Origin: Desulfosporosinus sp. | GTDB lineage: Bacteria; Bacillota; Desulfitobacteriia; Desulfitobacteriales; Desulfitobacteriaceae | NCBI GenBank assembly: GCA_031292095.1 | Contig: JARLHU010000234.1 | Coordinates: 1 to 64,000, forward strand | Reading direction: 5' to 3' | DNA: 64,000 nucleotides | Shown here: positions 1 through 64,000 of the stretch, one piece after another | How positions within the stretch are numbered: position 1 is the first letter of the stretch | Layout of the letters: every line of letters starts with the position of its first letter | The notes under the pieces: model-generated | The model's input: only the letters and a program-made list of their open reading frames with translations | Databases searched by the model: none | What the model was told of the DNA's origin: nothing | Translations under genes and position numbers: made by a program

Positions 1-2
1 AA

Positions 3-482
3 GTTAAGGCAACGTTTTTTGTAATAGGAACAAAAGCTAGTCAAAACCCATTATTACTGCGTCGCATGGTTACAGAAGGACATGAAATTGGTAACCATGG
101 TTACACGCATATCTATGGTATACGTGAAATGATCGGTGAACTAAGGCAAACTGATCAAAGTGTTTATTCAGTAACAGGTACACATACTCATTTCTACCGT
201 CCGCCAGGAGGATTTGTAACTAAAAGCCAAATCAAATCGATTGAGAATCAAGGTTATGTAGTAACTCTTTGGAGTGTAGACAGCAAGGATTGGCGTAAAC
301 CTGGTGTTGATCAGATAGTAAACAACGTGGTTCAAAAGGTTTTTCCAGGGTCAATCGTCCTGCTTCACGACGGTGGCGGTTTTAGAAGTCAAACTGTCTT
401 AGCCTTAGAGCAGGTGATTGATCAATTAAATACTGAGGGATATCGTTTTGTTACCCTTAGTGAGTTAAAAACTCTAGACTGA
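3..482 (+). CDS. Polysaccharide deacetylase (NodB-like), 5' truncated by window edge
   Basis: Frame is open from base 3: VKATFFVIGTKASQNPLLLRRMVTEGHEIGNHGYTH...FYRPPGG...LLHDGGG; NodB homology motifs. Confidence 0.9.
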   Translation, partial: VKATFFVIGTKASQNPLLLRRMVTEGHEIGNHGYTHIYGIREMIGELRQTDQSVYSVTGTHTHFYRPPGGFVTKSQIKSIENQGYVVTLWSVDSKDWRKPGVDQIVNNVVQKVFPGSIVLLHDGGGFRSQTVLALEQVIDQLNTEGYRFVTLSELKTLD

Positions 483-691
483 AATAAAATGCCCACTCTT
501 CTCTGATTTATTGTCATCGGGTGGACCACAGAGTTAATGGCTTCAATACACGGCAGAAATCTTAGAATTTAAAATTATTCCTGCTGCTAAGAGTCTAGTT
601 TATGTCAGCCAAAATGCTAGCGAAAAGTATTCAACGCATTGACCATAGGGGTTCACCTTATGTACCAAAATTAGCATAATGTTTGAGTTCG

Positions 692-765
692 GAGCATAAA
701 ATTTTATCGACTTCTATTTTAGTCCTCATCTTATCTCTCATCGGTAACGGTGAGGGTGTTTTTTG
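692..765 (+). repeat. Dispersed repeat copy (partial) ending in a GNRA-capped terminator-like hairpin (ctcatcg-gtaa-cggtgag + T-run)
   Basis: Resembles copies at ~7389, ~9884 and ~10551. Confidence 0.45.
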
Positions 766-874
766 TTTTCAAAGAACAATAACATACTGGTTCTTATATT
801 TTTGCTTATTAGTTCGGGTACATAATGAGTTATGAATTAATAATATGAATTAATATGGGCTAGGAGGGAGCCTT

Positions 875-1138
875 ATGAAAGCAGATGAGCAGAATCTAAT
901 CGTATTGAATGACGTGCGGGAAATGAACCGCTTGTAGAGAGAAAATAAGAAATCAATTGACATGATGAGCGACCAAATTACCTATTATCAGGAAATTTTT
1001 GACTCTGTTATCGCTAATAATAGGAATACCAATCAAAGTATTGTAAGAGAGATACGCGCGAATCTTCTCCGATTATCGATACTGGCCAATCCAAAAATGA
1101 GGACAATGTATCGAAACAGTAAAAAAAGTCCCCATTAA
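875..1138 (+). pseudogene. Small hypothetical protein interrupted by an in-frame TAG at 935-937
   Basis: RBS-like aggaggg, then MKADEQNLIVLNDVREMNRL*RENKKSIDMMSDQITYYQEIFDSVIANNRNTNQSIVREIRANLLRLSILANPKMRTMYRNSKKSPH in one frame. Confidence 0.45.
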
Positions 1139-1352
1139 TATTTTATGATCATCACACAATAGCGGACTGGTGCTAGGCTACTGTCGACAACAAGCAAGAT
1201 TGTGCTTGATTCACTAATGGAATCAATGGGATATGGAGTGGGGGTATCCATCAAGGGGAAAAGAGTTAACACTAATTAAAAAGCGGTACAAATATGGTTG
1301 TGAATAAATGGGAGGACAATGAACATAATAGTCTTACAAAGGAGGGATTAAT

Positions 1353-1562
1353 TTGACGGTACAAGCAGACTTGGAAAAAGCAGTAGCCGCTGCACAATCA
1401 GCCCTTGGAACTTACGAATCTTTTTCGGTCTCAACCCTAGACGAAACCGCTAAGCAAATGTTTAATGACCTATCCAGTGATATGGAACGTCATGTTGCTG
1501 TACTAAGAGGTAGGCTGGCATACGTAACTCAGAATAACGCTATGAATAAGCCTTTAAGTTAA
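1353..1562 (+). CDS. DUF1657 family protein
   Basis: MTVQADLEKAVAAAQSALGTYESFSVSTLDETAKQMF..DM.RHVAVLRGRLAYV typical of DUF1657; RBS aaaggaggg. Confidence 0.85.
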   Translation: MTVQADLEKAVAAAQSALGTYESFSVSTLDETAKQMFNDLSSDMERHVAVLRGRLAYVTQNNAMNKPLS

Positions 1563-1616
1563 CGAACAAGCAAAAATGGACGTTAAAAAAACTATCCTTT
1601 ATACTTATCAAAACGC

Positions 1617-1660
1617 GAAAAATTAACCGTTCCGGATAATTACAGTGTGGTTAATTTTTC
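1617..1660 (+). terminator. 12-bp inverted repeat gaaaaattaacc/ggttaatttttc downstream of the DUF1657 gene
   Basis: Perfect stem ending in a T-rich arm. Confidence 0.55.
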
Positions 1661-2059
1661 CACGGTGCTGATAATTTTCCTGATGCGGTTTAAGAGGTCT
1701 TGAAAACGGTTGGTCAAGCCATCCGTCGGTTCTGTGATTCATAATAATTGAGTCGCCTGTTTGAAGATAGGCGGCCTGATTATTATGAATCATCCTTAGT
1801 ATCAGGTAATCATAATGACAAGCTAGGAAATCCGGTTAGCAATAACCGACACTCGCACTCCTCATTAAAAGTCCCTGAATTTACATAGATTTAATCAAAT
1901 TTGAAGAAGAAAGAGCTTCAAAACCGCATTAAATCTCAGGGTTTATATGAAAGGTGGGGATTATGAGATTCAATATTGTTGTTGAATAATCTAATCGGAA
2001 GTGGTACATAAGATTTATGTTTATTAGCGGCGGTATTACCGAAGAACGGGGTAGGTATT

Positions 2060-2713
2060 TTGGAAAAACGATTTTCGAGGTATTGGGGTTTCTCATTATT
2101 AGTTTTGCCGGTGTTCAATTCTGTCTATTTCCTCTTAAATCACACCAGCGGGCGAGTCTATAATCTCACTACCGTCTTTGATCAAATGATCCCATTCATT
2201 AAGTACTTTGCCCTTCCTTATATAGTTTGGTACCCTTTTGTGATGATCACACTATTATGCCTAATGAAACGGCAGCCCCGTCTATATGTTACGACACTAA
2301 TCTCTTGCCTTATGGGGTTAGCATTAAGCTATACCTTTTTTATACTGGCCCAGACCACTACGCCGAGGCCGCCGATTGACGCTCACGACTTATTTGCAAG
2401 GATTATATTGTTTATTTACCATGCGGATAAACCGTATAATTCGTTTCCCAGCATCCATGTATTAATTAGTTTTGTTCTCTTCCGAGCCTGCACAAGATTG
2501 AATATCCAGGCACCTATTTTTACCGCTTCGGTAAGGGGGTTGAGTGTGATGATTATCCTATCCACGTTGTTTATTAAACAACATACTTTGTTGGATGTCG
2601 GCGGAGGGATAGTGTTCGGGGCTCTCTCATTCTGGCTTGTGGATATGGTTAGCTTAAAGATAGGGCAACTCTATCCTTTTGATGTAGATGAATTAGGCAG
2701 TGTCCAGGAATAG
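2060..2713 (+). CDS. Phosphatase PAP2 family membrane protein
   Basis: Multiple TM segments; PSIHVLISF and KQHTLLDVGGG motifs. Confidence 0.8.
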   Translation: MEKRFSRYWGFSLLVLPVFNSVYFLLNHTSGRVYNLTTVFDQMIPFIKYFALPYIVWYPFVMITLLCLMKRQPRLYVTTLISCLMGLALSYTFFILAQTTTPRPPIDAHDLFARIILFIYHADKPYNSFPSIHVLISFVLFRACTRLNIQAPIFTASVRGLSVMIILSTLFIKQHTLLDVGGGIVFGALSFWLVDMVSLKIGQLYPFDVDELGSVQE

Positions 2714-2929
2714 AATTGTCCACCATCCAACGCTACGAATATACCAGTCCGTCACCCTGTGGCTTCTTGAATGGTGTGTGGAGGATTGTGTGTCTTTAGT
2801 GAGGTGGGATACTGAAATTTCGCCTATTTGAAGTAAAGCCTGAGAGCTAAGCGCAATTCAGAAAGGTCTGGTTTTGTCAGCCTCCCTAAAGCTTTGTTTG
2901 TTGGGGGTGTGTTCCAGGGACTACTTGCA

Positions 2930-3154
2930 ATTACTTTACACAATATGTCAAACCTTTTACTTTATTTGTAACCCTGTCTTCGGTTACAATAATGTAGTCG
3001 CCTTATGAAGCAATTGGTGAAAATACAAAAACATGGATATAATCCATGTAGAAAGGAGATAGGTATGACATCACAAGAAAAGTATATTATTCAAACCATT
3101 CTGGTCGACGTTGGGTTGGAACCTTTATGCGCCGAGACCATTGATCAAGACTGA
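2930..3154 (+). repeat. Copy 1 of a duplicated upstream region plus small-ORF unit (ORF 3065..3154)
   Basis: ttacacaatatg...cggttacaat... then MTSQEKYIIQTILVDVGLEPLCAETIDQD*, paralogous to 3937..4092. Confidence 0.6.
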
Positions 3155-3451
3155 AAGATACACCGATGGTAGCGCTTAAATCACTCTAAATATTAGTGAC
3201 ATAATTAACAACTTAATTTGGTATGACTCCATTTTGGCACAACTGGCAGCAACTTCGATTATGGGCGTTTCAAATGTAATATAGCTGCAAATTTTACGCA
3301 AAATCAGGGACTGTTGATTGAAAAGGAAGTACTAATTTTCCAGTTCCCAAAGTGTAGGCTCGGGACTTAATTGAAATGTTAGTAATCCTTAAATGATTGC
3401 TTATCAATATCATCAAGAGAAAATTAATAGTTTGATTACAAAAAGGGGGAT

Positions 3452-3670
3452 ATGATTATTTTAGCGCAAAATCCTGTAATCAGAACTAGCCCATCCCTTC
3501 GCCCCCAGTACCAGTTCCAAGTCGGAGACCGTGTCGAGAGGTATAATCACTGCAAAGGAACTGTTGTTAGAATTGATAATGATGAAAATGGAGTATTTAT
3601 TGTAGTGTGGTTTGATAGTTTATACTACGAACTTGCATACGACCCCTACGATCTGAAAATAATTCAATGA
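3452..3670 (+). CDS. Small hypothetical protein
   Basis: 72 aa ORF, RBS aaaaaggggg; VGDRVERYNHCKGTVVRIDNDENGVFIVVWFD. Confidence 0.55.
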   Translation: MIILAQNPVIRTSPSLRPQYQFQVGDRVERYNHCKGTVVRIDNDENGVFIVVWFDSLYYELAYDPYDLKIIQ

Positions 3671-3811
3671 CATACTTTGTCTGATAAAATGAGACCTAGC
3701 GATACTTGTATACTTGTCTCGAAACCGTTTAAAGCCGAATGGTTTAGGCGGTTTTACTAGTTAAGAATCCCATCTAAAATGGTATATCATGAGTAGCTCT
3801 CCCCTCTGTCG

Positions 3812-4026
3812 TAATTTACACAATATGACAATATCTTCGCTTTATCTGTTAGCCTGATCGCGGTTACAATAGATGTAAGGTAAGTAAATGAAATCAGTTG
3901 TTAAAAACCAAGCAACTTAGGCAGAAGGGTGGAAGTATGACAGCACGAGAAAAGTATATCATTGAAACTATTTTGGCAGACGCTGGATTGGAACCTTTAT
4001 ACGAAGGGGCCAATGACCAAGAACCG
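3812..4026 (+). repeat. Copy 2 of the duplicated upstream region plus small-ORF unit
   Basis: ttacacaatatgacaa...gcggttacaat... then MTAREKYIIETILADAGLEPLYEG. Confidence 0.6.
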
Positions 4027-4092
4027 AAACCTAAACCTAAACCAATAACAGGGTTAAATCATCGCGCTAAAAGCGAATACTCAGTCTGTTGA
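3937..4092 (+). CDS. Small hypothetical protein (MTAREKYIIETILADAGLEPLYEG...)
   Basis: Paralogue at 3065; stop codon lies inside the terminator hairpin. Confidence 0.55.
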   Translation: MTAREKYIIETILADAGLEPLYEGANDQEPKPKPKPITGLNHRAKSEYSVC

Positions 4093-4108
4093 GTATTCGC
4101 TTCTTTTA
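4071..4108 (+). terminator. aagcgaatactca-gtctgt-tgagtattcgctt + cttttaa
   Basis: Perfect 13-bp stem and T-rich tail. Confidence 0.75.
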
Positions 4109-4254
4109 ATTATTACTGTAGCTTCAGCGCCTATTTTGAACTGCTATATATAGCGGTTTCGAATAACCAATGAGCAGATTTTTGGATCTTTTCAGTGGCC
4201 TCTGATTATTTATAGTCCTTTTTGCTATGCGCGCTTTCACATGAACCCTCAGAA

Positions 4255-4425
4255 GAGCGGATGGTGCCGTCTACGACGAGCAAATCAGCAAAAAGCAGGA
4301 AATACCGATTGGGGAAAGACTTTCGGACAAGGTGGCTAAGGTATACGGAAGTTGGAAATTTATCCTCACGGTATCCACGGTTTTTTTGCTTTGGATTATC
4401 TGGAATAGTGTTCAGTTCCTCAAGG
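4255..4425 (+). pseudogene. Truncated fragment of a DUF1003 membrane protein gene
   Basis: About 150 bp almost identical to 10927-11075; encodes GERLSDKVAKVYGSWKFILTVSTVFLLWIIWNSVQFL then diverges. Confidence 0.75.
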
Positions 4426-4634
4426 AAATGGAGGCATATGATATGAAACTGCAAACCCTGATTCTCTACAGTGGTGACGCTGACTTACAGATCGCGGCAG
4501 ATTTGGCTCAGCATTTTAGTTGCCCGATTGTACAAGCCGTCTATGCTACGGCTGACAAACAACCTAGTATAAGGTGTTTACGTTGAATACGTTGTTTTCT
4601 AGGTACTGATAAGTCTACAACACAGTATAAAAAC

Positions 4635-4670
4635 AAACAGTATGGCTTCGTTGATGAAGTCATACTGTTT
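4635..4670. terminator. aaacagtatggcttc-gttgat-gaagtcatactgttt hairpin
   Basis: Inverted repeat with one internal mismatch. Confidence 0.5.
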
Positions 4671-5225
4671 CCTTAGTATAGATAACAAATAGACCGGTCT
4701 GACCTTTTTTGTCTTTTCATTAGTTATCTTGGGAGGAAGTGAAGTAAAGATGTGGAAGTGCGACACGTTCCTAGGACGATAAAAGCCTAGGAATTGGTAG
4801 CAATACCGAGAGAACTGACACCTTGAAAAGTCGAATGATGGGGTGTACTTCGCCATGTAACTGGCAAAGCAACGGCAATTCACCCTCGCTCCATCTTTTT
4901 CTTCTATCGTCAACAGGGAACTGTTATTAACCTCGACAGCGCAAATCAACAAGTAACTCCATTTTAATCACCTCCTGTTGATTCTATTACTAAGGCATTC
5001 AAGATAAAAATTCGTTAAGAGGCTTTACTCCTAAGACCTCGTATCGTTAGATGATTCAGCAGAAAATCGAAATCACTATTTCTAAGTAAACATACCTTGA
5101 GTAGCTTAGTTTTAATCTTCAATTTTTTACCGCCCTTCAAAAATAACCTTTACTAGGTTTGATTTCTTGTGGAGCATCTTCTCAACTTGGGTTAACTCTT
5201 CTGCCTCTTGTGCTTTTAAAATTTC

Positions 5226-5447
5226 TTACGCATATTGGTAGTGATACCCTTTCTTAATCAACATCTTCTTTACTTTAGTCAACTCCATTGGATCAAAGAA
5301 ATGTACTTCTTTTCCGCTGCGAATAGTCCAAACCTGCGGAGTTAAATACCCTTCCTTAATAAGCTTTTTAAATTTAAAACTTGATACTTCGAGATAGTAT
5401 GTAGCTTCTTTGGTATTCAATAAGGAATATTTATATTGCGCGGTCAT
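5226..5447 (-). CDS. Small HTH/excisionase-like DNA-binding protein
   Basis: LLNTKEATYYLEVSSFKFKKLIKEGYLTPQVWTIRSGKEVHFFDPMELTKV; RBS aaggaggatgg. Confidence 0.5.
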   Translation of the reverse strand: MTAQYKYSLLNTKEATYYLEVSSFKFKKLIKEGYLTPQVWTIRSGKEVHFFDPMELTKVKKMLIKKGYHYQYA

Positions 5448-5483
5448 TGTCCATCCTCCTTGCGAATAAACAGTCGTTCACAT

Positions 5484-5615
5484 TTCTTCAAGAAGCCTTA
5501 TCTACCATTCTAATTCTATTATATCCAAGTAGTGAGTCTGTACGCTGGTAGGTTTTGTCTACTCACCTCCGTATAATAAACCAAATCCCGGGCATGATAA
5601 TTCTTTAGACACATC
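5484..5615 (+). repeat. Dispersed repeat copy, high similarity to 9884-10015
   Basis: ttcttcaagaagcc..tctacca.tctaattctattatatccaagtagtgagtctg..gctggtaggtttt...aataaaccaaatcccgggca. Confidence 0.8.
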
Positions 5616-5682
5616 TCTCCTAGCGGAAATGGCAGAAGAGAAGCATTCGTCTAAATAACTAGCATGATAAACCGAATCACGG

Positions 5683-7084
5683 GCAATCCAAGAGCAGACT
5701 ATCCCCACTGCAATGGAGGGGAGGGATCTGATTGGACAGGCCCAAACCGGAACGGGGAAAACAGCTGCTTACGGAATTCCCTTGGTGGAGAGAATTATGG
5801 AACAAGCAGAACAAATTCAAGGAATAGTACTGGCTCCCACTCGTGAATTAGCAGTCCAAGTAGCAGAGGAATTAAATAAGATTGGGCAGTTTAAACGGGT
5901 ACACGCCTTGCCTATCTATGGAGGACAAGGGATTGATTGGCAGATCAGGGCCCTTAAAAAAAGACCCCACATTATTGTGGCGACTCCGGGACGTTTAATG
6001 GATCACATGAGGAGGAGACTATCCGCCTTAATGAAATCAAAATAGTTGTTTTGGATGAAGCCGATGAAATGCTTAACATGGTTTTTTGGAGGATATCGAA
6101 ACAATACTTAAGGAAATTCCAGAGGAACGCCAGACCTTGCTCTTTTCTGCCACCATGCCCAGGCAGATTCAGAATCTAGCACAGCGTTTTATGAAAGAGC
6201 CGGAGCTGATAAGTATTAAGGCAACGGGAATAACTGTGTCCGATACTGAGCAACATTATGTGGAAGTATCGGAAAAACTAAAATTCGAGGTGTTATCTCG
6301 TCTCTTAGATATCCAATCACCGGATTTGGCCATTGTTTTTAGTCGAACCAAGCAGCGGGTGGATGAACTTTCCGAGGCGTTAAGTAAACGCGGCTATTCA
6401 GCCGAAGGAATTCACGGTGACCTGACCCAGAGCAAGAGAGAAAGCGTTTTGAGACAGTTTAAAGATGGGACGATCGAAGTTTTGGTCGCGACTGATGTAG
6501 CTGCTCGGGGATTGGATATTAGCGGAGTGACTCACGTTTTTAACTTTGATATCCCACAAGATCCGGAAAGTTATGTCCATCGTGTGGGCCGAACCGGTCG
6601 TGCAGGAAAATCCGGCTTAGCCATTACGTTAGTCACACCGCGGGAGATAGGTATGCTAAGACTCATTGAGCAGGTTATTAAACGGAGGATCATACGTAAG
6701 CCTATTCCCACAATCACAGAGGCGGTGGAGGGTCAGCAACGACTAACTATGACGGAGATCCTACGAGTGATTGCAGAAGAAGATATTGAGAAATATAAAG
6801 GGGTAGTTGAAGAGTTACTGGCAGAAAATGACTCGTTGACCCTTTTGTCCGCTGCGTTGAAAATAATAACGAAGGAACCGGAAACCATAGAGGTTCGATT
6901 GACTGAAGCGGCACCAATGCGGGGGAGAAGCATGGGAAATGTAAGACCTCAGCAGAGGAATAATAACAGGGACGGTTATGGACAAAAGGTTGATGCTTGG
7001 GCTAGAAGAGGTAAAGGGGATGTTCGTGGAGGCGGTGCCGGAGCTGTTGCTCAAAGGGGTAGGGATAATAAGAGAAAGGGATAA
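5683..7084 (+). pseudogene. DEAD-box ATP-dependent RNA helicase, N-terminally truncated and frameshifted
   Basis: [29 protein letters not shown]...[10 protein letters not shown]...TPGRLMDHM | [12 protein letters not shown] (intermediate frame) | LLFSATMP...[25 protein letters not shown]; three frames needed. Confidence 0.85.
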
Positions 7085-7388
7085 AGGAGGATTGTTCCTG
7101 TTCTCATTATTGATGTTAAAGCGGTGACGCCCTTCGTTGTAATACTATAAAGTTAAAGTTTTTAGTACCAATAATAAAGAGACTTATATATTTTACTTTT
7201 TATTGTGAGTATCCAAAAAACTTTGCGACCATTCAACTTAATAGCGCAATTGGATAGCCCCTCTGTTGCAAGAAATACCTTCATCTACAAAAAATCCTAC
7301 CAAATGTAATCAAAAGAGCACTCGGCTGTGAACGGCCAGGGCTTTAATTGGTTATTCTCGCTTTTCATTTCCAAAATTATCGTATGTT

Positions 7389-7479
7389 TGACAAACCCCG
7401 GGTACAATATCCCACAAGGCCTTTATTCCTCCTTATAGCTCTCATCGGGAACTGGTGGGGGCTTCTTTTGTACCCAAAT
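7389..7479 (+). repeat. Dispersed repeat copy ending in gctctcatcgggaactggtgggggcttctttt hairpin
   Basis: Shares acaaaccccgggtacaatatccc and the terminal hairpin with ~9975 and ~10551. Confidence 0.55.
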
Positions 7480-7613
7480 GGTATTTGTATAAGTTGTAAT
7501 GATAACCTAACTAAGGATCATTAGAAACTTTTATAAAGAGCATACTAAGCTAATAAAGCGACAAAATTTAAATTAAAATAATTACCGAAGACTTCCAATG
7601 GAGGTAATTTATA

Positions 7614-8297
7614 TTGTTTGAGCCTTTAAACATAATATTAAGAGTAGTTTTAGCACTGATACTACTTCTTGCAGCCACCAAATTTTTAACTAAAAGAAGT
7701 CTAGCTCACCTCACTTATTTTGATTATGTGGCAGGAGTAACACTTGGAACTATTGCAGGTAACTTAGCCTTTAATCTTAAGATAGGTATCTTAAATTTTA
7801 TTCTTTCCATAACAGTTGCAACACTAATTATCGTGTTAGTCGCATATTTTTCACTAAAATACAAGCCACTTCGTAAAATTCTAGCTGGCGAACCCACTAT
7901 TCTAATTAAAAATGGAAAGATCCTAGAAAATAATATGGCTAAATTAAACTATTCTTTTGATTATTTAGTTCAGCAACTCAGACAGGAAAAAGTTTTTGAT
8001 ATTGATCAAGTTGAATTTTCTATTCTTGAGCCAAGTGGGAAATTGAGCGTTCAGCTAAAATCACAATTTAGGCCATTAACTCCCCAAGACCTAAATCTGT
8101 CAACCAGTTATGAAGGACTTGCAACCGAGGTAATCTTGGACGGTAAAATAATAGGAAACAATCTCCTACAAAGTGGCTTAAACTATGAGTGGCTCTATCA
8201 AGAACTCAATAAAAAGGGAATTAAAAGCACAGAGGATGTTGCTTTTGCTGTGCTTGCTACCAATGGTAACCTTTATTTTGATCTTTATCGGGATTAA
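7614..8297 (+). CDS. DUF421 (YetF-like) membrane protein
   Basis: N-terminal TMs, LTKRSLAHLTYFDYVAGVTLGTIAGNLAF, GEPTILIKNGKILENNM. Confidence 0.85.
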   Translation: MFEPLNIILRVVLALILLLAATKFLTKRSLAHLTYFDYVAGVTLGTIAGNLAFNLKIGILNFILSITVATLIIVLVAYFSLKYKPLRKILAGEPTILIKNGKILENNMAKLNYSFDYLVQQLRQEKVFDIDQVEFSILEPSGKLSVQLKSQFRPLTPQDLNLSTSYEGLATEVILDGKIIGNNLLQSGLNYEWLYQELNKKGIKSTEDVAFAVLATNGNLYFDLYRD

Positions 8298-8450
8298 GAG
8301 TAGACCCCTTTTGTTGAGGTAGTCATTTGGATTGAGTAAATCGAGCATGAGGCGGAGTTTCTCCGCCGTCCTCTAAATGAGATTAACTACTGGCTGAATA
8401 TATTTCTTTTCGTTGATATAAACAACCTAACTCACTTTCGAAAACCATAT

Positions 8451-9605
8451 TTATTTACCAGCTAAGTTTATCACTTCTTTACTGGTTAAGTTTCTCGATT
8501 TATTTATGCGTGATCGTTCTAATAAATCTACAAACGCTTCCAATCGCGTCTGTACCCCTGTACGTCCTGTATGTTCATCCATGATTAATTTCATAATCGG
8601 AATTTGATAATCGTTCTGAACTCTAGGTAAAACCTCAGAAGCTACTATTTCAGGCATACAGGTAAGAGGAAATAGCTGAATAACCCCATCAAACCCTTCT
8701 TGGGCAAACTTTACGGCAGCCCCTACACTTTCTTGACCATGTCCTCCTACAAAATGGGCTAAATAGGGCTTGGCTAGCTTATGGTAAGAATTCATGGAGC
8801 GGTACCCATTAATTAACCCTCGTAATACGTTTTCTCCTACCCACCCGGATAAATAAATCGAGCGGTCGACGTGAACGCCTAATTGACCGAGCTGCTGTTC
8901 AACATCTGCAGAACTAAACGGATCGAGAACAGTATAAATTTCTCCTACTATGCCAATACGTATAGGTTCTCCGATAGATTCATCCCTATCAGTATTCTGA
9001 TGACTAAATTGCCGTTCACAAATACTTTCATTAAGCCAACGGACCACTTCTTGTACTCCCGCGTAACTCATCGTTTGGGCCATTCGCCTTTTTGCTTCGT
9101 CGTATATCTTCTCTGCTTCTTGAGCTAAGCGTGGTCGCGCTGCATGGATCATATCTTCAATTTGATCCAAAGCAATAATTTTTTGATAGCTGAATCGTAT
9201 TGCCTGAAGAATTTTAGCCCAAGAAACTTTTTTGCCTACTAAATAGCGGATGCGCTGAGCTAATCCGAGGAAACTTCCATCCGGCGGTTCAAGAATCACC
9301 ACATCATAAGGGTATCCTGCATCCTTGAGGATTTGACGTTCAACTTCTCCGTAATAGCCGAAACGACAAGGCCCGATTCCTCCGGTCATAGCTATCGTAT
9401 CAGCACCCTTTTCCGCCGCCTCAATAAAGTTACCCAAGTTGAGTTTAAGCGGGAGGCAAGCGGATTCGGGCGAAAATTTAGTACCAAGCGTCAGGGTACG
9501 CTTGCTGTTTTCTGGAGGCACAATCACATCAATGTTGACCGATTCAAAGAGCGTTTGAGCCATAATCCAAAGGTTCCCCATGTGTGGAAACGTTAATTTC
9601 AACAA
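8451..9605 (-). CDS. Acyl-CoA dehydratase activase-related / 2-hydroxyacyl-CoA dehydratase family protein (COG3581-like)
   Basis: FPHMGNLWIMAQTLF...FSPESACLPLKLNLGNFIEAAEKGADTIAMTGGIGPCRFGYYGEVERQIL...LFPLTCMPEIVASEVLP...DEHTGRTGVQTRLEAF. Confidence 0.8.
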   Translation of the reverse strand: MLKLTFPHMGNLWIMAQTLFESVNIDVIVPPENSKRTLTLGTKFSPESACLPLKLNLGNFIEAAEKGADTIAMTGGIGPCRFGYYGEVERQILKDAGYPYDVVILEPPDGSFLGLAQRIRYLVGKKVSWAKILQAIRFSYQKIIALDQIEDMIHAARPRLAQEAEKIYDEAKRRMAQTMSYAGVQEVVRWLNESICERQFSHQNTDRDESIGEPIRIGIVGEIYTVLDPFSSADVEQQLGQLGVHVDRSIYLSGWVGENVLRGLINGYRSMNSYHKLAKPYLAHFVGGHGQESVGAAVKFAQEGFDGVIQLFPLTCMPEIVASEVLPRVQNDYQIPIMKLIMDEHTGRTGVQTRLEAFVDLLERSRINKSRNLTSKEVINLAGK

Positions 9606-9814
9606 AGTGACCTCCTTTTATGTAAAGCGTTTTCCTTTTTTCTATCATCTGAAATTCTCTGATACTTTTAATATATTGCTATCCAATTGTCCTTCTCCTC
9701 TTTAATTCTTAATATTATTTCTTCTGTTTGTCTTATATTTCATTTGTGAATTCACCCAGCACGCGAGATCAAGTTTAAGCTGGGGACCTGCAAGTGGTTT
9801 TTGTATAAGATGGA

Positions 9815-9853
9815 GAAAAGGGGGGCCCGTTAACGTTAAGCTCTCCCCCTTTT
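9815..9853. terminator. aaaagggggg...ctcccccttttg hairpin
   Basis: G/C-rich inverted repeat flanked by A/T tracts. Confidence 0.5.
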
Positions 9854-9883
9854 GGGACAACTTCTTGTAAGTTGGTGGCTATA

Positions 9884-10077
9884 TTTCTTCAAGAAGCCTC
9901 ATCTACCAGTCTAATTCTATTATATCCAAGTAGTGAGTCTGCAAGCTGGTAGGTTTTGACTATTCACCTCCGAATAATAAACCAAATCCCGGGCAAGATA
10001 TCCTTTTAGATACCATCTTTCCTCCTTTCTTCGCTCTCACAAAAAAACGGTGGGGGCCTTTCTTATACCCCAAATAT
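9884..10077 (+). repeat. Longest copy of the dispersed repeat, including terminal cggtgggggcctttctta segment
   Basis: 5' part matches 5484-5615; 3' part matches 7420-7479 and 10590-10636. Confidence 0.75.
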
Positions 10078-10121
10078 GGTAATGTAGACCGTACATGTCT
10101 TCAGCTAATCCTGTTATACGC

Positions 10122-10418
10122 TTAATAATTTGGATTTATCCAGAACCTTACAAACTCCATAAGCCTTTTCCCTTCAGATGTAAGTATTTTTCCTTTGCCA
10201 TGACACTCTCTGCAAACAAAAAACATGGATTCAGTTGGTTGATCAGGAGCCATCTTTTCAACATTGGTTATTTGCTCTCGGGTCTCCAAGGTTCGAAACG
10301 AATCTTTTAGACCGCTATGCATGGCCCAGAACTGCAACCATGTGGGGTTCTCGGTCCTGCCGAGGCCGTAACACTTTGGGCATTGTTTATCAAGAACATC
10401 AAGGTCAATCATATTCAA
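10122..10418 (-). CDS. Small hypothetical protein with two CxxCxGxG (DnaJ-type zinc-binding) motifs
   Basis: CPKCYGLG ... CRECHGKG. Confidence 0.6.
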   Translation of the reverse strand: MNMIDLDVLDKQCPKCYGLGRTENPTWLQFWAMHSGLKDSFRTLETREQITNVEKMAPDQPTESMFFVCRECHGKGKILTSEGKRLMEFVRFWINPNY

Positions 10419-10550
10419 CCTCCGTTCAACTGATTTCGTTAATAGATTTTATTACGGGTAATGTTGGAAGAGAATTAAATCATGGGGCATTATGGAAATT
10501 TAATTCAATATTTTCACTTTTTCATTTCTATAAAATCCCGCATACTAAAC

Positions 10551-10636
10551 CGAATTATGAACATAATATCCCTCGTAAAATCTCTCGTCCTACCTTTTTG
10601 CTCTCCCCGGAAACGGTGGGGGCCTTCTTTATTTTG
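10551..10636 (+). repeat. Dispersed repeat copy ending in gctctccccg-gaaa-cggtgggggc + ttctttatttt hairpin
   Basis: Shares actaaaccgaatta...ataatatccc and terminal hairpin. Confidence 0.6.
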
Positions 10637-10893
10637 CAAGGAACAAGTTAATCTAATCACACGGCATCTTTGAGTGTCTATGAAAACATGATGAGTGAGA
10701 GATATGTACGGTCGCGATGAACATCAAATGCACAAAACTGTCAAGAATAGAACCCAATAGGTTTATCTCCTAAGTAGGATTAAGAATCACCATTAATGGA
10801 CAAGCAGCATAATTTACGAATAAGGAAAGGACTTAATTGAAGAGGACTAAAGAGTTCGTTTTGAACATTTAGAAAGGAAGACGTCCGTTATTT

Positions 10894-11391
10894 ATGAAGG
10901 ATGAAGTAAAGAGAAACCCCATATACAACGAGCAAATCAGCAAAAAACAGGAAAAACCAGTTGGGGAAAGACTTTCGGACAAGGTGGCTAAGGTATACGG
11001 AAGTTGGAAATTTATCCTCACGGTATCCGCGGTCTTTTTGCTTTGGATTATCTGGAATAGTGTTCAGTTCCTCCCACATTTTGATCCGTTTCCGTTCATA
11101 CTGCTTAATTTATTTTTGTCCTTTATTGCAGGGTATACTGGTTCATTCCTGCAAATGTCAGCAAACCGACAAGCGGCTAGGGATAGGGATATATTTGAGC
11201 ACAATTATGAAATCAGTAAACTGGCGGAAACAGAGAATCAGCATATTCAAAAAGACATTGATGAAATAAAAAGTATGTTAAAGGGAGATTTTAAAGGCCC
11301 AGAAACTCTTGATCCAGGCGCAGTTGGTAACCACTTGCAAGCAGATTCAGCTACGTGTATAAGTAAAAATACTACAAGGCCTCAAGCTTAA
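10894..11391 (+). CDS. DUF1003 domain membrane protein
   Basis: GERLSDKVAKVYGSWKFILTVSAVFLLWIIWNSVQFLPHFDPFPFILLNLFLSFIAGYTGSFLQMSANRQAARDRDIFEHNYEI. Confidence 0.85.
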   Translation: MKDEVKRNPIYNEQISKKQEKPVGERLSDKVAKVYGSWKFILTVSAVFLLWIIWNSVQFLPHFDPFPFILLNLFLSFIAGYTGSFLQMSANRQAARDRDIFEHNYEISKLAETENQHIQKDIDEIKSMLKGDFKGPETLDPGAVGNHLQADSATCISKNTTRPQA

Positions 11392-11415
11392 CTCCTGAGG
11401 TCTTTTTGTTTTTGA
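11378..11415 (+). terminator. Terminator after DUF1003 gene (gcctca...ctgaggtctttttgttttt)
   Basis: Stem plus T-run. Confidence 0.6.
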
Positions 11416-11716
11416 GCAAAAATCTTACAAGGAGGGCATTTTATTTGTACGGTTTATTAGCCAAGGAAGGTTTGTAAATTTCTGACCGTCCCAACGCTGC
11501 CTTTAAAGCAGTCTCGGACACCCGGCAACTTCTTGAATTGATGTTGCCGGATTCGGTGTCCGCTTGAATTTCCCCAATCTACAGGCTCCTTAATGGTCAT
11601 CCCACCCGTCAATGTCGGTTGCGTGGTAAACAATACTTAGGCCACCTGTTTGAGATAAGGCGGCCTGGCTGAAATAACTGAAAGGATGTTAAGGGATTCG
11701 TTATCTGCGTAAGGGT

Positions 11717-11977
11717 TCAATGCAAAGTTTTTTCCCATTCCTGCCGCGCACGTTCTAAGACTTGCACCATTGCAGGGTTTCCGATCTCGCTTTCTTCCTC
11801 CGCTAACATATATTCTGAAAGGAAAGACTCTTTCACAATGCCATAAAAGTTATCATATAGTTCTATTTTCTTAGCTAAACCCATATTTCGGAACTGACGA
11901 GAGCTTATTAATTCAAGAATCACCTCGGGAAAGGTCGTTCGTAAATCAAGTTCCCGCCTAAGTATATAGTCATCCAT
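11717..11977 (-). CDS. Hypothetical protein
   Basis: 86 aa ORF, RBS aaggaggg. Confidence 0.5.
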   Translation of the reverse strand: MDDYILRRELDLRTTFPEVILELISSRQFRNMGLAKKIELYDNFYGIVKESFLSEYMLAEEESEIGNPAMVQVLERARQEWEKTLH

Positions 11978-12089
11978 GTTAAAACCCTCCTTGGTTTCAT
12001 CTTTACCACTTTGGGGAACACCTTTACACCTAAATGAAAAACTGAAATCAAATGCTGGAATTAAGTTGAGCTATTGATCAGCATTTCGC

Positions 12090-12120
12090 TAAAAACCCGC
12101 TATCCAAGAGCGGGCTTTTA
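12090..12120 (-). terminator. Terminator of the minus-strand XRE/membrane operon (agcccgctcttggatagcgggtttttagc)
   Basis: Stem-loop followed by T-run on minus strand. Confidence 0.6.
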
Positions 12121-12126
12121 CTTTTC

Positions 12127-12393
12127 TTAAGGTAACGGGTGTCCATAATGAGGGAAGTATGGGTACATGGAGTCCACCATCCCTAAGAAAAAAATAAAAA
12201 GCGTAATGATCAAAAGTATGATCGTTATGATCCGTAATTTTTTAAGTTGTATGCCTTTTTGGCGAAATAGCTTAAGAATTAAGTAGCCAATGAAAACTAC
12301 GACCGCTTGGACAACATTTTTTGGATTAGCAGCAAGTCCTAAGACACCATCTTTTTCAACCCACATGATGGCAATCCTCAGGAAGCTTGTCAT
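12127..12393 (-). CDS. Small hypothetical membrane protein
   Basis: Two hydrophobic segments; overlaps upstream ORF end. Confidence 0.5.
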   Translation of the reverse strand: MTSFLRIAIMWVEKDGVLGLAANPKNVVQAVVVFIGYLILKLFRQKGIQLKKLRIITIILLIITLFIFFLGMVDSMYPYFPHYGHPLP

Positions 12394-12556
12394 CGCGGTA
12401 AACTTCCATGAAAAACTTACCCACGAGCCAGAGCAAGATTAAGGCTCCAAAAATTACACCATCACTAAAATCAAAGGAATCTTTAATTTTTATAGCAGTA
12501 TTGTACCCAAAGGTGCGCTCCAGAAACTGCATTACATTAGAAAGTAGGATTTCCAT
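12356..12556 (-). CDS. Small hypothetical membrane-anchored protein
   Basis: SDGVIFGALILLWLVGKFFMEVYRDDK; abuts regulator gene. Confidence 0.5.
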   Translation of the reverse strand: MEILLSNVMQFLERTFGYNTAIKIKDSFDFSDGVIFGALILLWLVGKFFMEVYRDDKLPEDCHHVG

Positions 12557-12987
12557 TATGATTCTCCCTCATCTTTTTTCTCTTGTGCCAACTTTTTAGC
12601 AAACCTTAGATATGTCTTGTAAATCTCATCGTACAACTCTTCTTTTTTTTCGTCAGTGAGCTTAGTATTTCGGCTGATCTCCCTTAAAGTCCTTTGGAGT
12701 GTGGCGTTATTTTGTATCTCATCTTTGGCGAGCATCGGAACTTTTCCCCATAACTTAAACAATTCGTCTTCGTCAATCTCATAATAGTCGGCTAAAACCC
12801 CCATAAATCGATCTGAGGGCATTTTCCCGCGCTCTATATCCGACAGATAGGCTGAGGACACGGAGAGCTCCTTACTAAGTGCTGCCAAGGTGCGGTTGCC
12901 GCGAAGTTGTTTAAGATACTGACCAGCGTCAAATTGCCTGAGCAATTGAATCCTTTCTGGATTCTCAAGGTTGGGCTTTATATCCAT
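12556..12987 (-). CDS. XRE-family HTH transcriptional regulator
   Basis: LKQLRGNRTLAALSKELSVSSAYLSDIERGKMPSDRFMGVLADYYEID; RBS ggaggaa before ATG at 12987. Confidence 0.85.
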   Translation of the reverse strand: MDIKPNLENPERIQLLRQFDAGQYLKQLRGNRTLAALSKELSVSSAYLSDIERGKMPSDRFMGVLADYYEIDEDELFKLWGKVPMLAKDEIQNNATLQRTLREISRNTKLTDEKKEELYDEIYKTYLRFAKKLAQEKKDEGES

Positions 12988-13375
12988 AATTTCCTCCAAT
13001 AAACTACATATTTTAGACAAGTTTAAGTGTATTATCAATCTTGTAAACAAGTAAGGCGGTAACGAATTAATACTGAAGAACAAATCCAGCGGAATAGATA
13101 GACACCGTGAAAAAAATCCGGCGTGTTAACAAATCTGGCTGATATTATCTTGTGCTTTTAGTGTCTGAAATACTCTAAAAAAGGTAAAAAATTGTGAATT
13201 TGTTTTTGCCGATTATACCGGAGTTTGATTGGACGAAACACAGACAGCAAAAAAAGAAAGCCAGTTGCTCATGCTCAGATAGTGGTAGTGAAGGGTCTAA
13301 AGATGCCATAATCCAAGGTCAAATTGGTTGGAGCAAAATCCTCGATTCTTTATTACGGGGGGAGAGAATTATGTT

Positions 13376-13510
13376 ATGCCAAAACAGATCAAATGTCCCA
13401 TTTGTAATAAACGTTTACTTGATATACAGAGGAAATCAACCGGTCAGATAGCTATAAAATGCACACACTGCAAGCAGATTGCTTATATCAAACTAAATAG
13501 TTACACCTAA
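13376..13510 (+). CDS. Small zinc-ribbon (Com-like) protein
   Basis: MPKQIKCPICNKRLLDIQRKSTGQIAIKCTHCKQIAYIKLNSYT; ggggggagag RBS. Confidence 0.6.
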   Translation: MPKQIKCPICNKRLLDIQRKSTGQIAIKCTHCKQIAYIKLNSYT

Positions 13511-13542
13511 ATTATACCGAGCAAGAGGAGTAGAACGTACTA

Positions 13543-13596
13543 CCTAATAGCCGGATAATTGCCAAGAAATTGGCGATTATCCGGCTATTTTTTTGC
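13543..13596 (+). terminator. atagccggataat-tgccaagaaattggcg-attatccggctat + TTTTTTT
   Basis: Long stem, T7 tail. Confidence 0.8.
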
Positions 13597-13619
13597 GAAA
13601 AAAGCTGGGGGGTAAGGGG

Positions 13620-14027
13620 ATGGATTTTATTATCAAGTTACCAGACGGTAAAAAGGTAGCAGTAAGTGAAGAGGTATATAGAGCGTATAAAAGACCGCAA
13701 TGGCGTGAGGAGTATCACGAAGAGAAGGAGAAAGCGCGACACATACCTTATGACAAACTTATTGAATCTGACTATCAACTCAAAAAACATCGTTTCACAC
13801 TCAGCGTGAGTGCTGAGGAACTTGCTAGAGATGTCATTGCGCTTGAGAAATTACGCTATGCGTTGGAAGAGCTCACAGCCGATGAACGTGAGTTGGTGGA
13901 GGAACTATATTTTAAACAAAATAGTGAACGAGAATACGAGAAAAGTACTGGTGTACCAAGAAAAACAGTTGCGTATCGAAGGGAGAAGATATTAGCGAAA
14001 CTCAGAAAATTGATGGATAACAAATAA
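13620..14027 (+). CDS. Sigma-70 region 4-like / mobile-element regulator
   Basis: LEELTADERELVEELYFKQNSEREYEKSTGVPRKTVAYRREKILAKLRKLM. Confidence 0.65.
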   Translation: MDFIIKLPDGKKVAVSEEVYRAYKRPQWREEYHEEKEKARHIPYDKLIESDYQLKKHRFTLSVSAEELARDVIALEKLRYALEELTADERELVEELYFKQNSEREYEKSTGVPRKTVAYRREKILAKLRKLMDNK

Positions 14028-14450
14028 ATTAATAAGTGCTTAGATTTTACCAAGTAATTTTTTAATCAGACTATGTTAATCCCCTGCAGTAGCTAGTGAA
14101 AGTGCTATTTCATACAAAAGGCGTTTGAATAATATTTGTAAAACTAAGCAAAAAACCTTCAAGTAGTATAAATTTACCAAGCCATTTTTTCGCCCACTTG
14201 CCACACTTTTTTCCTTTAGATAATGAGAGGACTTTTTTCAACAAACAGGAGGTGAAAATTTTGGACAAAATAGAGCTCGAAAAAGAACTCTCATTAAAGA
14301 GAGTACCCCGATGCACTCCAATTTTGTATGCAAGCGAATTTTAGGTAATGCTCTGTCCCTGCCATTTAAACTCACTACGCTTTCATTTGTGAATTGGCGA
14401 AGAAACCCGGCTGTGATCTTATTTTCAGCTGGCATACAGAGCGAACGGAG

Positions 14451-14754
14451 ATGAATCTTATTAAATTAGTTTATATATGTTCGCCACTGCGAGGCGACAT
14501 CGAACGAAATATTCGTTAAAGCGCAGGGATATTGCCGATTTGCTGCAACGCAAGGAGTTGTGCCACTCGCGTCTCATATCATATTCACCCAGTTTCTAGA
14601 CGATGAGATTTCGGAAAAACGTGCACAAAGACTTCTAATGTTATTGGCGCTTTAAAGCATCGTAGTGAGTTATATGTCTTTGAGAAAGGGCTCTGAAGGA
14701 ATGTTGGGTGAAATAGAAGCAGTAGAGCGACTCGAAATCCCATTTCAATACTAA
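14451..14754 (+). pseudogene. DUF4406/DUF7768-like (nucleoside deoxyribosyltransferase-like) gene with two frameshifts
   Basis: MNLIKLVYICSPLRGDIERNIR | KAQGYCRFAATQGVVPLASHIIFTQFLDDEISEKRAQRLLML | LKHRSELYVFEKGSEGMLGEIEAVERLEIPFQY*. Confidence 0.75.
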
Positions 14755-14786
14755 CAGCGAGCGATGCGTAAGGAGAGAAAAGTCTC

Positions 14787-15101
14787 ATGAGTGATGATTC
14801 AGAAGTGATCGACCTCCTTCGGCAAGTGGAATTCAAGGGAGGACCAATGAATAGGAGCATTGAATGTTATTTGAGCATCAAGGAATTGAGTAAATATTTG
14901 CAGATAAATCATGCTAAAGCAAGAGGCCTTGCAAAGGATCCCAGCTTTCCCAAAATCATATTTGGAGAAAGAAAAGTTTTTCCTAAGGATCAGGTATTGG
15001 CATGGATGGATAAAAGGTCATTGCGCGTAAAGGAGTCTTTATCGGGAAAAGTTGAGGAAACCTCTGAGATGCAGTATAATACGGAAAGTGCACGTGTATA
15101 G
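14787..15101 (+). CDS. Excisionase/HTH-domain DNA-binding protein (alternative start 14847)
   Basis: YLSIKELSKYLQINHAKARGLAKDPSFPKIIFGERKVFPKDQVLAWMDKRS. Confidence 0.65.
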   Translation: MSDDSEVIDLLRQVEFKGGPMNRSIECYLSIKELSKYLQINHAKARGLAKDPSFPKIIFGERKVFPKDQVLAWMDKRSLRVKESLSGKVEETSEMQYNTESARV

Positions 15102-15158
15102 TTACGTGTATAGTTACGCGATAAAAAAACTATAAAGTTCTTTAACAAAAATCAAAAA

Positions 15159-15181
15159 AGGCACCACTTACCATGGTGCCT
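15159..15181 (-). terminator. aggcacca-cttacca-tggtgcct hairpin with T-run on minus strand
   Basis: Perfect 8-bp stem; minus-strand reading continues TTTTTTGATTTTTG. Confidence 0.6.
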
Positions 15182-15236
15182 CAAACCCGCATAGATAGGG
15201 TGTTTTAAGGTAAAAAGTTACGGTTCAACGATGACA

Positions 15237-15290
15237 ACCATGTCCTTCACACGGATGAGGCCACTGGTTCGAGACCAGTATCGCCCACCA
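15237..15290 (+). repeat. 3' fragment of a tRNA-Val(CAC) gene: anticodon arm, variable loop, T-arm, 3' acceptor strand and CCA; putative attachment-site scar
   Basis: TGTCC-TTCACAC-GGATG, AGGCC, ACTGG-TTCGAGA-CCAGT, ATCGCCC-A-CCA; expected 5' acceptor (GGGCGAT) and D-arm absent upstream. Confidence 0.75.
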
Positions 15291-15448
15291 AATAAAGTTT
15301 GAATCGTATTAAGATAAATGCTGAAAGCCTTGGTACTGGTGTACTTAAAATCGTAAAATCGTGGGACTGAACTACAAAGCAGTTCAATGCCTACTAATAT
15401 TCGTTATTAGCTGTTAGTATTCGGTCAAGATAATCTCAGTTGCCGTAG

Positions 15449-15492
15449 TTACTAAAAATACTCATCCTTTTACAGGGTGAGTATTTTATATT
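15449..15492. terminator. aaaatactcatcc-ttttaca-gggtgagtatttt hairpin
   Basis: Inverted repeat, A/T-flanked. Confidence 0.6.
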
Positions 15493-15637
15493 AGCGGATT
15501 TTGTAGATATAGGCAGGAACATTTAGACGATTTGTAGAAGGTTATGGTATTATCATAAAATTCAGAAAGATAGTTTGTGAGGGAACGAGAATCTCGGGGA
15601 TAGAGCATCAGTGAAAAAAGAAAACGGAGGAGATTAT

Positions 15638-16630
15638 GTGAAGAGAGCCATCATGCTGGTTATAACAGCTTTTTTGGTCGCACTATCCTTAGTTGGATGC
15701 AATAAAGTCGTTTTCAATAGTACCGACAAAACCAGCTTAGAGGGTAAGGCTCAGCAAGTCAACAATTCTAACTCAGCGAGTAAGAAGACGATTGCTCTAG
15801 TTATGAAAACGTTGACCAATCCCTTCTTTATAGAGATGGAGAAAGGAGCACGCAAAGCTGAAAATGAGTTCGGTATTAATTTGATTGTGAAAACTGGAGC
15901 GAAGGAGACGTCTATCGAGCAACAGATTGCCATCGTAGAGGAACTTATTAACTCGAAGGTGGATGCAATCGTCATTGCACCCGGAAGTTCGACGGATTTG
16001 ATCCCAGTTCTAAAAAAAGCACAAGATGCGAATATCCAAATTGTCAACGTTGATAACAAGTTGGACCCGACATTTTCAGCGAAAATGGGCTTGAAGGGTG
16101 TACCGTTTATAAGTGTTGACAACGCTGAGGGGGCTTATAAATCTGCCAAATATATCAGCGATAAAATTACCAAGCCGACCAAGGTGGCAATCCTCGAAGG
16201 GATCCGTGGCGCTGATAATGCAGAGCAACGCAAAGAAGGAGCGTTAAAGGCTTTTAAAGAAAATCCGAATCTTCAAGTTGTGGACAGTGAAACAGCTGAT
16301 TGGGAAATTGATGAAGCTTATGATGTTACGAAAGCAATGTTTGTCAAACACCCTGATATTGGGGCAATCTTCTGTGCCAACGATATGATGGCTTTAGGAA
16401 CGATACAGTATCTTGATAAATCGAACCACAACAATGTACTGGTTGCAGGGTTTGACGATTTAGATGAAGCCGAACGTGCGATTAAGTCAGGAAAAATGCA
16501 GGTAACAATCAACCAACAGGCCGATATACAAGGTTATACCGGAGTAAAATATGCTTATGAAATGTTGGGTGGAACGAAACAACCCCCTGAAACGATTATT
16601 GACGTCAAAGTGGTCACATCGGCTCATTAA
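15638..16630 (+). CDS. Sugar ABC transporter-type substrate-binding lipoprotein (RbsB-like)
   Basis: Lipobox LSLVGC; KTIALVMKTLTNPFFIEMEKGARKAENEFG...AIVIAPGSSTDLIPVLKKAQDANIQIVNVDNK; RBS ggaggag before GTG 15638. Confidence 0.85.
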   Translation: MKRAIMLVITAFLVALSLVGCNKVVFNSTDKTSLEGKAQQVNNSNSASKKTIALVMKTLTNPFFIEMEKGARKAENEFGINLIVKTGAKETSIEQQIAIVEELINSKVDAIVIAPGSSTDLIPVLKKAQDANIQIVNVDNKLDPTFSAKMGLKGVPFISVDNAEGAYKSAKYISDKITKPTKVAILEGIRGADNAEQRKEGALKAFKENPNLQVVDSETADWEIDEAYDVTKAMFVKHPDIGAIFCANDMMALGTIQYLDKSNHNNVLVAGFDDLDEAERAIKSGKMQVTINQQADIQGYTGVKYAYEMLGGTKQPPETIIDVKVVTSAH

Positions 16631-16672
16631 CCAGAAGGTCTTGAGTGATCCTCACTCCGAAAGGATTGTTCT

Positions 16673-19429
16673 ATGTTGCATAAAGGATCGATCAAGCTGA
16701 ACATAACTCAAAAACTGCTTATTTATATACTGTTAGCCTGTGTGGTTCCTCTGGCCTTCTTTGGCAGGATGTCCTATGACAAGGCAAAGCTGAACTTACA
16801 GAACGAGATCAATAAATCTTCGGTGTACACTATGCAGGAAAAACAACGTCAGTTAGAGATCATTATGGAAGAGGTCGAAGGGTTGATAGCCAACCTTTCA
16901 AGTATAGAAGATATCAAAGCTGTGTTGGCAAATAATGAGAATGGCAGCACTGATTTCGAACGATTGGCTACTCAAGCTAAAATTGGGTATTTGCTGAGCA
17001 ATTTTACGAATCTTAAAGGGCTGATCTCGATTGATATCTACTCCTTAAAAGGTGAGCACTATCATGTAGGGGATACCTTGGACGTACAGGAAATTAATAT
17101 AGAGGCTAAAAACGCTTTATATAATGAGGTGTTGAATTCAGGAAAACCCGTCTTATGGCAAGGTGTTGAAGATAATATTAACCTGAAGTCAAAAAACAAA
17201 AAGGTCATTGTGGTCGGAAAAATTCTAAAAAGCTTGGATCTGAATACTTACACAGAAAAGCCAATCGGCTTGCTGATCATTAATTACGATCTTAATGTTT
17301 TTTATAATCAATTCTCAGATGCAAATCAAGAGACAGAATTTATGATTTTAGATCGTAACAATAGAATAGTATATCATCCGGATCAGTCTAGGATTGGAAG
17401 TATCCCGGATGGAGAATTGCTTAAAAAGATCAACTCCAATTCCAGCAGTTTTAAGGCGAACGTTGAAGGTGAAAGCAAGCTGGTTTATTGGGATAAGTCA
17501 AATAAGAACTCCTGGACTCTTCTGGCACTGATATCGGAACAAAGTATTTCCGATAAGGTTCAAAATATTAGAATCAATAATGCTGTGTTCTTAAGTATTT
17601 CTTTTTTCTTCGTATTAATATTTGCCCTTGTCATTTCCAAAAGAATAGTCGGGCCCATTAAGAAGATTACGAACTCTTTCCGGGAAATTCAAGAGGGTAC
17701 GATCAACTTTGAGACGCGTTTGCAAGTAACGTCCGATGACGAAATTGGCGATTTATGTAATTGGTTCAATGAATTTATCCAAGGTCTCGAATTTAAACGA
17801 AAGACAGAACTGGAATTAAGGCAAGCCAAGGAAGCAGCTGAGGCTGCAGTTATTGCTAAAAGTCAGTTTCTGGCGAACATGTCCCATGAAATAAGGACAC
17901 CGATGAATGGGATCGTCGGTTTTATCGAACTACTTTCTCAGATGCCTTTGGAAAGGGAACAAGCAAGTTATTTGACCGAGATTAAGGCCTCGACAGATGC
18001 GCTACTATTATTAATTAATGAGATCTTGGATTATTCAAAAATTGAAGCCGGGATGTTATTGATTGAGACGATTCCGTACAATCTGCATACGCTTGTGGAA
18101 GACGTGGTTTCTTTATTTTCACCAAAAGCGCACGGCAAGGGTATTGAAATTATTTCATACATAGCGACAGGTGTTCCAAGTGAGGTTACGGGGGATCCTG
18201 GCAGACTTAGACAAGTCTTAATGAACATCATAGGCAACGCTGTCAAATTCACAGATGCAGGCGAAGTAGAGATCAGAGTAAAGTTATTGCAAGAAAGCAA
18301 CGAAAACGTGCAGTTACAGTTTGAAATTCAGGATACCGGTATCGGGATCTCCGCGGAAACTAAGGAAAAGTTGTTCCAAGTTTTTATGCAAGCTGATGCG
18401 TCGACAACACGAAAGTATGAAGGAACGGGCCTTGGTCTTGCAATTTCCAAAAAAATCATCGAGCTAATGGGTGGTAAGATTGATGTTATCAGTGCGCCGG
18501 ATCAAGGCAGCACCTTCATCCTTACGTTAGAACTGGAAAAAAGGCAACCTGACGACCAGGAACAGAAATATAAGCTCCCTAAGCCCGAGAACCTGGATAC
18601 TTTAACCGTCATGATCGTCGATGATAATGAAAGCAATCGAATGATCTTTCGCGAATATCTCGGTGAGACCGGGTGCCGGGTGATAACCGCTAGTGATGGC
18701 GTTGAAGGGCTCGGAATGCTTGCTAGGCTAGCAACTGAAACTTTACCTCAAATTGTCCTTGTGGACTACATGATGCCTGGATTGAATGGTTATGAATTTG
18801 CAGAACAACTTTTGCAGGATAAAAGGTATAAGGAGCTGAGGCTGATTTTGATTACCTCCGCTGCCCAGAAAGGAGATGCCAAGTTAGCCCAAACGATTGG
18901 ATTCTCTGGATATCTTTCAAAGCCTGTAAGAAAAAGGGAGTTAATTGACGTTATCTCTGGCGTGGTCGCTTTAGAACCTCGAGAGAAAATGGTAAATTTA
19001 ATAACGAGACATTCGATGATCGAAGAGCATCGGTTAGTGAAAAATATTAGAATCCTGCTCGTTGAAGACATGGTATCTAATCAACGCTTAGAGATGATCA
19101 TGTTAAAAAAACTTGGCTATTCCGTGGACCTAGCTACCAATGGAAAACAAGCTGTCGAGATCTGCAATACAGAAAAATACCAGATTATTTTAATGGATTG
19201 TCAAATGCCTGTAATGGACGGCTATGAAGCGACCGCACAAATCAGGAGGACGAGTTTAATGAATAGGAACACGACCGTCATTGCGATGACCGCCCATGCC
19301 ATGGAGGGAGATCGAGAAAAATGTCTCGAGGCCGGCATGGACGACTATATTAGCAAACCGATCACTTTGGCAATCCTCGAGGAGACACTTGAGAAATATT
19401 TGAATGGGGTAACTTCCGATACCTTTTAA
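16673..19429 (+). CDS. Hybrid sensor histidine kinase (extracytoplasmic sensor, HAMP, HisKA, HATPase, two REC domains)
   Basis: [57 protein letters not shown] motifs [10 protein letters not shown] and [10 protein letters not shown]. Confidence 0.95.
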
Positions 19430-19449
19430 CGTTCGACGGGAGGAATATA

Positions 19450-21123
19450 ATGGCAGAGAAAAACTGTGTTTTGATTGTCGATGATAGTTTAGCGGGGCGG
19501 AACGTTCTAAATGCAATCTTAAAGCAAGAAGGATATCAAATCGAATTTGCAGTTGATGGCAGAGAAGCGCTTGAAAAATCTATTGAGCTTAAGCCGGATT
19601 TAGTACTCTTAGATGTCATGTTGCCCGATATGGACGGATTTGAGGTCTGTAGCATGATTAGAGATAATCCCTATACCTCGTTAATGCCCGTGATCATGGT
19701 AACCGCCCTCGATGATCGAACTTCAAAACTAGAAGGGCTTCGGTCGGGGGCGGATGAATTTCTTAGTAAACCACTGGATGCTTTGGAAGTTAAGGCTCGG
19801 GTAAGTACGGTGCTCAAACTTGATCGTTTTAGACGATTACTTTATGATCGGACCACGGGACTGCCTAATGAGATGCTTTTCGTTGATTATATCGATAATA
19901 GAATGATTAAACGAAGTGAAACTGGGCTAGGATTTGCTGTGTTTGCTATAAAATTAAGCAATTCGATGTTTTTAAATAATTACCTTTCTAAAATTAATGA
20001 TCAGCAAATGATGCAAAGTCTCCTGAAAAATTTCCAAAACGAACAGGTCGACGTGAAAATAATTTCCTATAATCGGGAAGGGTATTTCACTGTGTTACTA
20101 AATAGAGCAGAACCCGATAAGGCCTTCAGCTTTGCCGAAGAGCTCATCCTTGCTTTTAGCAGACCCGTAAAATATTTTGAGGGTGAAATGCTACTCTCTT
20201 GTAAAATTGGGATTTCGTTATATCCTGAAAATGGTTCTACAGGAAATGAGCTGATCAATAACGCCCGCTTAGCGTATGAAGTAAATCACAATGAAAAATT
20301 CAGTATTCGTTTTTTTGATCAAGACCTCGAAATAACCTGCAAAGAAAATGTCGAGATCGCTGCTAATCTCTATAACGCGATTGATAAGAAAGAATTTATT
20401 CTCCACTATCAGCCACAGGTCAGGGTCGATAACCGAGAAATAATCGGAATAGAAGCCCTCATCAGGTGGGATAGTAAGAAATATGGTTTTGTATTTCCGG
20501 ATTTTTTTATTCCACGGGCCGAGGAGAATGGAACGATCATCAGTATAGGTAATTGGGTTATTGAGGACTCGATGAGGTATTTAGCGAAACTGACCCAGAC
20601 AAAGAGGATCACAATTAATGTATCCATCAATGTATCTGCTCTGCAATTTGATGATCCGTGCTTGGAAAGTAAGATCTCGAATCTGGTGAAGGCGTTTGAG
20701 TTGGATCCAGAAAGGATAAAAATCGAACTCACAGAAAGTGCTATAATGGTTAATCATAACGAATCACTAAAGAAGATGAGAGTCCTCAAGGAAAAAGGTT
20801 TTAAGTTATCGATCGATGATTTCGGAACAGGTCAAGCGTCGTTAGCCTATCTGAAAGATTATCCGGTCGATGAAATTAAAATTGACAAAGCTTTCATTCG
20901 AAACTTTGTCAATCAGAAGGTTGATTATGAGATCGTCAAACATATCATTGAACTGGCCCATACCTTAAATATGATTGCAGTCGCTGAAGGGGTGGAAGAA
21001 GAAGTGCAGGTTACCTTACTTGAAGACCTCGGTTGCGACGTTATCCAGGGGTATTATTTCAGTAGGCCCGTTGGTGAAAACGAGATGAGTCAATTGCTCG
21101 TAACTCAACCCTATCGAAAATAG
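19450..21123 (+). CDS. Response regulator with degenerate GGDEF and EAL domains
   Basis: REC LVLLDVMLPDMDGFEV; EAL HYQPQVRVDNREIIGIEALIRW; IDDFGTGQASLAYLKDYPVDEIKID. Confidence 0.92.
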   Translation: MAEKNCVLIVDDSLAGRNVLNAILKQEGYQIEFAVDGREALEKSIELKPDLVLLDVMLPDMDGFEVCSMIRDNPYTSLMPVIMVTALDDRTSKLEGLRSGADEFLSKPLDALEVKARVSTVLKLDRFRRLLYDRTTGLPNEMLFVDYIDNRMIKRSETGLGFAVFAIKLSNSMFLNNYLSKINDQQMMQSLLKNFQNEQVDVKIISYNREGYFTVLLNRAEPDKAFSFAEELILAFSRPVKYFEGEMLLSCKIGISLYPENGSTGNELINNARLAYEVNHNEKFSIRFFDQDLEITCKENVEIAANLYNAIDKKEFILHYQPQVRVDNREIIGIEALIRWDSKKYGFVFPDFFIPRAEENGTIISIGNWVIEDSMRYLAKLTQTKRITINVSINVSALQFDDPCLESKISNLVKAFELDPERIKIELTESAIMVNHNESLKKMRVLKEKGFKLSIDDFGTGQASLAYLKDYPVDEIKIDKAFIRNFVNQKVDYEIVKHIIELAHTLNMIAVAEGVEEEVQVTLLEDLGCDVIQGYYFSRPVGENEMSQLLVTQPYRK

Positions 21124-21495
21124 CTATAATTTATTCAGAACTAACCCTTTTCTCTCAAAGTAGCAGGTAATTTCCTGGATTGCGTTTTCAGAAACTATAA
21201 AAAAATCCTGATAGAGGATTTTCAGCGCTTGAAAATCTCCTATTTTTAAAGCATCACTGATCGTATGGGTTTCCTTATAGATATCTAGGATCCGATAATT
21301 TGCAGAAATCCCTTTGATATTATGGTTGACACGTCTTAATTCTTCAAGGTCTTTTTCATTTAAGTAGATTTTCATTTTGTATATTTCTGACTTGATTTCG
21401 ATAATTAAATCAGAGAAAAGATTGGCAACCTCTTCGATAGAGAGTCCAAGATCATCAGAAAAACCCTGTAGATCATATCTGCAGTTAGAATCCAT
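21124..21495 (-). CDS. Hpt domain protein
   Basis: LRRVNHNIKGISANYRILDIYKETHTISDALK: Hpt phosphoacceptor context HxxKG. Confidence 0.75.
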   Translation of the reverse strand: MDSNCRYDLQGFSDDLGLSIEEVANLFSDLIIEIKSEIYKMKIYLNEKDLEELRRVNHNIKGISANYRILDIYKETHTISDALKIGDFQALKILYQDFFIVSENAIQEITCYFERKGLVLNKL

Positions 21496-21602
21496 GGCTA
21501 TTACTCCTTTCGATCAGTAATTTAAGTATACATTACGTTCAAGTTGTTTAAAAGTCGCTATCAGCTCTTCGAAGGGGCTATTTCTCGATAATGAGGTGAA
21601 TT

Positions 21603-22406
21603 ATGGCTTTATCAGTTAGTTTAGGTCCACGCCTGCAAACCGTCGCAGCCTTTGTTCCTGAGGGTGCAAAACTCGGAGACATAGGAACAGACCATGCTTA
21701 TTTGCCGATCGCTCTCTATGAGACGCACCAGATATCAAAAGCTGTAGGCGTCGACATTCATGAAGGGCCGTATCAATCCGCCTTAACAGCCGTCAAAAGT
21801 CGGCAGTTAGAAGCGGTCATTGATGTGCGGCTTGGCGATGGGTTAATGCCGCTCGAGTCAGGGGAAGTCGATGTCTTAACCCTTGCGGGGATGGGCGGAA
21901 AAACCATGCTGGATATTCTTTCTGCCCGACCGGACGTTTTAAATTCCGTGGTCGATTTGATTGTGCAGCCGCAAGGCGGGGAGGGCACCGTACGCCTGGC
22001 ATTATTGGATGAGGGGTGGCGTCTCAAGGCAGAACGGTTGGTGGAAGAGGAGGGCCGCATATATATCGTGATGGCTTATTCTAAGGAGGTAGGATGGGAC
22101 AGAGCTGAACTCTTAGAAAAAGAGCGTATTTGGCAGCAACGCTTGCGCCCTCTTTTTGAGAGCGGGATTAGCCTTGCAACGGAAATGGAGTTTTCAAGCT
22201 TAATACATAGGCTCGTGTGGCATTTTGGGCCTCTTGTCTTGGATCAGAGAACGGACCTCTTAAGAGGGTTAATGAACGAATACAGTGGCATGTTGTCAAA
22301 ACGTATGGAACAAATGAAAAAGTCGAATAACAAAGAAGTAGAAGCCAAAATCAGAGGACTCTGCGCTGAATTGGCTTTAGTGGAGGGATTACGGACATGG
22401 CAGTAA
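21603..22406 (+). CDS. trmK: tRNA (adenine(22)-N1)-methyltransferase TrmK
   Basis: LGDIGTDHAYLPI...VGVDIHEGPYQSA...DVLTLAGMGGKTMLDIL. Confidence 0.88.
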   Translation: MALSVSLGPRLQTVAAFVPEGAKLGDIGTDHAYLPIALYETHQISKAVGVDIHEGPYQSALTAVKSRQLEAVIDVRLGDGLMPLESGEVDVLTLAGMGGKTMLDILSARPDVLNSVVDLIVQPQGGEGTVRLALLDEGWRLKAERLVEEEGRIYIVMAYSKEVGWDRAELLEKERIWQQRLRPLFESGISLATEMEFSSLIHRLVWHFGPLVLDQRTDLLRGLMNEYSGMLSKRMEQMKKSNNKEVEAKIRGLCAELALVEGLRTWQ

Positions 22407-23245
22407 CGGTTGGATTAGTGGCGCAGATCATTGAAAGAATAGCTCCAAAATCATGGGCTGAGGATTGGGACAATGTCGGGTTACTTGTCGGGAGCGGATC
22501 TGCCCCCATTGAACGCCTCCTTATAACCTTAGACGGAACTTTGGAAGTGGTCGAGGAAGCGAAAGCTTTTGGTGCCCAACTCATCGTAGCTCATCACCCA
22601 ATTATCTTCCGACCGCTAAAAAACTTGAGAGCTGATAATGCTGCTGCTCAAGTTCCACTTCGACTGCTTCAACATTCGATCGGATATTATACTGCCCACA
22701 CGAACTTGGATCAGTCTCCACTTTCTTCCAGCCGAGCACTTGGCGAGCTCCTGGGGCTACGGGAAATGAAGATTTTTGACGAGCCGGAGTATGACCTAAT
22801 TCCTATCCAGAAGCGCGGTGAGGCGCGAGGATATGGAGTGAGCGGGTATCTAACTCAACCGGAAAAATTAGGAGTTTTATGGAAGAATTTTCTGGAAAGA
22901 TTAGATCAGTCGGGTGTTTATGCACACCCTTATAAGTTATCTGGAGTTCGCCTGGCAGGGTCGTTAGAGAAAGACGTGCGAAAAGTAGCCATTGTGAACG
23001 GTAGCGGAGGTCGCTTTGTACCGAAGGCGTTGTTTAAGGGAGCGGATCTTCTTATCACCGGAGATGTCGACCATCATGCCGTTCTTGACGCACTTGAAGG
23101 AGGTATGGCCGTCGGCGATCTCGGGCATTTCCTTAGTGAGGCACCTATGCTTCAAGCACTGTATCAATATTTGTCCGCAGAGAAAGCGCTGCAGGGAATC
23201 GAGATTCGGGTGAGTTTGACAAATCAGCCGCCCTGGTTAGTGTGA
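22397..23245 (+). CDS. Nif3-like dinuclear metal center protein
   Basis: APKSWAEDWDNVGLLVG...AHHPIIFRPLKNL...YTAHTNLD...GDVDHHAVLDA..GHFLSEAPML. Confidence 0.9.
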   Translation: MAVTVGLVAQIIERIAPKSWAEDWDNVGLLVGSGSAPIERLLITLDGTLEVVEEAKAFGAQLIVAHHPIIFRPLKNLRADNAAAQVPLRLLQHSIGYYTAHTNLDQSPLSSSRALGELLGLREMKIFDEPEYDLIPIQKRGEARGYGVSGYLTQPEKLGVLWKNFLERLDQSGVYAHPYKLSGVRLAGSLEKDVRKVAIVNGSGGRFVPKALFKGADLLITGDVDHHAVLDALEGGMAVGDLGHFLSEAPMLQALYQYLSAEKALQGIEIRVSLTNQPPWLV

Positions 23246-23460
23246 GATGAGGACTAATTATGGTAGTTAGTAAAAATAATCACAAATAGTTTGTGAAAGT
23301 GAGTTTTAGCACTTGAAATAAAGTGTCGAATATTGTAGAATTAGTTTGTAAGGAATAGTCCGAAAATAGACTGTTTTCAAGGAATTACTTAGGCTAATTT
23401 CGAAGAGTTATCAATCCTCAAATATGGTTGGACATAAAGAAAGGAGAATGGTAGAACGTT

Positions 23461-23622
23461 ATGAATGTGAACCGAACAGAAATCTTACGCCTTGAACGTG
23501 AAAAAGTTCTGAGAAACATTGCAGAAGAAAAGGGTAGTCGTGCGAAATGGTTAATCCTGCTCATGGACATTGATGATGAAATTGAAGAAATAGCTGAAAA
23601 TAAGCTCAAAATTGCTTATTAA
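23461..23622 (+). CDS. Small hypothetical protein (53 aa), below the ORF-track cutoff
   Basis: aaaggag...ATG; MNVNRTEILRLEREKVLRNIAEEKGSRAKWLILLMDIDDEIEEIAENKLKIAY*. Confidence 0.6.
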   Translation: MNVNRTEILRLEREKVLRNIAEEKGSRAKWLILLMDIDDEIEEIAENKLKIAY

Positions 23623-23670
23623 CCAAAACTCTCCATTTGACCAAAACAAATTTTTCTAGTAAGATAAATA

Positions 23671-24109
23671 GGCGAAGCCAACCGGATGATCGCGGAGGCA
23701 GGGATCGAAAGGTCGTCTCTGAGGAAAGTCCGAGCTCCATAGGGCAAGGTGCTGGGTAACGCCCAGTGGGGGGAACCCCAAGGAAAGTGCAACAGAGAGA
23801 TACCGCCAAACAGAGGCCAGTCTTCAGAGGCCAGAGGTCAGAATTAGTTGGATCTAATACGGCATCTGGCTTCTGACGACTGACCTCCGGATTGGTAAGG
23901 ATGGAAAGGCGAGGTAAGAGCTCACCGGCAGTCAGGCGACTGGCTGGCCATGTAAACCCCACCTGGAGCAAGACTGAATAGGGGAACTATGAACGGCCCG
24001 TTTTCGTTCCCGGGTAAGGTCGCTAGAGGCCGTCGGTAACGGCGGTTCGAGACAGATGATCATCACCTCCAGAGGGAGGAACAGAACTCGGCTTATAGGT
24101 TGACTTCGC
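23671..24109 (+). ncRNA. rnpB: RNase P RNA
   Basis: gaggaaagtccgagctcc hallmark; terminal pairing gcgaagccaacc/ggttgacttcgc; acagaactcggctta. Confidence 0.95.
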
Positions 24110-24182
24110 ATTATATTTCATAGTTATGGGAAACTGGATATATAATTATACATGAGCTCTTTTTTGGTTACTCACTATAGTT

Positions 24183-24220
24183 GACAAGAAGCGGCAGGTT
24201 TATACCTGCCGCTTCTTGTC
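24183..24220. terminator. Perfect 17-bp inverted repeat gacaagaagcggcaggt-ttat-acctgccgcttcttgtc
   Basis: Direct reading; no clear T-run. Confidence 0.6.
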
Positions 24221-24353
24221 GTTCACAGGTTTTATGGTAACTTCTCCGTGAGGCGTTGGCGAGGGATGTTATAAACTCATCGATTCGGATGAAATCAGGC
24301 TGATCATCGGGGCAAGATGATGCGAGAAATTGAGCAAACGCAACTAAAAGATG

Positions 24354-24767
24354 TTAGAAATATTCAGTAAGAAATGCTTCAGGATTAATTGCCTTAACTG
24401 GCGAATCAACAAAATCCTTTAGATTACGAGTAATAATTAATTCGAGTTTTTTCCGTTTAGCACACGTAGCCAATAAAGCGTCCTCATAATCTTCCATGGG
24501 TAAACTTACTGCTCTTTCGCAATCTCCTTTAGTGACCTCAATAATGTCTAATATATTGAAAAAATCTATAAGTACATGTTTAGCTTTTTCACTATCGCGA
24601 TAATACTTTTTGAGGAAATAAAATATATCTGTGACTTGGTTAGCAGTTATAAATCCATTCAGTTTTTCTTCCGAGATAAATAACAATATCTTTTCTGCAA
24701 AAATATTATGAGGATGTCGGTTTAAACCTGCATCAAGTACCACATTTGTATCAATCAGTACATTCAT
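24354..24767 (-). CDS. PIN domain toxin (VapC-like)
   Basis: MNVLIDTNVVLDAGLNR...MEDYEDALLATCAKRKKLELIITRNLKDF. Confidence 0.88.
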   Translation of the reverse strand: MNVLIDTNVVLDAGLNRHPHNIFAEKILLFISEEKLNGFITANQVTDIFYFLKKYYRDSEKAKHVLIDFFNILDIIEVTKGDCERAVSLPMEDYEDALLATCAKRKKLELIITRNLKDFVDSPVKAINPEAFLTEYF

Positions 24768-24999
24768 ACTTCTGCAATCTCTCCTCTTTTAATTGTTCTG
24801 CGGTTACATCATCATTCGTTCCATCCGAAAGAGAACCAAAGAATGATTTCATTTTATTAATCTTTTCGTCTATCGAAGGTTTAGCAGGGCATAATTTTAC
24901 AACGCTTTTCCCATTTTTATTAATAATGATTTCAGATTCTTCAGCTAGTGCTAAATATTTTCCAACATTTAATTTAAATTCAGTTGCGGTAATAATCAT
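24751..24999 (-). CDS. Phd/YefM-type antitoxin paired with PIN toxin
   Basis: MIITATEFKLNVGKYLALAEESEIIINKNGKSVVKL; overlaps toxin start. Confidence 0.8.
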   Translation of the reverse strand: MIITATEFKLNVGKYLALAEESEIIINKNGKSVVKLCPAKPSIDEKINKMKSFFGSLSDGTNDDVTAEQLKEERLQKYECTD

Positions 25000-25277
25000 A
25001 AGCTTTTACCCCATTTCTTACCTTATCTAATATTATTATAACAAAATCGATCGAAATTGCAAATGAGTTTTCGTGCGATAGAAGCACCTTTGTGTCGCTG
25101 GCGCCTTTTTGTAGCATTGCCATTCCAGTTGCGACAAAGTTTGTAAATATCTGATTGCATGGTATGAGCATAATCCTTAGATATAAAAATTAGTGCGCAT
25201 CATTCATGGGTGCAATAAAGGATAAGTTCGAATTGTGTAGAATTAACTATAAAAATGATCAACTGAGGTGGAGAGTA

Positions 25278-28200
25278 ATGGGGTTGCCGGAAGTAATTCG
25301 GGTAGATAAAAGTAAGTGTCAGCATTGTCTCGCTTGTATTCTAGTTTGTCCAGTCAAATTGTGCAATATTGTCGAGCCGGACGGTATTACAGTTAAAGCG
25401 GATCTTTGTATTGGTTGTGGCGAGTGCATTAAGGCGTGCAGAGAAAAGGGTCACTTTGCTCGTTCTGGGATCGACGATTTTTCCGATTTTCTAAGTGATA
25501 TTGAATCAGGGGTTCCTGTAGGGATAATAGTTGCACCTGCGGCAGCTGTAAATTATGCTGAATTGATGCCTAACATGCTTACTGCGTTACGTGAAATCGG
25601 TGTTTATAATGTTTTTGACGTAAGTTTTGGGGCGGAAATCACAACTTATCTCTACTTACAGGCCTTGAAAAACGGTGCTCAGCAGCCAATTATTGCTCAG
25701 CCCTGCCCGGCTGTGGTTAGTTTTATCGAGATATACCAGACAGAGCTCATACCATTTTTAGCACCTACACACTCACCAGCGCTTGATGTAGCGATTTGGC
25801 TTAAAAACCAGCCCGAATTTAGCCACTTAAAACTAGCTTTCCTTGGACCCTGCTTCGCTAAGCGTAGGGAGTTCCACGACCCAAATACTGGAGGAGTAGT
25901 TTCTTATAATATAACTTTTGAGTCCTTGGATAATTATCTTTCAGAGCAAGGAATCAACTTAGCAGAGTTAGAACCTTCTGGGTTTGACACTCCGGAGGCC
26001 GAAAGGGGTATTGGTTATTCTCAGCCGGGTGGCTTAACGGACACATTCAACCGTTTTGGCATACCGTTGAAAAAGTCTGATATCCAAAGAATAGAAGGAC
26101 CTCAAGAAGTATACACAAAATATTTGCCAGAACTTAAAGAGGATATTCTTCGTAGCGAAGCGCCCGTACTTATAGACGTCCTAAACTGTTTGCATGGTTG
26201 CAGCGTTGGACCTGCGATTACTCATCATCGTACTCAGTATCAAATCGATAAGATTATTGAGAAACGCAAAGAAGATCAAATGATTAAACATAATAGTGCA
26301 AGTCATGAAAGTGCTAAAAATCTATTTAAGGATTTCTATGCTTGGATCGATGCCCAAGACATAGATTTTTCAAGGGTTTATTCCGATAAGTCAGCCAATA
26401 AACATTTGAGTGATCCAGAAGACGAAGCAGCAGAAGAGCAAATCTGGGAGCTAATGCATAAGCTTACCCCTGAAGAACGTAAGATTAATTGCTCCTCATG
26501 TGGTTATGGCAATTGTCAGGGCATGATGTTAGCGATTCTTAATGGGCTCAATCATAGAGAAAGCTGTAAATACTACTTGTTTAAAGAAAACGAACGTAAT
26601 CTAAGAAATGTCGAAGCGCAGACGGTTGAAATTGAAGAAGCAAACACTGAACTAGAACTATTAAATGATGGTTTGGAACAGACCGTAGCATTAAGGACCC
26701 AGTCTATTAGAAATTTGCTTGATAACGCGGGGCAAGGGTTTCTTTCGTTTGGGTCAGATTTATTAATTCATAATGAATACAGTTCTGAGTGTACTAAGAT
26801 TTTTGGTCGAGATATTCACGGACTTAGGTTTACTCAGTTGATCTTTGCGGATGATCTTGAGCAAGAAAATTTTCTGGAGTCCTTATTAGTTAAGGTTTTG
26901 GATAATAACGACCCTTTGTTCCGCGAAATTTATCTACCGTTGCTTCCGGTAGAAGTAACGATCGACAGTAGAATTATTAGTATTGACTATAAATTAATTG
27001 ATTCTGCCAATGGCATAGAAAGTTATTATATGGTCATCTTGACAGATATAACGAATCATCGAACCTTAGAAACTAAGATCGAGCTAGAGCGAAATTTGCT
27101 TAAAATGGTTGTTAATGTTGTCTTGAATTATGTTGACTTTAATCAAACGACCAAAGAATATACTCATTTCTGTGAAACACGCCTGCAAGAAATTTTAAAT
27201 AATAAGGCAACCTTAGTCGATAAAGTGACTGAGATTTTCAGGCATATCCACACGTTTAAAGGAAGTTTTGCTCAATTAGGTTTGAGAAATGTAGTGACTA
27301 ATTTACATGACTTAGAAACTGAAATTGAAATGCTAAAGAAAAATCTAGTGTCGCACGAATTTACTCTTTTCGATGTTGAAGTCTTTTTTACAGAATTTTC
27401 ATTACTCACTTGGTTAGATGAAGACATAGCTGGATTACATGATATCTTAGGTCAGGACTTTTTCTCTAAAGACGATGAATTAGTTATTAATGGCAACAAA
27501 TTGGCAGAGATCGAAAAGAAAATAGAAACAATTCTTACTCCTGTCGAGTGTAAAATACTTATTCCTGAATTGCGTAAACTTCGTTATAAATCCTTTGATT
27601 ATCTGTTGAAATCCTACCCAGAGTATGTGGCGAATCTGGCCGAAAGGTTGGAGAAGTCGGTTTATATGTTAATCAAACAAGAGGACCAAATATTTGTTAA
27701 CCCTGATCGATTCTTTGACTTTGCGAGATCTCTTGTTCACATTTTCCGAAATGCTGTAGATCATGGACTTGAATCAGGAGATGAGCGCTTAGAAGAGGGG
27801 AAAGAGGAATTCGGTAAAATAACGTGTTCGATTTCAGAGACGGAAAAACAGGTTTGCTTATCCATTACCGATGATGGTCGTGGAATTGACGCTAGAAATC
27901 TGCGTAATAAGGCTATGGATAGCGGGTTGAGAACCAGGGAAGAAGTAAATCTAATGACTGATGAGGAAGCTATCCAACTTATATTTGAGGATGGTTTATC
28001 TACTAAAGATGATGTCGACGACTTATCGGGTCGCGGAGTTGGTTTAGCAGCAGTATTGAGTGAGCTGAATAAACTTGGGGGTTCAGTAGTAGTTAAAACG
28101 GAGTTAGGTGTCGGAAGTGAATTTTATTTTTGCCTACCCAAAGAGACGGAGGAAGCTTGGGAAGTAACTATTTCAGAATTGATGCAACCACTCGTTGATA

Positions 28201-28658
28201 CAACAAGCAAATTTATGTTGGAGCAAACAGACTTACTTGTTACCTGTGAAAAGAATTTCCAAGTTGAAGGGATCAAGAAAATTGAACTTAATAAAATAAC
28301 GGCAATTATTAATATCAAGGGAGCACTGGAAATTGTCGTCATTGTCAGTTTTTCTGAACCGGTTTTGCGGAAGCTTGTACGTAATTTCGTTTTGGATGAA
28401 ATTACACTGGAAGAAGAAGAAGCGTATATGGAAGATGTTCTTGGCGAAGTTGTCAATATTATTATTGGTAATTCATTGAAACAGTTTCCTGGACTTGAGG
28501 AGCTGTTGATTCTTGATCCACCAATATCACTTTCTTCGGAAGATGCGCTATTTAGATACAAAGACTCTCAGATTTGGGGTTGTAACTTGCAGACAGAGCT
28601 AGGAAATATTAGTTTGAATTTGGTAATGCCTAGGGGTACTAAAATAATAAATAAGTAG
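25278..28658 (+). CDS. Ferredoxin - [FeFe]-hydrogenase-like H-cluster domain - FeS - PAS - Hpt - CheA-like ATPase - CheX/CheC-like fusion protein (ORF open from 25206)
   Basis: CQHCLACILVCP + CIGCGECIKACR; IIAQPCPAVVSFIEIY, LGPCFAKRREF, LNCLHGCSVG; CSSCGYGNCQG; HTFKGSFAQLG; FRNAVDHGLE, DDGRGID, GRGVGLAAV; DVLGEVVNIIIGN. Confidence 0.88.
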   Translation: MGLPEVIRVDKSKCQHCLACILVCPVKLCNIVEPDGITVKADLCIGCGECIKACREKGHFARSGIDDFSDFLSDIESGVPVGIIVAPAAAVNYAELMPNMLTALREIGVYNVFDVSFGAEITTYLYLQALKNGAQQPIIAQPCPAVVSFIEIYQTELIPFLAPTHSPALDVAIWLKNQPEFSHLKLAFLGPCFAKRREFHDPNTGGVVSYNITFESLDNYLSEQGINLAELEPSGFDTPEAERGIGYSQPGGLTDTFNRFGIPLKKSDIQRIEGPQEVYTKYLPELKEDILRSEAPVLIDVLNCLHGCSVGPAITHHRTQYQIDKIIEKRKEDQMIKHNSASHESAKNLFKDFYAWIDAQDIDFSRVYSDKSANKHLSDPEDEAAEEQIWELMHKLTPEERKINCSSCGYGNCQGMMLAILNGLNHRESCKYYLFKENERNLRNVEAQTVEIEEANTELELLNDGLEQTVALRTQSIRNLLDNAGQGFLSFGSDLLIHNEYSSECTKIFGRDIHGLRFTQLIFADDLEQENFLESLLVKVLDNNDPLFREIYLPLLPVEVTIDSRIISIDYKLIDSANGIESYYMVILTDITNHRTLETKIELERNLLKMVVNVVLNYVDFNQTTKEYTHFCETRLQEILNNKATLVDKVTEIFRHIHTFKGSFAQLGLRNVVTNLHDLETEIEMLKKNLVSHEFTLFDVEVFFTEFSLLTWLDEDIAGLHDILGQDFFSKDDELVINGNKLAEIEKKIETILTPVECKILIPELRKLRYKSFDYLLKSYPEYVANLAERLEKSVYMLIKQEDQIFVNPDRFFDFARSLVHIFRNAVDHGLESGDERLEEGKEEFGKITCSISETEKQVCLSITDDGRGIDARNLRNKAMDSGLRTREEVNLMTDEEAIQLIFEDGLSTKDDVDDLSGRGVGLAAVLSELNKLGGSVVVKTELGVGSEFYFCLPKETEEAWEVTISELMQPLVDTTSKFMLEQTDLLVTCEKNFQVEGIKKIELNKITAIINIKGALEIVVIVSFSEPVLRKLVRNFVLDEITLEEEEAYMEDVLGEVVNIIIGNSLKQFPGLEELLILDPPISLSSEDALFRYKDSQIWGCNLQTELGNISLNLVMPRGTKIINK

Positions 28659-28671
28659 GGGGGCAGTTGAA

Positions 28672-30171
28672 ATGGCTCGTATTTTAGTGGTAGACGATTC
28701 GAAAATAATGCGTAAAAATATATCTCTCATTTTAACTAAAGCAGGGCATGAAGTTGTAGGTGAAGCAGAGGATGGTGGAGAAGCGCAGCTTATGTACAGA
28801 ACTCATTTGCCAGATCTAGTAACTATGGACATTACTATGCCTGGTATTAATGGAATTGACGCCGTTAGACTCATAAGGGAGGAGTACCCAAACGCTAAAA
28901 TAATTATGGTGAGTGCTCTGTCGCAAAGAAACATGGTTTTTGATGCTTTAGAACAGGGTGCTAAGCATTACTTAATTAAACCTATCTCCTATGATTCTGT
29001 CGTAACTGTTGTGCAAAAGGTTTTGGGTGTTGATGCAGGTAAAAAAGTACCAATTCAAAACCCAGAACCAACAACTCAACCACCCTTTGCAATTGAGGCT
29101 ATGAATAATACGTTCCAGATTAAAATAACAAAATTTTTAACTGAAGAAAACTTCATATTATTAAACCAAGCTGTGCAAGGGCTTTTATATGTAAAACCGC
29201 TTAATGCTACGATTGATTTTGGTAATATCGAGTCCTTTCCACTTTCCTTACTCGAAAAGATTAGCAGCATAGTAAAAGCTATGAAAGCTGTGAATGGGGT
29301 TATTAAAGTAGTTGCTACAAACGCTGACTTTATCCAACTATTGATGTATCAAAAAATTGATGGGCTTTTAGATCATCTTACCACCAAATTAAGCACTAGC
29401 TCTGCAGGGGCAGATAAGACAAGTTGCGTTGCTATAGTTGAGTCTTATTCTGTTTTATCTAAGTTATTTCCTCCAGAACATAAGCAGTATTCTTCAGATT
29501 CACCTGGACCTACAGATAATTTAATCTATCTGAAAAAAACTACCTGTCCCGTATGTGGAAAATCCATTGAGCTACAAGTTGTACGATATACTAAATTAGC
29601 TATTGATAAAACTGACCTTGACTCTCGAAGGCATTTTGTTGGCATTGAACCACTTTGGTACAGTGTCCAAATTTGTCCGCACTGTAAGTATGCCAATATG
29701 ATCGAGGATTTTGATAAGATTACTGAAAAAGCAAAAAGCTTAATTCCACAAAAACTTTCTGAACTCAAGTATGAAATAAATGGTGACTTCACTACAGAAC
29801 GTACTATAGATCAAGTATTTACACTATATTATCTAGCGTTACACTGCATAGAGGGATTAAATAATAAGTCCCTAGAAAGTAAGTTGTGGTTACGATTAGC
29901 TTGGCTATACGATGATGTAGCTGAGTCGGAGTTATCTAAAATGGCTGCAGAAAAGGCTTTAATTCTCTACAAAGAGCTATTTCAAAACAGTAGAAATCAG
30001 AGCACAGTTGAACAGGACCAGCATATGACCATGTTACTGGCTGAACTTTGTGTGCGCATTGGTTTAATGACTGAAGCTCAGCAATATTTTCGTGATAGCG
30101 TTGTCCATAAAGGCGGAAACAAAGTATTGAATGAAACGGCGAGAGACCGGATGCATGATATTCGTGCATAA
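28672..30171 (+). CDS. Response regulator: REC - STAS-like - DUF2225-like zinc-binding C-terminus
   Basis: ILVVDDSKIMRKN...VTMDITMPGINGIDAV..KPISYDS; TCPVCGKSIE...RHFVGIEPLWYSVQICPHCKYANM. Confidence 0.85.
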   Translation: MARILVVDDSKIMRKNISLILTKAGHEVVGEAEDGGEAQLMYRTHLPDLVTMDITMPGINGIDAVRLIREEYPNAKIIMVSALSQRNMVFDALEQGAKHYLIKPISYDSVVTVVQKVLGVDAGKKVPIQNPEPTTQPPFAIEAMNNTFQIKITKFLTEENFILLNQAVQGLLYVKPLNATIDFGNIESFPLSLLEKISSIVKAMKAVNGVIKVVATNADFIQLLMYQKIDGLLDHLTTKLSTSSAGADKTSCVAIVESYSVLSKLFPPEHKQYSSDSPGPTDNLIYLKKTTCPVCGKSIELQVVRYTKLAIDKTDLDSRRHFVGIEPLWYSVQICPHCKYANMIEDFDKITEKAKSLIPQKLSELKYEINGDFTTERTIDQVFTLYYLALHCIEGLNNKSLESKLWLRLAWLYDDVAESELSKMAAEKALILYKELFQNSRNQSTVEQDQHMTMLLAELCVRIGLMTEAQQYFRDSVVHKGGNKVLNETARDRMHDIRA

Positions 30172-30208
30172 GTAAACATTATTTCGAGAAAACTAAAGCG
30201 CAATCAAC

Positions 30209-30250
30209 TTTAAGATCAGTTGACTATAGATAGGTTGACTGATCTTAAAA
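30209..30250 (+). terminator. tttaagatcagt...actgatcttaaaa hairpin
   Basis: 12-bp stem after response regulator gene. Confidence 0.6.
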
Positions 30251-30275
30251 ATTCAACTCAAGGAGTTCTAATTCT

Positions 30276-30659
30276 ATGAATCTTACCTCGGAAGTACGTC
30301 CGTTAATCGTCGCGTTGTTTTCAATATTACTAGGCGCTACTGGGCAATTTCTCTTTCGTCTGGGAATGTTACATTATGGTAAGGTAACGGTAACCGGGAT
30401 TTGGCGACAACTAGGATCGATTATTTTAACTCCGGCTATTTTCATAGGTTTTATCTGTTTTGGGGTTAGCTCCATCCTCTGGTTGGTAGTAATTTCACGC
30501 TGGGAGCTTAGCTATGCGTATCCGCTGGTAGCTTTAGGATATGTGATGGCCATACTTTATGGCACTTTGCTCCTCCATGAAAAGCTTAGCTTAGCGAAGA
30601 TCTCGGGAAGTTGTTTGATTATGGCGGGGATAAGTGTTTTGGGACTATGGAGAGGCTAA
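30276..30659 (+). CDS. EamA/SMR-type small multidrug-transporter-like membrane protein
   Basis: 4 TMs, GATGQFLFRLGML..., WELSYAYPLVALGYVMAILYGTLLLHEKLS. Confidence 0.8.
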   Translation: MNLTSEVRPLIVALFSILLGATGQFLFRLGMLHYGKVTVTGIWRQLGSIILTPAIFIGFICFGVSSILWLVVISRWELSYAYPLVALGYVMAILYGTLLLHEKLSLAKISGSCLIMAGISVLGLWRG

Positions 30660-30772
30660 GAGAGAAATTTTCTCTAAAAAGAAAGTTGCAAGGATACAGT
30701 GAATAAGATATGATAATTAAAACCCAATATCTTTTTGGAGTCATAAAAGACAAAAAAAGGGGCGTGCGTTGG

Positions 30773-30961
30773 ATGAAATTGAAGGACTTTGGGCGAGGCG
30801 CAAGGATCGAATTATCCAAAATGGCCAAACTACTGGGAATGAAGTTTATCGGTTATAATCCTAAAGATCAACAGGTATCCTTGGAGGTTCAAGGTAAAGG
30901 AGTTACATACCCTTTAGAAGAATTTATTCAGCAGTATGAAAGAACTTGTTCTACAGCTTAA
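30773..30961 (+). CDS. Small hypothetical protein
   Basis: MKLKDFGRGARIELSKMAKLLGMKFIGYNPKDQQVSLEVQGKGVTYPLEEFI. Confidence 0.5.
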   Translation: MKLKDFGRGARIELSKMAKLLGMKFIGYNPKDQQVSLEVQGKGVTYPLEEFIQQYERTCSTA

Positions 30962-31003
30962 GCTCGAACCTGAATTTAAGTTTAGATATGAAAAGGAAAA
31001 GCG

Positions 31004-31040
31004 AGGCCATGACTCATCAGATGAGTCATGGCCCTTATTG
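31004..31040. terminator. aggccatgactcat-cag-atgagtcatggccc hairpin
   Basis: Perfect inverted repeat with T-rich 3' flank. Confidence 0.7.
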
Positions 31041-31064
31041 TTTTACCGAGAATGCAGTTATTTT

Positions 31065-31349
31065 TTACTTCCAGCGGACGAGATCAGGATAGATGTGAGT
31101 AATCGATTTCTGTAGAGTGTCCCAGTCTACATATCTTATATTGCTTAACGGCTCGATACAAAAACTTCTGTAGGTTTGGATTACAGCCTCGATTGACCGA
31201 CCAGTATCTTTAGTAGGCATTCTTCCTTGGTATAAAATGACGATAGTACCATATAAAGTACTCTCCACGACATGTTCCTGGACTTTTTTTAAGTCTGGAT
31301 TTGTCGGATACATAAATTCACTTTTTGCAGTATTATAGTTATTTGCCAT
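31065..31349 (-). CDS. Hypothetical protein
   Basis: 94 aa ORF, 37 bp upstream of the cheR-side flagellar block. Confidence 0.55.
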   Translation of the reverse strand: MANNYNTAKSEFMYPTNPDLKKVQEHVVESTLYGTIVILYQGRMPTKDTGRSIEAVIQTYRSFCIEPLSNIRYVDWDTLQKSITHIYPDLVRWK

Positions 31350-31397
31350 TTCAACTATCACCTCGACATAATAGTAAAGATCGGAGCCTCTCTTATT

Positions 31398-32243
31398 TTA
31401 TAGTTTCTGATAGAAGAAGGAGGATATCGGTTTAAGTCCCAGGTTATTCATCCCAAAGAGATGTTCTGTACTGCCGGTAAAAAGGATCCCACCAGACGGT
31501 AATGAAGCAGTGAACTTCTTATAGAGCATTTCCTTTGCTTCGTCTGTGAAGTAAATCACGACATTGCGGCAGACTATAAAATCAAAGCCCGACTGGAAAC
31601 GATCCAGAAGAAGGTTTTGGTGTTGGAAGGTGACGTGTTGTTTAACGACGTCCTTAATTTGATACCCTTTGTCTGATAGGGTAAAATACTTTTGTAGGAC
31701 TTCAGGGGGGGTGCTCGCAAAATCATTTTGCTTGTAGAGACCGCTTTTCGCCTGCGTCAGTACGTTGGCATCAATATCCGTACCGAGAATGGTAAAGCGG
31801 GCACTCGGGAAATGATCCATTATCGTCATGGCCAAGGAGTAAGGCTCCTGCCCGCATGAACACCCGGCACTCCATAGTTTCAGCGGAGTTTTACTCTTGA
31901 GGAGCAGGGGGAGGATTGTCTCCCGCAGGGTTTTCCACTGGTTAGGATCTCGGAAAAATTGAGAAACGTTAATGGTTAAATGCTTGAAAAAGGCGTCATA
32001 GAGGATGAGGTCGACGTCTAGGGCTTTAAGGAACGTTAGATAGGTTTGGTGTCCGTGTGAGTTCATAAAGCTAAGAATGCGGCGCTGCATTTGGTTTTGC
32101 TTATAAAACTTGAGATCAAGTCCACTTTTGGGGTGGAAGGCTTTAATAAATTCTTCGTAGGTATTGGATATGGATGCGTAGGACAAAGGGAAAACACCTC
32201 TTCTCAAAAAATATCGAGTTTTCTTTGGGAAATTAAAAGACAT
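31398..32243 (-). CDS. cheR: Chemotaxis protein methyltransferase CheR
   Basis: NVSQFFRDPNQWKTL...LKLWSAGCSCGQEPYSLAM...FDFIVCRNVVIYF. Confidence 0.95.
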   Translation of the reverse strand: MSFNFPKKTRYFLRRGVFPLSYASISNTYEEFIKAFHPKSGLDLKFYKQNQMQRRILSFMNSHGHQTYLTFLKALDVDLILYDAFFKHLTINVSQFFRDPNQWKTLRETILPLLLKSKTPLKLWSAGCSCGQEPYSLAMTIMDHFPSARFTILGTDIDANVLTQAKSGLYKQNDFASTPPEVLQKYFTLSDKGYQIKDVVKQHVTFQHQNLLLDRFQSGFDFIVCRNVVIYFTDEAKEMLYKKFTASLPSGGILFTGSTEHLFGMNNLGLKPISSFFYQKL

Positions 32244-32286
32244 CTTACTGCTTTAGCGAATAGAGATAAGAGGTGAAGAAATGGTC

Positions 32287-32724
32287 TTAAGCAAAAAGGT
32301 CGACGATCAGGCCGCGAATTTCATCAATCTTTGTTAAGACGCCAAGAGGTTGCGCTTGTTTATCCAGAAGCTGTTTTCCCAGCTCATCGAGGGATTGATC
32401 AATTTTGGTGACGCGTGCCATGACCTTAGGACGCCCTTGAGCATCCCAAGACGAATCTTCTTGCATAGTTCGGCTTTGTCCAAAGGTTGATCGAAGAAAG
32501 GATTTAACCATATCTCGGAAATCCCTAAGATCTCGGATGGAGAGAGATTGAGCTAACTTCGCTCCTTGAGTTTCAAGACGGTTGAGAAAAGTTTGTAGTT
32601 CGATGCGCTTAATTTTTTGTGTCTGAGATAAGACGCCACTAAAGTCACTGGTTCGTTCCAGAGAATTTTGAGAATCGAGACCTAGAGTGTTGGTTTGATG
32701 TGAGGTATCAATGCGTATTGACAT
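32287..32724 (-). CDS. YaaR family protein (DUF327)
   Basis: FSGVLSQTQKIKRIELQTFLNRLETQGAKLAQSLSIRDLRDFRDMVKSFL. Confidence 0.8.
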   Translation of the reverse strand: MSIRIDTSHQTNTLGLDSQNSLERTSDFSGVLSQTQKIKRIELQTFLNRLETQGAKLAQSLSIRDLRDFRDMVKSFLRSTFGQSRTMQEDSSWDAQGRPKVMARVTKIDQSLDELGKQLLDKQAQPLGVLTKIDEIRGLIVDLFA

Positions 32725-32776
32725 AGTCATTCTCCTCTTAGAAAAGATCAAAAATGCAGACGCGCAGGGCAGTTCG

Positions 32777-33667
32777 TCAGTTGGCCTTCTGAGGGTTAAG
32801 TGTGCTGGGGGGAATCTGAGTGGTGGGAGCTACGGTGCTGGGCTCCGTGAGGTCATACTTAGTATAAAGAATAACTAGGTCAATGCGGCGGTTTTTGCTC
32901 CGCCCAGCGTCAGTAGCATTCGAAACAATCGGCCGATATTCGCCGTAACCGGCTGCCGAGAGTCGATCAGGTGAAATGCCATCACGCTGTAAGATCTGCA
33001 CGACATTGGTAGAACGAATCACAGATAGCTCCCAATTACTTGGAAATTGAGAGGTGTTAATGGGTAGATTATCCGTGTGCCCTTCAACCTTGATTTGATT
33101 GGGCGCTACCGCTAAGACAGTGGCAATCTTTTCGAGAAGTGCTCGGGCAGGAGCCGTAAGTTCTGCTGAACCGCTCGTAAAGAGCAAGGTTTCTTGAATA
33201 CTGACGACAACGCCACGTTCTTCGAGGGAGGTTATTAAGGTCGACTGGATGCCATTGTCAGTCGCAAATTTGTCAAGTTTGGCCTTAATTGCGTCGATAC
33301 TCATGGTGTCGGCATCCCCATTTCCCTGACCCGTGTTATTGCTTTTGCCACTTCCAGTTGGATTGGTATTGGTCGTATTGTTGGGATCCTTGCCATTACC
33401 GGGGACGGTTTTTTGTGCGGCAGGGGTTCCGGCCTGAAAGAGAGACGGACCGGATGGATTGGTAGACATCTCGATTTTTGAGGGTGTGCCACCGCCGAGG
33501 GCCTTATTTAAGGATTCGGCAACGGCTTGAAATTTCTGGGCATCGACCTTACTCATCGAATAAAGGACAACAAAGAAAATCATCAGTAGGGTAATCAAGT
33601 CAGCATAGGTAAGCAACCAGCGTTCTCCATTTTCCTTTTCGACTTCGTGTTCGGGTTTTCTACTCAT
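32777..33667 (-). CDS. motB: Flagellar motor protein MotB
   Basis: ERWLLTYADLITLLMIFFVVLYSMS; OmpA domain VEGHTDNLPIN...SRNRRIDLVI-type. Confidence 0.95.
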   Translation of the reverse strand: MSRKPEHEVEKENGERWLLTYADLITLLMIFFVVLYSMSKVDAQKFQAVAESLNKALGGGTPSKIEMSTNPSGPSLFQAGTPAAQKTVPGNGKDPNNTTNTNPTGSGKSNNTGQGNGDADTMSIDAIKAKLDKFATDNGIQSTLITSLEERGVVVSIQETLLFTSGSAELTAPARALLEKIATVLAVAPNQIKVEGHTDNLPINTSQFPSNWELSVIRSTNVVQILQRDGISPDRLSAAGYGEYRPIVSNATDAGRSKNRRIDLVILYTKYDLTEPSTVAPTTQIPPSTLNPQKAN

Positions 33668-34464
33668 CGGCTTTCACCGACTTCTGCGCCACCTGCTTCA
33701 GCTTTTCCCTCAGCGGGGAGCAAGGACCCGACGTGAGTTTTTAACTTCTCTTTCAGGATTGAGGGATTCTCACCTGCCTGAATTGACAAAATCCCGTCGA
33801 GAACCATTTCCATGGCTGCTACTTCCGCTTTGTCCTTCATTTTGAGTTTAGAGGCAATGGGAAGCCAAAGGAGGTTGGCGGAGGAGACCCCATAAAGGGT
33901 GGCAATGAAGGCGGCAGCGATCGACTCGGAGAGCGCTGCTGCATCCGAAAGATTTCCTAATACCATGACGAGACCCATAACTGTCCCGATAATTCCCATC
34001 GTTGGCCCAAATCCACCAGCCGCTTCGAACACGGAGATCCCCACCTTATGGCGTTTCTCAAGAACGGCGATATTTGACTCAAGGATTTCTCTGGTAATTT
34101 CCGGATCTGTGCCATCAATCACGAGTTGCATCCCACTGCGAGTGAAGCGATCCGTTACGGTTTCGAGGTCTTGTTCGAGACTGAGTAATCCTTCGCGCCG
34201 TGCCTTTTCAGCAAATCGCACCAGTGTTTCGTAGGCCTCAGCGGTTCCAAACGACTGGGCAGTAAACGCGGTTTTAATCCATTGAGGGAATTTCTTAAGC
34301 TCAGACAGTGGAAAACTGGTCATAATAGCTCCCGCTGTCCCCCCAAAAACGACAATGGCTGCGGAGAGTTGACCAAGGGCACCGACTGATCCCCCTTCCA
34401 TCATAAACCCGGCGATTAAGGCGCCAAAGCCTAGGAGGATACCTAGTATAGTTGATAAATCCAT
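33664..34464 (-). CDS. motA: Flagellar motor protein MotA
   Basis: GFMMEGGSVGALGQLSAAIVVFGGTAGAIM; AAGGFGPTMGIIGTVMGLV. Confidence 0.95.
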   Translation of the reverse strand: MDLSTILGILLGFGALIAGFMMEGGSVGALGQLSAAIVVFGGTAGAIMTSFPLSELKKFPQWIKTAFTAQSFGTAEAYETLVRFAEKARREGLLSLEQDLETVTDRFTRSGMQLVIDGTDPEITREILESNIAVLEKRHKVGISVFEAAGGFGPTMGIIGTVMGLVMVLGNLSDAAALSESIAAAFIATLYGVSSANLLWLPIASKLKMKDKAEVAAMEMVLDGILSIQAGENPSILKEKLKTHVGSLLPAEGKAEAGGAEVGESR

Positions 34465-34582
34465 GTTCTTGTTGTCGCATTCCTTGTACTGTTGAAAGTT
34501 TAATGGCTAAGGTAGAAGGGGTTGCGACGTACCTCCCTTGCTGTTTTATGTCTGATTTCAAGGTATTAGCTTATATAATGAA

Positions 34583-34610
34583 TAATCGGCATATTTCACT
34601 CTGAACTTTA
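34583..34610 (-). promoter_or_regulatory. Sigma-28/SigD-like promoter for motAB
   Basis: Minus strand TAAAGTTC-N12-GCCGATTA. Confidence 0.75.
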
Positions 34611-34706
34611 GCTCTTTTAGCTTATCCTTAGTATACAGGAAAAGCTGAGTGAGAGGTAGAACTCTTGCGATTTCCTTAAAAACTTTCAAAAGGAAGAAAG
34701 TTCTTC

Positions 34707-34734
34707 TTTAGTTTTGCCGGGTCATTGACGATAT
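34707..34734 (+). promoter_or_regulatory. Sigma-28/SigD-like promoter for flgM operon
   Basis: TTTAGTTT-N12-GACGATAT. Confidence 0.65.
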
Positions 34735-34769
34735 AGAGAGTAAGAATATCTTATTGTGGAGTGTGTAAC

Positions 34770-35039
34770 ATGAAAATAGACGGATCCCCATCTCCCATTG
34801 GAAGCGTTAAAGCGACCAATCGTACGAATCAAGTCGATAAGAAGAAATCAGCGTCTGCAGTGGATCAAGTCGCGGTTTCGGGTAATGCCCAGGTGTATCA
34901 GGCTTTACTTCAGAAAGTAAAAGAGCTTCCCGCCGTTCGGGAGGATAAAGTGCAAACCCTCTCTGCGCAGATTGCCAGTGGGGAGTTTCAAGTGGACGGG
35001 CAAAAAGTGGCGGAAAAACTATTTTCACCTGAAACATAA
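34770..35039 (+). CDS. flgM: Anti-sigma-28 factor FlgM
   Basis: Position before flgN/flgK; DQVAVSGNAQVYQALLQKVKELPAVREDKVQTLSAQIASGEFQVDGQKVAEKL. Confidence 0.88.
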   Translation: MKIDGSPSPIGSVKATNRTNQVDKKKSASAVDQVAVSGNAQVYQALLQKVKELPAVREDKVQTLSAQIASGEFQVDGQKVAEKLFSPET

Positions 35040-35059
35040 GGGCCGAAGGCAAGGGGGAG

Positions 35060-35548
35060 ATGTTCGTGTCTGATGTATGGCAGAACTTGAGTGATAACTT
35101 AAAACGACAAGTTGCCCTCTACGAGGAATTCATTGAACGGGAAAAGGACAAACAGCAAGCCCTGATCGCAAATAATCTGCCTGAAATTGAGGACATTACA
35201 GCTCGGGAGGAGCAACTCATACTCAAAGCGAGTGGTCTAGAAAAAGAACGTCTCTTGTGGACGGAGCATATCGGACGTGAACTCGGAAAAGCGCCGGAAG
35301 ATCTGACTTTGGCAGCATTGGCAGACCATTTTCCCAGGTTAGAAGAAGTGCGCCAAAAACTAGAACAGGTGGTCGGCCGTTTACAAGAGCTCCATAAGAC
35401 CAATGCTCTATTGCTGCGGCAAGCCATGAAAGTCGTTGACTTTACGTTAGGGATGTTGACACACCAGGCAAGTAACACTTACGCGCATCCACGTCGTAAA
35501 GAGAATGATGGCTATGGGAAGTTGCATCTATTAGATCGGAGGATTTGA
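35060..35548 (+). CDS. flgN: Flagellar chaperone FlgN-like
   Basis: Position between flgM and flgK; helical protein typical of FlgN. Confidence 0.8.
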   Translation: MFVSDVWQNLSDNLKRQVALYEEFIEREKDKQQALIANNLPEIEDITAREEQLILKASGLEKERLLWTEHIGRELGKAPEDLTLAALADHFPRLEEVRQKLEQVVGRLQELHKTNALLLRQAMKVVDFTLGMLTHQASNTYAHPRRKENDGYGKLHLLDRRI

Positions 35549-35551
35549 GGT

Positions 35552-37036
35552 ATGAGTTCCACCTTTTTTGGCTTCGAGCTTTCGCGAAGAGCGCTGAACG
35601 CCCAGCAAACCGCTTTAAATATAACAGGGCAGAATATTGCGAATGCCAACACGCCGGGGTACACAAGACAGATTGGGAATTTGACGGCTACAACGCCAGA
35701 AACGATTTCAGTTTCAGGCGGGACAATGAGTGTGGGTACAGGAGTGACCTTGGATACGATCACCCGCGCTCGTGACGCAATGGTAGATAATCAGTTCCGG
35801 ACGGAGACCTCTAAGCAACAGTATTATGGAACGAAACAGAGCAACCTGACGAACGTTGAGGGGATTATGAACGAACCTTCGGATAGCAGTCTTAGTGGAG
35901 TTCTGAATAGTTTTTGGACTTCATGGAGCGATCTTTCTAACAATCCCACAGATTCCGGGACTCGTTCAGTGGTGGTGCAACGAGCTAAAACGCTTACGGA
36001 TGGACTCCACTCTATTTCCGCGCAGATTAGTGATTTACAGAATAACATTGAGTCGAATGTCAAAACTCAAATTCCACTCATTAACAACTATGCCAGTCAG
36101 ATCAAAGATCTAAATGGTCAAATCAAACAGGCTGAGGCCTCTGGAGACCAACCCAATGACCTTTATGACAGTCGTGATAATGTCGTGGATCAACTAGCAA
36201 AACTGGTGAATGTAAAGGTGACAGAAACTCCAGACTCTAGTTTTTCAAGTGGGAAGGTTAGTAATTATAAAATAGAAATTGGAGATCCTCCTCAAACTTT
36301 AGTGGATGGAGGAGCGGTTAACCAATTAGTAGGGGTTACCCAAGCTACAGGACTTGGGGGGAGTGCGACGACAGCGGGGAATGAAATTACAACGGTGCAG
36401 TGGGCGAATGGCACTCCTCTCAAGTTCGGTCAGGATGGGGGTGCACTCCAAGCTAATATCGAGACTCGCGACACTGACTTGACTACGTTGCAAGGCAAAT
36501 ATGATGATCTAGCTACGGGCATTGTCACAGCGGTGAATGATATTTACGGAAGCGGAACTGGTGCGGGGGCAGGTGCTGAATTTTTTGATAATTCTTCACC
36601 AGTGACGGCGAGCAATATCTCAGTTTCAACGTCCACGGCTACTGATAATATTATAGGGACTGGGAGTTCGGGTGACGGAAGCATAGCAGCAGCCATTTCC
36701 TCTTTATCGTCAGGGTGGTCTAATCTAACAGATACGGCTACAAATTCAGATTTGACCGACATGAAAACCAAATATGGTACTTCATTGGGAGATTTTTACG
36801 GAGCTACTGTTACACAGCTTGGGGCAGATGTTCAACAAGCCACAAGCCAAAAATCGGCAGAAGATGCCTTGGTGACCAATGCCACAAACCAACGGGAGTC
36901 CACTTCCGGTGTATCGTTGGATGAGGAGATGACGAACCTTCTCCAGTTTCAGAAGTCCTATGCGGCCGCTGCGCGGATGGTAACTATGATGGATGATATG
37001 TTAAGTACACTCATGAATATGGGGCTAACGAAATAG
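35552..37036 (+). CDS. flgK: Flagellar hook-associated protein FlgK
   Basis: FFGFELSRRALNAQQTALNITGQNIANANTPGYTRQ; C-term LLQFQKSYAAAARMVTMMDDMLSTLMNM. Confidence 0.96.
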   Translation: MSSTFFGFELSRRALNAQQTALNITGQNIANANTPGYTRQIGNLTATTPETISVSGGTMSVGTGVTLDTITRARDAMVDNQFRTETSKQQYYGTKQSNLTNVEGIMNEPSDSSLSGVLNSFWTSWSDLSNNPTDSGTRSVVVQRAKTLTDGLHSISAQISDLQNNIESNVKTQIPLINNYASQIKDLNGQIKQAEASGDQPNDLYDSRDNVVDQLAKLVNVKVTETPDSSFSSGKVSNYKIEIGDPPQTLVDGGAVNQLVGVTQATGLGGSATTAGNEITTVQWANGTPLKFGQDGGALQANIETRDTDLTTLQGKYDDLATGIVTAVNDIYGSGTGAGAGAEFFDNSSPVTASNISVSTSTATDNIIGTGSSGDGSIAAAISSLSSGWSNLTDTATNSDLTDMKTKYGTSLGDFYGATVTQLGADVQQATSQKSAEDALVTNATNQRESTSGVSLDEEMTNLLQFQKSYAAAARMVTMMDDMLSTLMNMGLTK

Positions 37037-37048
37037 GGGTGGAAATTA

Positions 37049-37927
37049 ATGCGGATAACCAATAATATGATAAGCCAAAACCTATTGCGTAATCTTGAAA
37101 CGTCGCAGGAAAAAATTCAGCAACTACAAGACCAGGTGTCGTCGGGCTTGAGAATAAGCAAGCCTTCCGATGACCCGGTTGGAATTAATAATGTTATGCG
37201 TTTAAACAACAGTATTTCAAGTGTTAACCAGTATAAGAGTAGTGCAGGAACGGCGATAGATTTTATGAATACAACAGATGGCACTCTCGGGGATATGACG
37301 TCGATGCTCCAAAGTGTAAAGGATCTGGCGGTACAAGGGGCTGATGAAACTCTATCCGCAGGTGATAGAACAGCCATTGCTGACCAAGTGGATCAGCTTT
37401 CTGCACAACTCAAACTATCAGCTAATACGCAGATAGGTTCAAAGTATATTTTCTCGGGTACGGCGACGGACACGGAAACAATTGCATCGGATGGAACGTT
37501 TCAGGGGAATAATCAGGTGGTTACCTTAACCATGGGAAGTAACGTGAGCATCCCTATTTCTGTAAATGGACAAACCTTGTTGGGTGATTCGACTACAGGG
37601 GTATTTGCTACCTTGAACAAATTAAGTACAGCCTTGAAGGCGAATGATTCAACAGCTATTAGCGCTACCTTAGATGATCTTGACACGAATATTAATAATG
37701 TCATCAATGAGCGCGCGGGTTTAGGAGCAAGCGTTAATCGGGTGACGGCATTGCAGAGCCAATTGGATTCAACATCAGTCAATCTGCAACAGTCCCTTTC
37801 GGATGTTCAAAGTGCGGATATTGCGCAGACGTACACTGATTTTACGAGTCAACAAACTACTTACAAGGCGGCATTATCTGTTGGATCACAAATTCTTCAG
37901 CTTTCATTGGTTGATTATATGAAGTAG
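37049..37927 (+). CDS. flgL: Flagellar hook-associated protein FlgL
   Basis: MRITNNMISQNLLRNLETSQEKIQQLQDQVSSGLRISKPSDDPVG. Confidence 0.95.
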   Translation: MRITNNMISQNLLRNLETSQEKIQQLQDQVSSGLRISKPSDDPVGINNVMRLNNSISSVNQYKSSAGTAIDFMNTTDGTLGDMTSMLQSVKDLAVQGADETLSAGDRTAIADQVDQLSAQLKLSANTQIGSKYIFSGTATDTETIASDGTFQGNNQVVTLTMGSNVSIPISVNGQTLLGDSTTGVFATLNKLSTALKANDSTAISATLDDLDTNINNVINERAGLGASVNRVTALQSQLDSTSVNLQQSLSDVQSADIAQTYTDFTSQQTTYKAALSVGSQILQLSLVDYMK

Positions 37928-37947
37928 GGATGTTTTAGTAAAAGGAG

Positions 37948-38391
37948 TTGAGTAAATTGCCTAATGAACCACGTATATTCCATTTTCCTCAAGGGATTCC
38001 GGGATTTGAGACGCACCATGAGTTCAAATTTATTCCCGCAGAAGATGTTATGCTCTCTCAGTTGAACTCGGTCCAAGAAGAGAAAATCAGTTTTATTCTC
38101 ATGCGCCCGGAAGCCTACTTTCCAGAGTATTTGGATAAAATCGATGTAGATGATGAAAGTATTAAGGTTTTAAACATCGGTGCCGATACACCTGTGGACT
38201 TATGGGTAATTCTGACGATGAATCATCAAGACATAGACAAAACGACGGCAAATTTACGCGCTCCGCTCCTCTTTAATATGGTTGAAAGAGTAGGAATACA
38301 AGTGATACTCAATGATGATCAATATCTAACCAGGCAACCAGTCTTCACAGAAGGAACCCCACAACCCTTACCGGAAGGGGTCGTGGGTTAA
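37948..38391 (+). CDS. fliW: Flagellar assembly factor FliW
   Basis: FPQGIPGFETHHEFKF... and adjacency to csrA. Confidence 0.92.
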   Translation: MSKLPNEPRIFHFPQGIPGFETHHEFKFIPAEDVMLSQLNSVQEEKISFILMRPEAYFPEYLDKIDVDDESIKVLNIGADTPVDLWVILTMNHQDIDKTTANLRAPLLFNMVERVGIQVILNDDQYLTRQPVFTEGTPQPLPEGVVG

Positions 38392-38628
38392 ATGCTGGTT
38401 CTGGCGCGTAAACTCAACGAAAAAATAAAACTCGGGGATGATATTGAAATCACGATTGTTGGTATCTCGGGGGATACCGTACGTATCGGGATTAATGCCC
38501 CGCGTGATCTAAAGATCCTACGCAATGAAATCTATGAAGAGATCCAAAAACAGAATCGTGAAGCTGTGGCTGGGGAAGAAGATGGACAAGCACTTAAGCT
38601 TTTGGGAGAGTTTAGAAGTAACAAGTAG
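38392..38628 (+). CDS. csrA: Translational regulator CsrA
   Basis: [51 protein letters not shown]. Confidence 0.97.
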
Positions 38629-38680
38629 AGATGTTTTGTTAACACTCGCTCGGCCAGAATTCGCAGGCCAAATTGGAACA

Positions 38681-38722
38681 AAAAAGAGCCTTTCGACATG
38701 AATAAAGTCGAAGGGGTTCTTT
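38681..38722 (+). terminator. Terminator after csrA
   Basis: aaaaagagcctttcgac...gtcgaaggggttctttt. Confidence 0.7.
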
Positions 38723-38800
38723 TAGTTTCTCGTTATTTTCTCAGGAGAGATAAGCTGAAACCAATGTGATATAGATACAGATATAGAGAGACGATAATGT

Positions 38801-39088
38801 AGTGGGCTTGCACAGCTCCATAAGAGATTCGTCTTTATCCATCCGTTTAAAGATGGAAATGGGAGAATTGCAAGACTCATCATGAATATCGTTTTGATAC
38901 AAGACGGATACTTATTAGCTGTGATCCCTCCGGTGCTGAGACATGAATACGTCGAACTTTTGGAAAAAGCCCACAGAGATGATAAACCCTTTGAACAATT
39001 TATTGCAGAAAGGATCATAGAATCTGAAAAGGAGGTCATGCGGCTTTTACACATGCCAATTCCAAAACTGTCGGCGCATCTATCTTAG
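38801..39088 (+). pseudogene. C-terminal fragment of a Fic family protein
   Basis: GLAQLHKRFVFIHPFKDGNGRIARLIMNIVLIQDGYLLAVIPPVLRHEYVELLEKAH; upstream in-frame stop at 38795. Confidence 0.75.
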
Positions 39089-39106
39089 CCCATAAAAGTA
39101 ACAAAT

Positions 39107-39141
39107 GTGGATGACATTGGGGTAAGCCCCCAAGTCATCCG
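39107..39141. terminator. ggatgacattgggg-taag-cccccaagtcatcc hairpin
   Basis: Long inverted repeat. Confidence 0.5.
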
Positions 39142-39237
39142 TGCCTCACGTAAAATCAGACAATCCTTTGCGCTCTTGCTTCACATGGTTGGCGAGAGCT
39201 ATTGCCTTTTCCCATGTCTTTTCGACTTGGTATTTTA

Positions 39238-39942
39238 AAAATTAATACCAGGAGACAGTTCCTCAGCCTCGTCATATCTTTGCAATGAATCATAATAAAG
39301 ACGTTTATCCTCATCATAGACGATGAGGGGTGGATGATTATTGATCATCAAATAATAGTTGAGTAGTGTTCTTTCGACCCTGCCGTTACCATCTGGGAAG
39401 GGATGAATAAACTCATACTTGGCGTGAAGGTAGGCAGCTACTTTCAAAATATTAGGTCCAAGATACTCGTTAACCACGGTAATCAGCTCTTTGTGATGGC
39501 TTTCAACATCCTCTGCGGATGAACCGACCTCGTGGAGACCAGTAACATAATCGTGCTTTTTAAATTCGCCCGGACGTTCCTCGTTTGTGATATATCGGCG
39601 CTTATCATAGGTTCCGCTGGTGAGGACTTTGTGGATTTCCTTGATAAATTCCAAGCTGAGAGGTTCTTTTTTAATAAACTTATCTTTCAATACCTCATAG
39701 CATAGCATAGTTTTTGGTTTTGCTGTTCAAACAAGGTGCGCGGATTACCTGTATAGTTAAGAACGATCCATTCTCAAAGATTTCCCTTGTATCATGGTAG
39801 GCGATATCCTCTTTCGATTTTACCCGAGTGAAAAGCAAAAAGAATACGGAAGCTGTTTAGGTATCTATACTAAATCGGCGGCGGACGCGATATGGTGTGA
39901 TTGCCATAGTTGCACTGCTCCTGCGTACTTATCCAAAGGCAT
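39238..39942 (-). pseudogene. Fic family protein gene with frameshifts/stop
   Basis: MPLDKYAGAVQLWQSHHIASAADLV* | FAFHSGKIE | DIAYHDTREIFENGS | YTGNPRTLFEQQNQKLCY | EVLKDKFIKKEPLSLEFIKEIHKVLTSGTYD...FIHPFPDGNGRVERTLLNYYL. Confidence 0.8.
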
Positions 39943-40196
39943 CCATTCCTTCCTCCTGTTCCTATTTTCCTTTATTATTATATCACCAATGAAATGAAAG
40001 CTTTGTACTGTCCCCTCTGATTTTACAGTTATATTTTACCATTAATAGTGTAACTATTCCACCTCTTCTTTCCTCACCAGCTACAAGATTGACGCTCCCT
40101 ATCCGAAAATAACACAATTGTATCGTTAAATTTAAAAATTCTTGGAAGCTAAATGTAATAAAATAATGAGTGAATCGTGATCTTGTCAATTATCTA

Positions 40197-40226
40197 TAAC
40201 TCAAGCTATCTTCAAATGCCGATTTA
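40197..40226 (+). promoter_or_regulatory. Candidate sigma-28 promoter for fliC
   Basis: TAACTCAA...GCCGATTT; -35 weak. Confidence 0.45.
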
Positions 40227-40404
40227 TTGGAGAGTACAACGGGTGGATCAGACATGATGACACCCATTTGTCCATCTCGTCAAAAAACTTTCTCAAACCC
40301 CTTAAGTTTTCCCTCCACCCTCTCGATATATAAGTAACATGTCAAACAGTTCACTTTTTCCCAACCGGCCGGAGGGAGAGATAAGCTGAAGGACATCAAT
40401 AAAT

Positions 40405-40437
40405 CGGGCAAGGATGCCTGATGAAAAATCAAGGAGG
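40405..40437 (+). promoter_or_regulatory. Putative CsrA-binding hairpin (cgggca-AGGA-tgcctg) plus GGA in the Shine-Dalgarno (caAGGAGG) of fliC
   Basis: GGA presented in tetraloop, second GGA at SD. Confidence 0.65.
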
Positions 40438-40445
40438 AAAAAATT

Positions 40446-42275
40446 ATGATTATCAATACAAATCTTGCTTCCATGAACACCTTACGCCAGATGAGTGTCA
40501 ATGAAAAATCTACCCAAAGCTCTTTGGCCAAATTGTCCTCAGGTTTGAAGATCAACAGCGCCGCTGATGATGCAGCCGGTCTAGCCATCTCCGAAAAAAT
40601 GCGTGGTCAGATCAGCGGTTTGAACCAAGCTACTAGCAATGCCCAAGATGGTATCTCTATGGTATCCACCGCTGAAGGTTCACTGAATGAGACCACTAGT
40701 ATCCTTCAACGTATGCGTGAACTCGCAGTTCAGGGTTCAAGTGATACCAACACCACTTCAGACCGTGGCGCAATGCAGACTGAAATGAATCAGCTGACCT
40801 CTGAAGTAAATCGAATTGGTAATACAACCTCGTTTAATACCCAGAAACTCTTGCAGGGTGATGGCAAAACTAACTTAAGTGCTTCTGGTATTGCCAATTT
40901 GGCAGGGAATTTGGGTGATGTTGCTGCTGTTGCTGGTGGTGGTGCTTTAGGGGCAGATGCTATATATACACAAGCAACTGACTCTACAACAATTGGTGGA
41001 ACCCCGGCAACAATAGCTGCGGGTGATACTTTAACTGCGTCTTTAAATGGGATTACCTTGACAGCTACCTTTCAATCAGGTACTTCAGGAAATGGAGCTT
41101 TAGGTTCAGCATATAATGTTAGTGGAACCGCGGCCAGTATTAATCGGGCAGGTACCGATGTTGGTTCCACCTATACTAGTAATGCTGCTGGTAAAACGCA
41201 AGTTGCAACGGACACTGCGAAAGCTTTCCAGGCGATGATTGATAACAACGCTGCCTTAAAAGGGAATTTTGTAGCGTCTGTATCTGGTGCTAATAACGAT
41301 GGTGTTACAATATCGGCTGTTAAGGGTGGAGCTGCTGATGGCGTAGCAGCCACGATTGGCGCATTTGGTGGCGCTTTAACTGGTGCTACCCAGACTGACG
41401 CAGGGACTACAGCAGGTACCTATACTGCTCCAATAGTGGCAACTAAGGTAATTGATTTTAGCGCAATGGTCACAACCGCTCCGGCACAAGCTTTAGTGGG
41501 CAAAGGTATGACTATCAATGGGACCGAAGTTCAGTTTTATGATTCGACACAGGGTGCATATACTGGTAATGCCAAAGGTGTTGACATCAGCGCTGCAGTT
41601 CATGATGCGACAGTAGCTAATACAGGGAAAGACCTAGCACATACTCTAGCAACTCAGTTAAATTCTGTTTCCGGTATTACCGCATCTGATGCTGCTGGCA
41701 AACTTACCGTTTCTGCCGCTACTGCAGGAGCAGCCGGTAACAATATCGCAATAACTGATGGCGGTGTGCAAAAAGATTTCCAAGCTGTTTTACAAATCGG
41801 TGCCAATACGGGAGAATCTATGACAGTGGACATTAAGGATATGCGTTCACAGGCTCTAGGTATTTCGGGGTTAACTTCAGCTGGTACTGTTACAGCCTCG
41901 AATGGAGCGATAGCATCCCTAACAGCTGTAACATCAGCATCCGATGGTACTAGTAACACGAATACTGAATATACCCTTGACCTTTCTTCTGCTGACAAAG
42001 CAACAGCAGCCATTAGTGTCATTGATGATGCTACTGCTAAAGTATCCTCTGAACGTGCCAATTTGGGTGCCGTACAGAACCGTCTGGATCACACCATCAA
42101 CAACTTGGGGACTTCTTCCCAGAACATCACCACTGCTGAAGCCAACATCCGCGACGTAAATATGGCTAGTGAAATGACCAACTTCACAAAAAATAATATT
42201 CTGCAACAGGCGTCACAGGCTATGCTGTCACAAGCTAACCAACAGGCCCAAGGCGTTCTGCAATTACTTCGTTAA
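40446..42275 (+). CDS. fliC: Flagellin
   Basis: [57 protein letters not shown]-term [44 protein letters not shown]. Confidence 0.98.
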
Positions 42276-42300
42276 TTGGCATAGTAAGTTAATATGTTTC

Positions 42301-42341
42301 AAAAGGAGCCAGGGGCGGCGGTTGCCTATGGCTCCTTTTCT
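42301..42341 (+). terminator. fliC terminator
   Basis: aaaaggagcca...tggctccttttc. Confidence 0.75.
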
Positions 42342-42407
42342 GAAAAAATGTGTCAGCCTAATAGAGGAGTCAACAGTGATAGGTGGAAACACAAGGAGTG
42401 ATCTATC

Positions 42408-42605
42408 ATGGATATAGCAAATATGTCAGTCGCGTTCAGTCAAAACAAAGTTCAGCAACAGGCAGGCATATCGGTCCTGAAAATGGCGTTGGGCGTTGAA
42501 GCGACTAAAGGTGATTCGATAGCGTCTCTAGCCAGCGTGACAACTAAGGCTATGGAATTGTCCGTTCAGTCAAATTTAGGAGCTAATCTCGACATAGGAG
42601 CCTAA
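42408..42605 (+). CDS. YjfB family putative motility protein
   Basis: MDIANMSVAFSQNKVQQQAGISVLKMALGVEATKGDSIASL. Confidence 0.75.
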   Translation: MDIANMSVAFSQNKVQQQAGISVLKMALGVEATKGDSIASLASVTTKAMELSVQSNLGANLDIGA

Positions 42606-42610
42606 GGAAC

Positions 42611-42650
42611 AGTCACTAGTTTAGGAGATACTAAGCTAGTGACTTTATAG
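42611..42650 (+). terminator. agtcactag...ctagtgact hairpin
   Basis: 9-bp stem. Confidence 0.5.
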
Positions 42651-42668
42651 ATTTTTTATGTATACTCC

Positions 42669-42696
42669 TAAAGATCTGTGGCTCTTCTTACGATAC
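42669..42696 (+). promoter_or_regulatory. Candidate sigma-28 promoter for fliD
   Basis: TAAAGATC-N12-TACGATAC. Confidence 0.5.
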
Positions 42697-42799
42697 ATAT
42701 TGTAGATGAATCAATCAGAGGTGTTCGATTTGGATATTAATGCAGTAAAGATTCCTGAGGTTTTGGCGGTTCTGCCTTTATGGATAGGAGGTTTTAGAT

Positions 42800-44470
42800 A
42801 TGTCAGTTAGCTCAACTACTTCAACTACTTCAACTGGTTCAACTGGAGGAGGAACCTATGGATTATCTGGTTCTGGCCTGGATGTTGACGCATTAGTAAA
42901 GAAGTTAATGGCAGGACAACAAGCAAAAGACGATGCTTTGGTACAGAAGAAAACGGTACTGCAATGGCAAAAGACGGCTTATAATACGGTGTCTGACGAT
43001 CTCAGCAATTTTCGCAGTACTGTTTTTAACTACAAACTTCAGGCTACCTTAAGTCCAAATAAAGTTTCCTCCAGCAACACTTCTGTGGCGACTGCAACGG
43101 CCAACGCAGGCGCTGCTGACGTGAATCATTCCTTAGTGGTGGCTCAGCTAGCAAGTGGGGTGAATTTAACGAGTACTGCCAGTATTACCACTCCAACTGG
43201 CGCAGATAAGAGCACTCTTGCGAGCCAGATGGGTGTTACTGGTTCTTTTACTATCAACATTAGTGATGGTGTGACGACAAAGCCTATTAATATTACTTCC
43301 AGTGAAAGTATCAATCAGGTTGTTAGTGACATCAATAGTGCTGGTATTAACGTGCAGGCTAGTTATGACAGTACTTTAGATCGGTTTTTTCTTGCAACTA
43401 CGAATACTGGAGCTACTACTAAGATAAGTATTAGTAGTTCCGTTACTACGGGAGATACTGATCCAGGGGCTGGGTTTATCAGCAAGCTGAATCTTTTTTC
43501 CACTACTCCTAGTTCCAATCTTAACTCGGACGGTACTACTACCTCCACGTTTTCTAGTTCTACGGGTCAAGATGCCGTTTTTAAATTAGATGGAGTGCCC
43601 CTAAACGAAGCCAGCAATTCATTCAGTATTTCTGGAGTTACGTACAATCTGACAGGCGTATCGACTGACGCAGCGATGTTAAATGGAGTTATGGATACTA
43701 CTGTTGGGCAAGCAACCAACGTCATCGTGACCAACGATACTGACACCGCAGTGGCCAGTATCCAATCCTTAGTTGACTCCTATAACAAGATTTTAGCTGA
43801 GGTCAATGGCGATTTAAGTCAAACTCGCTATACGGATTATCCACCTCTTACGGATACACAAAAGGCGGCTATGAAGGATTCGGATATTACCGCCTGGAAT
43901 GCCAAGGCTCAGAGTGGGATGCTTAATAATGACAATACTCTTACAAGCCTCGTGAATACCATGCGTAATGCTTTTTCCAACCCTGTTACTGGCGTTACTG
44001 GTACTTATAATAGTGCGGCATCCATCGGCATCACCACAGGCGACTATACCGAGGGTGGTAAGCTATATCTAGATACCGACAAACTAAGAACAGCGTTGCA
44101 GGCCAATCCCAATGTGTTGAACCAGCTGTTTGGCTCGTCTGGAACAACGACAACGGATGCGAATGGTGTAACGACGACCGACACTTCAACTCAGGGGATT
44201 GCCGGGCGGCTGTATGATGGTCTTAAGAATACCATGGATCAATTGACGCAAATAGCTGGTACAACGGCTAATGCTCAATATGATAGCACTAGCAATGTTG
44301 CTAAACAGATTATCGCCTATAATACGCAAATCACCGATGCGACAACCACGTTTAACACGATGCAGGCGACCTATTATACCCAATATAATGCCATGGAAGT
44401 AGCGCTTCAGTCTTTGAGTTCCCAGAGCAGTTGGTTAACATCGCAAATGAGTTCTAGTAGTAGTGGCTGA
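42800..44470 (+). CDS. fliD: Flagellar filament capping protein FliD
   Basis: GLSGSGLDVDALVKKLMAGQQAKDDALVQKKTVLQWQKTAYNTV. Confidence 0.95.
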   Translation: MSVSSTTSTTSTGSTGGGTYGLSGSGLDVDALVKKLMAGQQAKDDALVQKKTVLQWQKTAYNTVSDDLSNFRSTVFNYKLQATLSPNKVSSSNTSVATATANAGAADVNHSLVVAQLASGVNLTSTASITTPTGADKSTLASQMGVTGSFTINISDGVTTKPINITSSESINQVVSDINSAGINVQASYDSTLDRFFLATTNTGATTKISISSSVTTGDTDPGAGFISKLNLFSTTPSSNLNSDGTTTSTFSSSTGQDAVFKLDGVPLNEASNSFSISGVTYNLTGVSTDAAMLNGVMDTTVGQATNVIVTNDTDTAVASIQSLVDSYNKILAEVNGDLSQTRYTDYPPLTDTQKAAMKDSDITAWNAKAQSGMLNNDNTLTSLVNTMRNAFSNPVTGVTGTYNSAASIGITTGDYTEGGKLYLDTDKLRTALQANPNVLNQLFGSSGTTTTDANGVTTTDTSTQGIAGRLYDGLKNTMDQLTQIAGTTANAQYDSTSNVAKQIIAYNTQITDATTTFNTMQATYYTQYNAMEVALQSLSSQSSWLTSQMSSSSSG

Positions 44471-44498
44471 TAATTAGTAAATTACAGGAGGTTTTAGT

Positions 44499-44891
44499 AT
44501 GGTGAATTCACAAGCGGCAAATGCTTATAAAAACCAGCAGATTATGACGGCCCCACCGGAACAATTGACCTTATTGCTCTATAATGGAGCGTTGCGCTTT
44601 CTGAATGAAAGCATTTTGGCGACGGAGCAGGGGGATATCCAAAAAGCCCATAACGCCAATAAGCGTGTGCAGGACATCGTACGGGAATTTGTAATCACCT
44701 TGGATATGAGCTATGAAATATCGAAAAACTTCGCACAACTTTATGAATATACGGAATACTGCCTCATTCAGGGTAACATTAAGAAAGATGTTAAGCTATT
44801 GCAACAGGCGAAGGATGTGCTCCAGGAACTGCGGGAGGCTTGGGTTGGTGCTATGAAACAAACGCAGGTGGCTCGGGTGGCAGGTAGATAA
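44499..44891 (+). CDS. fliS: Flagellar export chaperone FliS
   Basis: AYKNQQIMTAPPEQLTLLLYNGALRFL. Confidence 0.96.
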   Translation: MVNSQAANAYKNQQIMTAPPEQLTLLLYNGALRFLNESILATEQGDIQKAHNANKRVQDIVREFVITLDMSYEISKNFAQLYEYTEYCLIQGNIKKDVKLLQQAKDVLQELREAWVGAMKQTQVARVAGR

Positions 44892-45223
44892 TGGCGGAAA
44901 AACCAGCGCAAGCTTTGTGGCAGGATTATCGGTTTTTAACGAAAGAAATAAAGAAATTTCTAAAGAAGCAGGATATGGCGCTCTTTTATCACCTGGTGGA
45001 ACAGAGGGAACTGGTGCAGACCATCATTGATCAGACGACTGATGATGGCTTCAAAGACTCACAGGCAGGACGGACGATGCTTACTGAAATCCAGCAAGAG
45101 AACCAAGAGATCATCCATGACTTGCAGGTTCAACTCGGTCGTAGCAAGCGACAACATCAGGTTTCAGAAGCCTATAGTGGAGTGAGCAATGCTCCGATCA
45201 GTCGGCTGAGTTGGAAACGATAA
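44891..45223 (+). CDS. FliT-like small flagellar protein
   Basis: Helical protein directly after fliS. Confidence 0.55.
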   Translation: MAEKPAQALWQDYRFLTKEIKKFLKKQDMALFYHLVEQRELVQTIIDQTTDDGFKDSQAGRTMLTEIQQENQEIIHDLQVQLGRSKRQHQVSEAYSGVSNAPISRLSWKR

Positions 45224-45295
45224 ATTGGTAAATTATCCTTGACTTTCTAGGTGAAGGCCGGGGATGTCTTTATCGAAGATAAGAGTGGAGAGACA

Positions 45296-46342
45296 ATGAA
45301 AATAAGTCTATGTATGATCGTGAAAAATGAAGAGGAGCTTCTTCAGCGAAGTTTGAGCAATGTTACTCGTTATGTAGATGAAATCATTGTCGTAGATACC
45401 GGCTCAACCGATCGTACTCAGGTGATAGCGCGGAATTGTGGGGCGCAAGTCTATGATTTCCCCTGGTGTGATGATTTTTCTGCTGCTAGGAACTTTGCGT
45501 TAGAGAAAGCGTCTTGTGACTGGGTGCTTGTATTAGACGCAGATGAAGTCGTCAACGATTTTCAAGTTGAGGATATCCGAAAGGTTATAAAGACAGATCA
45601 AGATATTGTGGGTCGAATCAAACTGATTAACCTAATATCCGATGCGATGGGGGAGAAACGTTCAACTGAAAGAATTAGTCGCTTGTTCAACCGCAAGCTA
45701 TTTCACTACGAAGGGGCTATCCATGAACAGATTGTCCGGAAAGATGGGCACCCGTTCAATACTGCTCCGGTAGAAATAACGGTCGAACATAGTGGCTATA
45801 CCCAGGAAGTCCTTCGACGCACAAATAAAATCGCCCGAAATATCACCATGCTGAAACAGGCCATGGAGAAAAGTCCCGAGGATACTTACTTGCTTTATCA
45901 ATCAGGCAAATCTTTTTATTTGGACAAAGATTATAACGAGGCTGTCGCTTACTTTGAACGAGCGTTAGCTTTACCCATAAACTTTTCGCTGGAATTCGTG
46001 GAAGATCTGGTTGAAACCTATGGGTATGCTTTAATCAATTGCGAAAATTATACAGAAGCATTGTGTCTGAAGAACTTTGAAAAGTTTTACACCGGTTCAA
46101 CAGATTACCAGTTTTTAATGGGCCTTGTCTCTATGAATAACGGGGAGTTTTCTGAGGCGATAGGACAATTTTCACAGTGTATTGATAATAAAGAAGGAAA
46201 GGTAGAAGGAATAAATTCTTATTTGCCGAAGTATAACATTGCTGTTATCCATGAGTGCTTGGGATGCCGAGCTGAAGCGGTTAGTTACTACCAACAATGC
46301 GGAAATTATCCCGCTGCTCGTAAGCGTCTTAGAGAAATATAG
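45296..46342 (+). CDS. Family 2 glycosyltransferase with TPR-like C-terminus
   Basis: MKISLCMIVKNEEELLQRSLSNVTRYVDEIIVVDTGSTDRT...WVLVLDADE; TPR-like tail. Confidence 0.88.
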   Translation: MKISLCMIVKNEEELLQRSLSNVTRYVDEIIVVDTGSTDRTQVIARNCGAQVYDFPWCDDFSAARNFALEKASCDWVLVLDADEVVNDFQVEDIRKVIKTDQDIVGRIKLINLISDAMGEKRSTERISRLFNRKLFHYEGAIHEQIVRKDGHPFNTAPVEITVEHSGYTQEVLRRTNKIARNITMLKQAMEKSPEDTYLLYQSGKSFYLDKDYNEAVAYFERALALPINFSLEFVEDLVETYGYALINCENYTEALCLKNFEKFYTGSTDYQFLMGLVSMNNGEFSEAIGQFSQCIDNKEGKVEGINSYLPKYNIAVIHECLGCRAEAVSYYQQCGNYPAARKRLREI

Positions 46343-46429
46343 TGATGGGGGCTAGTTCTGAAAGATCAGCAGTCAGTGGGACAATTTGGCTAATATTATG
46401 ATTAGATTATTTTGTAGGAGGAATACCTG

Positions 46430-46798
46430 ATGCCTAATCCTATTCAACCGAATACTCAGTCCACCACGATCCCAGTCAGTACTTTTTCTGGTCAAAAACT
46501 GGAAACATCTCAGGAGACTCCTATCAAGGTAGTTGATCGTAAGCAAGATATCCCCTCTGCTCGAGAAGAGATTCCCCGTGAAGAAGTGGAAAAAACCACA
46601 GAAAAGCTCAATCGACTAATGGGAATTATTGACAAACGCTTAGAATTCAGAGTGGATGACAAATCCAAACGAGTGGTGGTTAAAATCATTGATCAGCAAA
46701 GCGGAGACGTGCTGAATGAAATTCCTTCCAAACAGGCCATAGATATTCTGAATTCTTTTAGCGATATGGTCGGTTTGATGGTCGATAAACGGGCTTAA
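46430..46798 (+). CDS. flaG: FlaG family protein
   Basis: FRVDDKSKRVVVKIIDQQSGDVLNEIPSKQAIDILNSFSDMVGLMVDKRA. Confidence 0.88.
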   Translation: MPNPIQPNTQSTTIPVSTFSGQKLETSQETPIKVVDRKQDIPSAREEIPREEVEKTTEKLNRLMGIIDKRLEFRVDDKSKRVVVKIIDQQSGDVLNEIPSKQAIDILNSFSDMVGLMVDKRA

Positions 46799-46877
46799 TT
46801 AGCGATTGAGGAAAGTCTTGACCGGGAATAACTGGAAATTATTTTGAGGATAAAATTAATAAACCCTTAGTATACAA

Positions 46878-46918
46878 GACAAACAGGATGCACCTTCAGC
46901 AGCTTGTTTGTTTTTTGC
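46878..46918 (+). terminator. Terminator after flaG
   Basis: acaaacag...cttgtttgttttttg. Confidence 0.6.
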
Positions 46919-47123
46919 ATATATATCTCGACAATCTTTAACAAGAAACTATATACGGTTTTCCAACTTGATGCTAGTATTAGAAAATAAGAGTTAAATA
47001 GAAGTTGATGCTTATTTTGGAGGAATTCTAACAAATGATGGCGAATGAAAGTATATAGTTGGGTTTAGGTGATGTGCGGAATTAGATTGTTGAATGGGTT
47101 CAAAAAGATTGGAGGGTCAAGGG

Positions 47124-49286
47124 ATGGGTCAGGATGACAACATAAACCTGGGGGTCGATTTGGGAGAGTTTCTAGAATTTTACCTCTTAGACTCTCAAGA
47201 GCAGATTGATAGACTGGGAGCAGGGCTTTTACAACTGGAGAAAGAGGGAGGAAATATCGGGCTCATTAACGATCTTTTCCGCTCTGCTCATAGTTTGAAG
47301 GGGGCTTCAGGGACCATGGGGTTCACCCCGATTGTGGCGATGACCCATGCAGCCGAAGACTTATTGGATAATTTACGACAGGGGAAAATGGATGTTTCTT
47401 TGGAAATGATTGATGTTTTATTAGCAGTGACAGACCGAGTCAAAGCGATGTTGACTCAAGTGGAGTTACGTCAGGAGATCACGGTTGGGTTCGAAGATTT
47501 AGTCTCCTCCATGAGGGGGGTATTAGCGGGCGAAAAGCCGGTGGCAGTAGTGAGTCCGCAGATTATTCCAGTGACAGAGGAAGTTGCTTTGGAGAATTTC
47601 GTTGCGCTTGATTTTTCTCTCACTCAATTCGAAAGTGAAAAAGTTAACAATGCTCAGCTTATGGGGCATGGCATTTATCAGGTGGAGGTGCAACTCGAGT
47701 CAGGTACGCTGATGAAGGCGGTACGTGCTGTGATGGTGACCCAGCGGCTGGAGGGAATGGGCACTGTAGTCAAACTTTTACCTAGTATTGAGGATTTGGA
47801 AGTTGGAAATGCCGAGGGTTTCGCCTTACTCGTTATCAGTGATGAGTTGAGCGGAGAGATGCAGCGGGAAGTGTTAGGGATTTCTGAAGTGGAAGCTGTC
47901 ATGATCCATTCCTATCCGGTGGCTGACCTCCTTATAGAAGTCGAGTCAATTAGACCTGAAGTAAGTGCTGACCTTGTGATGGAAGAGAAACCGTCCCCTT
48001 CGTCTTTCCAGCCGAGTCCAGTTGTCGAACCGAAGGGGACAGGCATCGGCGCTCCCGCTCCAGTTACCGAAGCTGCGAATGGAGAAGGGAATACCCAAGT
48101 ACATACCATTCGAGTGGACACGGTGCGGATGGATAATCTCATCAATTTAGTCGGAGAGATGGTCATTACTCGGACCCGCTTGGTGCAAATCGGTTTGGAT
48201 CTGAAGGCTCAGTACCGTATGGACAATATGGTTAATAATTTGAACGAGGCCAACGTTTATTTGGGACGTTTGATGAATGACTTACAAGAGAGTGTCATGC
48301 GCCTGCGCATGGTGGCGATTGGGACGGTATTTGGTCGTTTCCCCCGCTTAGTCCGGGATCTTGCTAAGAAAACAGGCAAGGAGATTGACTTGGTTTTAAA
48401 AGGGGAAGACACTGAGCTGGATAAAACGGTCGTGGAAGTGATTGGGGATCCTTTAATGCACCTGATTCGAAATGCGGTGGATCATGGGATTGAATCTCCG
48501 GAGGTGCGTCGCGAGGCAGGTAAGCCGGAGGTGGGCACGATTACGCTGGATGCCTATCATGAAGGAAACCACATTGCGATTCTGATCTCGGATGACGGGG
48601 CGGGGTTACCCCTCGATAAAATTCGGAATATTGCAGTTGCCAAAGGTCTGATCGGAGAGAGTGAGGAACTTTCGGAACGTGATATTTCAAACCTCATCTT
48701 CTTGCCGGGTTTTAGCACCGCTGATACCGTGACCGATATTTCCGGGCGGGGTGTGGGGATGGATGTGGTGAAAAAGGCCCTGAACAATCTCGGGGGAATG
48801 GTGGAGATTACGACTCGTAAAGGGAAGGGAAGCACCTTTACTATACGGTTGCCCTTGACCTTGGCGATCATTCAGGCTCTCCTCGTAGAAGTAGGAGAAG
48901 AGATCTATGCGGTGCCACTTTCCTCCGTTTTAGAGACCCTGCTGGTCAATCGGGTGGAGATTAAAACCGTCGGGGGGTTGCCGATGGTTCAATTGCGTGG
49001 GAATACTTTACCACTGATTTCTTTACAAGAGAAGTTTGGTCTGCCGGCTCCAGAAACTGTCAGTAGTGAGGTTTTTGTGGTTGTTGTGGGTTTTGGAGAT
49101 AAAGCCTTGGGGCTCATTGTGGACGAATTGCGCGGACAGCAGGAAGTTGTCATCAAGTCCTTGGGCGATTTTCTGAATAATCTACCCGGGATTGCCGGCG
49201 CAACGATTCTCGGAGATGGCAAAGTTACGTTAATTCTCGATATTGGATCACTTATTCAAGACGTCTTAGTCACGCGCAAAGCGTAG
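47124..49286 (+). CDS. cheA: Chemotaxis sensor kinase CheA (ORF open from 47094)
   Basis: SAHSLKGASGTMGF; LIRNAVDHGIESPE; DISGRGVGMDVVKKAL; CheW-like C-terminus. Confidence 0.97.
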   Translation: MGQDDNINLGVDLGEFLEFYLLDSQEQIDRLGAGLLQLEKEGGNIGLINDLFRSAHSLKGASGTMGFTPIVAMTHAAEDLLDNLRQGKMDVSLEMIDVLLAVTDRVKAMLTQVELRQEITVGFEDLVSSMRGVLAGEKPVAVVSPQIIPVTEEVALENFVALDFSLTQFESEKVNNAQLMGHGIYQVEVQLESGTLMKAVRAVMVTQRLEGMGTVVKLLPSIEDLEVGNAEGFALLVISDELSGEMQREVLGISEVEAVMIHSYPVADLLIEVESIRPEVSADLVMEEKPSPSSFQPSPVVEPKGTGIGAPAPVTEAANGEGNTQVHTIRVDTVRMDNLINLVGEMVITRTRLVQIGLDLKAQYRMDNMVNNLNEANVYLGRLMNDLQESVMRLRMVAIGTVFGRFPRLVRDLAKKTGKEIDLVLKGEDTELDKTVVEVIGDPLMHLIRNAVDHGIESPEVRREAGKPEVGTITLDAYHEGNHIAILISDDGAGLPLDKIRNIAVAKGLIGESEELSERDISNLIFLPGFSTADTVTDISGRGVGMDVVKKALNNLGGMVEITTRKGKGSTFTIRLPLTLAIIQALLVEVGEEIYAVPLSSVLETLLVNRVEIKTVGGLPMVQLRGNTLPLISLQEKFGLPAPETVSSEVFVVVVGFGDKALGLIVDELRGQQEVVIKSLGDFLNNLPGIAGATILGDGKVTLILDIGSLIQDVLVTRKA

Positions 49287-49512
49287 GCGAGGTTCGAGGC
49301 TCGAGGTTCGAGGCGCGAATAAGTATAAAAACTTAATAGTTTTTAGCTACGATTTAAATCGCATCTCAAACCATCACCTCTCGCTTTGCGCTCGATCAAA
49401 ATAACATCGCGCCTCGTGCTCGCTTAATAGGTGACCTTAATCAATTTCCTAAAAACTTTCAAGTTTTTATTCCAGTTCGAGCCTCGAGCATCGCGCCTCG
49501 TGCCTCGCTTAA
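49287..49512. repeat. TCGA-rich long imperfect inverted repeat, element 1 (cheA-cheW spacer)
   Basis: gcgaggttcgaggctcgaggttcgaggcgcgaataa ... ttattccagttcgagcctcgagcatcgcgcctcgtgcctcgc. Confidence 0.75.
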
Positions 49513-49527
49513 AGAGGGGGATTAACA

Positions 49528-49953
49528 TTGGCTGAAGAACAATTAGTGACTTTTTGTTTAGGTTCTGAAGAATTTGGTGTAGATATTATGCGCGTCCAAG
49601 AGATTATTCGTATTCCACCGATCACACGGGTGCCTAAAGCGCCGGTTTATGTGGAGGGTGTGATTAATTTGCGGGGAAATGTGATTCCAGTGATCAGTTT
49701 GCGCACCCGTTTTGGAATGACTCGCGTGGAAGAAACTGATCTCAGTCGGATTATTGTCCTGCAGGTACATACTAAGGTCTTTGGGATTGGGGTGGATGCC
49801 GTAACAGAAGTTTTGCGCATTGACAGTGATGAAATTGAGCCACCACCCCCGATCGCGTTGGGTATGGACTCCCAGTTTATTCGAGGAGTAGGAAAAATCG
49901 GTGAGCGGCTACTGATTATTTTAGAGCTCGATCAAATCATGGGCGGAGAGTAA
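49528..49953 (+). CDS. cheW: Chemotaxis protein CheW
   Basis: EEQLVTFCLGSEEFGVDIMRVQEIIRIPPITRVPKAPVYVEGVINLRGNVIPVI. Confidence 0.96.
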   Translation: MAEEQLVTFCLGSEEFGVDIMRVQEIIRIPPITRVPKAPVYVEGVINLRGNVIPVISLRTRFGMTRVEETDLSRIIVLQVHTKVFGIGVDAVTEVLRIDSDEIEPPPPIALGMDSQFIRGVGKIGERLLIILELDQIMGGE

Positions 49954-49956
49954 GCG

Positions 49957-51108
49957 ATGAGTGGAAGGCCGAAAACACCGATCGGGGTTTTGATCGTTGA
50001 TGATTCTCCTTTTATGCGCATGACCCTCCAGAAAATTCTTAATCAAGATCCCGATATTCAGGTTTTGGACACCGCACGGGATGGGCGTGAAGGGGTTTTA
50101 AAGCTTCAAGCCCTGCGTCCACAGGTTGTGACAATGGATGTTGAGATGCCCGTTATGGACGGACTTAGGGCGTTGGAAGAAATTATGCGGTGGCAACCGA
50201 CGCCGGTGATTATGTTAAGCGCCGTGACGACAGAAGGGGCACAAGCCACGTTGAAGGCACTTGATCTAGGGGCTTTTGATGTGGTGGCCAAACCAACAGG
50301 CAATCCGGGAGCGGATCTGCAGGTGCTTACGCACGATTTAGTGGAGAAGGTGAAAGCAGCAGCCGGTGTCAACCCTGCTCGACTAGGGCGTAAGGTGGTA
50401 CCTGCGAGTGTCACGGTTCAACCCGCGGTTACCAGAGTGGCCGCGGCTGGAATGGGGAGTTCTCCTATGGGACAACAAGGATTGCGCCCGGCAGCACAGG
50501 GGAAAATGGGTTTGTTGCCTAAGCACGCCATTGAGATTGTGGCGATCGGGACGTCTACTGGGGGGCCTTCTGCGTTACAAGCGGTTCTGCCAACCCTACC
50601 GGTCGATTTTCCAGTTCCCGTACTTGTGGCGCAGCATATGCCGCCTGGTTTTACTGGGCCACTTGCTCAGCGCTTAAACGGGCTCTGTCCGTTGAATGTC
50701 AGGGAAGGGATACATGGTGAAGCATTGAAGGCAGGAACCGTGTATGTCGCTCCGGCTGGTAAACAACTGCAGGTTCAGCGTAAGGCGGGGCAGTTGATCC
50801 TTCATATTGGAGATGAAGCTCCGATACCTACCCTTTATCATCCTTCGGTGGATGTTATGTTTCTTTCCTTGGCGAAGGAAGTTGGTAAAGGAACCCTTGG
50901 CGTGGTGATGACTGGAATGGGCAACGATGGGGCGAAGGGTATGAAGGAACTTAAGCGGTTAGAGGGCTTTGCGATCGCTGAAGCGGAGGAAACCTGTGTG
51001 GTCTATGGGATGCCTAGGTCGATCGTGGAGGCTGGCCTTGCTGACCGAGTTGTACCGTTGGGAGAGATTGGTCGAACGATTGTAGAGTGCGTTATGAGGA
51101 GGGGATGA
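49957..51108 (+). CDS. cheB: Chemotaxis response regulator protein-glutamate methylesterase CheB
   Basis: REC VTMDVEMPVMDGL; IGTSTGGPSALQAVLPTLP; VVMTGMGNDGAKGM. Confidence 0.97.
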   Translation: MSGRPKTPIGVLIVDDSPFMRMTLQKILNQDPDIQVLDTARDGREGVLKLQALRPQVVTMDVEMPVMDGLRALEEIMRWQPTPVIMLSAVTTEGAQATLKALDLGAFDVVAKPTGNPGADLQVLTHDLVEKVKAAAGVNPARLGRKVVPASVTVQPAVTRVAAAGMGSSPMGQQGLRPAAQGKMGLLPKHAIEIVAIGTSTGGPSALQAVLPTLPVDFPVPVLVAQHMPPGFTGPLAQRLNGLCPLNVREGIHGEALKAGTVYVAPAGKQLQVQRKAGQLILHIGDEAPIPTLYHPSVDVMFLSLAKEVGKGTLGVVMTGMGNDGAKGMKELKRLEGFAIAEAEETCVVYGMPRSIVEAGLADRVVPLGEIGRTIVECVMRRG

Positions 51109-51112
51109 ACGG

Positions 51113-51601
51113 ATGAGTCTTTTTGGAGCAATTGATATTAGTGCTTCTGGGTTAACCGCTCAGCGTTTGCGAATGGATCTCATTGCTAACAATATCGCCA
51201 ATATTAATACAACCCGCACGGGCACACTGACTGCGGCTGGGAATCCTATACCCTATAGTCGTCAGGAGGCTACCTTTGTCCCTCGTCCTCCTGACACGCC
51301 GTTTGCTAGTGTTCTCGGAGAAACCTTAGGAAGTCAAAACGCCGGGAATGGGGTACAAGTGGCTAGCATTAGTGACGATGTTCAAGAACCCTTTGGTTTA
51401 GAGTACAACCCCAGTTCCCCGGATGCCTCTACAGTGGCTGAACCAGGCTTACCGGTAGGGTATGTGCGTCAACCGAACGTAAATATTACGACGGAAATGG
51501 TGGATATGATCTCCGCTTCTCGAGCCTATGAAGCGAATGTGACCGCTATGAATGCCAGTAAGGCGATGGCCTCCAAAGCACTGGAAATTGGAAAGGGGTA
51601 A
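51113..51601 (+). CDS. flgC: Flagellar basal-body rod protein FlgC
   Basis: LFGAIDISASGLTAQRLRMDLIANNIANINTTRT...MVDMISASRAYEANVTAMNASK. Confidence 0.95.
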   Translation: MSLFGAIDISASGLTAQRLRMDLIANNIANINTTRTGTLTAAGNPIPYSRQEATFVPRPPDTPFASVLGETLGSQNAGNGVQVASISDDVQEPFGLEYNPSSPDASTVAEPGLPVGYVRQPNVNITTEMVDMISASRAYEANVTAMNASKAMASKALEIGKG

Positions 51602-51608
51602 TGAGTAG

Positions 51609-51944
51609 ATGAGCATTCAGCCAATCGCCCCTATTATGCCCCTCGGGGCCTTGTCTCCGATTACCCCGACTAGCCTCGAAAGTACGCCAAACAGCAGTTC
51701 TGGATCTGGAACTCAAAAGGCGACGACGGATTTTTCTAAGTTTCTGAACGATGCCTTAGGCCAAGTCGATGCTTTACAAACGAATGCCGATGCTGCGAGT
51801 CTGCAGTTAGCGACTGGTAAGGTACAAGATATGTCTGCGGTGATGGTGGCGTTAGAAAAAGCAAGTATGTCGTTATCGTTGACTGTATCCGTACGCGATA
51901 AAGTGTTAGATGCTTATAATCAAGTAATGCGTATGCAAATGTAA
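51609..51944 (+). CDS. fliE: Flagellar hook-basal body protein FliE
   Basis: DFSKFLNDALGQVDALQTNADAASLQLATGKVQDMSAVMVALEKASMSLSLTVSVRDKVLDAYNQVMRMQM. Confidence 0.95.
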   Translation: MSIQPIAPIMPLGALSPITPTSLESTPNSSSGSGTQKATTDFSKFLNDALGQVDALQTNADAASLQLATGKVQDMSAVMVALEKASMSLSLTVSVRDKVLDAYNQVMRMQM

Positions 51945-52062
51945 CTCGATGCACGAATGCACGATACACGAGGTCCGATGTTTGATGTTTCAAACGTTCG
52001 CTAGCGAACGTCTCAATTCGTGCATCGTGCATCGAACTTCGTGCCTCGAAAGAAGGGAGGAG
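51945..52062. repeat. TCGA-rich inverted repeat, element 2 (fliE-fliF spacer)
   Basis: cgatgcacgaatgcacgatacacgagg ... attcgtgcatcgtgcatcgaacttcgtgcctcg; centre acgttcgctagcgaacgt. Confidence 0.8.
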
Positions 52063-52069
52063 CAACAAA

Positions 52070-53662
52070 ATGGACTTTTCTTGGGCCGGAATTCAGAATT
52101 CGGTAAAAACATTCTGGAACAAGCTTTCTCGCCCACAGAAAATAATTACGGTTATTGCTCCTCTTTTGGTGGCTGTTGCGTTATTTTCCTTGATCACTTG
52201 GGCGGGCACCCCACAATATGTTGCGATTTTTACAAAACTTAGTGATGCGGACGCGGCTGCCATCATGACCAAACTGAAAGACTTAAAAGCAGATTATAAA
52301 TTGGCGGATAATGGATCGACCATTATGGTGCCTCAACAGTCCTCCGCAGATATCCGTTTACAGCTGGCCAGTGCCGGGCTTCCTCAAGCCAGTAAATTCA
52401 GTTTCGATAGTTTAAATACGATGCATCTGGGGGAAACGGATTCTGATCGCAAATTGCGTTATGTTCTCGGGTTGCAGAACGAATTAGAAGATACCTTAAA
52501 AGTGTTGAACGGTGTGCAGGATGCGCACGTGAATATCGTGATGCCTGACCAGTCACTATTTGTCGATAGCCAAAAACCAGCAACAGCGGCAGTGACCTTG
52601 AAACTCATCCCGGGGACAAAACTCGGAGATGACCAGGTACGCGCGATTGCTAATCTGATGGCAGGATCGGTAGAAGGACTGCAAATGGAGAATGTGACGA
52701 TTGTAGATACCAACGGCAATGTTTTATCCGATGTTTTGGGAAAAAGCGGGGATTCCCAACATATGACTGGGACTCAATATCAGCTTCAACAAACCGTCGA
52801 AGAGGACACTCGGAAATCGGTTCAGAGTATGTTAGATCGAGTTTTGGGTTCGGGCAAGACCGTCGTCCGAATCAGTGCGGTGCTGGATTTTGATCAAATA
52901 AAACGGACAAAACAGACCAATGGACCCGGTGCTGTGGTGAGTGAACAGAGTTCCACTGAAAATACCACTAATAGTACGGCAGCTGGAGGAACACCGGGAG
53001 TGGCGGCGAATAAGACCCCGACGTACCCAACTGTGACCCCGGCGGTGAATTCGACTTCCACAAAGGGAAGTGCTACCAAAAACTATCAGGTGGACACCAC
53101 GCAGGAGGAACAAGTGGTAAGCCCCGGCGCTATAAAACATCTTTCCGTGTCGGTTATGGCGGATGGCGACACTATTACTCAAGCCCAGCTTGCTCAAATT
53201 CAAGCGATCGTGGCTTCTGCAGCCGGTGTGGATTCAACTCGGGGGGATCAAATTCAAGTTGCCGCTATTCCGTTTAACAAAACAGAGCTGCAGCAAGAAA
53301 AGGCTGCGATGGATAGTGCCGCCCAGCGACAACAATTGGTTAGTTATGTGGAAATAGGATGTGCCGCTTTGTTTGGGTTAGTGCTTTTGCTGGCCGTTTT
53401 ACGTAGTCGTTCACAGAAAGTTCGCACGAAAAGAGTGTTGGAAATGAACGATTCGCAGCCGGTAACGGCGGCCACGGCAGAACTGCTCATGTCGCAACAG
53501 TTGGCTGAGCAAGAGGCAAAGGCGAAACTTGCTCGGAAGAGCACAAAGTCGCTTGAGCAAATCCAAAAGGAACAGACCCAGGAGTCTGTCGAACTTTATT
53601 CGCGTGATAAACCAGAAGAAGTGGCTCGTTTAGTGAAATCATGGCTATCGGAGGAGAGTTAG
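52070..53662 (+). CDS. fliF: Flagellar M-ring protein FliF
   Basis: PQYVAIFTKLSDADAAAIMTKLKDLKADYKLADNGSTIMVPQ...; C-terminal TM. Confidence 0.96.
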   Translation: MDFSWAGIQNSVKTFWNKLSRPQKIITVIAPLLVAVALFSLITWAGTPQYVAIFTKLSDADAAAIMTKLKDLKADYKLADNGSTIMVPQQSSADIRLQLASAGLPQASKFSFDSLNTMHLGETDSDRKLRYVLGLQNELEDTLKVLNGVQDAHVNIVMPDQSLFVDSQKPATAAVTLKLIPGTKLGDDQVRAIANLMAGSVEGLQMENVTIVDTNGNVLSDVLGKSGDSQHMTGTQYQLQQTVEEDTRKSVQSMLDRVLGSGKTVVRISAVLDFDQIKRTKQTNGPGAVVSEQSSTENTTNSTAAGGTPGVAANKTPTYPTVTPAVNSTSTKGSATKNYQVDTTQEEQVVSPGAIKHLSVSVMADGDTITQAQLAQIQAIVASAAGVDSTRGDQIQVAAIPFNKTELQQEKAAMDSAAQRQQLVSYVEIGCAALFGLVLLLAVLRSRSQKVRTKRVLEMNDSQPVTAATAELLMSQQLAEQEAKAKLARKSTKSLEQIQKEQTQESVELYSRDKPEEVARLVKSWLSEES

Positions 53663-54667
53663 ATGGCGCAAGCATTAACTGGACTGCAAAAAGCGGCGAT
53701 TTTAATGATTGCCTTGGGGGCGGAGAAATCAGCTCAGGTGGTTAAGCATTTGGGAGATGCAGAAATCGAGCAATTGACCTTAGAGATGGCCAATGTTCGT
53801 AAAATATCGCCGGAAAACCGCGATAATGTCGTGGAAGAATTTCATCAGATGTGCTTGGCGAATGAATATATCGCCCAGGGTGGGATTGATTACGCCCGGG
53901 AGGTGTTAGAACGAGCTCTAGGGGAGGCACGGGCCTTTGAGATTATTAACCGTCTAGCTATTTCCATGAAAATGAGGCCCTTCGAGCTTGTGCGTCGAAC
54001 AGATCCTAAACAGCTGTTTTCTTTTATTCAGGGTGAACACCCGCAGACGATAGCGTTGATTATGACGCACCTGCCTGCTGATAAAGCTGCATCTCTGCTC
54101 GCTAGCCTTGCTCCCGAGCGACAGGCTGAGGTGGTAAAACGTATTGCGACGATGGGGCAGACTAGCCCAGAAGTACTTAAGCAGATTGAGAAAGTTTTAG
54201 AGCACAAGATCACGAGTCTAGCTCCAACTGATTACACGACCTCGGGTGGGATTCAAAGTATTGTGGACCTCCTTAACTCGGCGGATGCTAGTACGGTTAA
54301 AGTGGTCATGGATGCCTTAGATATGGAAGATCCTGAGTTGGCGGAGCAGATCAGGCAGCAGATGTTTGTTTTCAAAGACATCGTTTTGTTGGATGATCGC
54401 AGCATTCAGTTGGTTTTGCGCGAAGTAGCTACCAAGGACTTAAGCTTGGCGCTTAAAGGGGCAAATAATGAAGTCGCATTAAAGATTCAGTCCAATATGT
54501 CCACGCGGGCTGCGCAGATGCTTAAAGACGATATGGAATTCATGGGGCCGGTGCGCTTGCGTGATGTAGAGGAGGCTCAGCAACGTATTGTGAAGGTGAT
54601 CCGTAAGCTTGAAGAGGCTGGTGCGTTAGTCATCTCGAGAGGGGGGAGTGATGAGATTGTCTATTAA
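53663..54667 (+). CDS. fliG: Flagellar motor switch protein FliG
   Basis: GLQKAAILMIALGAEKSAQVVKHL...EHPQTIALIMTHLPADKAASLLASL. Confidence 0.97.
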   Translation: MAQALTGLQKAAILMIALGAEKSAQVVKHLGDAEIEQLTLEMANVRKISPENRDNVVEEFHQMCLANEYIAQGGIDYAREVLERALGEARAFEIINRLAISMKMRPFELVRRTDPKQLFSFIQGEHPQTIALIMTHLPADKAASLLASLAPERQAEVVKRIATMGQTSPEVLKQIEKVLEHKITSLAPTDYTTSGGIQSIVDLLNSADASTVKVVMDALDMEDPELAEQIRQQMFVFKDIVLLDDRSIQLVLREVATKDLSLALKGANNEVALKIQSNMSTRAAQMLKDDMEFMGPVRLRDVEEAQQRIVKVIRKLEEAGALVISRGGSDEIVY

Positions 54668-55466
54668 CGGACGCGTTGTTAAAAGTTACGATGTTGAGGT
54701 GCTAACGCCGCGGATCTTGGAAGCGGACTGCAAAGCTTGCTTTCAAGGTTCAGATGCTTATTTGTCAGTTATAACTGGCGAGGAAGAGCTGTCTCCAAGA
54801 TCGGATCACTTCAGTGAGGTGATGCTCTCGGCTCTCGAGATAGAGGCCACGGAGAAAGCGGCATTGATCCTAGTGGCGGCTGAAACCAGTGCTCAGGAGA
54901 TCCGTGGGCAGGCTCAAGCTGACTCGGAGCGGCTACGTCAGGAGGTGATCCAGACGGCGCAAGCTGAGGTTTATCCCGTAGCTGAGGCCAAGGGCTATCA
55001 AGCAGGTCTTGAGGCGGGAGAAGCGGAGGGAAACCGTTTGACTCTCAGTGCTAACCAACTCTTCCAATTGGCGCAACGGGCAGTGCAAGAGGAATATGCC
55101 AAAGTGGATGAAGCCTTACTTACTTTGGCGATAAAAATTGCTGAGCGCTTGGTTCGCTCCAGCTTGGCCGTTGATCCCCAACGTTTGGGAGCTATCATCC
55201 AGGCTCTTTCCCTGCTGCCGCAAGATAGGGAGGGCTGGAGGTTGCATGTAGCGTCTGAGGATGCTCTTTGGTTGAAGGAGAATCCTCCGCCTTGTCCGTG
55301 GGTTGTGGATGAGTCGCTGAGTGCTGGGGATTGTTTCCTAGAGTGTTCGGAGGGTATTTTTGATGCTCGTCTCGAGTCTCAATTAGATAAAATTGAACAC
55401 ATTTTACGAGAGGAGCTCGAACATGGGGGCTTGGAACCTATTGACTCAACTGGTGGAACAGATTGA
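54648..55466 (+). CDS. fliH: Flagellar assembly protein FliH
   Basis: Between fliG and fliI; coiled N-term and C-term ALLTLAIKIAERLVRSSL. Confidence 0.9.
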   Translation: MMRLSINGRVVKSYDVEVLTPRILEADCKACFQGSDAYLSVITGEEELSPRSDHFSEVMLSALEIEATEKAALILVAAETSAQEIRGQAQADSERLRQEVIQTAQAEVYPVAEAKGYQAGLEAGEAEGNRLTLSANQLFQLAQRAVQEEYAKVDEALLTLAIKIAERLVRSSLAVDPQRLGAIIQALSLLPQDREGWRLHVASEDALWLKENPPPCPWVVDESLSAGDCFLECSEGIFDARLESQLDKIEHILREELEHGGLEPIDSTGGTD

Positions 55467-56727
55467 ACCGATTTCGGCTCAGGGAAGGGTTGCGAAGATT
55501 GTTGGGTTGATGGTCGAAGCGACTGGTCCACGAGCGAGTGTTGGAGAATATTGCCATATCATCTCGCGAGATGGACGGGCGCTACCGGCCGAAGTGGTTG
55601 GCTTTCGGGATTTCACCACCTTGCTCATGCCGTTAGGAGAGCTCGAAGGAATCGCACCCGGAGATCGTGTCATTCCACAGAGTCAAAAGCTGGCCGTGCC
55701 TGTAGGTCCGGGTTTACTGGGACGGATTCTTGATGGACTGGGACACCCTATGGATGGTCGCCCTCTGCAGACGGAAACAGCGTACCCTCTGCAAAATTCA
55801 CCCCCGAATGCCTTATTGCGTCCACGAATTCGAGATGTGCTGAGTGTGGGTGTTCGAACAATCGATGGGATTCTTACCATTGGTCGAGGTCAACGGATGG
55901 GAATCTTCGCTGGCTCGGGAGTGGGCAAGAGCACCTTGCTGGGAATGATGGCCCGCAACACTGTGGCTGAGGTCAGCGTGATTGCTTTAGTTGGGGAGCG
56001 GGGGCGAGAATTACGTGACTTTATTGAAAAGGATTTGGGTCCTGAGGGTTTAGCTCGTTCTGTCATCATCGTGGCGACGTCGGATCAGCCTGCCTTGGTG
56101 CGCTTAAAGGCAGCTTTTACAGCGACAGCGATTGCCGAATATTTCCGGGACCAAGGTAAGAATGTGCTACTAATGATGGATTCCGTGACTCGTTTTGCCA
56201 TGGCTCAGAGGGAGGTGGGCCTGACGGTTGGTGAACCTCCGGCGACCCGGGGATACCCACCCTCAGTTTTCGCTCTTTTGCCGAAACTATTGGAACGTTC
56301 TGGCATGGCAGGGACGGGAAGTATTACCGGCATCTACACCGTGTTAGTGGACGGGGATGATCATAATGAGCCGATCGCGGATTCGGTTCGTGGAATTCTT
56401 GATGGTCATATTGTTTTGACTCGGGAGCTGGCCATGCAAAATCAGTTTCCTGCTATAGATATTTTACAATCGGTCAGCCGGGTTATGAACGATGTGGTCA
56501 GTTTCGATCACAAAGAGTGGGCGGGTATAGTGCGCGGCCATATTGCGATTTACCGTAATGCCAAGGATTTGATCGATATTGGGGCTTATACCCCGGGAAG
56601 TAATGCAAAAATTGATGCTGCTATTCTGCATATGGACAGTATCCTGGAGTTTGTTCGGCAAAGGGTGGAAGAACGAGTAGAGTTTGGAGAGATGCTTAAA
56701 CAGTTGCAGGGGATCATTACGTCATAG
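55423..56727 (+). CDS. fliI: Flagellar export ATPase FliI
   Basis: GIFAGSGVGKSTLLGMMARN; VLLMMDSVTRFAMAQREVGL; GEPPATRGYPPSVFALLPKLLERSG. Confidence 0.97.
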   Translation: MGAWNLLTQLVEQIEPISAQGRVAKIVGLMVEATGPRASVGEYCHIISRDGRALPAEVVGFRDFTTLLMPLGELEGIAPGDRVIPQSQKLAVPVGPGLLGRILDGLGHPMDGRPLQTETAYPLQNSPPNALLRPRIRDVLSVGVRTIDGILTIGRGQRMGIFAGSGVGKSTLLGMMARNTVAEVSVIALVGERGRELRDFIEKDLGPEGLARSVIIVATSDQPALVRLKAAFTATAIAEYFRDQGKNVLLMMDSVTRFAMAQREVGLTVGEPPATRGYPPSVFALLPKLLERSGMAGTGSITGIYTVLVDGDDHNEPIADSVRGILDGHIVLTRELAMQNQFPAIDILQSVSRVMNDVVSFDHKEWAGIVRGHIAIYRNAKDLIDIGAYTPGSNAKIDAAILHMDSILEFVRQRVEERVEFGEMLKQLQGIITS

Positions 56728-56733
56728 TAGGGA

Positions 56734-57198
56734 GTGGTGACAATGGCCCGGTTTCTGTTCCGGTTGGAGGCAAGTCTACGGTTGGCGGAACAGGCTTTGG
56801 AAACGGTACAGCGTAAGTTCGCCCAAGAAGTGCAGCGTTGGCAAACCAGTGTTCAAGCCTGCGTGCTTCAAGAAGTACATTTGCAGGAGGCTCAAGAGGG
56901 GCAACGGGATGCGGGTCGACTTCGACCTGAAGCACTGGGAAGTTGGCAAATCTTTGCTTTAGATCAACATGGTCGACTGCTGCAATGTGAAGCAGAGCGG
57001 CGGGCACAAGAGGTGATTATGGAGCAAACTCGACAGGATTTAGGGGATGCCCATCGAGAGGTCGAGAAGTTTCGGCGCCTTAAAGAAAAACAGGTCAAGG
57101 CCTTTAGGGTAGCTGAATTACAGAAGGAACAGAAGATCATGGATGAAACGGGTCAGATTCTCCATTGGCGTCAGAAAGATCAATCCCTACAGAATTGA
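56734..57198 (+). CDS. fliJ: Flagellar protein FliJ
   Basis: Coiled-coil FRLEASLRLAEQALE..., position after fliI. Confidence 0.88.
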   Translation: MVTMARFLFRLEASLRLAEQALETVQRKFAQEVQRWQTSVQACVLQEVHLQEAQEGQRDAGRLRPEALGSWQIFALDQHGRLLQCEAERRAQEVIMEQTRQDLGDAHREVEKFRRLKEKQVKAFRVAELQKEQKIMDETGQILHWRQKDQSLQN

Positions 57199-57213
57199 TG
57201 AAAGGGCGAACTT

Positions 57214-57429
57214 ATGATATATGTTACGCGCTTAAACGGCAAAATTTTTGCCTTGAATTGTGATTTAATCGAAATGATGGAAGAAACTCCCGATACCGTC
57301 ATTACGTTTACGGGTGGGAACAAATACGTGGTGTCAGAACCCATCGAGGTTCTCATTGAAAGGGTTGCTGAGTTTCGGCGACGCTGTGGTCAGATTTACA
57401 AAGTGGAGGAGGATAAATCAGATAGATGA
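57214..57429 (+). CDS. flbD: FlbD/SwrD family flagellar protein
   Basis: MIYVTRLNGKIFALNCDLIEMMEETPDTVITFTGGNKYVVSEPIEVLIERV. Confidence 0.93.
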   Translation: MIYVTRLNGKIFALNCDLIEMMEETPDTVITFTGGNKYVVSEPIEVLIERVAEFRRRCGQIYKVEEDKSDR

Positions 57430-57869
57430 AATTGAAGATAAATCTGAAAACCCTGATGCCTGTGATTTTAGCTCTATTAGTTGGCTTGGTGCTCGGCGTG
57501 GGTGGATTAATGGGGGTTCAAAAGTTTATTTATCCAGCTTCCAGCACACAGGCCGTAAATGTCAGCCAACCAAAAATAGTCGGACCGTTGGTGGACCTTG
57601 GCGAGTTTACGGTGAATTTACAAGGGGGGTCTTTTCTCAAGACGACTCTGACAGTTGAAGGGACGGATGCGAAATCAGACGTTCTTTTGAAGGCGAAGGT
57701 CGCGTTTATGAAGGACAAAGTCAATTCGGTTTTATCAAACAAATCCTTAGTGGATGTACAAACTCCGGCTGCCCGGGAAAAATTACGCAAGGAATTAATC
57801 AATAGCCTCAATGAAGTAGCGGATAATAAAATCTCGGATGTGTTATTTATGGCCATGGTCTACCAGTAA
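57426..57869 (+). CDS. fliL: Flagellar basal-body associated protein FliL
   Basis: Single TM; LGEFTVNLQGGSFLKTTLTVEG. Confidence 0.92.
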   Translation: MKLKINLKTLMPVILALLVGLVLGVGGLMGVQKFIYPASSTQAVNVSQPKIVGPLVDLGEFTVNLQGGSFLKTTLTVEGTDAKSDVLLKAKVAFMKDKVNSVLSNKSLVDVQTPAAREKLRKELINSLNEVADNKISDVLFMAMVYQ

Positions 57870-58013
57870 CGATATTCGATGTTCGAAGATCGTGGTTCGA
57901 ATAATAACGGACAACGGACGCGAGATTGTGTATGTAGTTTGAAATACCCGAATACCGAGTAGTGGTTCTTAAATCGAACATCGAACCACGAACATCGATT
58001 ATCGATTAGAGAG
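57870..58013. repeat. TCGA-rich inverted repeat, element 3 (fliL-fliM spacer)
   Basis: cgatattcgatgttcgaagatcgtggttcga ... tcgaacatcgaaccacgaacatcgattatcg. Confidence 0.8.
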
Positions 58014-58023
58014 GGGGGATTCG

Positions 58024-59025
58024 ATGGGAGACGTTTTGTCTCAAGCTGAAATTGACGCTCTACTCAATGCGCTGTCTGATGAACATGAAGAGACGGTGGA
58101 AATCAGAACCACCCTGATTCAGAAGCGCATTAGAATGTACGATTTTAAACGCCCAAATAAGTTTTCCAAAGATCAGATTAACTCCCTCCAAAACATTCAC
58201 GAAAGTCTTTGTCGTGGGTTGACAAATTACCTTTCCGGGCATTTGCACGCAGTCATAGAATCTAAAGTTCTCTCTGTTGAACAAATTACGTATGATGAAT
58301 TCATTCGTTCCCAACCGAATCCTACCGTTATAGGACTTTTTTCATTACATCCGTTGGAGGGGACCGTGTTAATGGAGGTGAGCCCAACGTTAGCGTTCAC
58401 CATTGTGGATCGTTTATTGGGGGGGAATGGGCAAGGACAAAATTCGGAAAAAAATCGAGATTTGACAGAAATTGAAAGAGCAATTATCGAACATCGTCTG
58501 ATCCAAATCATTGAACTCATTAAAGAGGCGTGGGCAGAGATTTATGAACTTAAACCGCAGTTTGTCTCAATGGAAACGAATCCACTATTTTCGCAAATTG
58601 TAGCTCCTAACGAAATGATTCTGCTCATCACTCTGGAAGTAAGCATCGGTCAGGCGATCGGGATGATCCATCTTTGCATTCCCTATCTCGTCTTGGAGCC
58701 TATTTTGGATAAGTTAAGTACGTATTTTCGCTTTTCCACTCAGGGGAAGGTTGTCACACCAGAGCAGGTGCAAGCGATTCGGGAAAAAATAGAATGGGCA
58801 AAGGTGGATATGGTGGCGTTTTTAGGGCACTCGGAAATCTCGGTACGAGACCTTCTCGACTTAGCTAAGGGAGATGTAATTCCGCTCAACCAATCGGTTA
58901 ATGATCCACTCCCGATCTATGTGGGTGAATTTATGAAATTTAAGTCTATACCAGGACTACATGGAGACCATCATGCCGTACAGATCACAGAAATAGTAAA
59001 GGGAGGAGGGGGACAAGATAGCTAA
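58024..59025 (+). CDS. fliM: Flagellar motor switch protein FliM
   Basis: LSQAEIDALLNAL...YDFKRPNKFSKDQINSLQNIHE. Confidence 0.97.
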   Translation: MGDVLSQAEIDALLNALSDEHEETVEIRTTLIQKRIRMYDFKRPNKFSKDQINSLQNIHESLCRGLTNYLSGHLHAVIESKVLSVEQITYDEFIRSQPNPTVIGLFSLHPLEGTVLMEVSPTLAFTIVDRLLGGNGQGQNSEKNRDLTEIERAIIEHRLIQIIELIKEAWAEIYELKPQFVSMETNPLFSQIVAPNEMILLITLEVSIGQAIGMIHLCIPYLVLEPILDKLSTYFRFSTQGKVVTPEQVQAIREKIEWAKVDMVAFLGHSEISVRDLLDLAKGDVIPLNQSVNDPLPIYVGEFMKFKSIPGLHGDHHAVQITEIVKGGGGQDS

Positions 59026-59029
59026 CGGA

Positions 59030-60217
59030 ATGCTCTCCCAGCAAGAGATTGACGAGTTGCTGCGAGGTACACTAGAACCAGACCTGGAGACATCGTCCCA
59101 GGAGAATCTTTTAGATGAGATTGAAAGAGATACCCTTGGAGAAATTGCTAATATTTCAATGGGCACCGCGGCAACGACGTTATCTCAGCTTTTAGGTAAG
59201 AAAGTGGATATTACCACGCCGAAAGTTGACTTAACGACCTCGGAACAGATTCGCAAGGATTATCCGATCCCTTCCGTTATTTGTGATGTCAAATACAAAG
59301 CAGGGATTGAAGGCTCAAACCTTTTGATTCTTTCCCAGCGAGACGGTTCGGTTATTGTGGACTTGATGATGGGGGGGGACGGTAAAAACCCGTCCCCAGA
59401 ACTCTCTGAGCTTCAGATTAGTGGGATTTCTGAGGCTATGAACCAGATGATGGGGTCAGCGGCCACCTCCATGTCGACCATGTTTCAAACTAAGGTCGAT
59501 ATTACTCCACCTGATTTAGTGCTCAATGATTTGGCAGATGGGCGAGATATCATTCAAGAGTTCCTTTCACCGGATGAGCCCCTTGTGCAGATCTCCTTTC
59601 GGATGATCGTAGAGGACGTTATAGACAGTATTCTGGTGCAAGTGCTCCCGTTGAGTGTTGCTAAAGGGATGGTCAACAAGTTGATGAGTGTGATGAACGG
59701 TGGGTCTGAGGTAGCTCCGGCAGCACAAGCGACTCCCACTTATCAGTCGCCTCCACCGCCGATAGCGATGCCTTATCAAACTCAACCACCTTCACCACCT
59801 GCTTCTTATGACGCACCGCCCTATACGATGCCAAGCGGCTATCCCCCTTATGGGATAGCACCGGGCAATACTCAAGGCAATACTCAAGCCAGAACGCAGA
59901 TGCCAGTTCAACCTGCCCAGTTTGCACCGCTCCAATTCGGACAGCCCCTGACCCAGCCGGATAATCTCAATTTGATTTTAGACGTTCCTTTACAAATCAG
60001 TGTAGAATTGGGCCGCGCCAAAAAAACCATTAGAGAAATTTTAGAAATGGGCCCTGGGTCAATCATTGAACTGGATCGCCTAGCCGGTGAATCGGTGGAT
60101 ATGATTGTTAATGGCAAATTGATCGCCAAATGTGAGGTTGTTGTCATTAATGAGACGTTTGGGATTCGGGTGACAGATATTATTAATCCGGTAGAACGGA
60201 TGAATTCATTGAGATAG
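59030..60217 (+). CDS. fliY: Flagellar motor switch phosphatase FliY (CheC-like + FliN C-terminus)
   Basis: LSQQEIDELL; DTLGEIANISMGTAATTLS; C-term LDVPLQISVELGRAKKTIREILEMGPGSIIELDRLAGE. Confidence 0.95.
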   Translation: MLSQQEIDELLRGTLEPDLETSSQENLLDEIERDTLGEIANISMGTAATTLSQLLGKKVDITTPKVDLTTSEQIRKDYPIPSVICDVKYKAGIEGSNLLILSQRDGSVIVDLMMGGDGKNPSPELSELQISGISEAMNQMMGSAATSMSTMFQTKVDITPPDLVLNDLADGRDIIQEFLSPDEPLVQISFRMIVEDVIDSILVQVLPLSVAKGMVNKLMSVMNGGSEVAPAAQATPTYQSPPPPIAMPYQTQPPSPPASYDAPPYTMPSGYPPYGIAPGNTQGNTQARTQMPVQPAQFAPLQFGQPLTQPDNLNLILDVPLQISVELGRAKKTIREILEMGPGSIIELDRLAGESVDMIVNGKLIAKCEVVVINETFGIRVTDIINPVERMNSLR

Positions 60218-60231
60218 AGGAGGAGATTTAA

Positions 60232-60594
60232 GTGGCTGCTACTATAATGATTGTTGATGATGCTGCATTTATGCGTATGATGTTGAAGGACATCTTGACC
60301 AAGAATGGTTTTACCGTGATCGGTGAAGCGGAAAATGGTGCTGTGGCCCTGAAAAAGTATATGGAATTGCAACCAACCTTAACGATTATGGATATCACCA
60401 TGCCTGAGATGGATGGCCTACAAGCGGTCAAGGAAATTCGCAAGCGGGACGCACAAGCCCGAATAATTATGTGTAGTGCCATGGGCCAGCAATCAATGGT
60501 TATTGAAGCGATTCAGTCTGGGGCTAAAGATTTTGTGGTCAAGCCTTTCCAAGCAGAAAGGGTGGTCGAGGCTGTGGCGAAGGCGTTGAAGTAG
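60232..60594 (+). CDS. cheY: Chemotaxis response regulator CheY
   Basis: IMIVDDAAFMRMMLKDIL...TIMDITMPEMDGLQAV..AKDFVVKPFQ. Confidence 0.96.
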   Translation: MAATIMIVDDAAFMRMMLKDILTKNGFTVIGEAENGAVALKKYMELQPTLTIMDITMPEMDGLQAVKEIRKRDAQARIIMCSAMGQQSMVIEAIQSGAKDFVVKPFQAERVVEAVAKALK

Positions 60595-60595
60595 T

Positions 60596-61066
60596 ATGAA
60601 GGATATAGAAGGGCAGCCCTTTCCTTCAGCTGGAGACGTGCCTGCTGTTGCGCACTCTGTTGCTTCGTGGTGGGGACTTTTCGGTATATTAGTGGTTTTT
60701 CTCATTATTTTGGCGGTATCTCTCTGGGTTATTCGACGACTCAACCGGGCTAACGAACGGAGCATGAATACACCATGGGCGAGGGTGCTTGACCGACAAG
60801 TGTTAGGTGGTCAGCAAAGACTATATCTTGTCGAGATTGCTGGTCAATTACAGGTTCTGGGAGGATCGGATCATCACTTGTTGAAACTCAGTGAGATCAA
60901 TGACCCAACCGTTGCTGCCGAAATCTTAGAAGAGCTTACCCCTCGTCCCACGAAACGCGTCGGAGGACGGGCCAATAAAAGTCAAAAATTTTGGCACCGC
61001 CCGTCTCGAGCAAACGATTCTTTTAATGAGGAACTGGAACGTTTGCTTAAGGAGGTTGAAAGATAG
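60596..61066 (+). CDS. fliO: Flagellar biosynthetic protein FliO/FliZ
   Basis: Single [35 protein letters not shown]; before fliP. Confidence 0.88.
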
Positions 61067-61833
61067 TGTCCCCTTCAAGCCGTTTAACGAAACTCTTCAC
61101 AAGGGGGATACCCTTGGCGATGGTATTGGGGTGGGGGATATTGGCGAACCCTAGAACGGCTGGGGCAGCTGGCTTAACGTTAGATTTAGGAAACTCGCCG
61201 ACGCAACAGACGAGTACCTCAGTGCAGATGCTAATGTTAATGACAGTATTGTCGATGGCCCCTGCCATTCTAATGATGATGACCTCCTTTACTCGTATTA
61301 TTATTGTACTGTCTTTTGTACGCAATGCCCTGGGGACGCAACAGCTCCCTCCTAACCAGGTGCTGGTGGGTTTGGCCTTATTCCTTACTTTCTTTGTCAT
61401 GGCTCCGACTTGGAACCAGATTAACACGGATGCAGTCCAGCCCTATATGAAGAATCAAATCACTCAGACTGAGGCCCTGAGCAAAGCGGAGGAACCGCTG
61501 AGACTCTTTATGTTTAAGCAGACACGGGAAAAAGATCTGGAGCTTTTTGTAGGGTTGGCTAAAATGGAGCGGCCTAAAACCTATCATGATGTTCCGACGT
61601 ATGTTCTTATACCCGCTTTTGTGATTAGCGAATTGAAGACGGCTTTTCAAATGGGATTTGCGATCTTCATTCCGTTTATCGTCATTGATATGATTGTATC
61701 GAGTACGCTTATGTCAGTAGGTATGATGATGCTTCCGCCTATGATGATCTCACTGCCCTTTAAATTACTGCTGTTTGTCCTTGTCGATGGTTGGCATTTG
61801 GTGGTGCAGTCTTTAGTGACGAGCTTTCATTAG
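61066..61833 (+). CDS. fliP: Flagellar type III secretion protein FliP
   Basis: [39 protein letters not shown]. Confidence 0.98.
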
Positions 61834-61845
61834 AAGAAAGGGGGG

Positions 61846-62124
61846 ATGTGTATGAGTCAAAATCAGGTCGTATACATGGCCAGGGAGGCTATCGGAGCAG
61901 TATTTCTGGTGGGAGGGCCCATCCTCGGGGTGAGTTTGTTGGTGGGTCTACTGGTTAGTATCTTTCAAGCAATGACCCAAATTCAGGAGCAAACGCTTTC
62001 CTTTATTCCCAAAGTTGTCGCAGTAGTCGCTGTCCTATTGATACTGGGCCCGTGGATGCTCTCGGTTCTGACGGCTTATACTACAAATTTATTGACCCAA
62101 TTGGCAACGTTCGGAGGACTGTAG
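61846..62124 (+). CDS. fliQ: Flagellar biosynthesis protein FliQ
   Basis: GPILGVSLLVGLLVSIFQAMTQIQEQTLSFIPKVVAV. Confidence 0.97.
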   Translation: MCMSQNQVVYMAREAIGAVFLVGGPILGVSLLVGLLVSIFQAMTQIQEQTLSFIPKVVAVVAVLLILGPWMLSVLTAYTTNLLTQLATFGGL

Positions 62125-62284
62125 TCGAGGTTCGATATTCGAAGTTCGAGGTACGATCTTGAATTCGATTCTGCGAATCGAAGAACGGAATTGGACTTAT
62201 AATTTTATATTAGATTTGAATTACTATGCGAGCTCTGTTTGCTTCGTTTCGAACTTCGAACATCGAACCTCGCACATCGAATAG
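62125..62284. repeat. TCGA-rich inverted repeat, element 4 (fliQ-fliR spacer)
   Basis: tcgaggttcgatattcgaagttcgagg ... ttcgaacttcgaacatcgaacctcgcacatcgaa. Confidence 0.8.
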
Positions 62285-62297
62285 GGGGTGTAGGGAT

Positions 62298-63077
62298 ATG
62301 GGGCTGACCGAACTTCTCCAATGGAACATCTCATTATTTCTGCTAATCTTGTCCCGTTGGGCTGGCATGATCATGCTTGCTCCGGTTTTTGGTGCTAGAG
62401 AGGTTCCGGGAGTCGTGAAACTAATTTTGGTGGCGAGCCTATCTTTAATTGTCTATCCCTTGATTTCTGCGGCCAAGCCGTCAATTCCCAGCGAACTATT
62501 GCCCTATATTGCAATCGTGATCAAGGAAGTTTTTGTCGGCTTGGTCATCGGTTTTGTGATTTATACATTAACCGCCATTTTACAAGGAGCGGGGCAGTTA
62601 CTTGATTTTCAAATGGGTTTTACGATGGGGGCCGCAATTGACCCGGTTTATGGGGTGCAAAGCCCTATGATGGGTAACTTCCAGATGATATTAGCTACGA
62701 TGCTTTTATTGGCCACCAATTCTCATCACTATCTCATCGCCGCTATGGTCAAGAGTTATGTCTATATTCCGATTAATCCTTCTTCCTTGCCCGCCGATAT
62801 TACCTTTTACGTTCAGCTCGTTGCTCATGTGTTTGCTTTAGCGATTCAAATAGCATTACCTGTCTTTGGAGCCCTTCTAGTTTCAGATGTCGGTGTGGGG
62901 CTTTTGTCTAGGACAGTACCCCAACTCAATATTTTTTCGGTTGTTTTCCCAGTGAAAATTATTTTCGGATTTACCATTCTCTTCCTTTCGATTCCCTTTT
63001 TTGGGGAAGCCGTAGCGCATCTCTTTAATCTGAACATGTCTTGGGTTTTAGAACTTTATCAGGGGTGGAAGCAATGA
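62298..63077 (+). CDS. fliR: Flagellar biosynthetic protein FliR
   Basis: MGLTELLQWNISLFLLILSRWAGMIMLAPVFGAREVPGVVKL; RBS aggggg upstream of 62298. Confidence 0.96.
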   Translation: MGLTELLQWNISLFLLILSRWAGMIMLAPVFGAREVPGVVKLILVASLSLIVYPLISAAKPSIPSELLPYIAIVIKEVFVGLVIGFVIYTLTAILQGAGQLLDFQMGFTMGAAIDPVYGVQSPMMGNFQMILATMLLLATNSHHYLIAAMVKSYVYIPINPSSLPADITFYVQLVAHVFALAIQIALPVFGALLVSDVGVGLLSRTVPQLNIFSVVFPVKIIFGFTILFLSIPFFGEAVAHLFNLNMSWVLELYQGWKQ

Positions 63078-64000
63078 GCGAAAAAAAACATGCAGCCACG
63101 CCCAAGCGTAGACAGGACGCGCGTAAAAAGGGCCAGATTTTCAAAAGCCAGGAAGTAATCTCAGCCTTCATGCTCTTAGGCCTCGTAGCCGTTCTCAAAT
63201 ACTGGCTACCGACCATGTTACAGCGCATGGAGCAGCTTTTTCCTTATATGTTAGGTCTTTCCTCAGAGTGGACCGAACTTTCGGTGTCAAGTCTGATGCT
63301 GAACATTCTTTGGCTGGGGATACAAATCATGTGGCCTATTTTTGGTACAGGGGTAGTGATTGCCTTAGCATCAAATTATATCCAAGTTGGTATTCTCTTT
63401 ACTGGGGAGTCCATGAAACCTCAAATTTCCCGCCTTAGCTTGGTTAGTGGTGCAAAACGGATGTTTGGTGTTAAGGCCTGGACTGAATTAGCGAAATCTC
63501 TGGCCAAAGTGATCCTGATTGGATATTTCCTTTATGCAAGTGTACGAGACCGGTTGCAAATCTATCCCGCTTTGCAACAACTCGATGTTGGACAAGGAGC
63601 TATTTTTCTAGGTCAAGCCTTAATAGAACTTGCCTGGAAGATCTCAATTTCTTTTTTTCTTTTGGCCGCACTAGATTATCTCTATCAGCGGTGGGACTAT
63701 GAAAAAAACTTGCGGATGTCTCACGAAGAATTAAAACAGGAATATAGACAATCCGAGGGGAATCCGGAACTAAAAAATGAAATTAAGAAACGACAACGCG
63801 CCATGGCTATGAGCCGGATGATGCAGGATATGAAAAAGGCGGATGTTGTGGTTACCAACCCAACTCATTTTGCGGTGGCCCTACGATATGACTTAAAAGT
63901 ACAGAAAGCACCCTACGTGGTCGCCAAAGGGCAAGATCAAGTCGCCCTCCGCATGCGGGAATTGGCGAAAGAATATGACCTTGTGATTATGGAAAATAAG
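63074..64000 (+). CDS. flhB: Flagellar biosynthesis protein FlhB, 3' truncated by window edge
   Basis: ATGA overlap with fliR; MSEKKHAATPKRRQDARKKGQIFKSQE...NPTHFAVALRYD autocleavage motif. Confidence 0.97.
   Translation, partial: MSEKKHAATPKRRQDARKKGQIFKSQEVISAFMLLGLVAVLKYWLPTMLQRMEQLFPYMLGLSSEWTELSVSSLMLNILWLGIQIMWPIFGTGVVIALASNYIQVGILFTGESMKPQISRLSLVSGAKRMFGVKAWTELAKSLAKVILIGYFLYASVRDRLQIYPALQQLDVGQGAIFLGQALIELAWKISISFFLLAALDYLYQRWDYEKNLRMSHEELKQEYRQSEGNPELKNEIKKRQRAMAMSRMMQDMKKADVVVTNPTHFAVALRYDLKVQKAPYVVAKGQDQVALRMRELAKEYDLVIMENK

Follow-up and report, generated by a model that had tools for sequence, protein, structure and literature searches.

The window, a 64,000-nucleotide stretch of a Desulfosporosinus sp. 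contig, holds at 25278..28658 a gene encoding a 1126-aa protein in which hydrogenase, FeS, PAS-like, Hpt, CheA-P4 and CheX parts are fused; the organism carrying it is a sulfate-reducing-type bacterium. All features of this gene and of its downstream neighbour lie on the + strand. The longest ORF around the gene spans 25206-28658 (1150 aa), and residue numbers of the fusion protein (C38, His682, Glu1081 etc.) follow the numbering of that 1150-aa frame. A start at 25206 has no ribosome-binding site and is not conserved; the ATG at 25278 was preferred, being preceded by a ribosome-binding site (GAGGTGGAG, 25265..25273) and coding for the Met at which relatives begin to align with the protein. 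Pfam orders the domains as ferredoxin motifs, hydrogenase H-domain, Hpt, HATPase_c and CheX, and the matches to Fer4 (3.9e-8), Fe_hyd_lg_C (4.9e-31), Hpt (2.2e-5), HATPase_c (9.2e-15) and CheX (2.1e-12) all exceed the curated cut-offs. Every motif quoted in a preliminary description of this DNA was found in the protein, and the Pfam HMMs accepted rather than rejected the Hpt, CheA-type HATPase_c and CheX calls. The proposal that [FeFe]-hydrogenase-like, CheA-type and CheX-type parts are joined in one ORF was thus borne out, by Pfam and by full-length relatives.

Searches that included an alignment-based scan of genome contigs recovered the full fusion in at least 10 further genomes from several Bacillota families, a count that allows for some records being duplicate genomes. 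Full-length relatives within the genus are G028 (91% identity), G014 (66%), G005 and G027, and outside the genus they were found in Gracilibacteraceae (G056 / L066) and in Thermincolaceae and other families (G092, G176, G287; L062, L063), at 54-57%. The fusion gene is in pieces in G029 and is split in L064 (9971-11587), a Soudan mine bin in which a transposase gene (490 aa) interrupts it close to where the Hpt region begins. In comparison with G028, dN/dS was 0.12 for the whole chain, 0.06 for the hydrogenase part and 0.12 for CheX, and remained below 0.2 in every domain; the whole chain is under purifying selection. A chance or assembly-error fusion was ruled out, because full-length relatives exist in several families at 54-91% identity and the overall dN/dS is low.

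The N-terminal half carries two 4Fe-4S ferredoxin motifs (C38, C41, C44, C48 and C68, C71, C74, C78; 25296..25457), matched by Pfam Fer4 and invariant in the alignments, followed by an [FeFe]-hydrogenase H-domain (25524..26213) that scores 108.7 bits with PF02906 against a curated cut-off of 22.1. The AlphaFold model, built from seven sequences, was poor in the hydrogenase half (pLDDT mostly below 50), so that the H-domain was assigned from sequence. A residue table identified the H-cluster cysteines as C167, C216, C328 and C332. All four had been reported as present, and they are indeed retained in 46/46 aligned hydrogenases; across the fusion proteins they are invariant together with the accessory FeS cysteines. 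At positions corresponding to C299, M353 and M497 of CpI, the protein has Pro166, Gly214 and Leu326. The replacement of the proton-relay Cys by Pro, which had been noticed earlier, is general in the clade (40/40 sensory members examined), and these 40 members have Gly or Ser at the M353 position and Leu at M497. As HydDB sensory sequences have Pro at the proton-relay position in about 10% of cases and usually carry small residues at M353 (PMC10055695), Pro at C299 and a small residue at M353 are known variations.

A C-terminal FeS site, Cx2Cx4Cx16C (C429, C432, C437, C454; 26490..26567), was recognised from its motif: the PF04060 score (17.8 bits) falls under the 23-bit cut-off, but the four cysteines are nonetheless invariant in the alignments, and a motif of equal spacing has been described in TmHydS and TamHydS (PMC8163306). 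A long helix, predicted at low confidence and likely to form a coiled coil (26568..26702), leads from this site to a PAS-like region (26703..27065) with an NLLxNAGQGFLSFG signature common to related kinases. This region had no Pfam match; its assignment is based on predicted secondary structure and on conservation in the alignment. The same genome encodes the maturases HydF and HydG, so that cofactor loading of the fusion protein would be possible, and it also encodes catalytic-type [FeFe] hydrogenases.

The output half starts with a P1-like Hpt domain (27081..27353; PF01627, pLDDT 82-91), in which the predicted phospho-acceptor His682 (codon 27249-27251, in RHIHTFKG) is invariant among the aligned fusion proteins and related kinases. 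It is followed by a CheA-type P4 ATPase (27576..28145; PF02518) with the motifs FRNAVDHGLE, DDGRGID and GRGVGL, for which CheA ranks first in the PDB sequence comparison (5.5e-30) and also in the fold search. The chain ends in a CheX-type phosphatase domain (28203..28640) that scores 47.4 bits with PF13690 against a cut-off of 27, and whose profile matches solved CheX structures, best 3HZH (2.7e-5). Its predicted catalytic residues Glu1081 (28446-28448) and Asn1084 (28455-28457) form an E-x2-N pair that aligns with the pair of 3HZH and is invariant in CheX-tailed forms. The CheC/CheX/FliY phosphatase signature read earlier at the C terminus was therefore confirmed by PF13690, by the 3HZH alignment and by a fold match to 3hm4. 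In phosphatases of this kind, an Asn and an acidic residue are inserted into the receiver active site (PMC3035606). Compared with CheX of Borrelia burgdorferi (3HZH), the fusion protein shares the E/N pair and the fold, but its CheX forms part of a kinase chain and is not a stand-alone protein. A separate phosphatase of the CheX superfamily, a CheC-like/FliMN-C protein of the FliY type, is encoded in the flagellar cluster of the window (59030-60217).

The Hpt phospho-acceptor and the P4 ATPase are homologous to those of CheA, but the P3-like stretch is shortened, the sensor is in the same chain and CheX is added at the end. In Pfam, P2 and P5 were absent from the fusion protein, with no match to CheW PF01584; the window's own CheA (47094-49286) does carry P2 and P5 and matches CheW. 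The P5 CheW-like domain of CheA provides the coupling to receptors; lacking P2 and P5, the fusion protein therefore has no known way into chemoreceptor arrays. The survey of CheX-fused homologues, besides the full fusions described above, yielded the CheX-tailed kinase on a dCache-HAMP sensor (L084 409-3492 and L085 1477-4554; 43% identical over kinase and CheX). In these membrane proteins the PAS-like/Hpt/CheA-P4/CheX architecture is independent of hydrogenase, so that sensor and output are separable modules. In CheX-less forms of the PAS-like/Hpt/P4 kinase the N-terminal regions differ, and one of them gives a weak match to CBS.

The next gene encodes a response regulator (28672..30171; Pfam, alignment and model), which consists of a receiver domain with phospho-acceptor Asp53 (28681-29013; Pfam and alignment), a modelled alpha/beta domain with a STAS-like order of elements (29086-29385) and DUF2225, a domain of unknown function (29527-30156; Pfam). 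A receiver gene follows directly, and in the same direction, in all fusion loci examined (9/9), with D8, D9, D53, S81 and K103 invariant in the nine partner receivers, and the fusion protein probably controls this adjacent regulator. Partner outputs vary: most loci have the alpha/beta domain, Thermincola has GGDEF (REC-GGDEF, one lineage), and DUF2225 is found only in the window and in its nearest relative, G028. For the middle domain, nothing credible was obtained from Pfam at E up to 10, and the best 50 matches of a fold search with the regulator model were all to the receiver; the label STAS-like is a guess from the element order in the model.

Of the nine fusion loci, eight have GGDEF genes no farther than about 8 kb away, whereas the genome-wide density (26 in 4.59 Mb) predicts about 0.1 per 17 kb. 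Since four of these eight loci share one inherited arrangement and the GGDEF match in the window itself is weak, the association comes down to few independent cases and is no more than suggestive. Upstream in the window (16673-21123), a dCache hybrid histidine kinase with two receivers is preceded by a periplasmic sugar-binding-type protein and followed by a receiver-GGDEF(weak)-EAL protein.

In the hydrogenase tree, the CheA-CheX members lie beside MCP fusions (L070-L073) and HisKA-REC fusions (L047-L049), a proximity which shows output swapping on one sensor. GGDEF-EAL outputs occur on more distant hydrogenase relatives. The organism's own genome (contig C127, L050 8505-11126, - strand) encodes a second sensory-type [FeFe] hydrogenase, of 873 aa, fused to GGDEF and EAL, which would tie H2 directly to c-di-GMP; a sensory-type [FeFe] hydrogenase with a GGDEF/EAL fusion was seen in L041 too. 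In HydDB a c-di-GMP-type link is given for [NiFe] group 2c, not for [FeFe] (PMC5037454). Soluble hydrogenase-MCP fusions are present in many relatives (L042 5080-6987, L048 4970-6895, L070-L073, L086, L088-L090); the one in L042 is convergent with, and adjoins, the CheA-CheX hydrogenase pair. In two genomes, group D-like hydrogenases are encoded directly beside hydrogenase-MCP fusion genes (L090 3207-4319, L092 2934-4241).

Among known systems, the putative sensory [FeFe] hydrogenases of group C (HydS of Thermotoga maritima and Ruminococcus albus) are similar in having two ferredoxin clusters, the Cx2Cx4Cx16C FeS site, a PAS-like domain and, in most members, an H-domain without the proton-relay Cys. 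The fusion protein has the group C order 2x[4Fe-4S] - H-domain - Cx2Cx4Cx16C FeS - PAS, with PAS recognised by secondary structure only; it differs in that the chain also contains a CheA-type kinase and CheX, and it has Leu and Pro where TmHydS has Ser (M497) and Ala (C299). The assignment to group C as HydS-like in the preliminary description therefore held for domain order, while the tree, which included neither T. maritima HydS nor TamHydS, separates the fusion clade from R. albus HydS (99/100), with long branches that make its deep placement unsure. Likewise, the clade branches apart from the genome's own group A-like and B-like enzymes and from group D-like sequences. Group D TamHydS has the same four-cysteine C-terminal FeS motif and Leu at M497 (PMC8163306), but it has neither a PAS domain nor a fused output. 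By contrast, the fusion protein does have a PAS-like region, and it did not group with the TamHydS-like stand-ins for group D, picked by Ala/Ser/Leu at C299/M353/M497, which fall outside the fusion clade.

HydDB divides sensory [FeFe] hydrogenases into C1 (histidine-kinase-linked), C2 (chemotactic, MCP-linked) and C3 (phosphatase-linked) (PMC5037454). The fusion protein recalls C1 in tying a hydrogenase to a histidine kinase and C2 in having MCP fusions as close sequence relatives; C1, however, is described as histidine-kinase-linked only, and we found no mention of an Hpt/CheA-P4 or CheX output in that description (PMC5037454). Nor did we find a CheA/CheX-fused [FeFe] hydrogenase described in the literature searched, which left most subscription journals outside. 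What is new with respect to the HydDB classes is that a single chain combines an Hpt/CheA-P4 kinase with a CheX phosphatase and has a receiver dedicated to it.

A single-chain kinase/phosphatase switch, as first proposed, is the most economical reading of the sequence, joining a sensory-type hydrogenase module, a phosphotransfer kinase and a CheX-type phosphatase. We consider it reasonably likely that the protein is a soluble, H2- or redox-controlled kinase that carries its own phosphatase for the neighbouring regulator. The fusion would be a cytoplasmic, single-chain two-component sensor in which the hydrogenase module binds H2 at the H-cluster, or in which the redox state of the FeS chain is read out, and the signal would alter the FeS/PAS-like/helix connector so as to shift the balance of two opposing activities. 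On one side, the CheA-type ATPase would phosphorylate the Hpt histidine, from which the phosphate would pass to the adjacent regulator; on the other, the CheX domain would strip phosphate from the regulator's receiver. As the output domains of the regulator differ between species, its output points to an adaptive lifestyle or gene control, not direct flagellar switching, and is probably tied to c-di-GMP. TmHydS and TamHydS, which likewise lack these proton-relay residues, are nevertheless active (PMC10055695, PMC8163306). Some observations count against the proposal. The M497L exchange in CpI blocks proper diiron incorporation (PMC10055695), and the fusion protein has Leu at this position, as does TamHydS (PMC8163306). 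In addition, the C-terminal FeS cluster of TamHydS gave no response to H2 (PMC13104023).

The FeS chain and H-cluster could instead report the ferredoxin/NADH redox state or an inhibitory gas (CO/O2), with kinase and phosphatase parts working in the same way but H2 not being the physiological signal. The three accessory 4Fe-4S sites and the PAS-like region would suit such a general sensor and, with the proton-relay Cys replaced by Pro throughout the clade (40/40), H2 turnover is not expected to be fast. However, all H-cluster ligands are kept, the hydrogenase part is very strongly constrained (dN/dS 0.06), and H2 turnover persists in sensory hydrogenases without that Cys (PMC10055695, PMC8163306); we regard this alternative as rather unlikely, though worth keeping in view.

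The preliminary description had also suggested a chemosensory role with a possible link to motility. A kinase that passes phosphate to a CheY controlling the flagellar motor could be imagined from the protein's CheA-type P4, Hpt and CheX domains, from the MCP domains fused to related hydrogenase modules and from the cheR, motAB, flagellin and cheA genes nearby (at about 31.4 kb and beyond, the window holds flagellar and chemotaxis genes). The pair sits as an insertion between rnpB (23674-24111) and an EamA gene (30276), which is followed by cheR, motB and motA. This slot (24111-30276) is variable in the genus: it is empty in G014, where trmK-nif3-rnpB-EamA-cheR are contiguous, and is occupied by other genes in G028, a genome that carries its orthologous pair (91%) elsewhere, on a different contig. 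Flagellar proximity is thus incidental, and a motility link drawn from it was dropped; in the loci examined, flagellar genes were not found beside other copies of the pair. With P2 and the P5/CheW-like domain absent as well, and with a neighbouring receiver that bears extra output domains or GGDEF and often has GGDEF genes nearby, the link to motility was not upheld, and action on the flagellar motor seems improbable. A degenerate hydrogenase domain without H-cluster, serving only as FeS scaffold or partner-binding domain, would fit the weak PF02906 score (about 108 bits, versus 336-340 bits in the catalytic-type enzymes of the same genome) and the changes at the C299, M353 and M497 positions, but is very improbable given the conserved H-cluster cysteines, the same or similar replacements in TmHydS and TamHydS, where the H-cluster works (PMC8163306, PMC10055695), and the HydF and HydG maturases.

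Returning to the kinase/phosphatase switch, a more specific version, put forward tentatively and at somewhat short of even chances, is that H2 binding at the H-cluster would toggle one chain between phosphorylating (CheA/Hpt) and dephosphorylating (CheX) a single dedicated regulator, within a modular H2-sensor family in which a common type of hydrogenase module is connected to chemoreceptor, hybrid kinase and c-di-GMP outputs. What sensory [FeFe] hydrogenases do physiologically has been described as unclear or unknown (PMC10055695, PMC8163306, PMC13104023), because the H2-binding domain has not been linked to an output that can be measured. In this case two adjacent genes encode the sensor, the kinase, the phosphatase and the receiver, so that H2-dependent phosphorylation would be measurable in one test tube, and the fusion protein offers a way to test what sensory hydrogenases signal. 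The family also points to repeated use by anaerobic Bacillota of one type of hydrogenase module, in chemoreceptor, kinase and c-di-GMP signalling alike.
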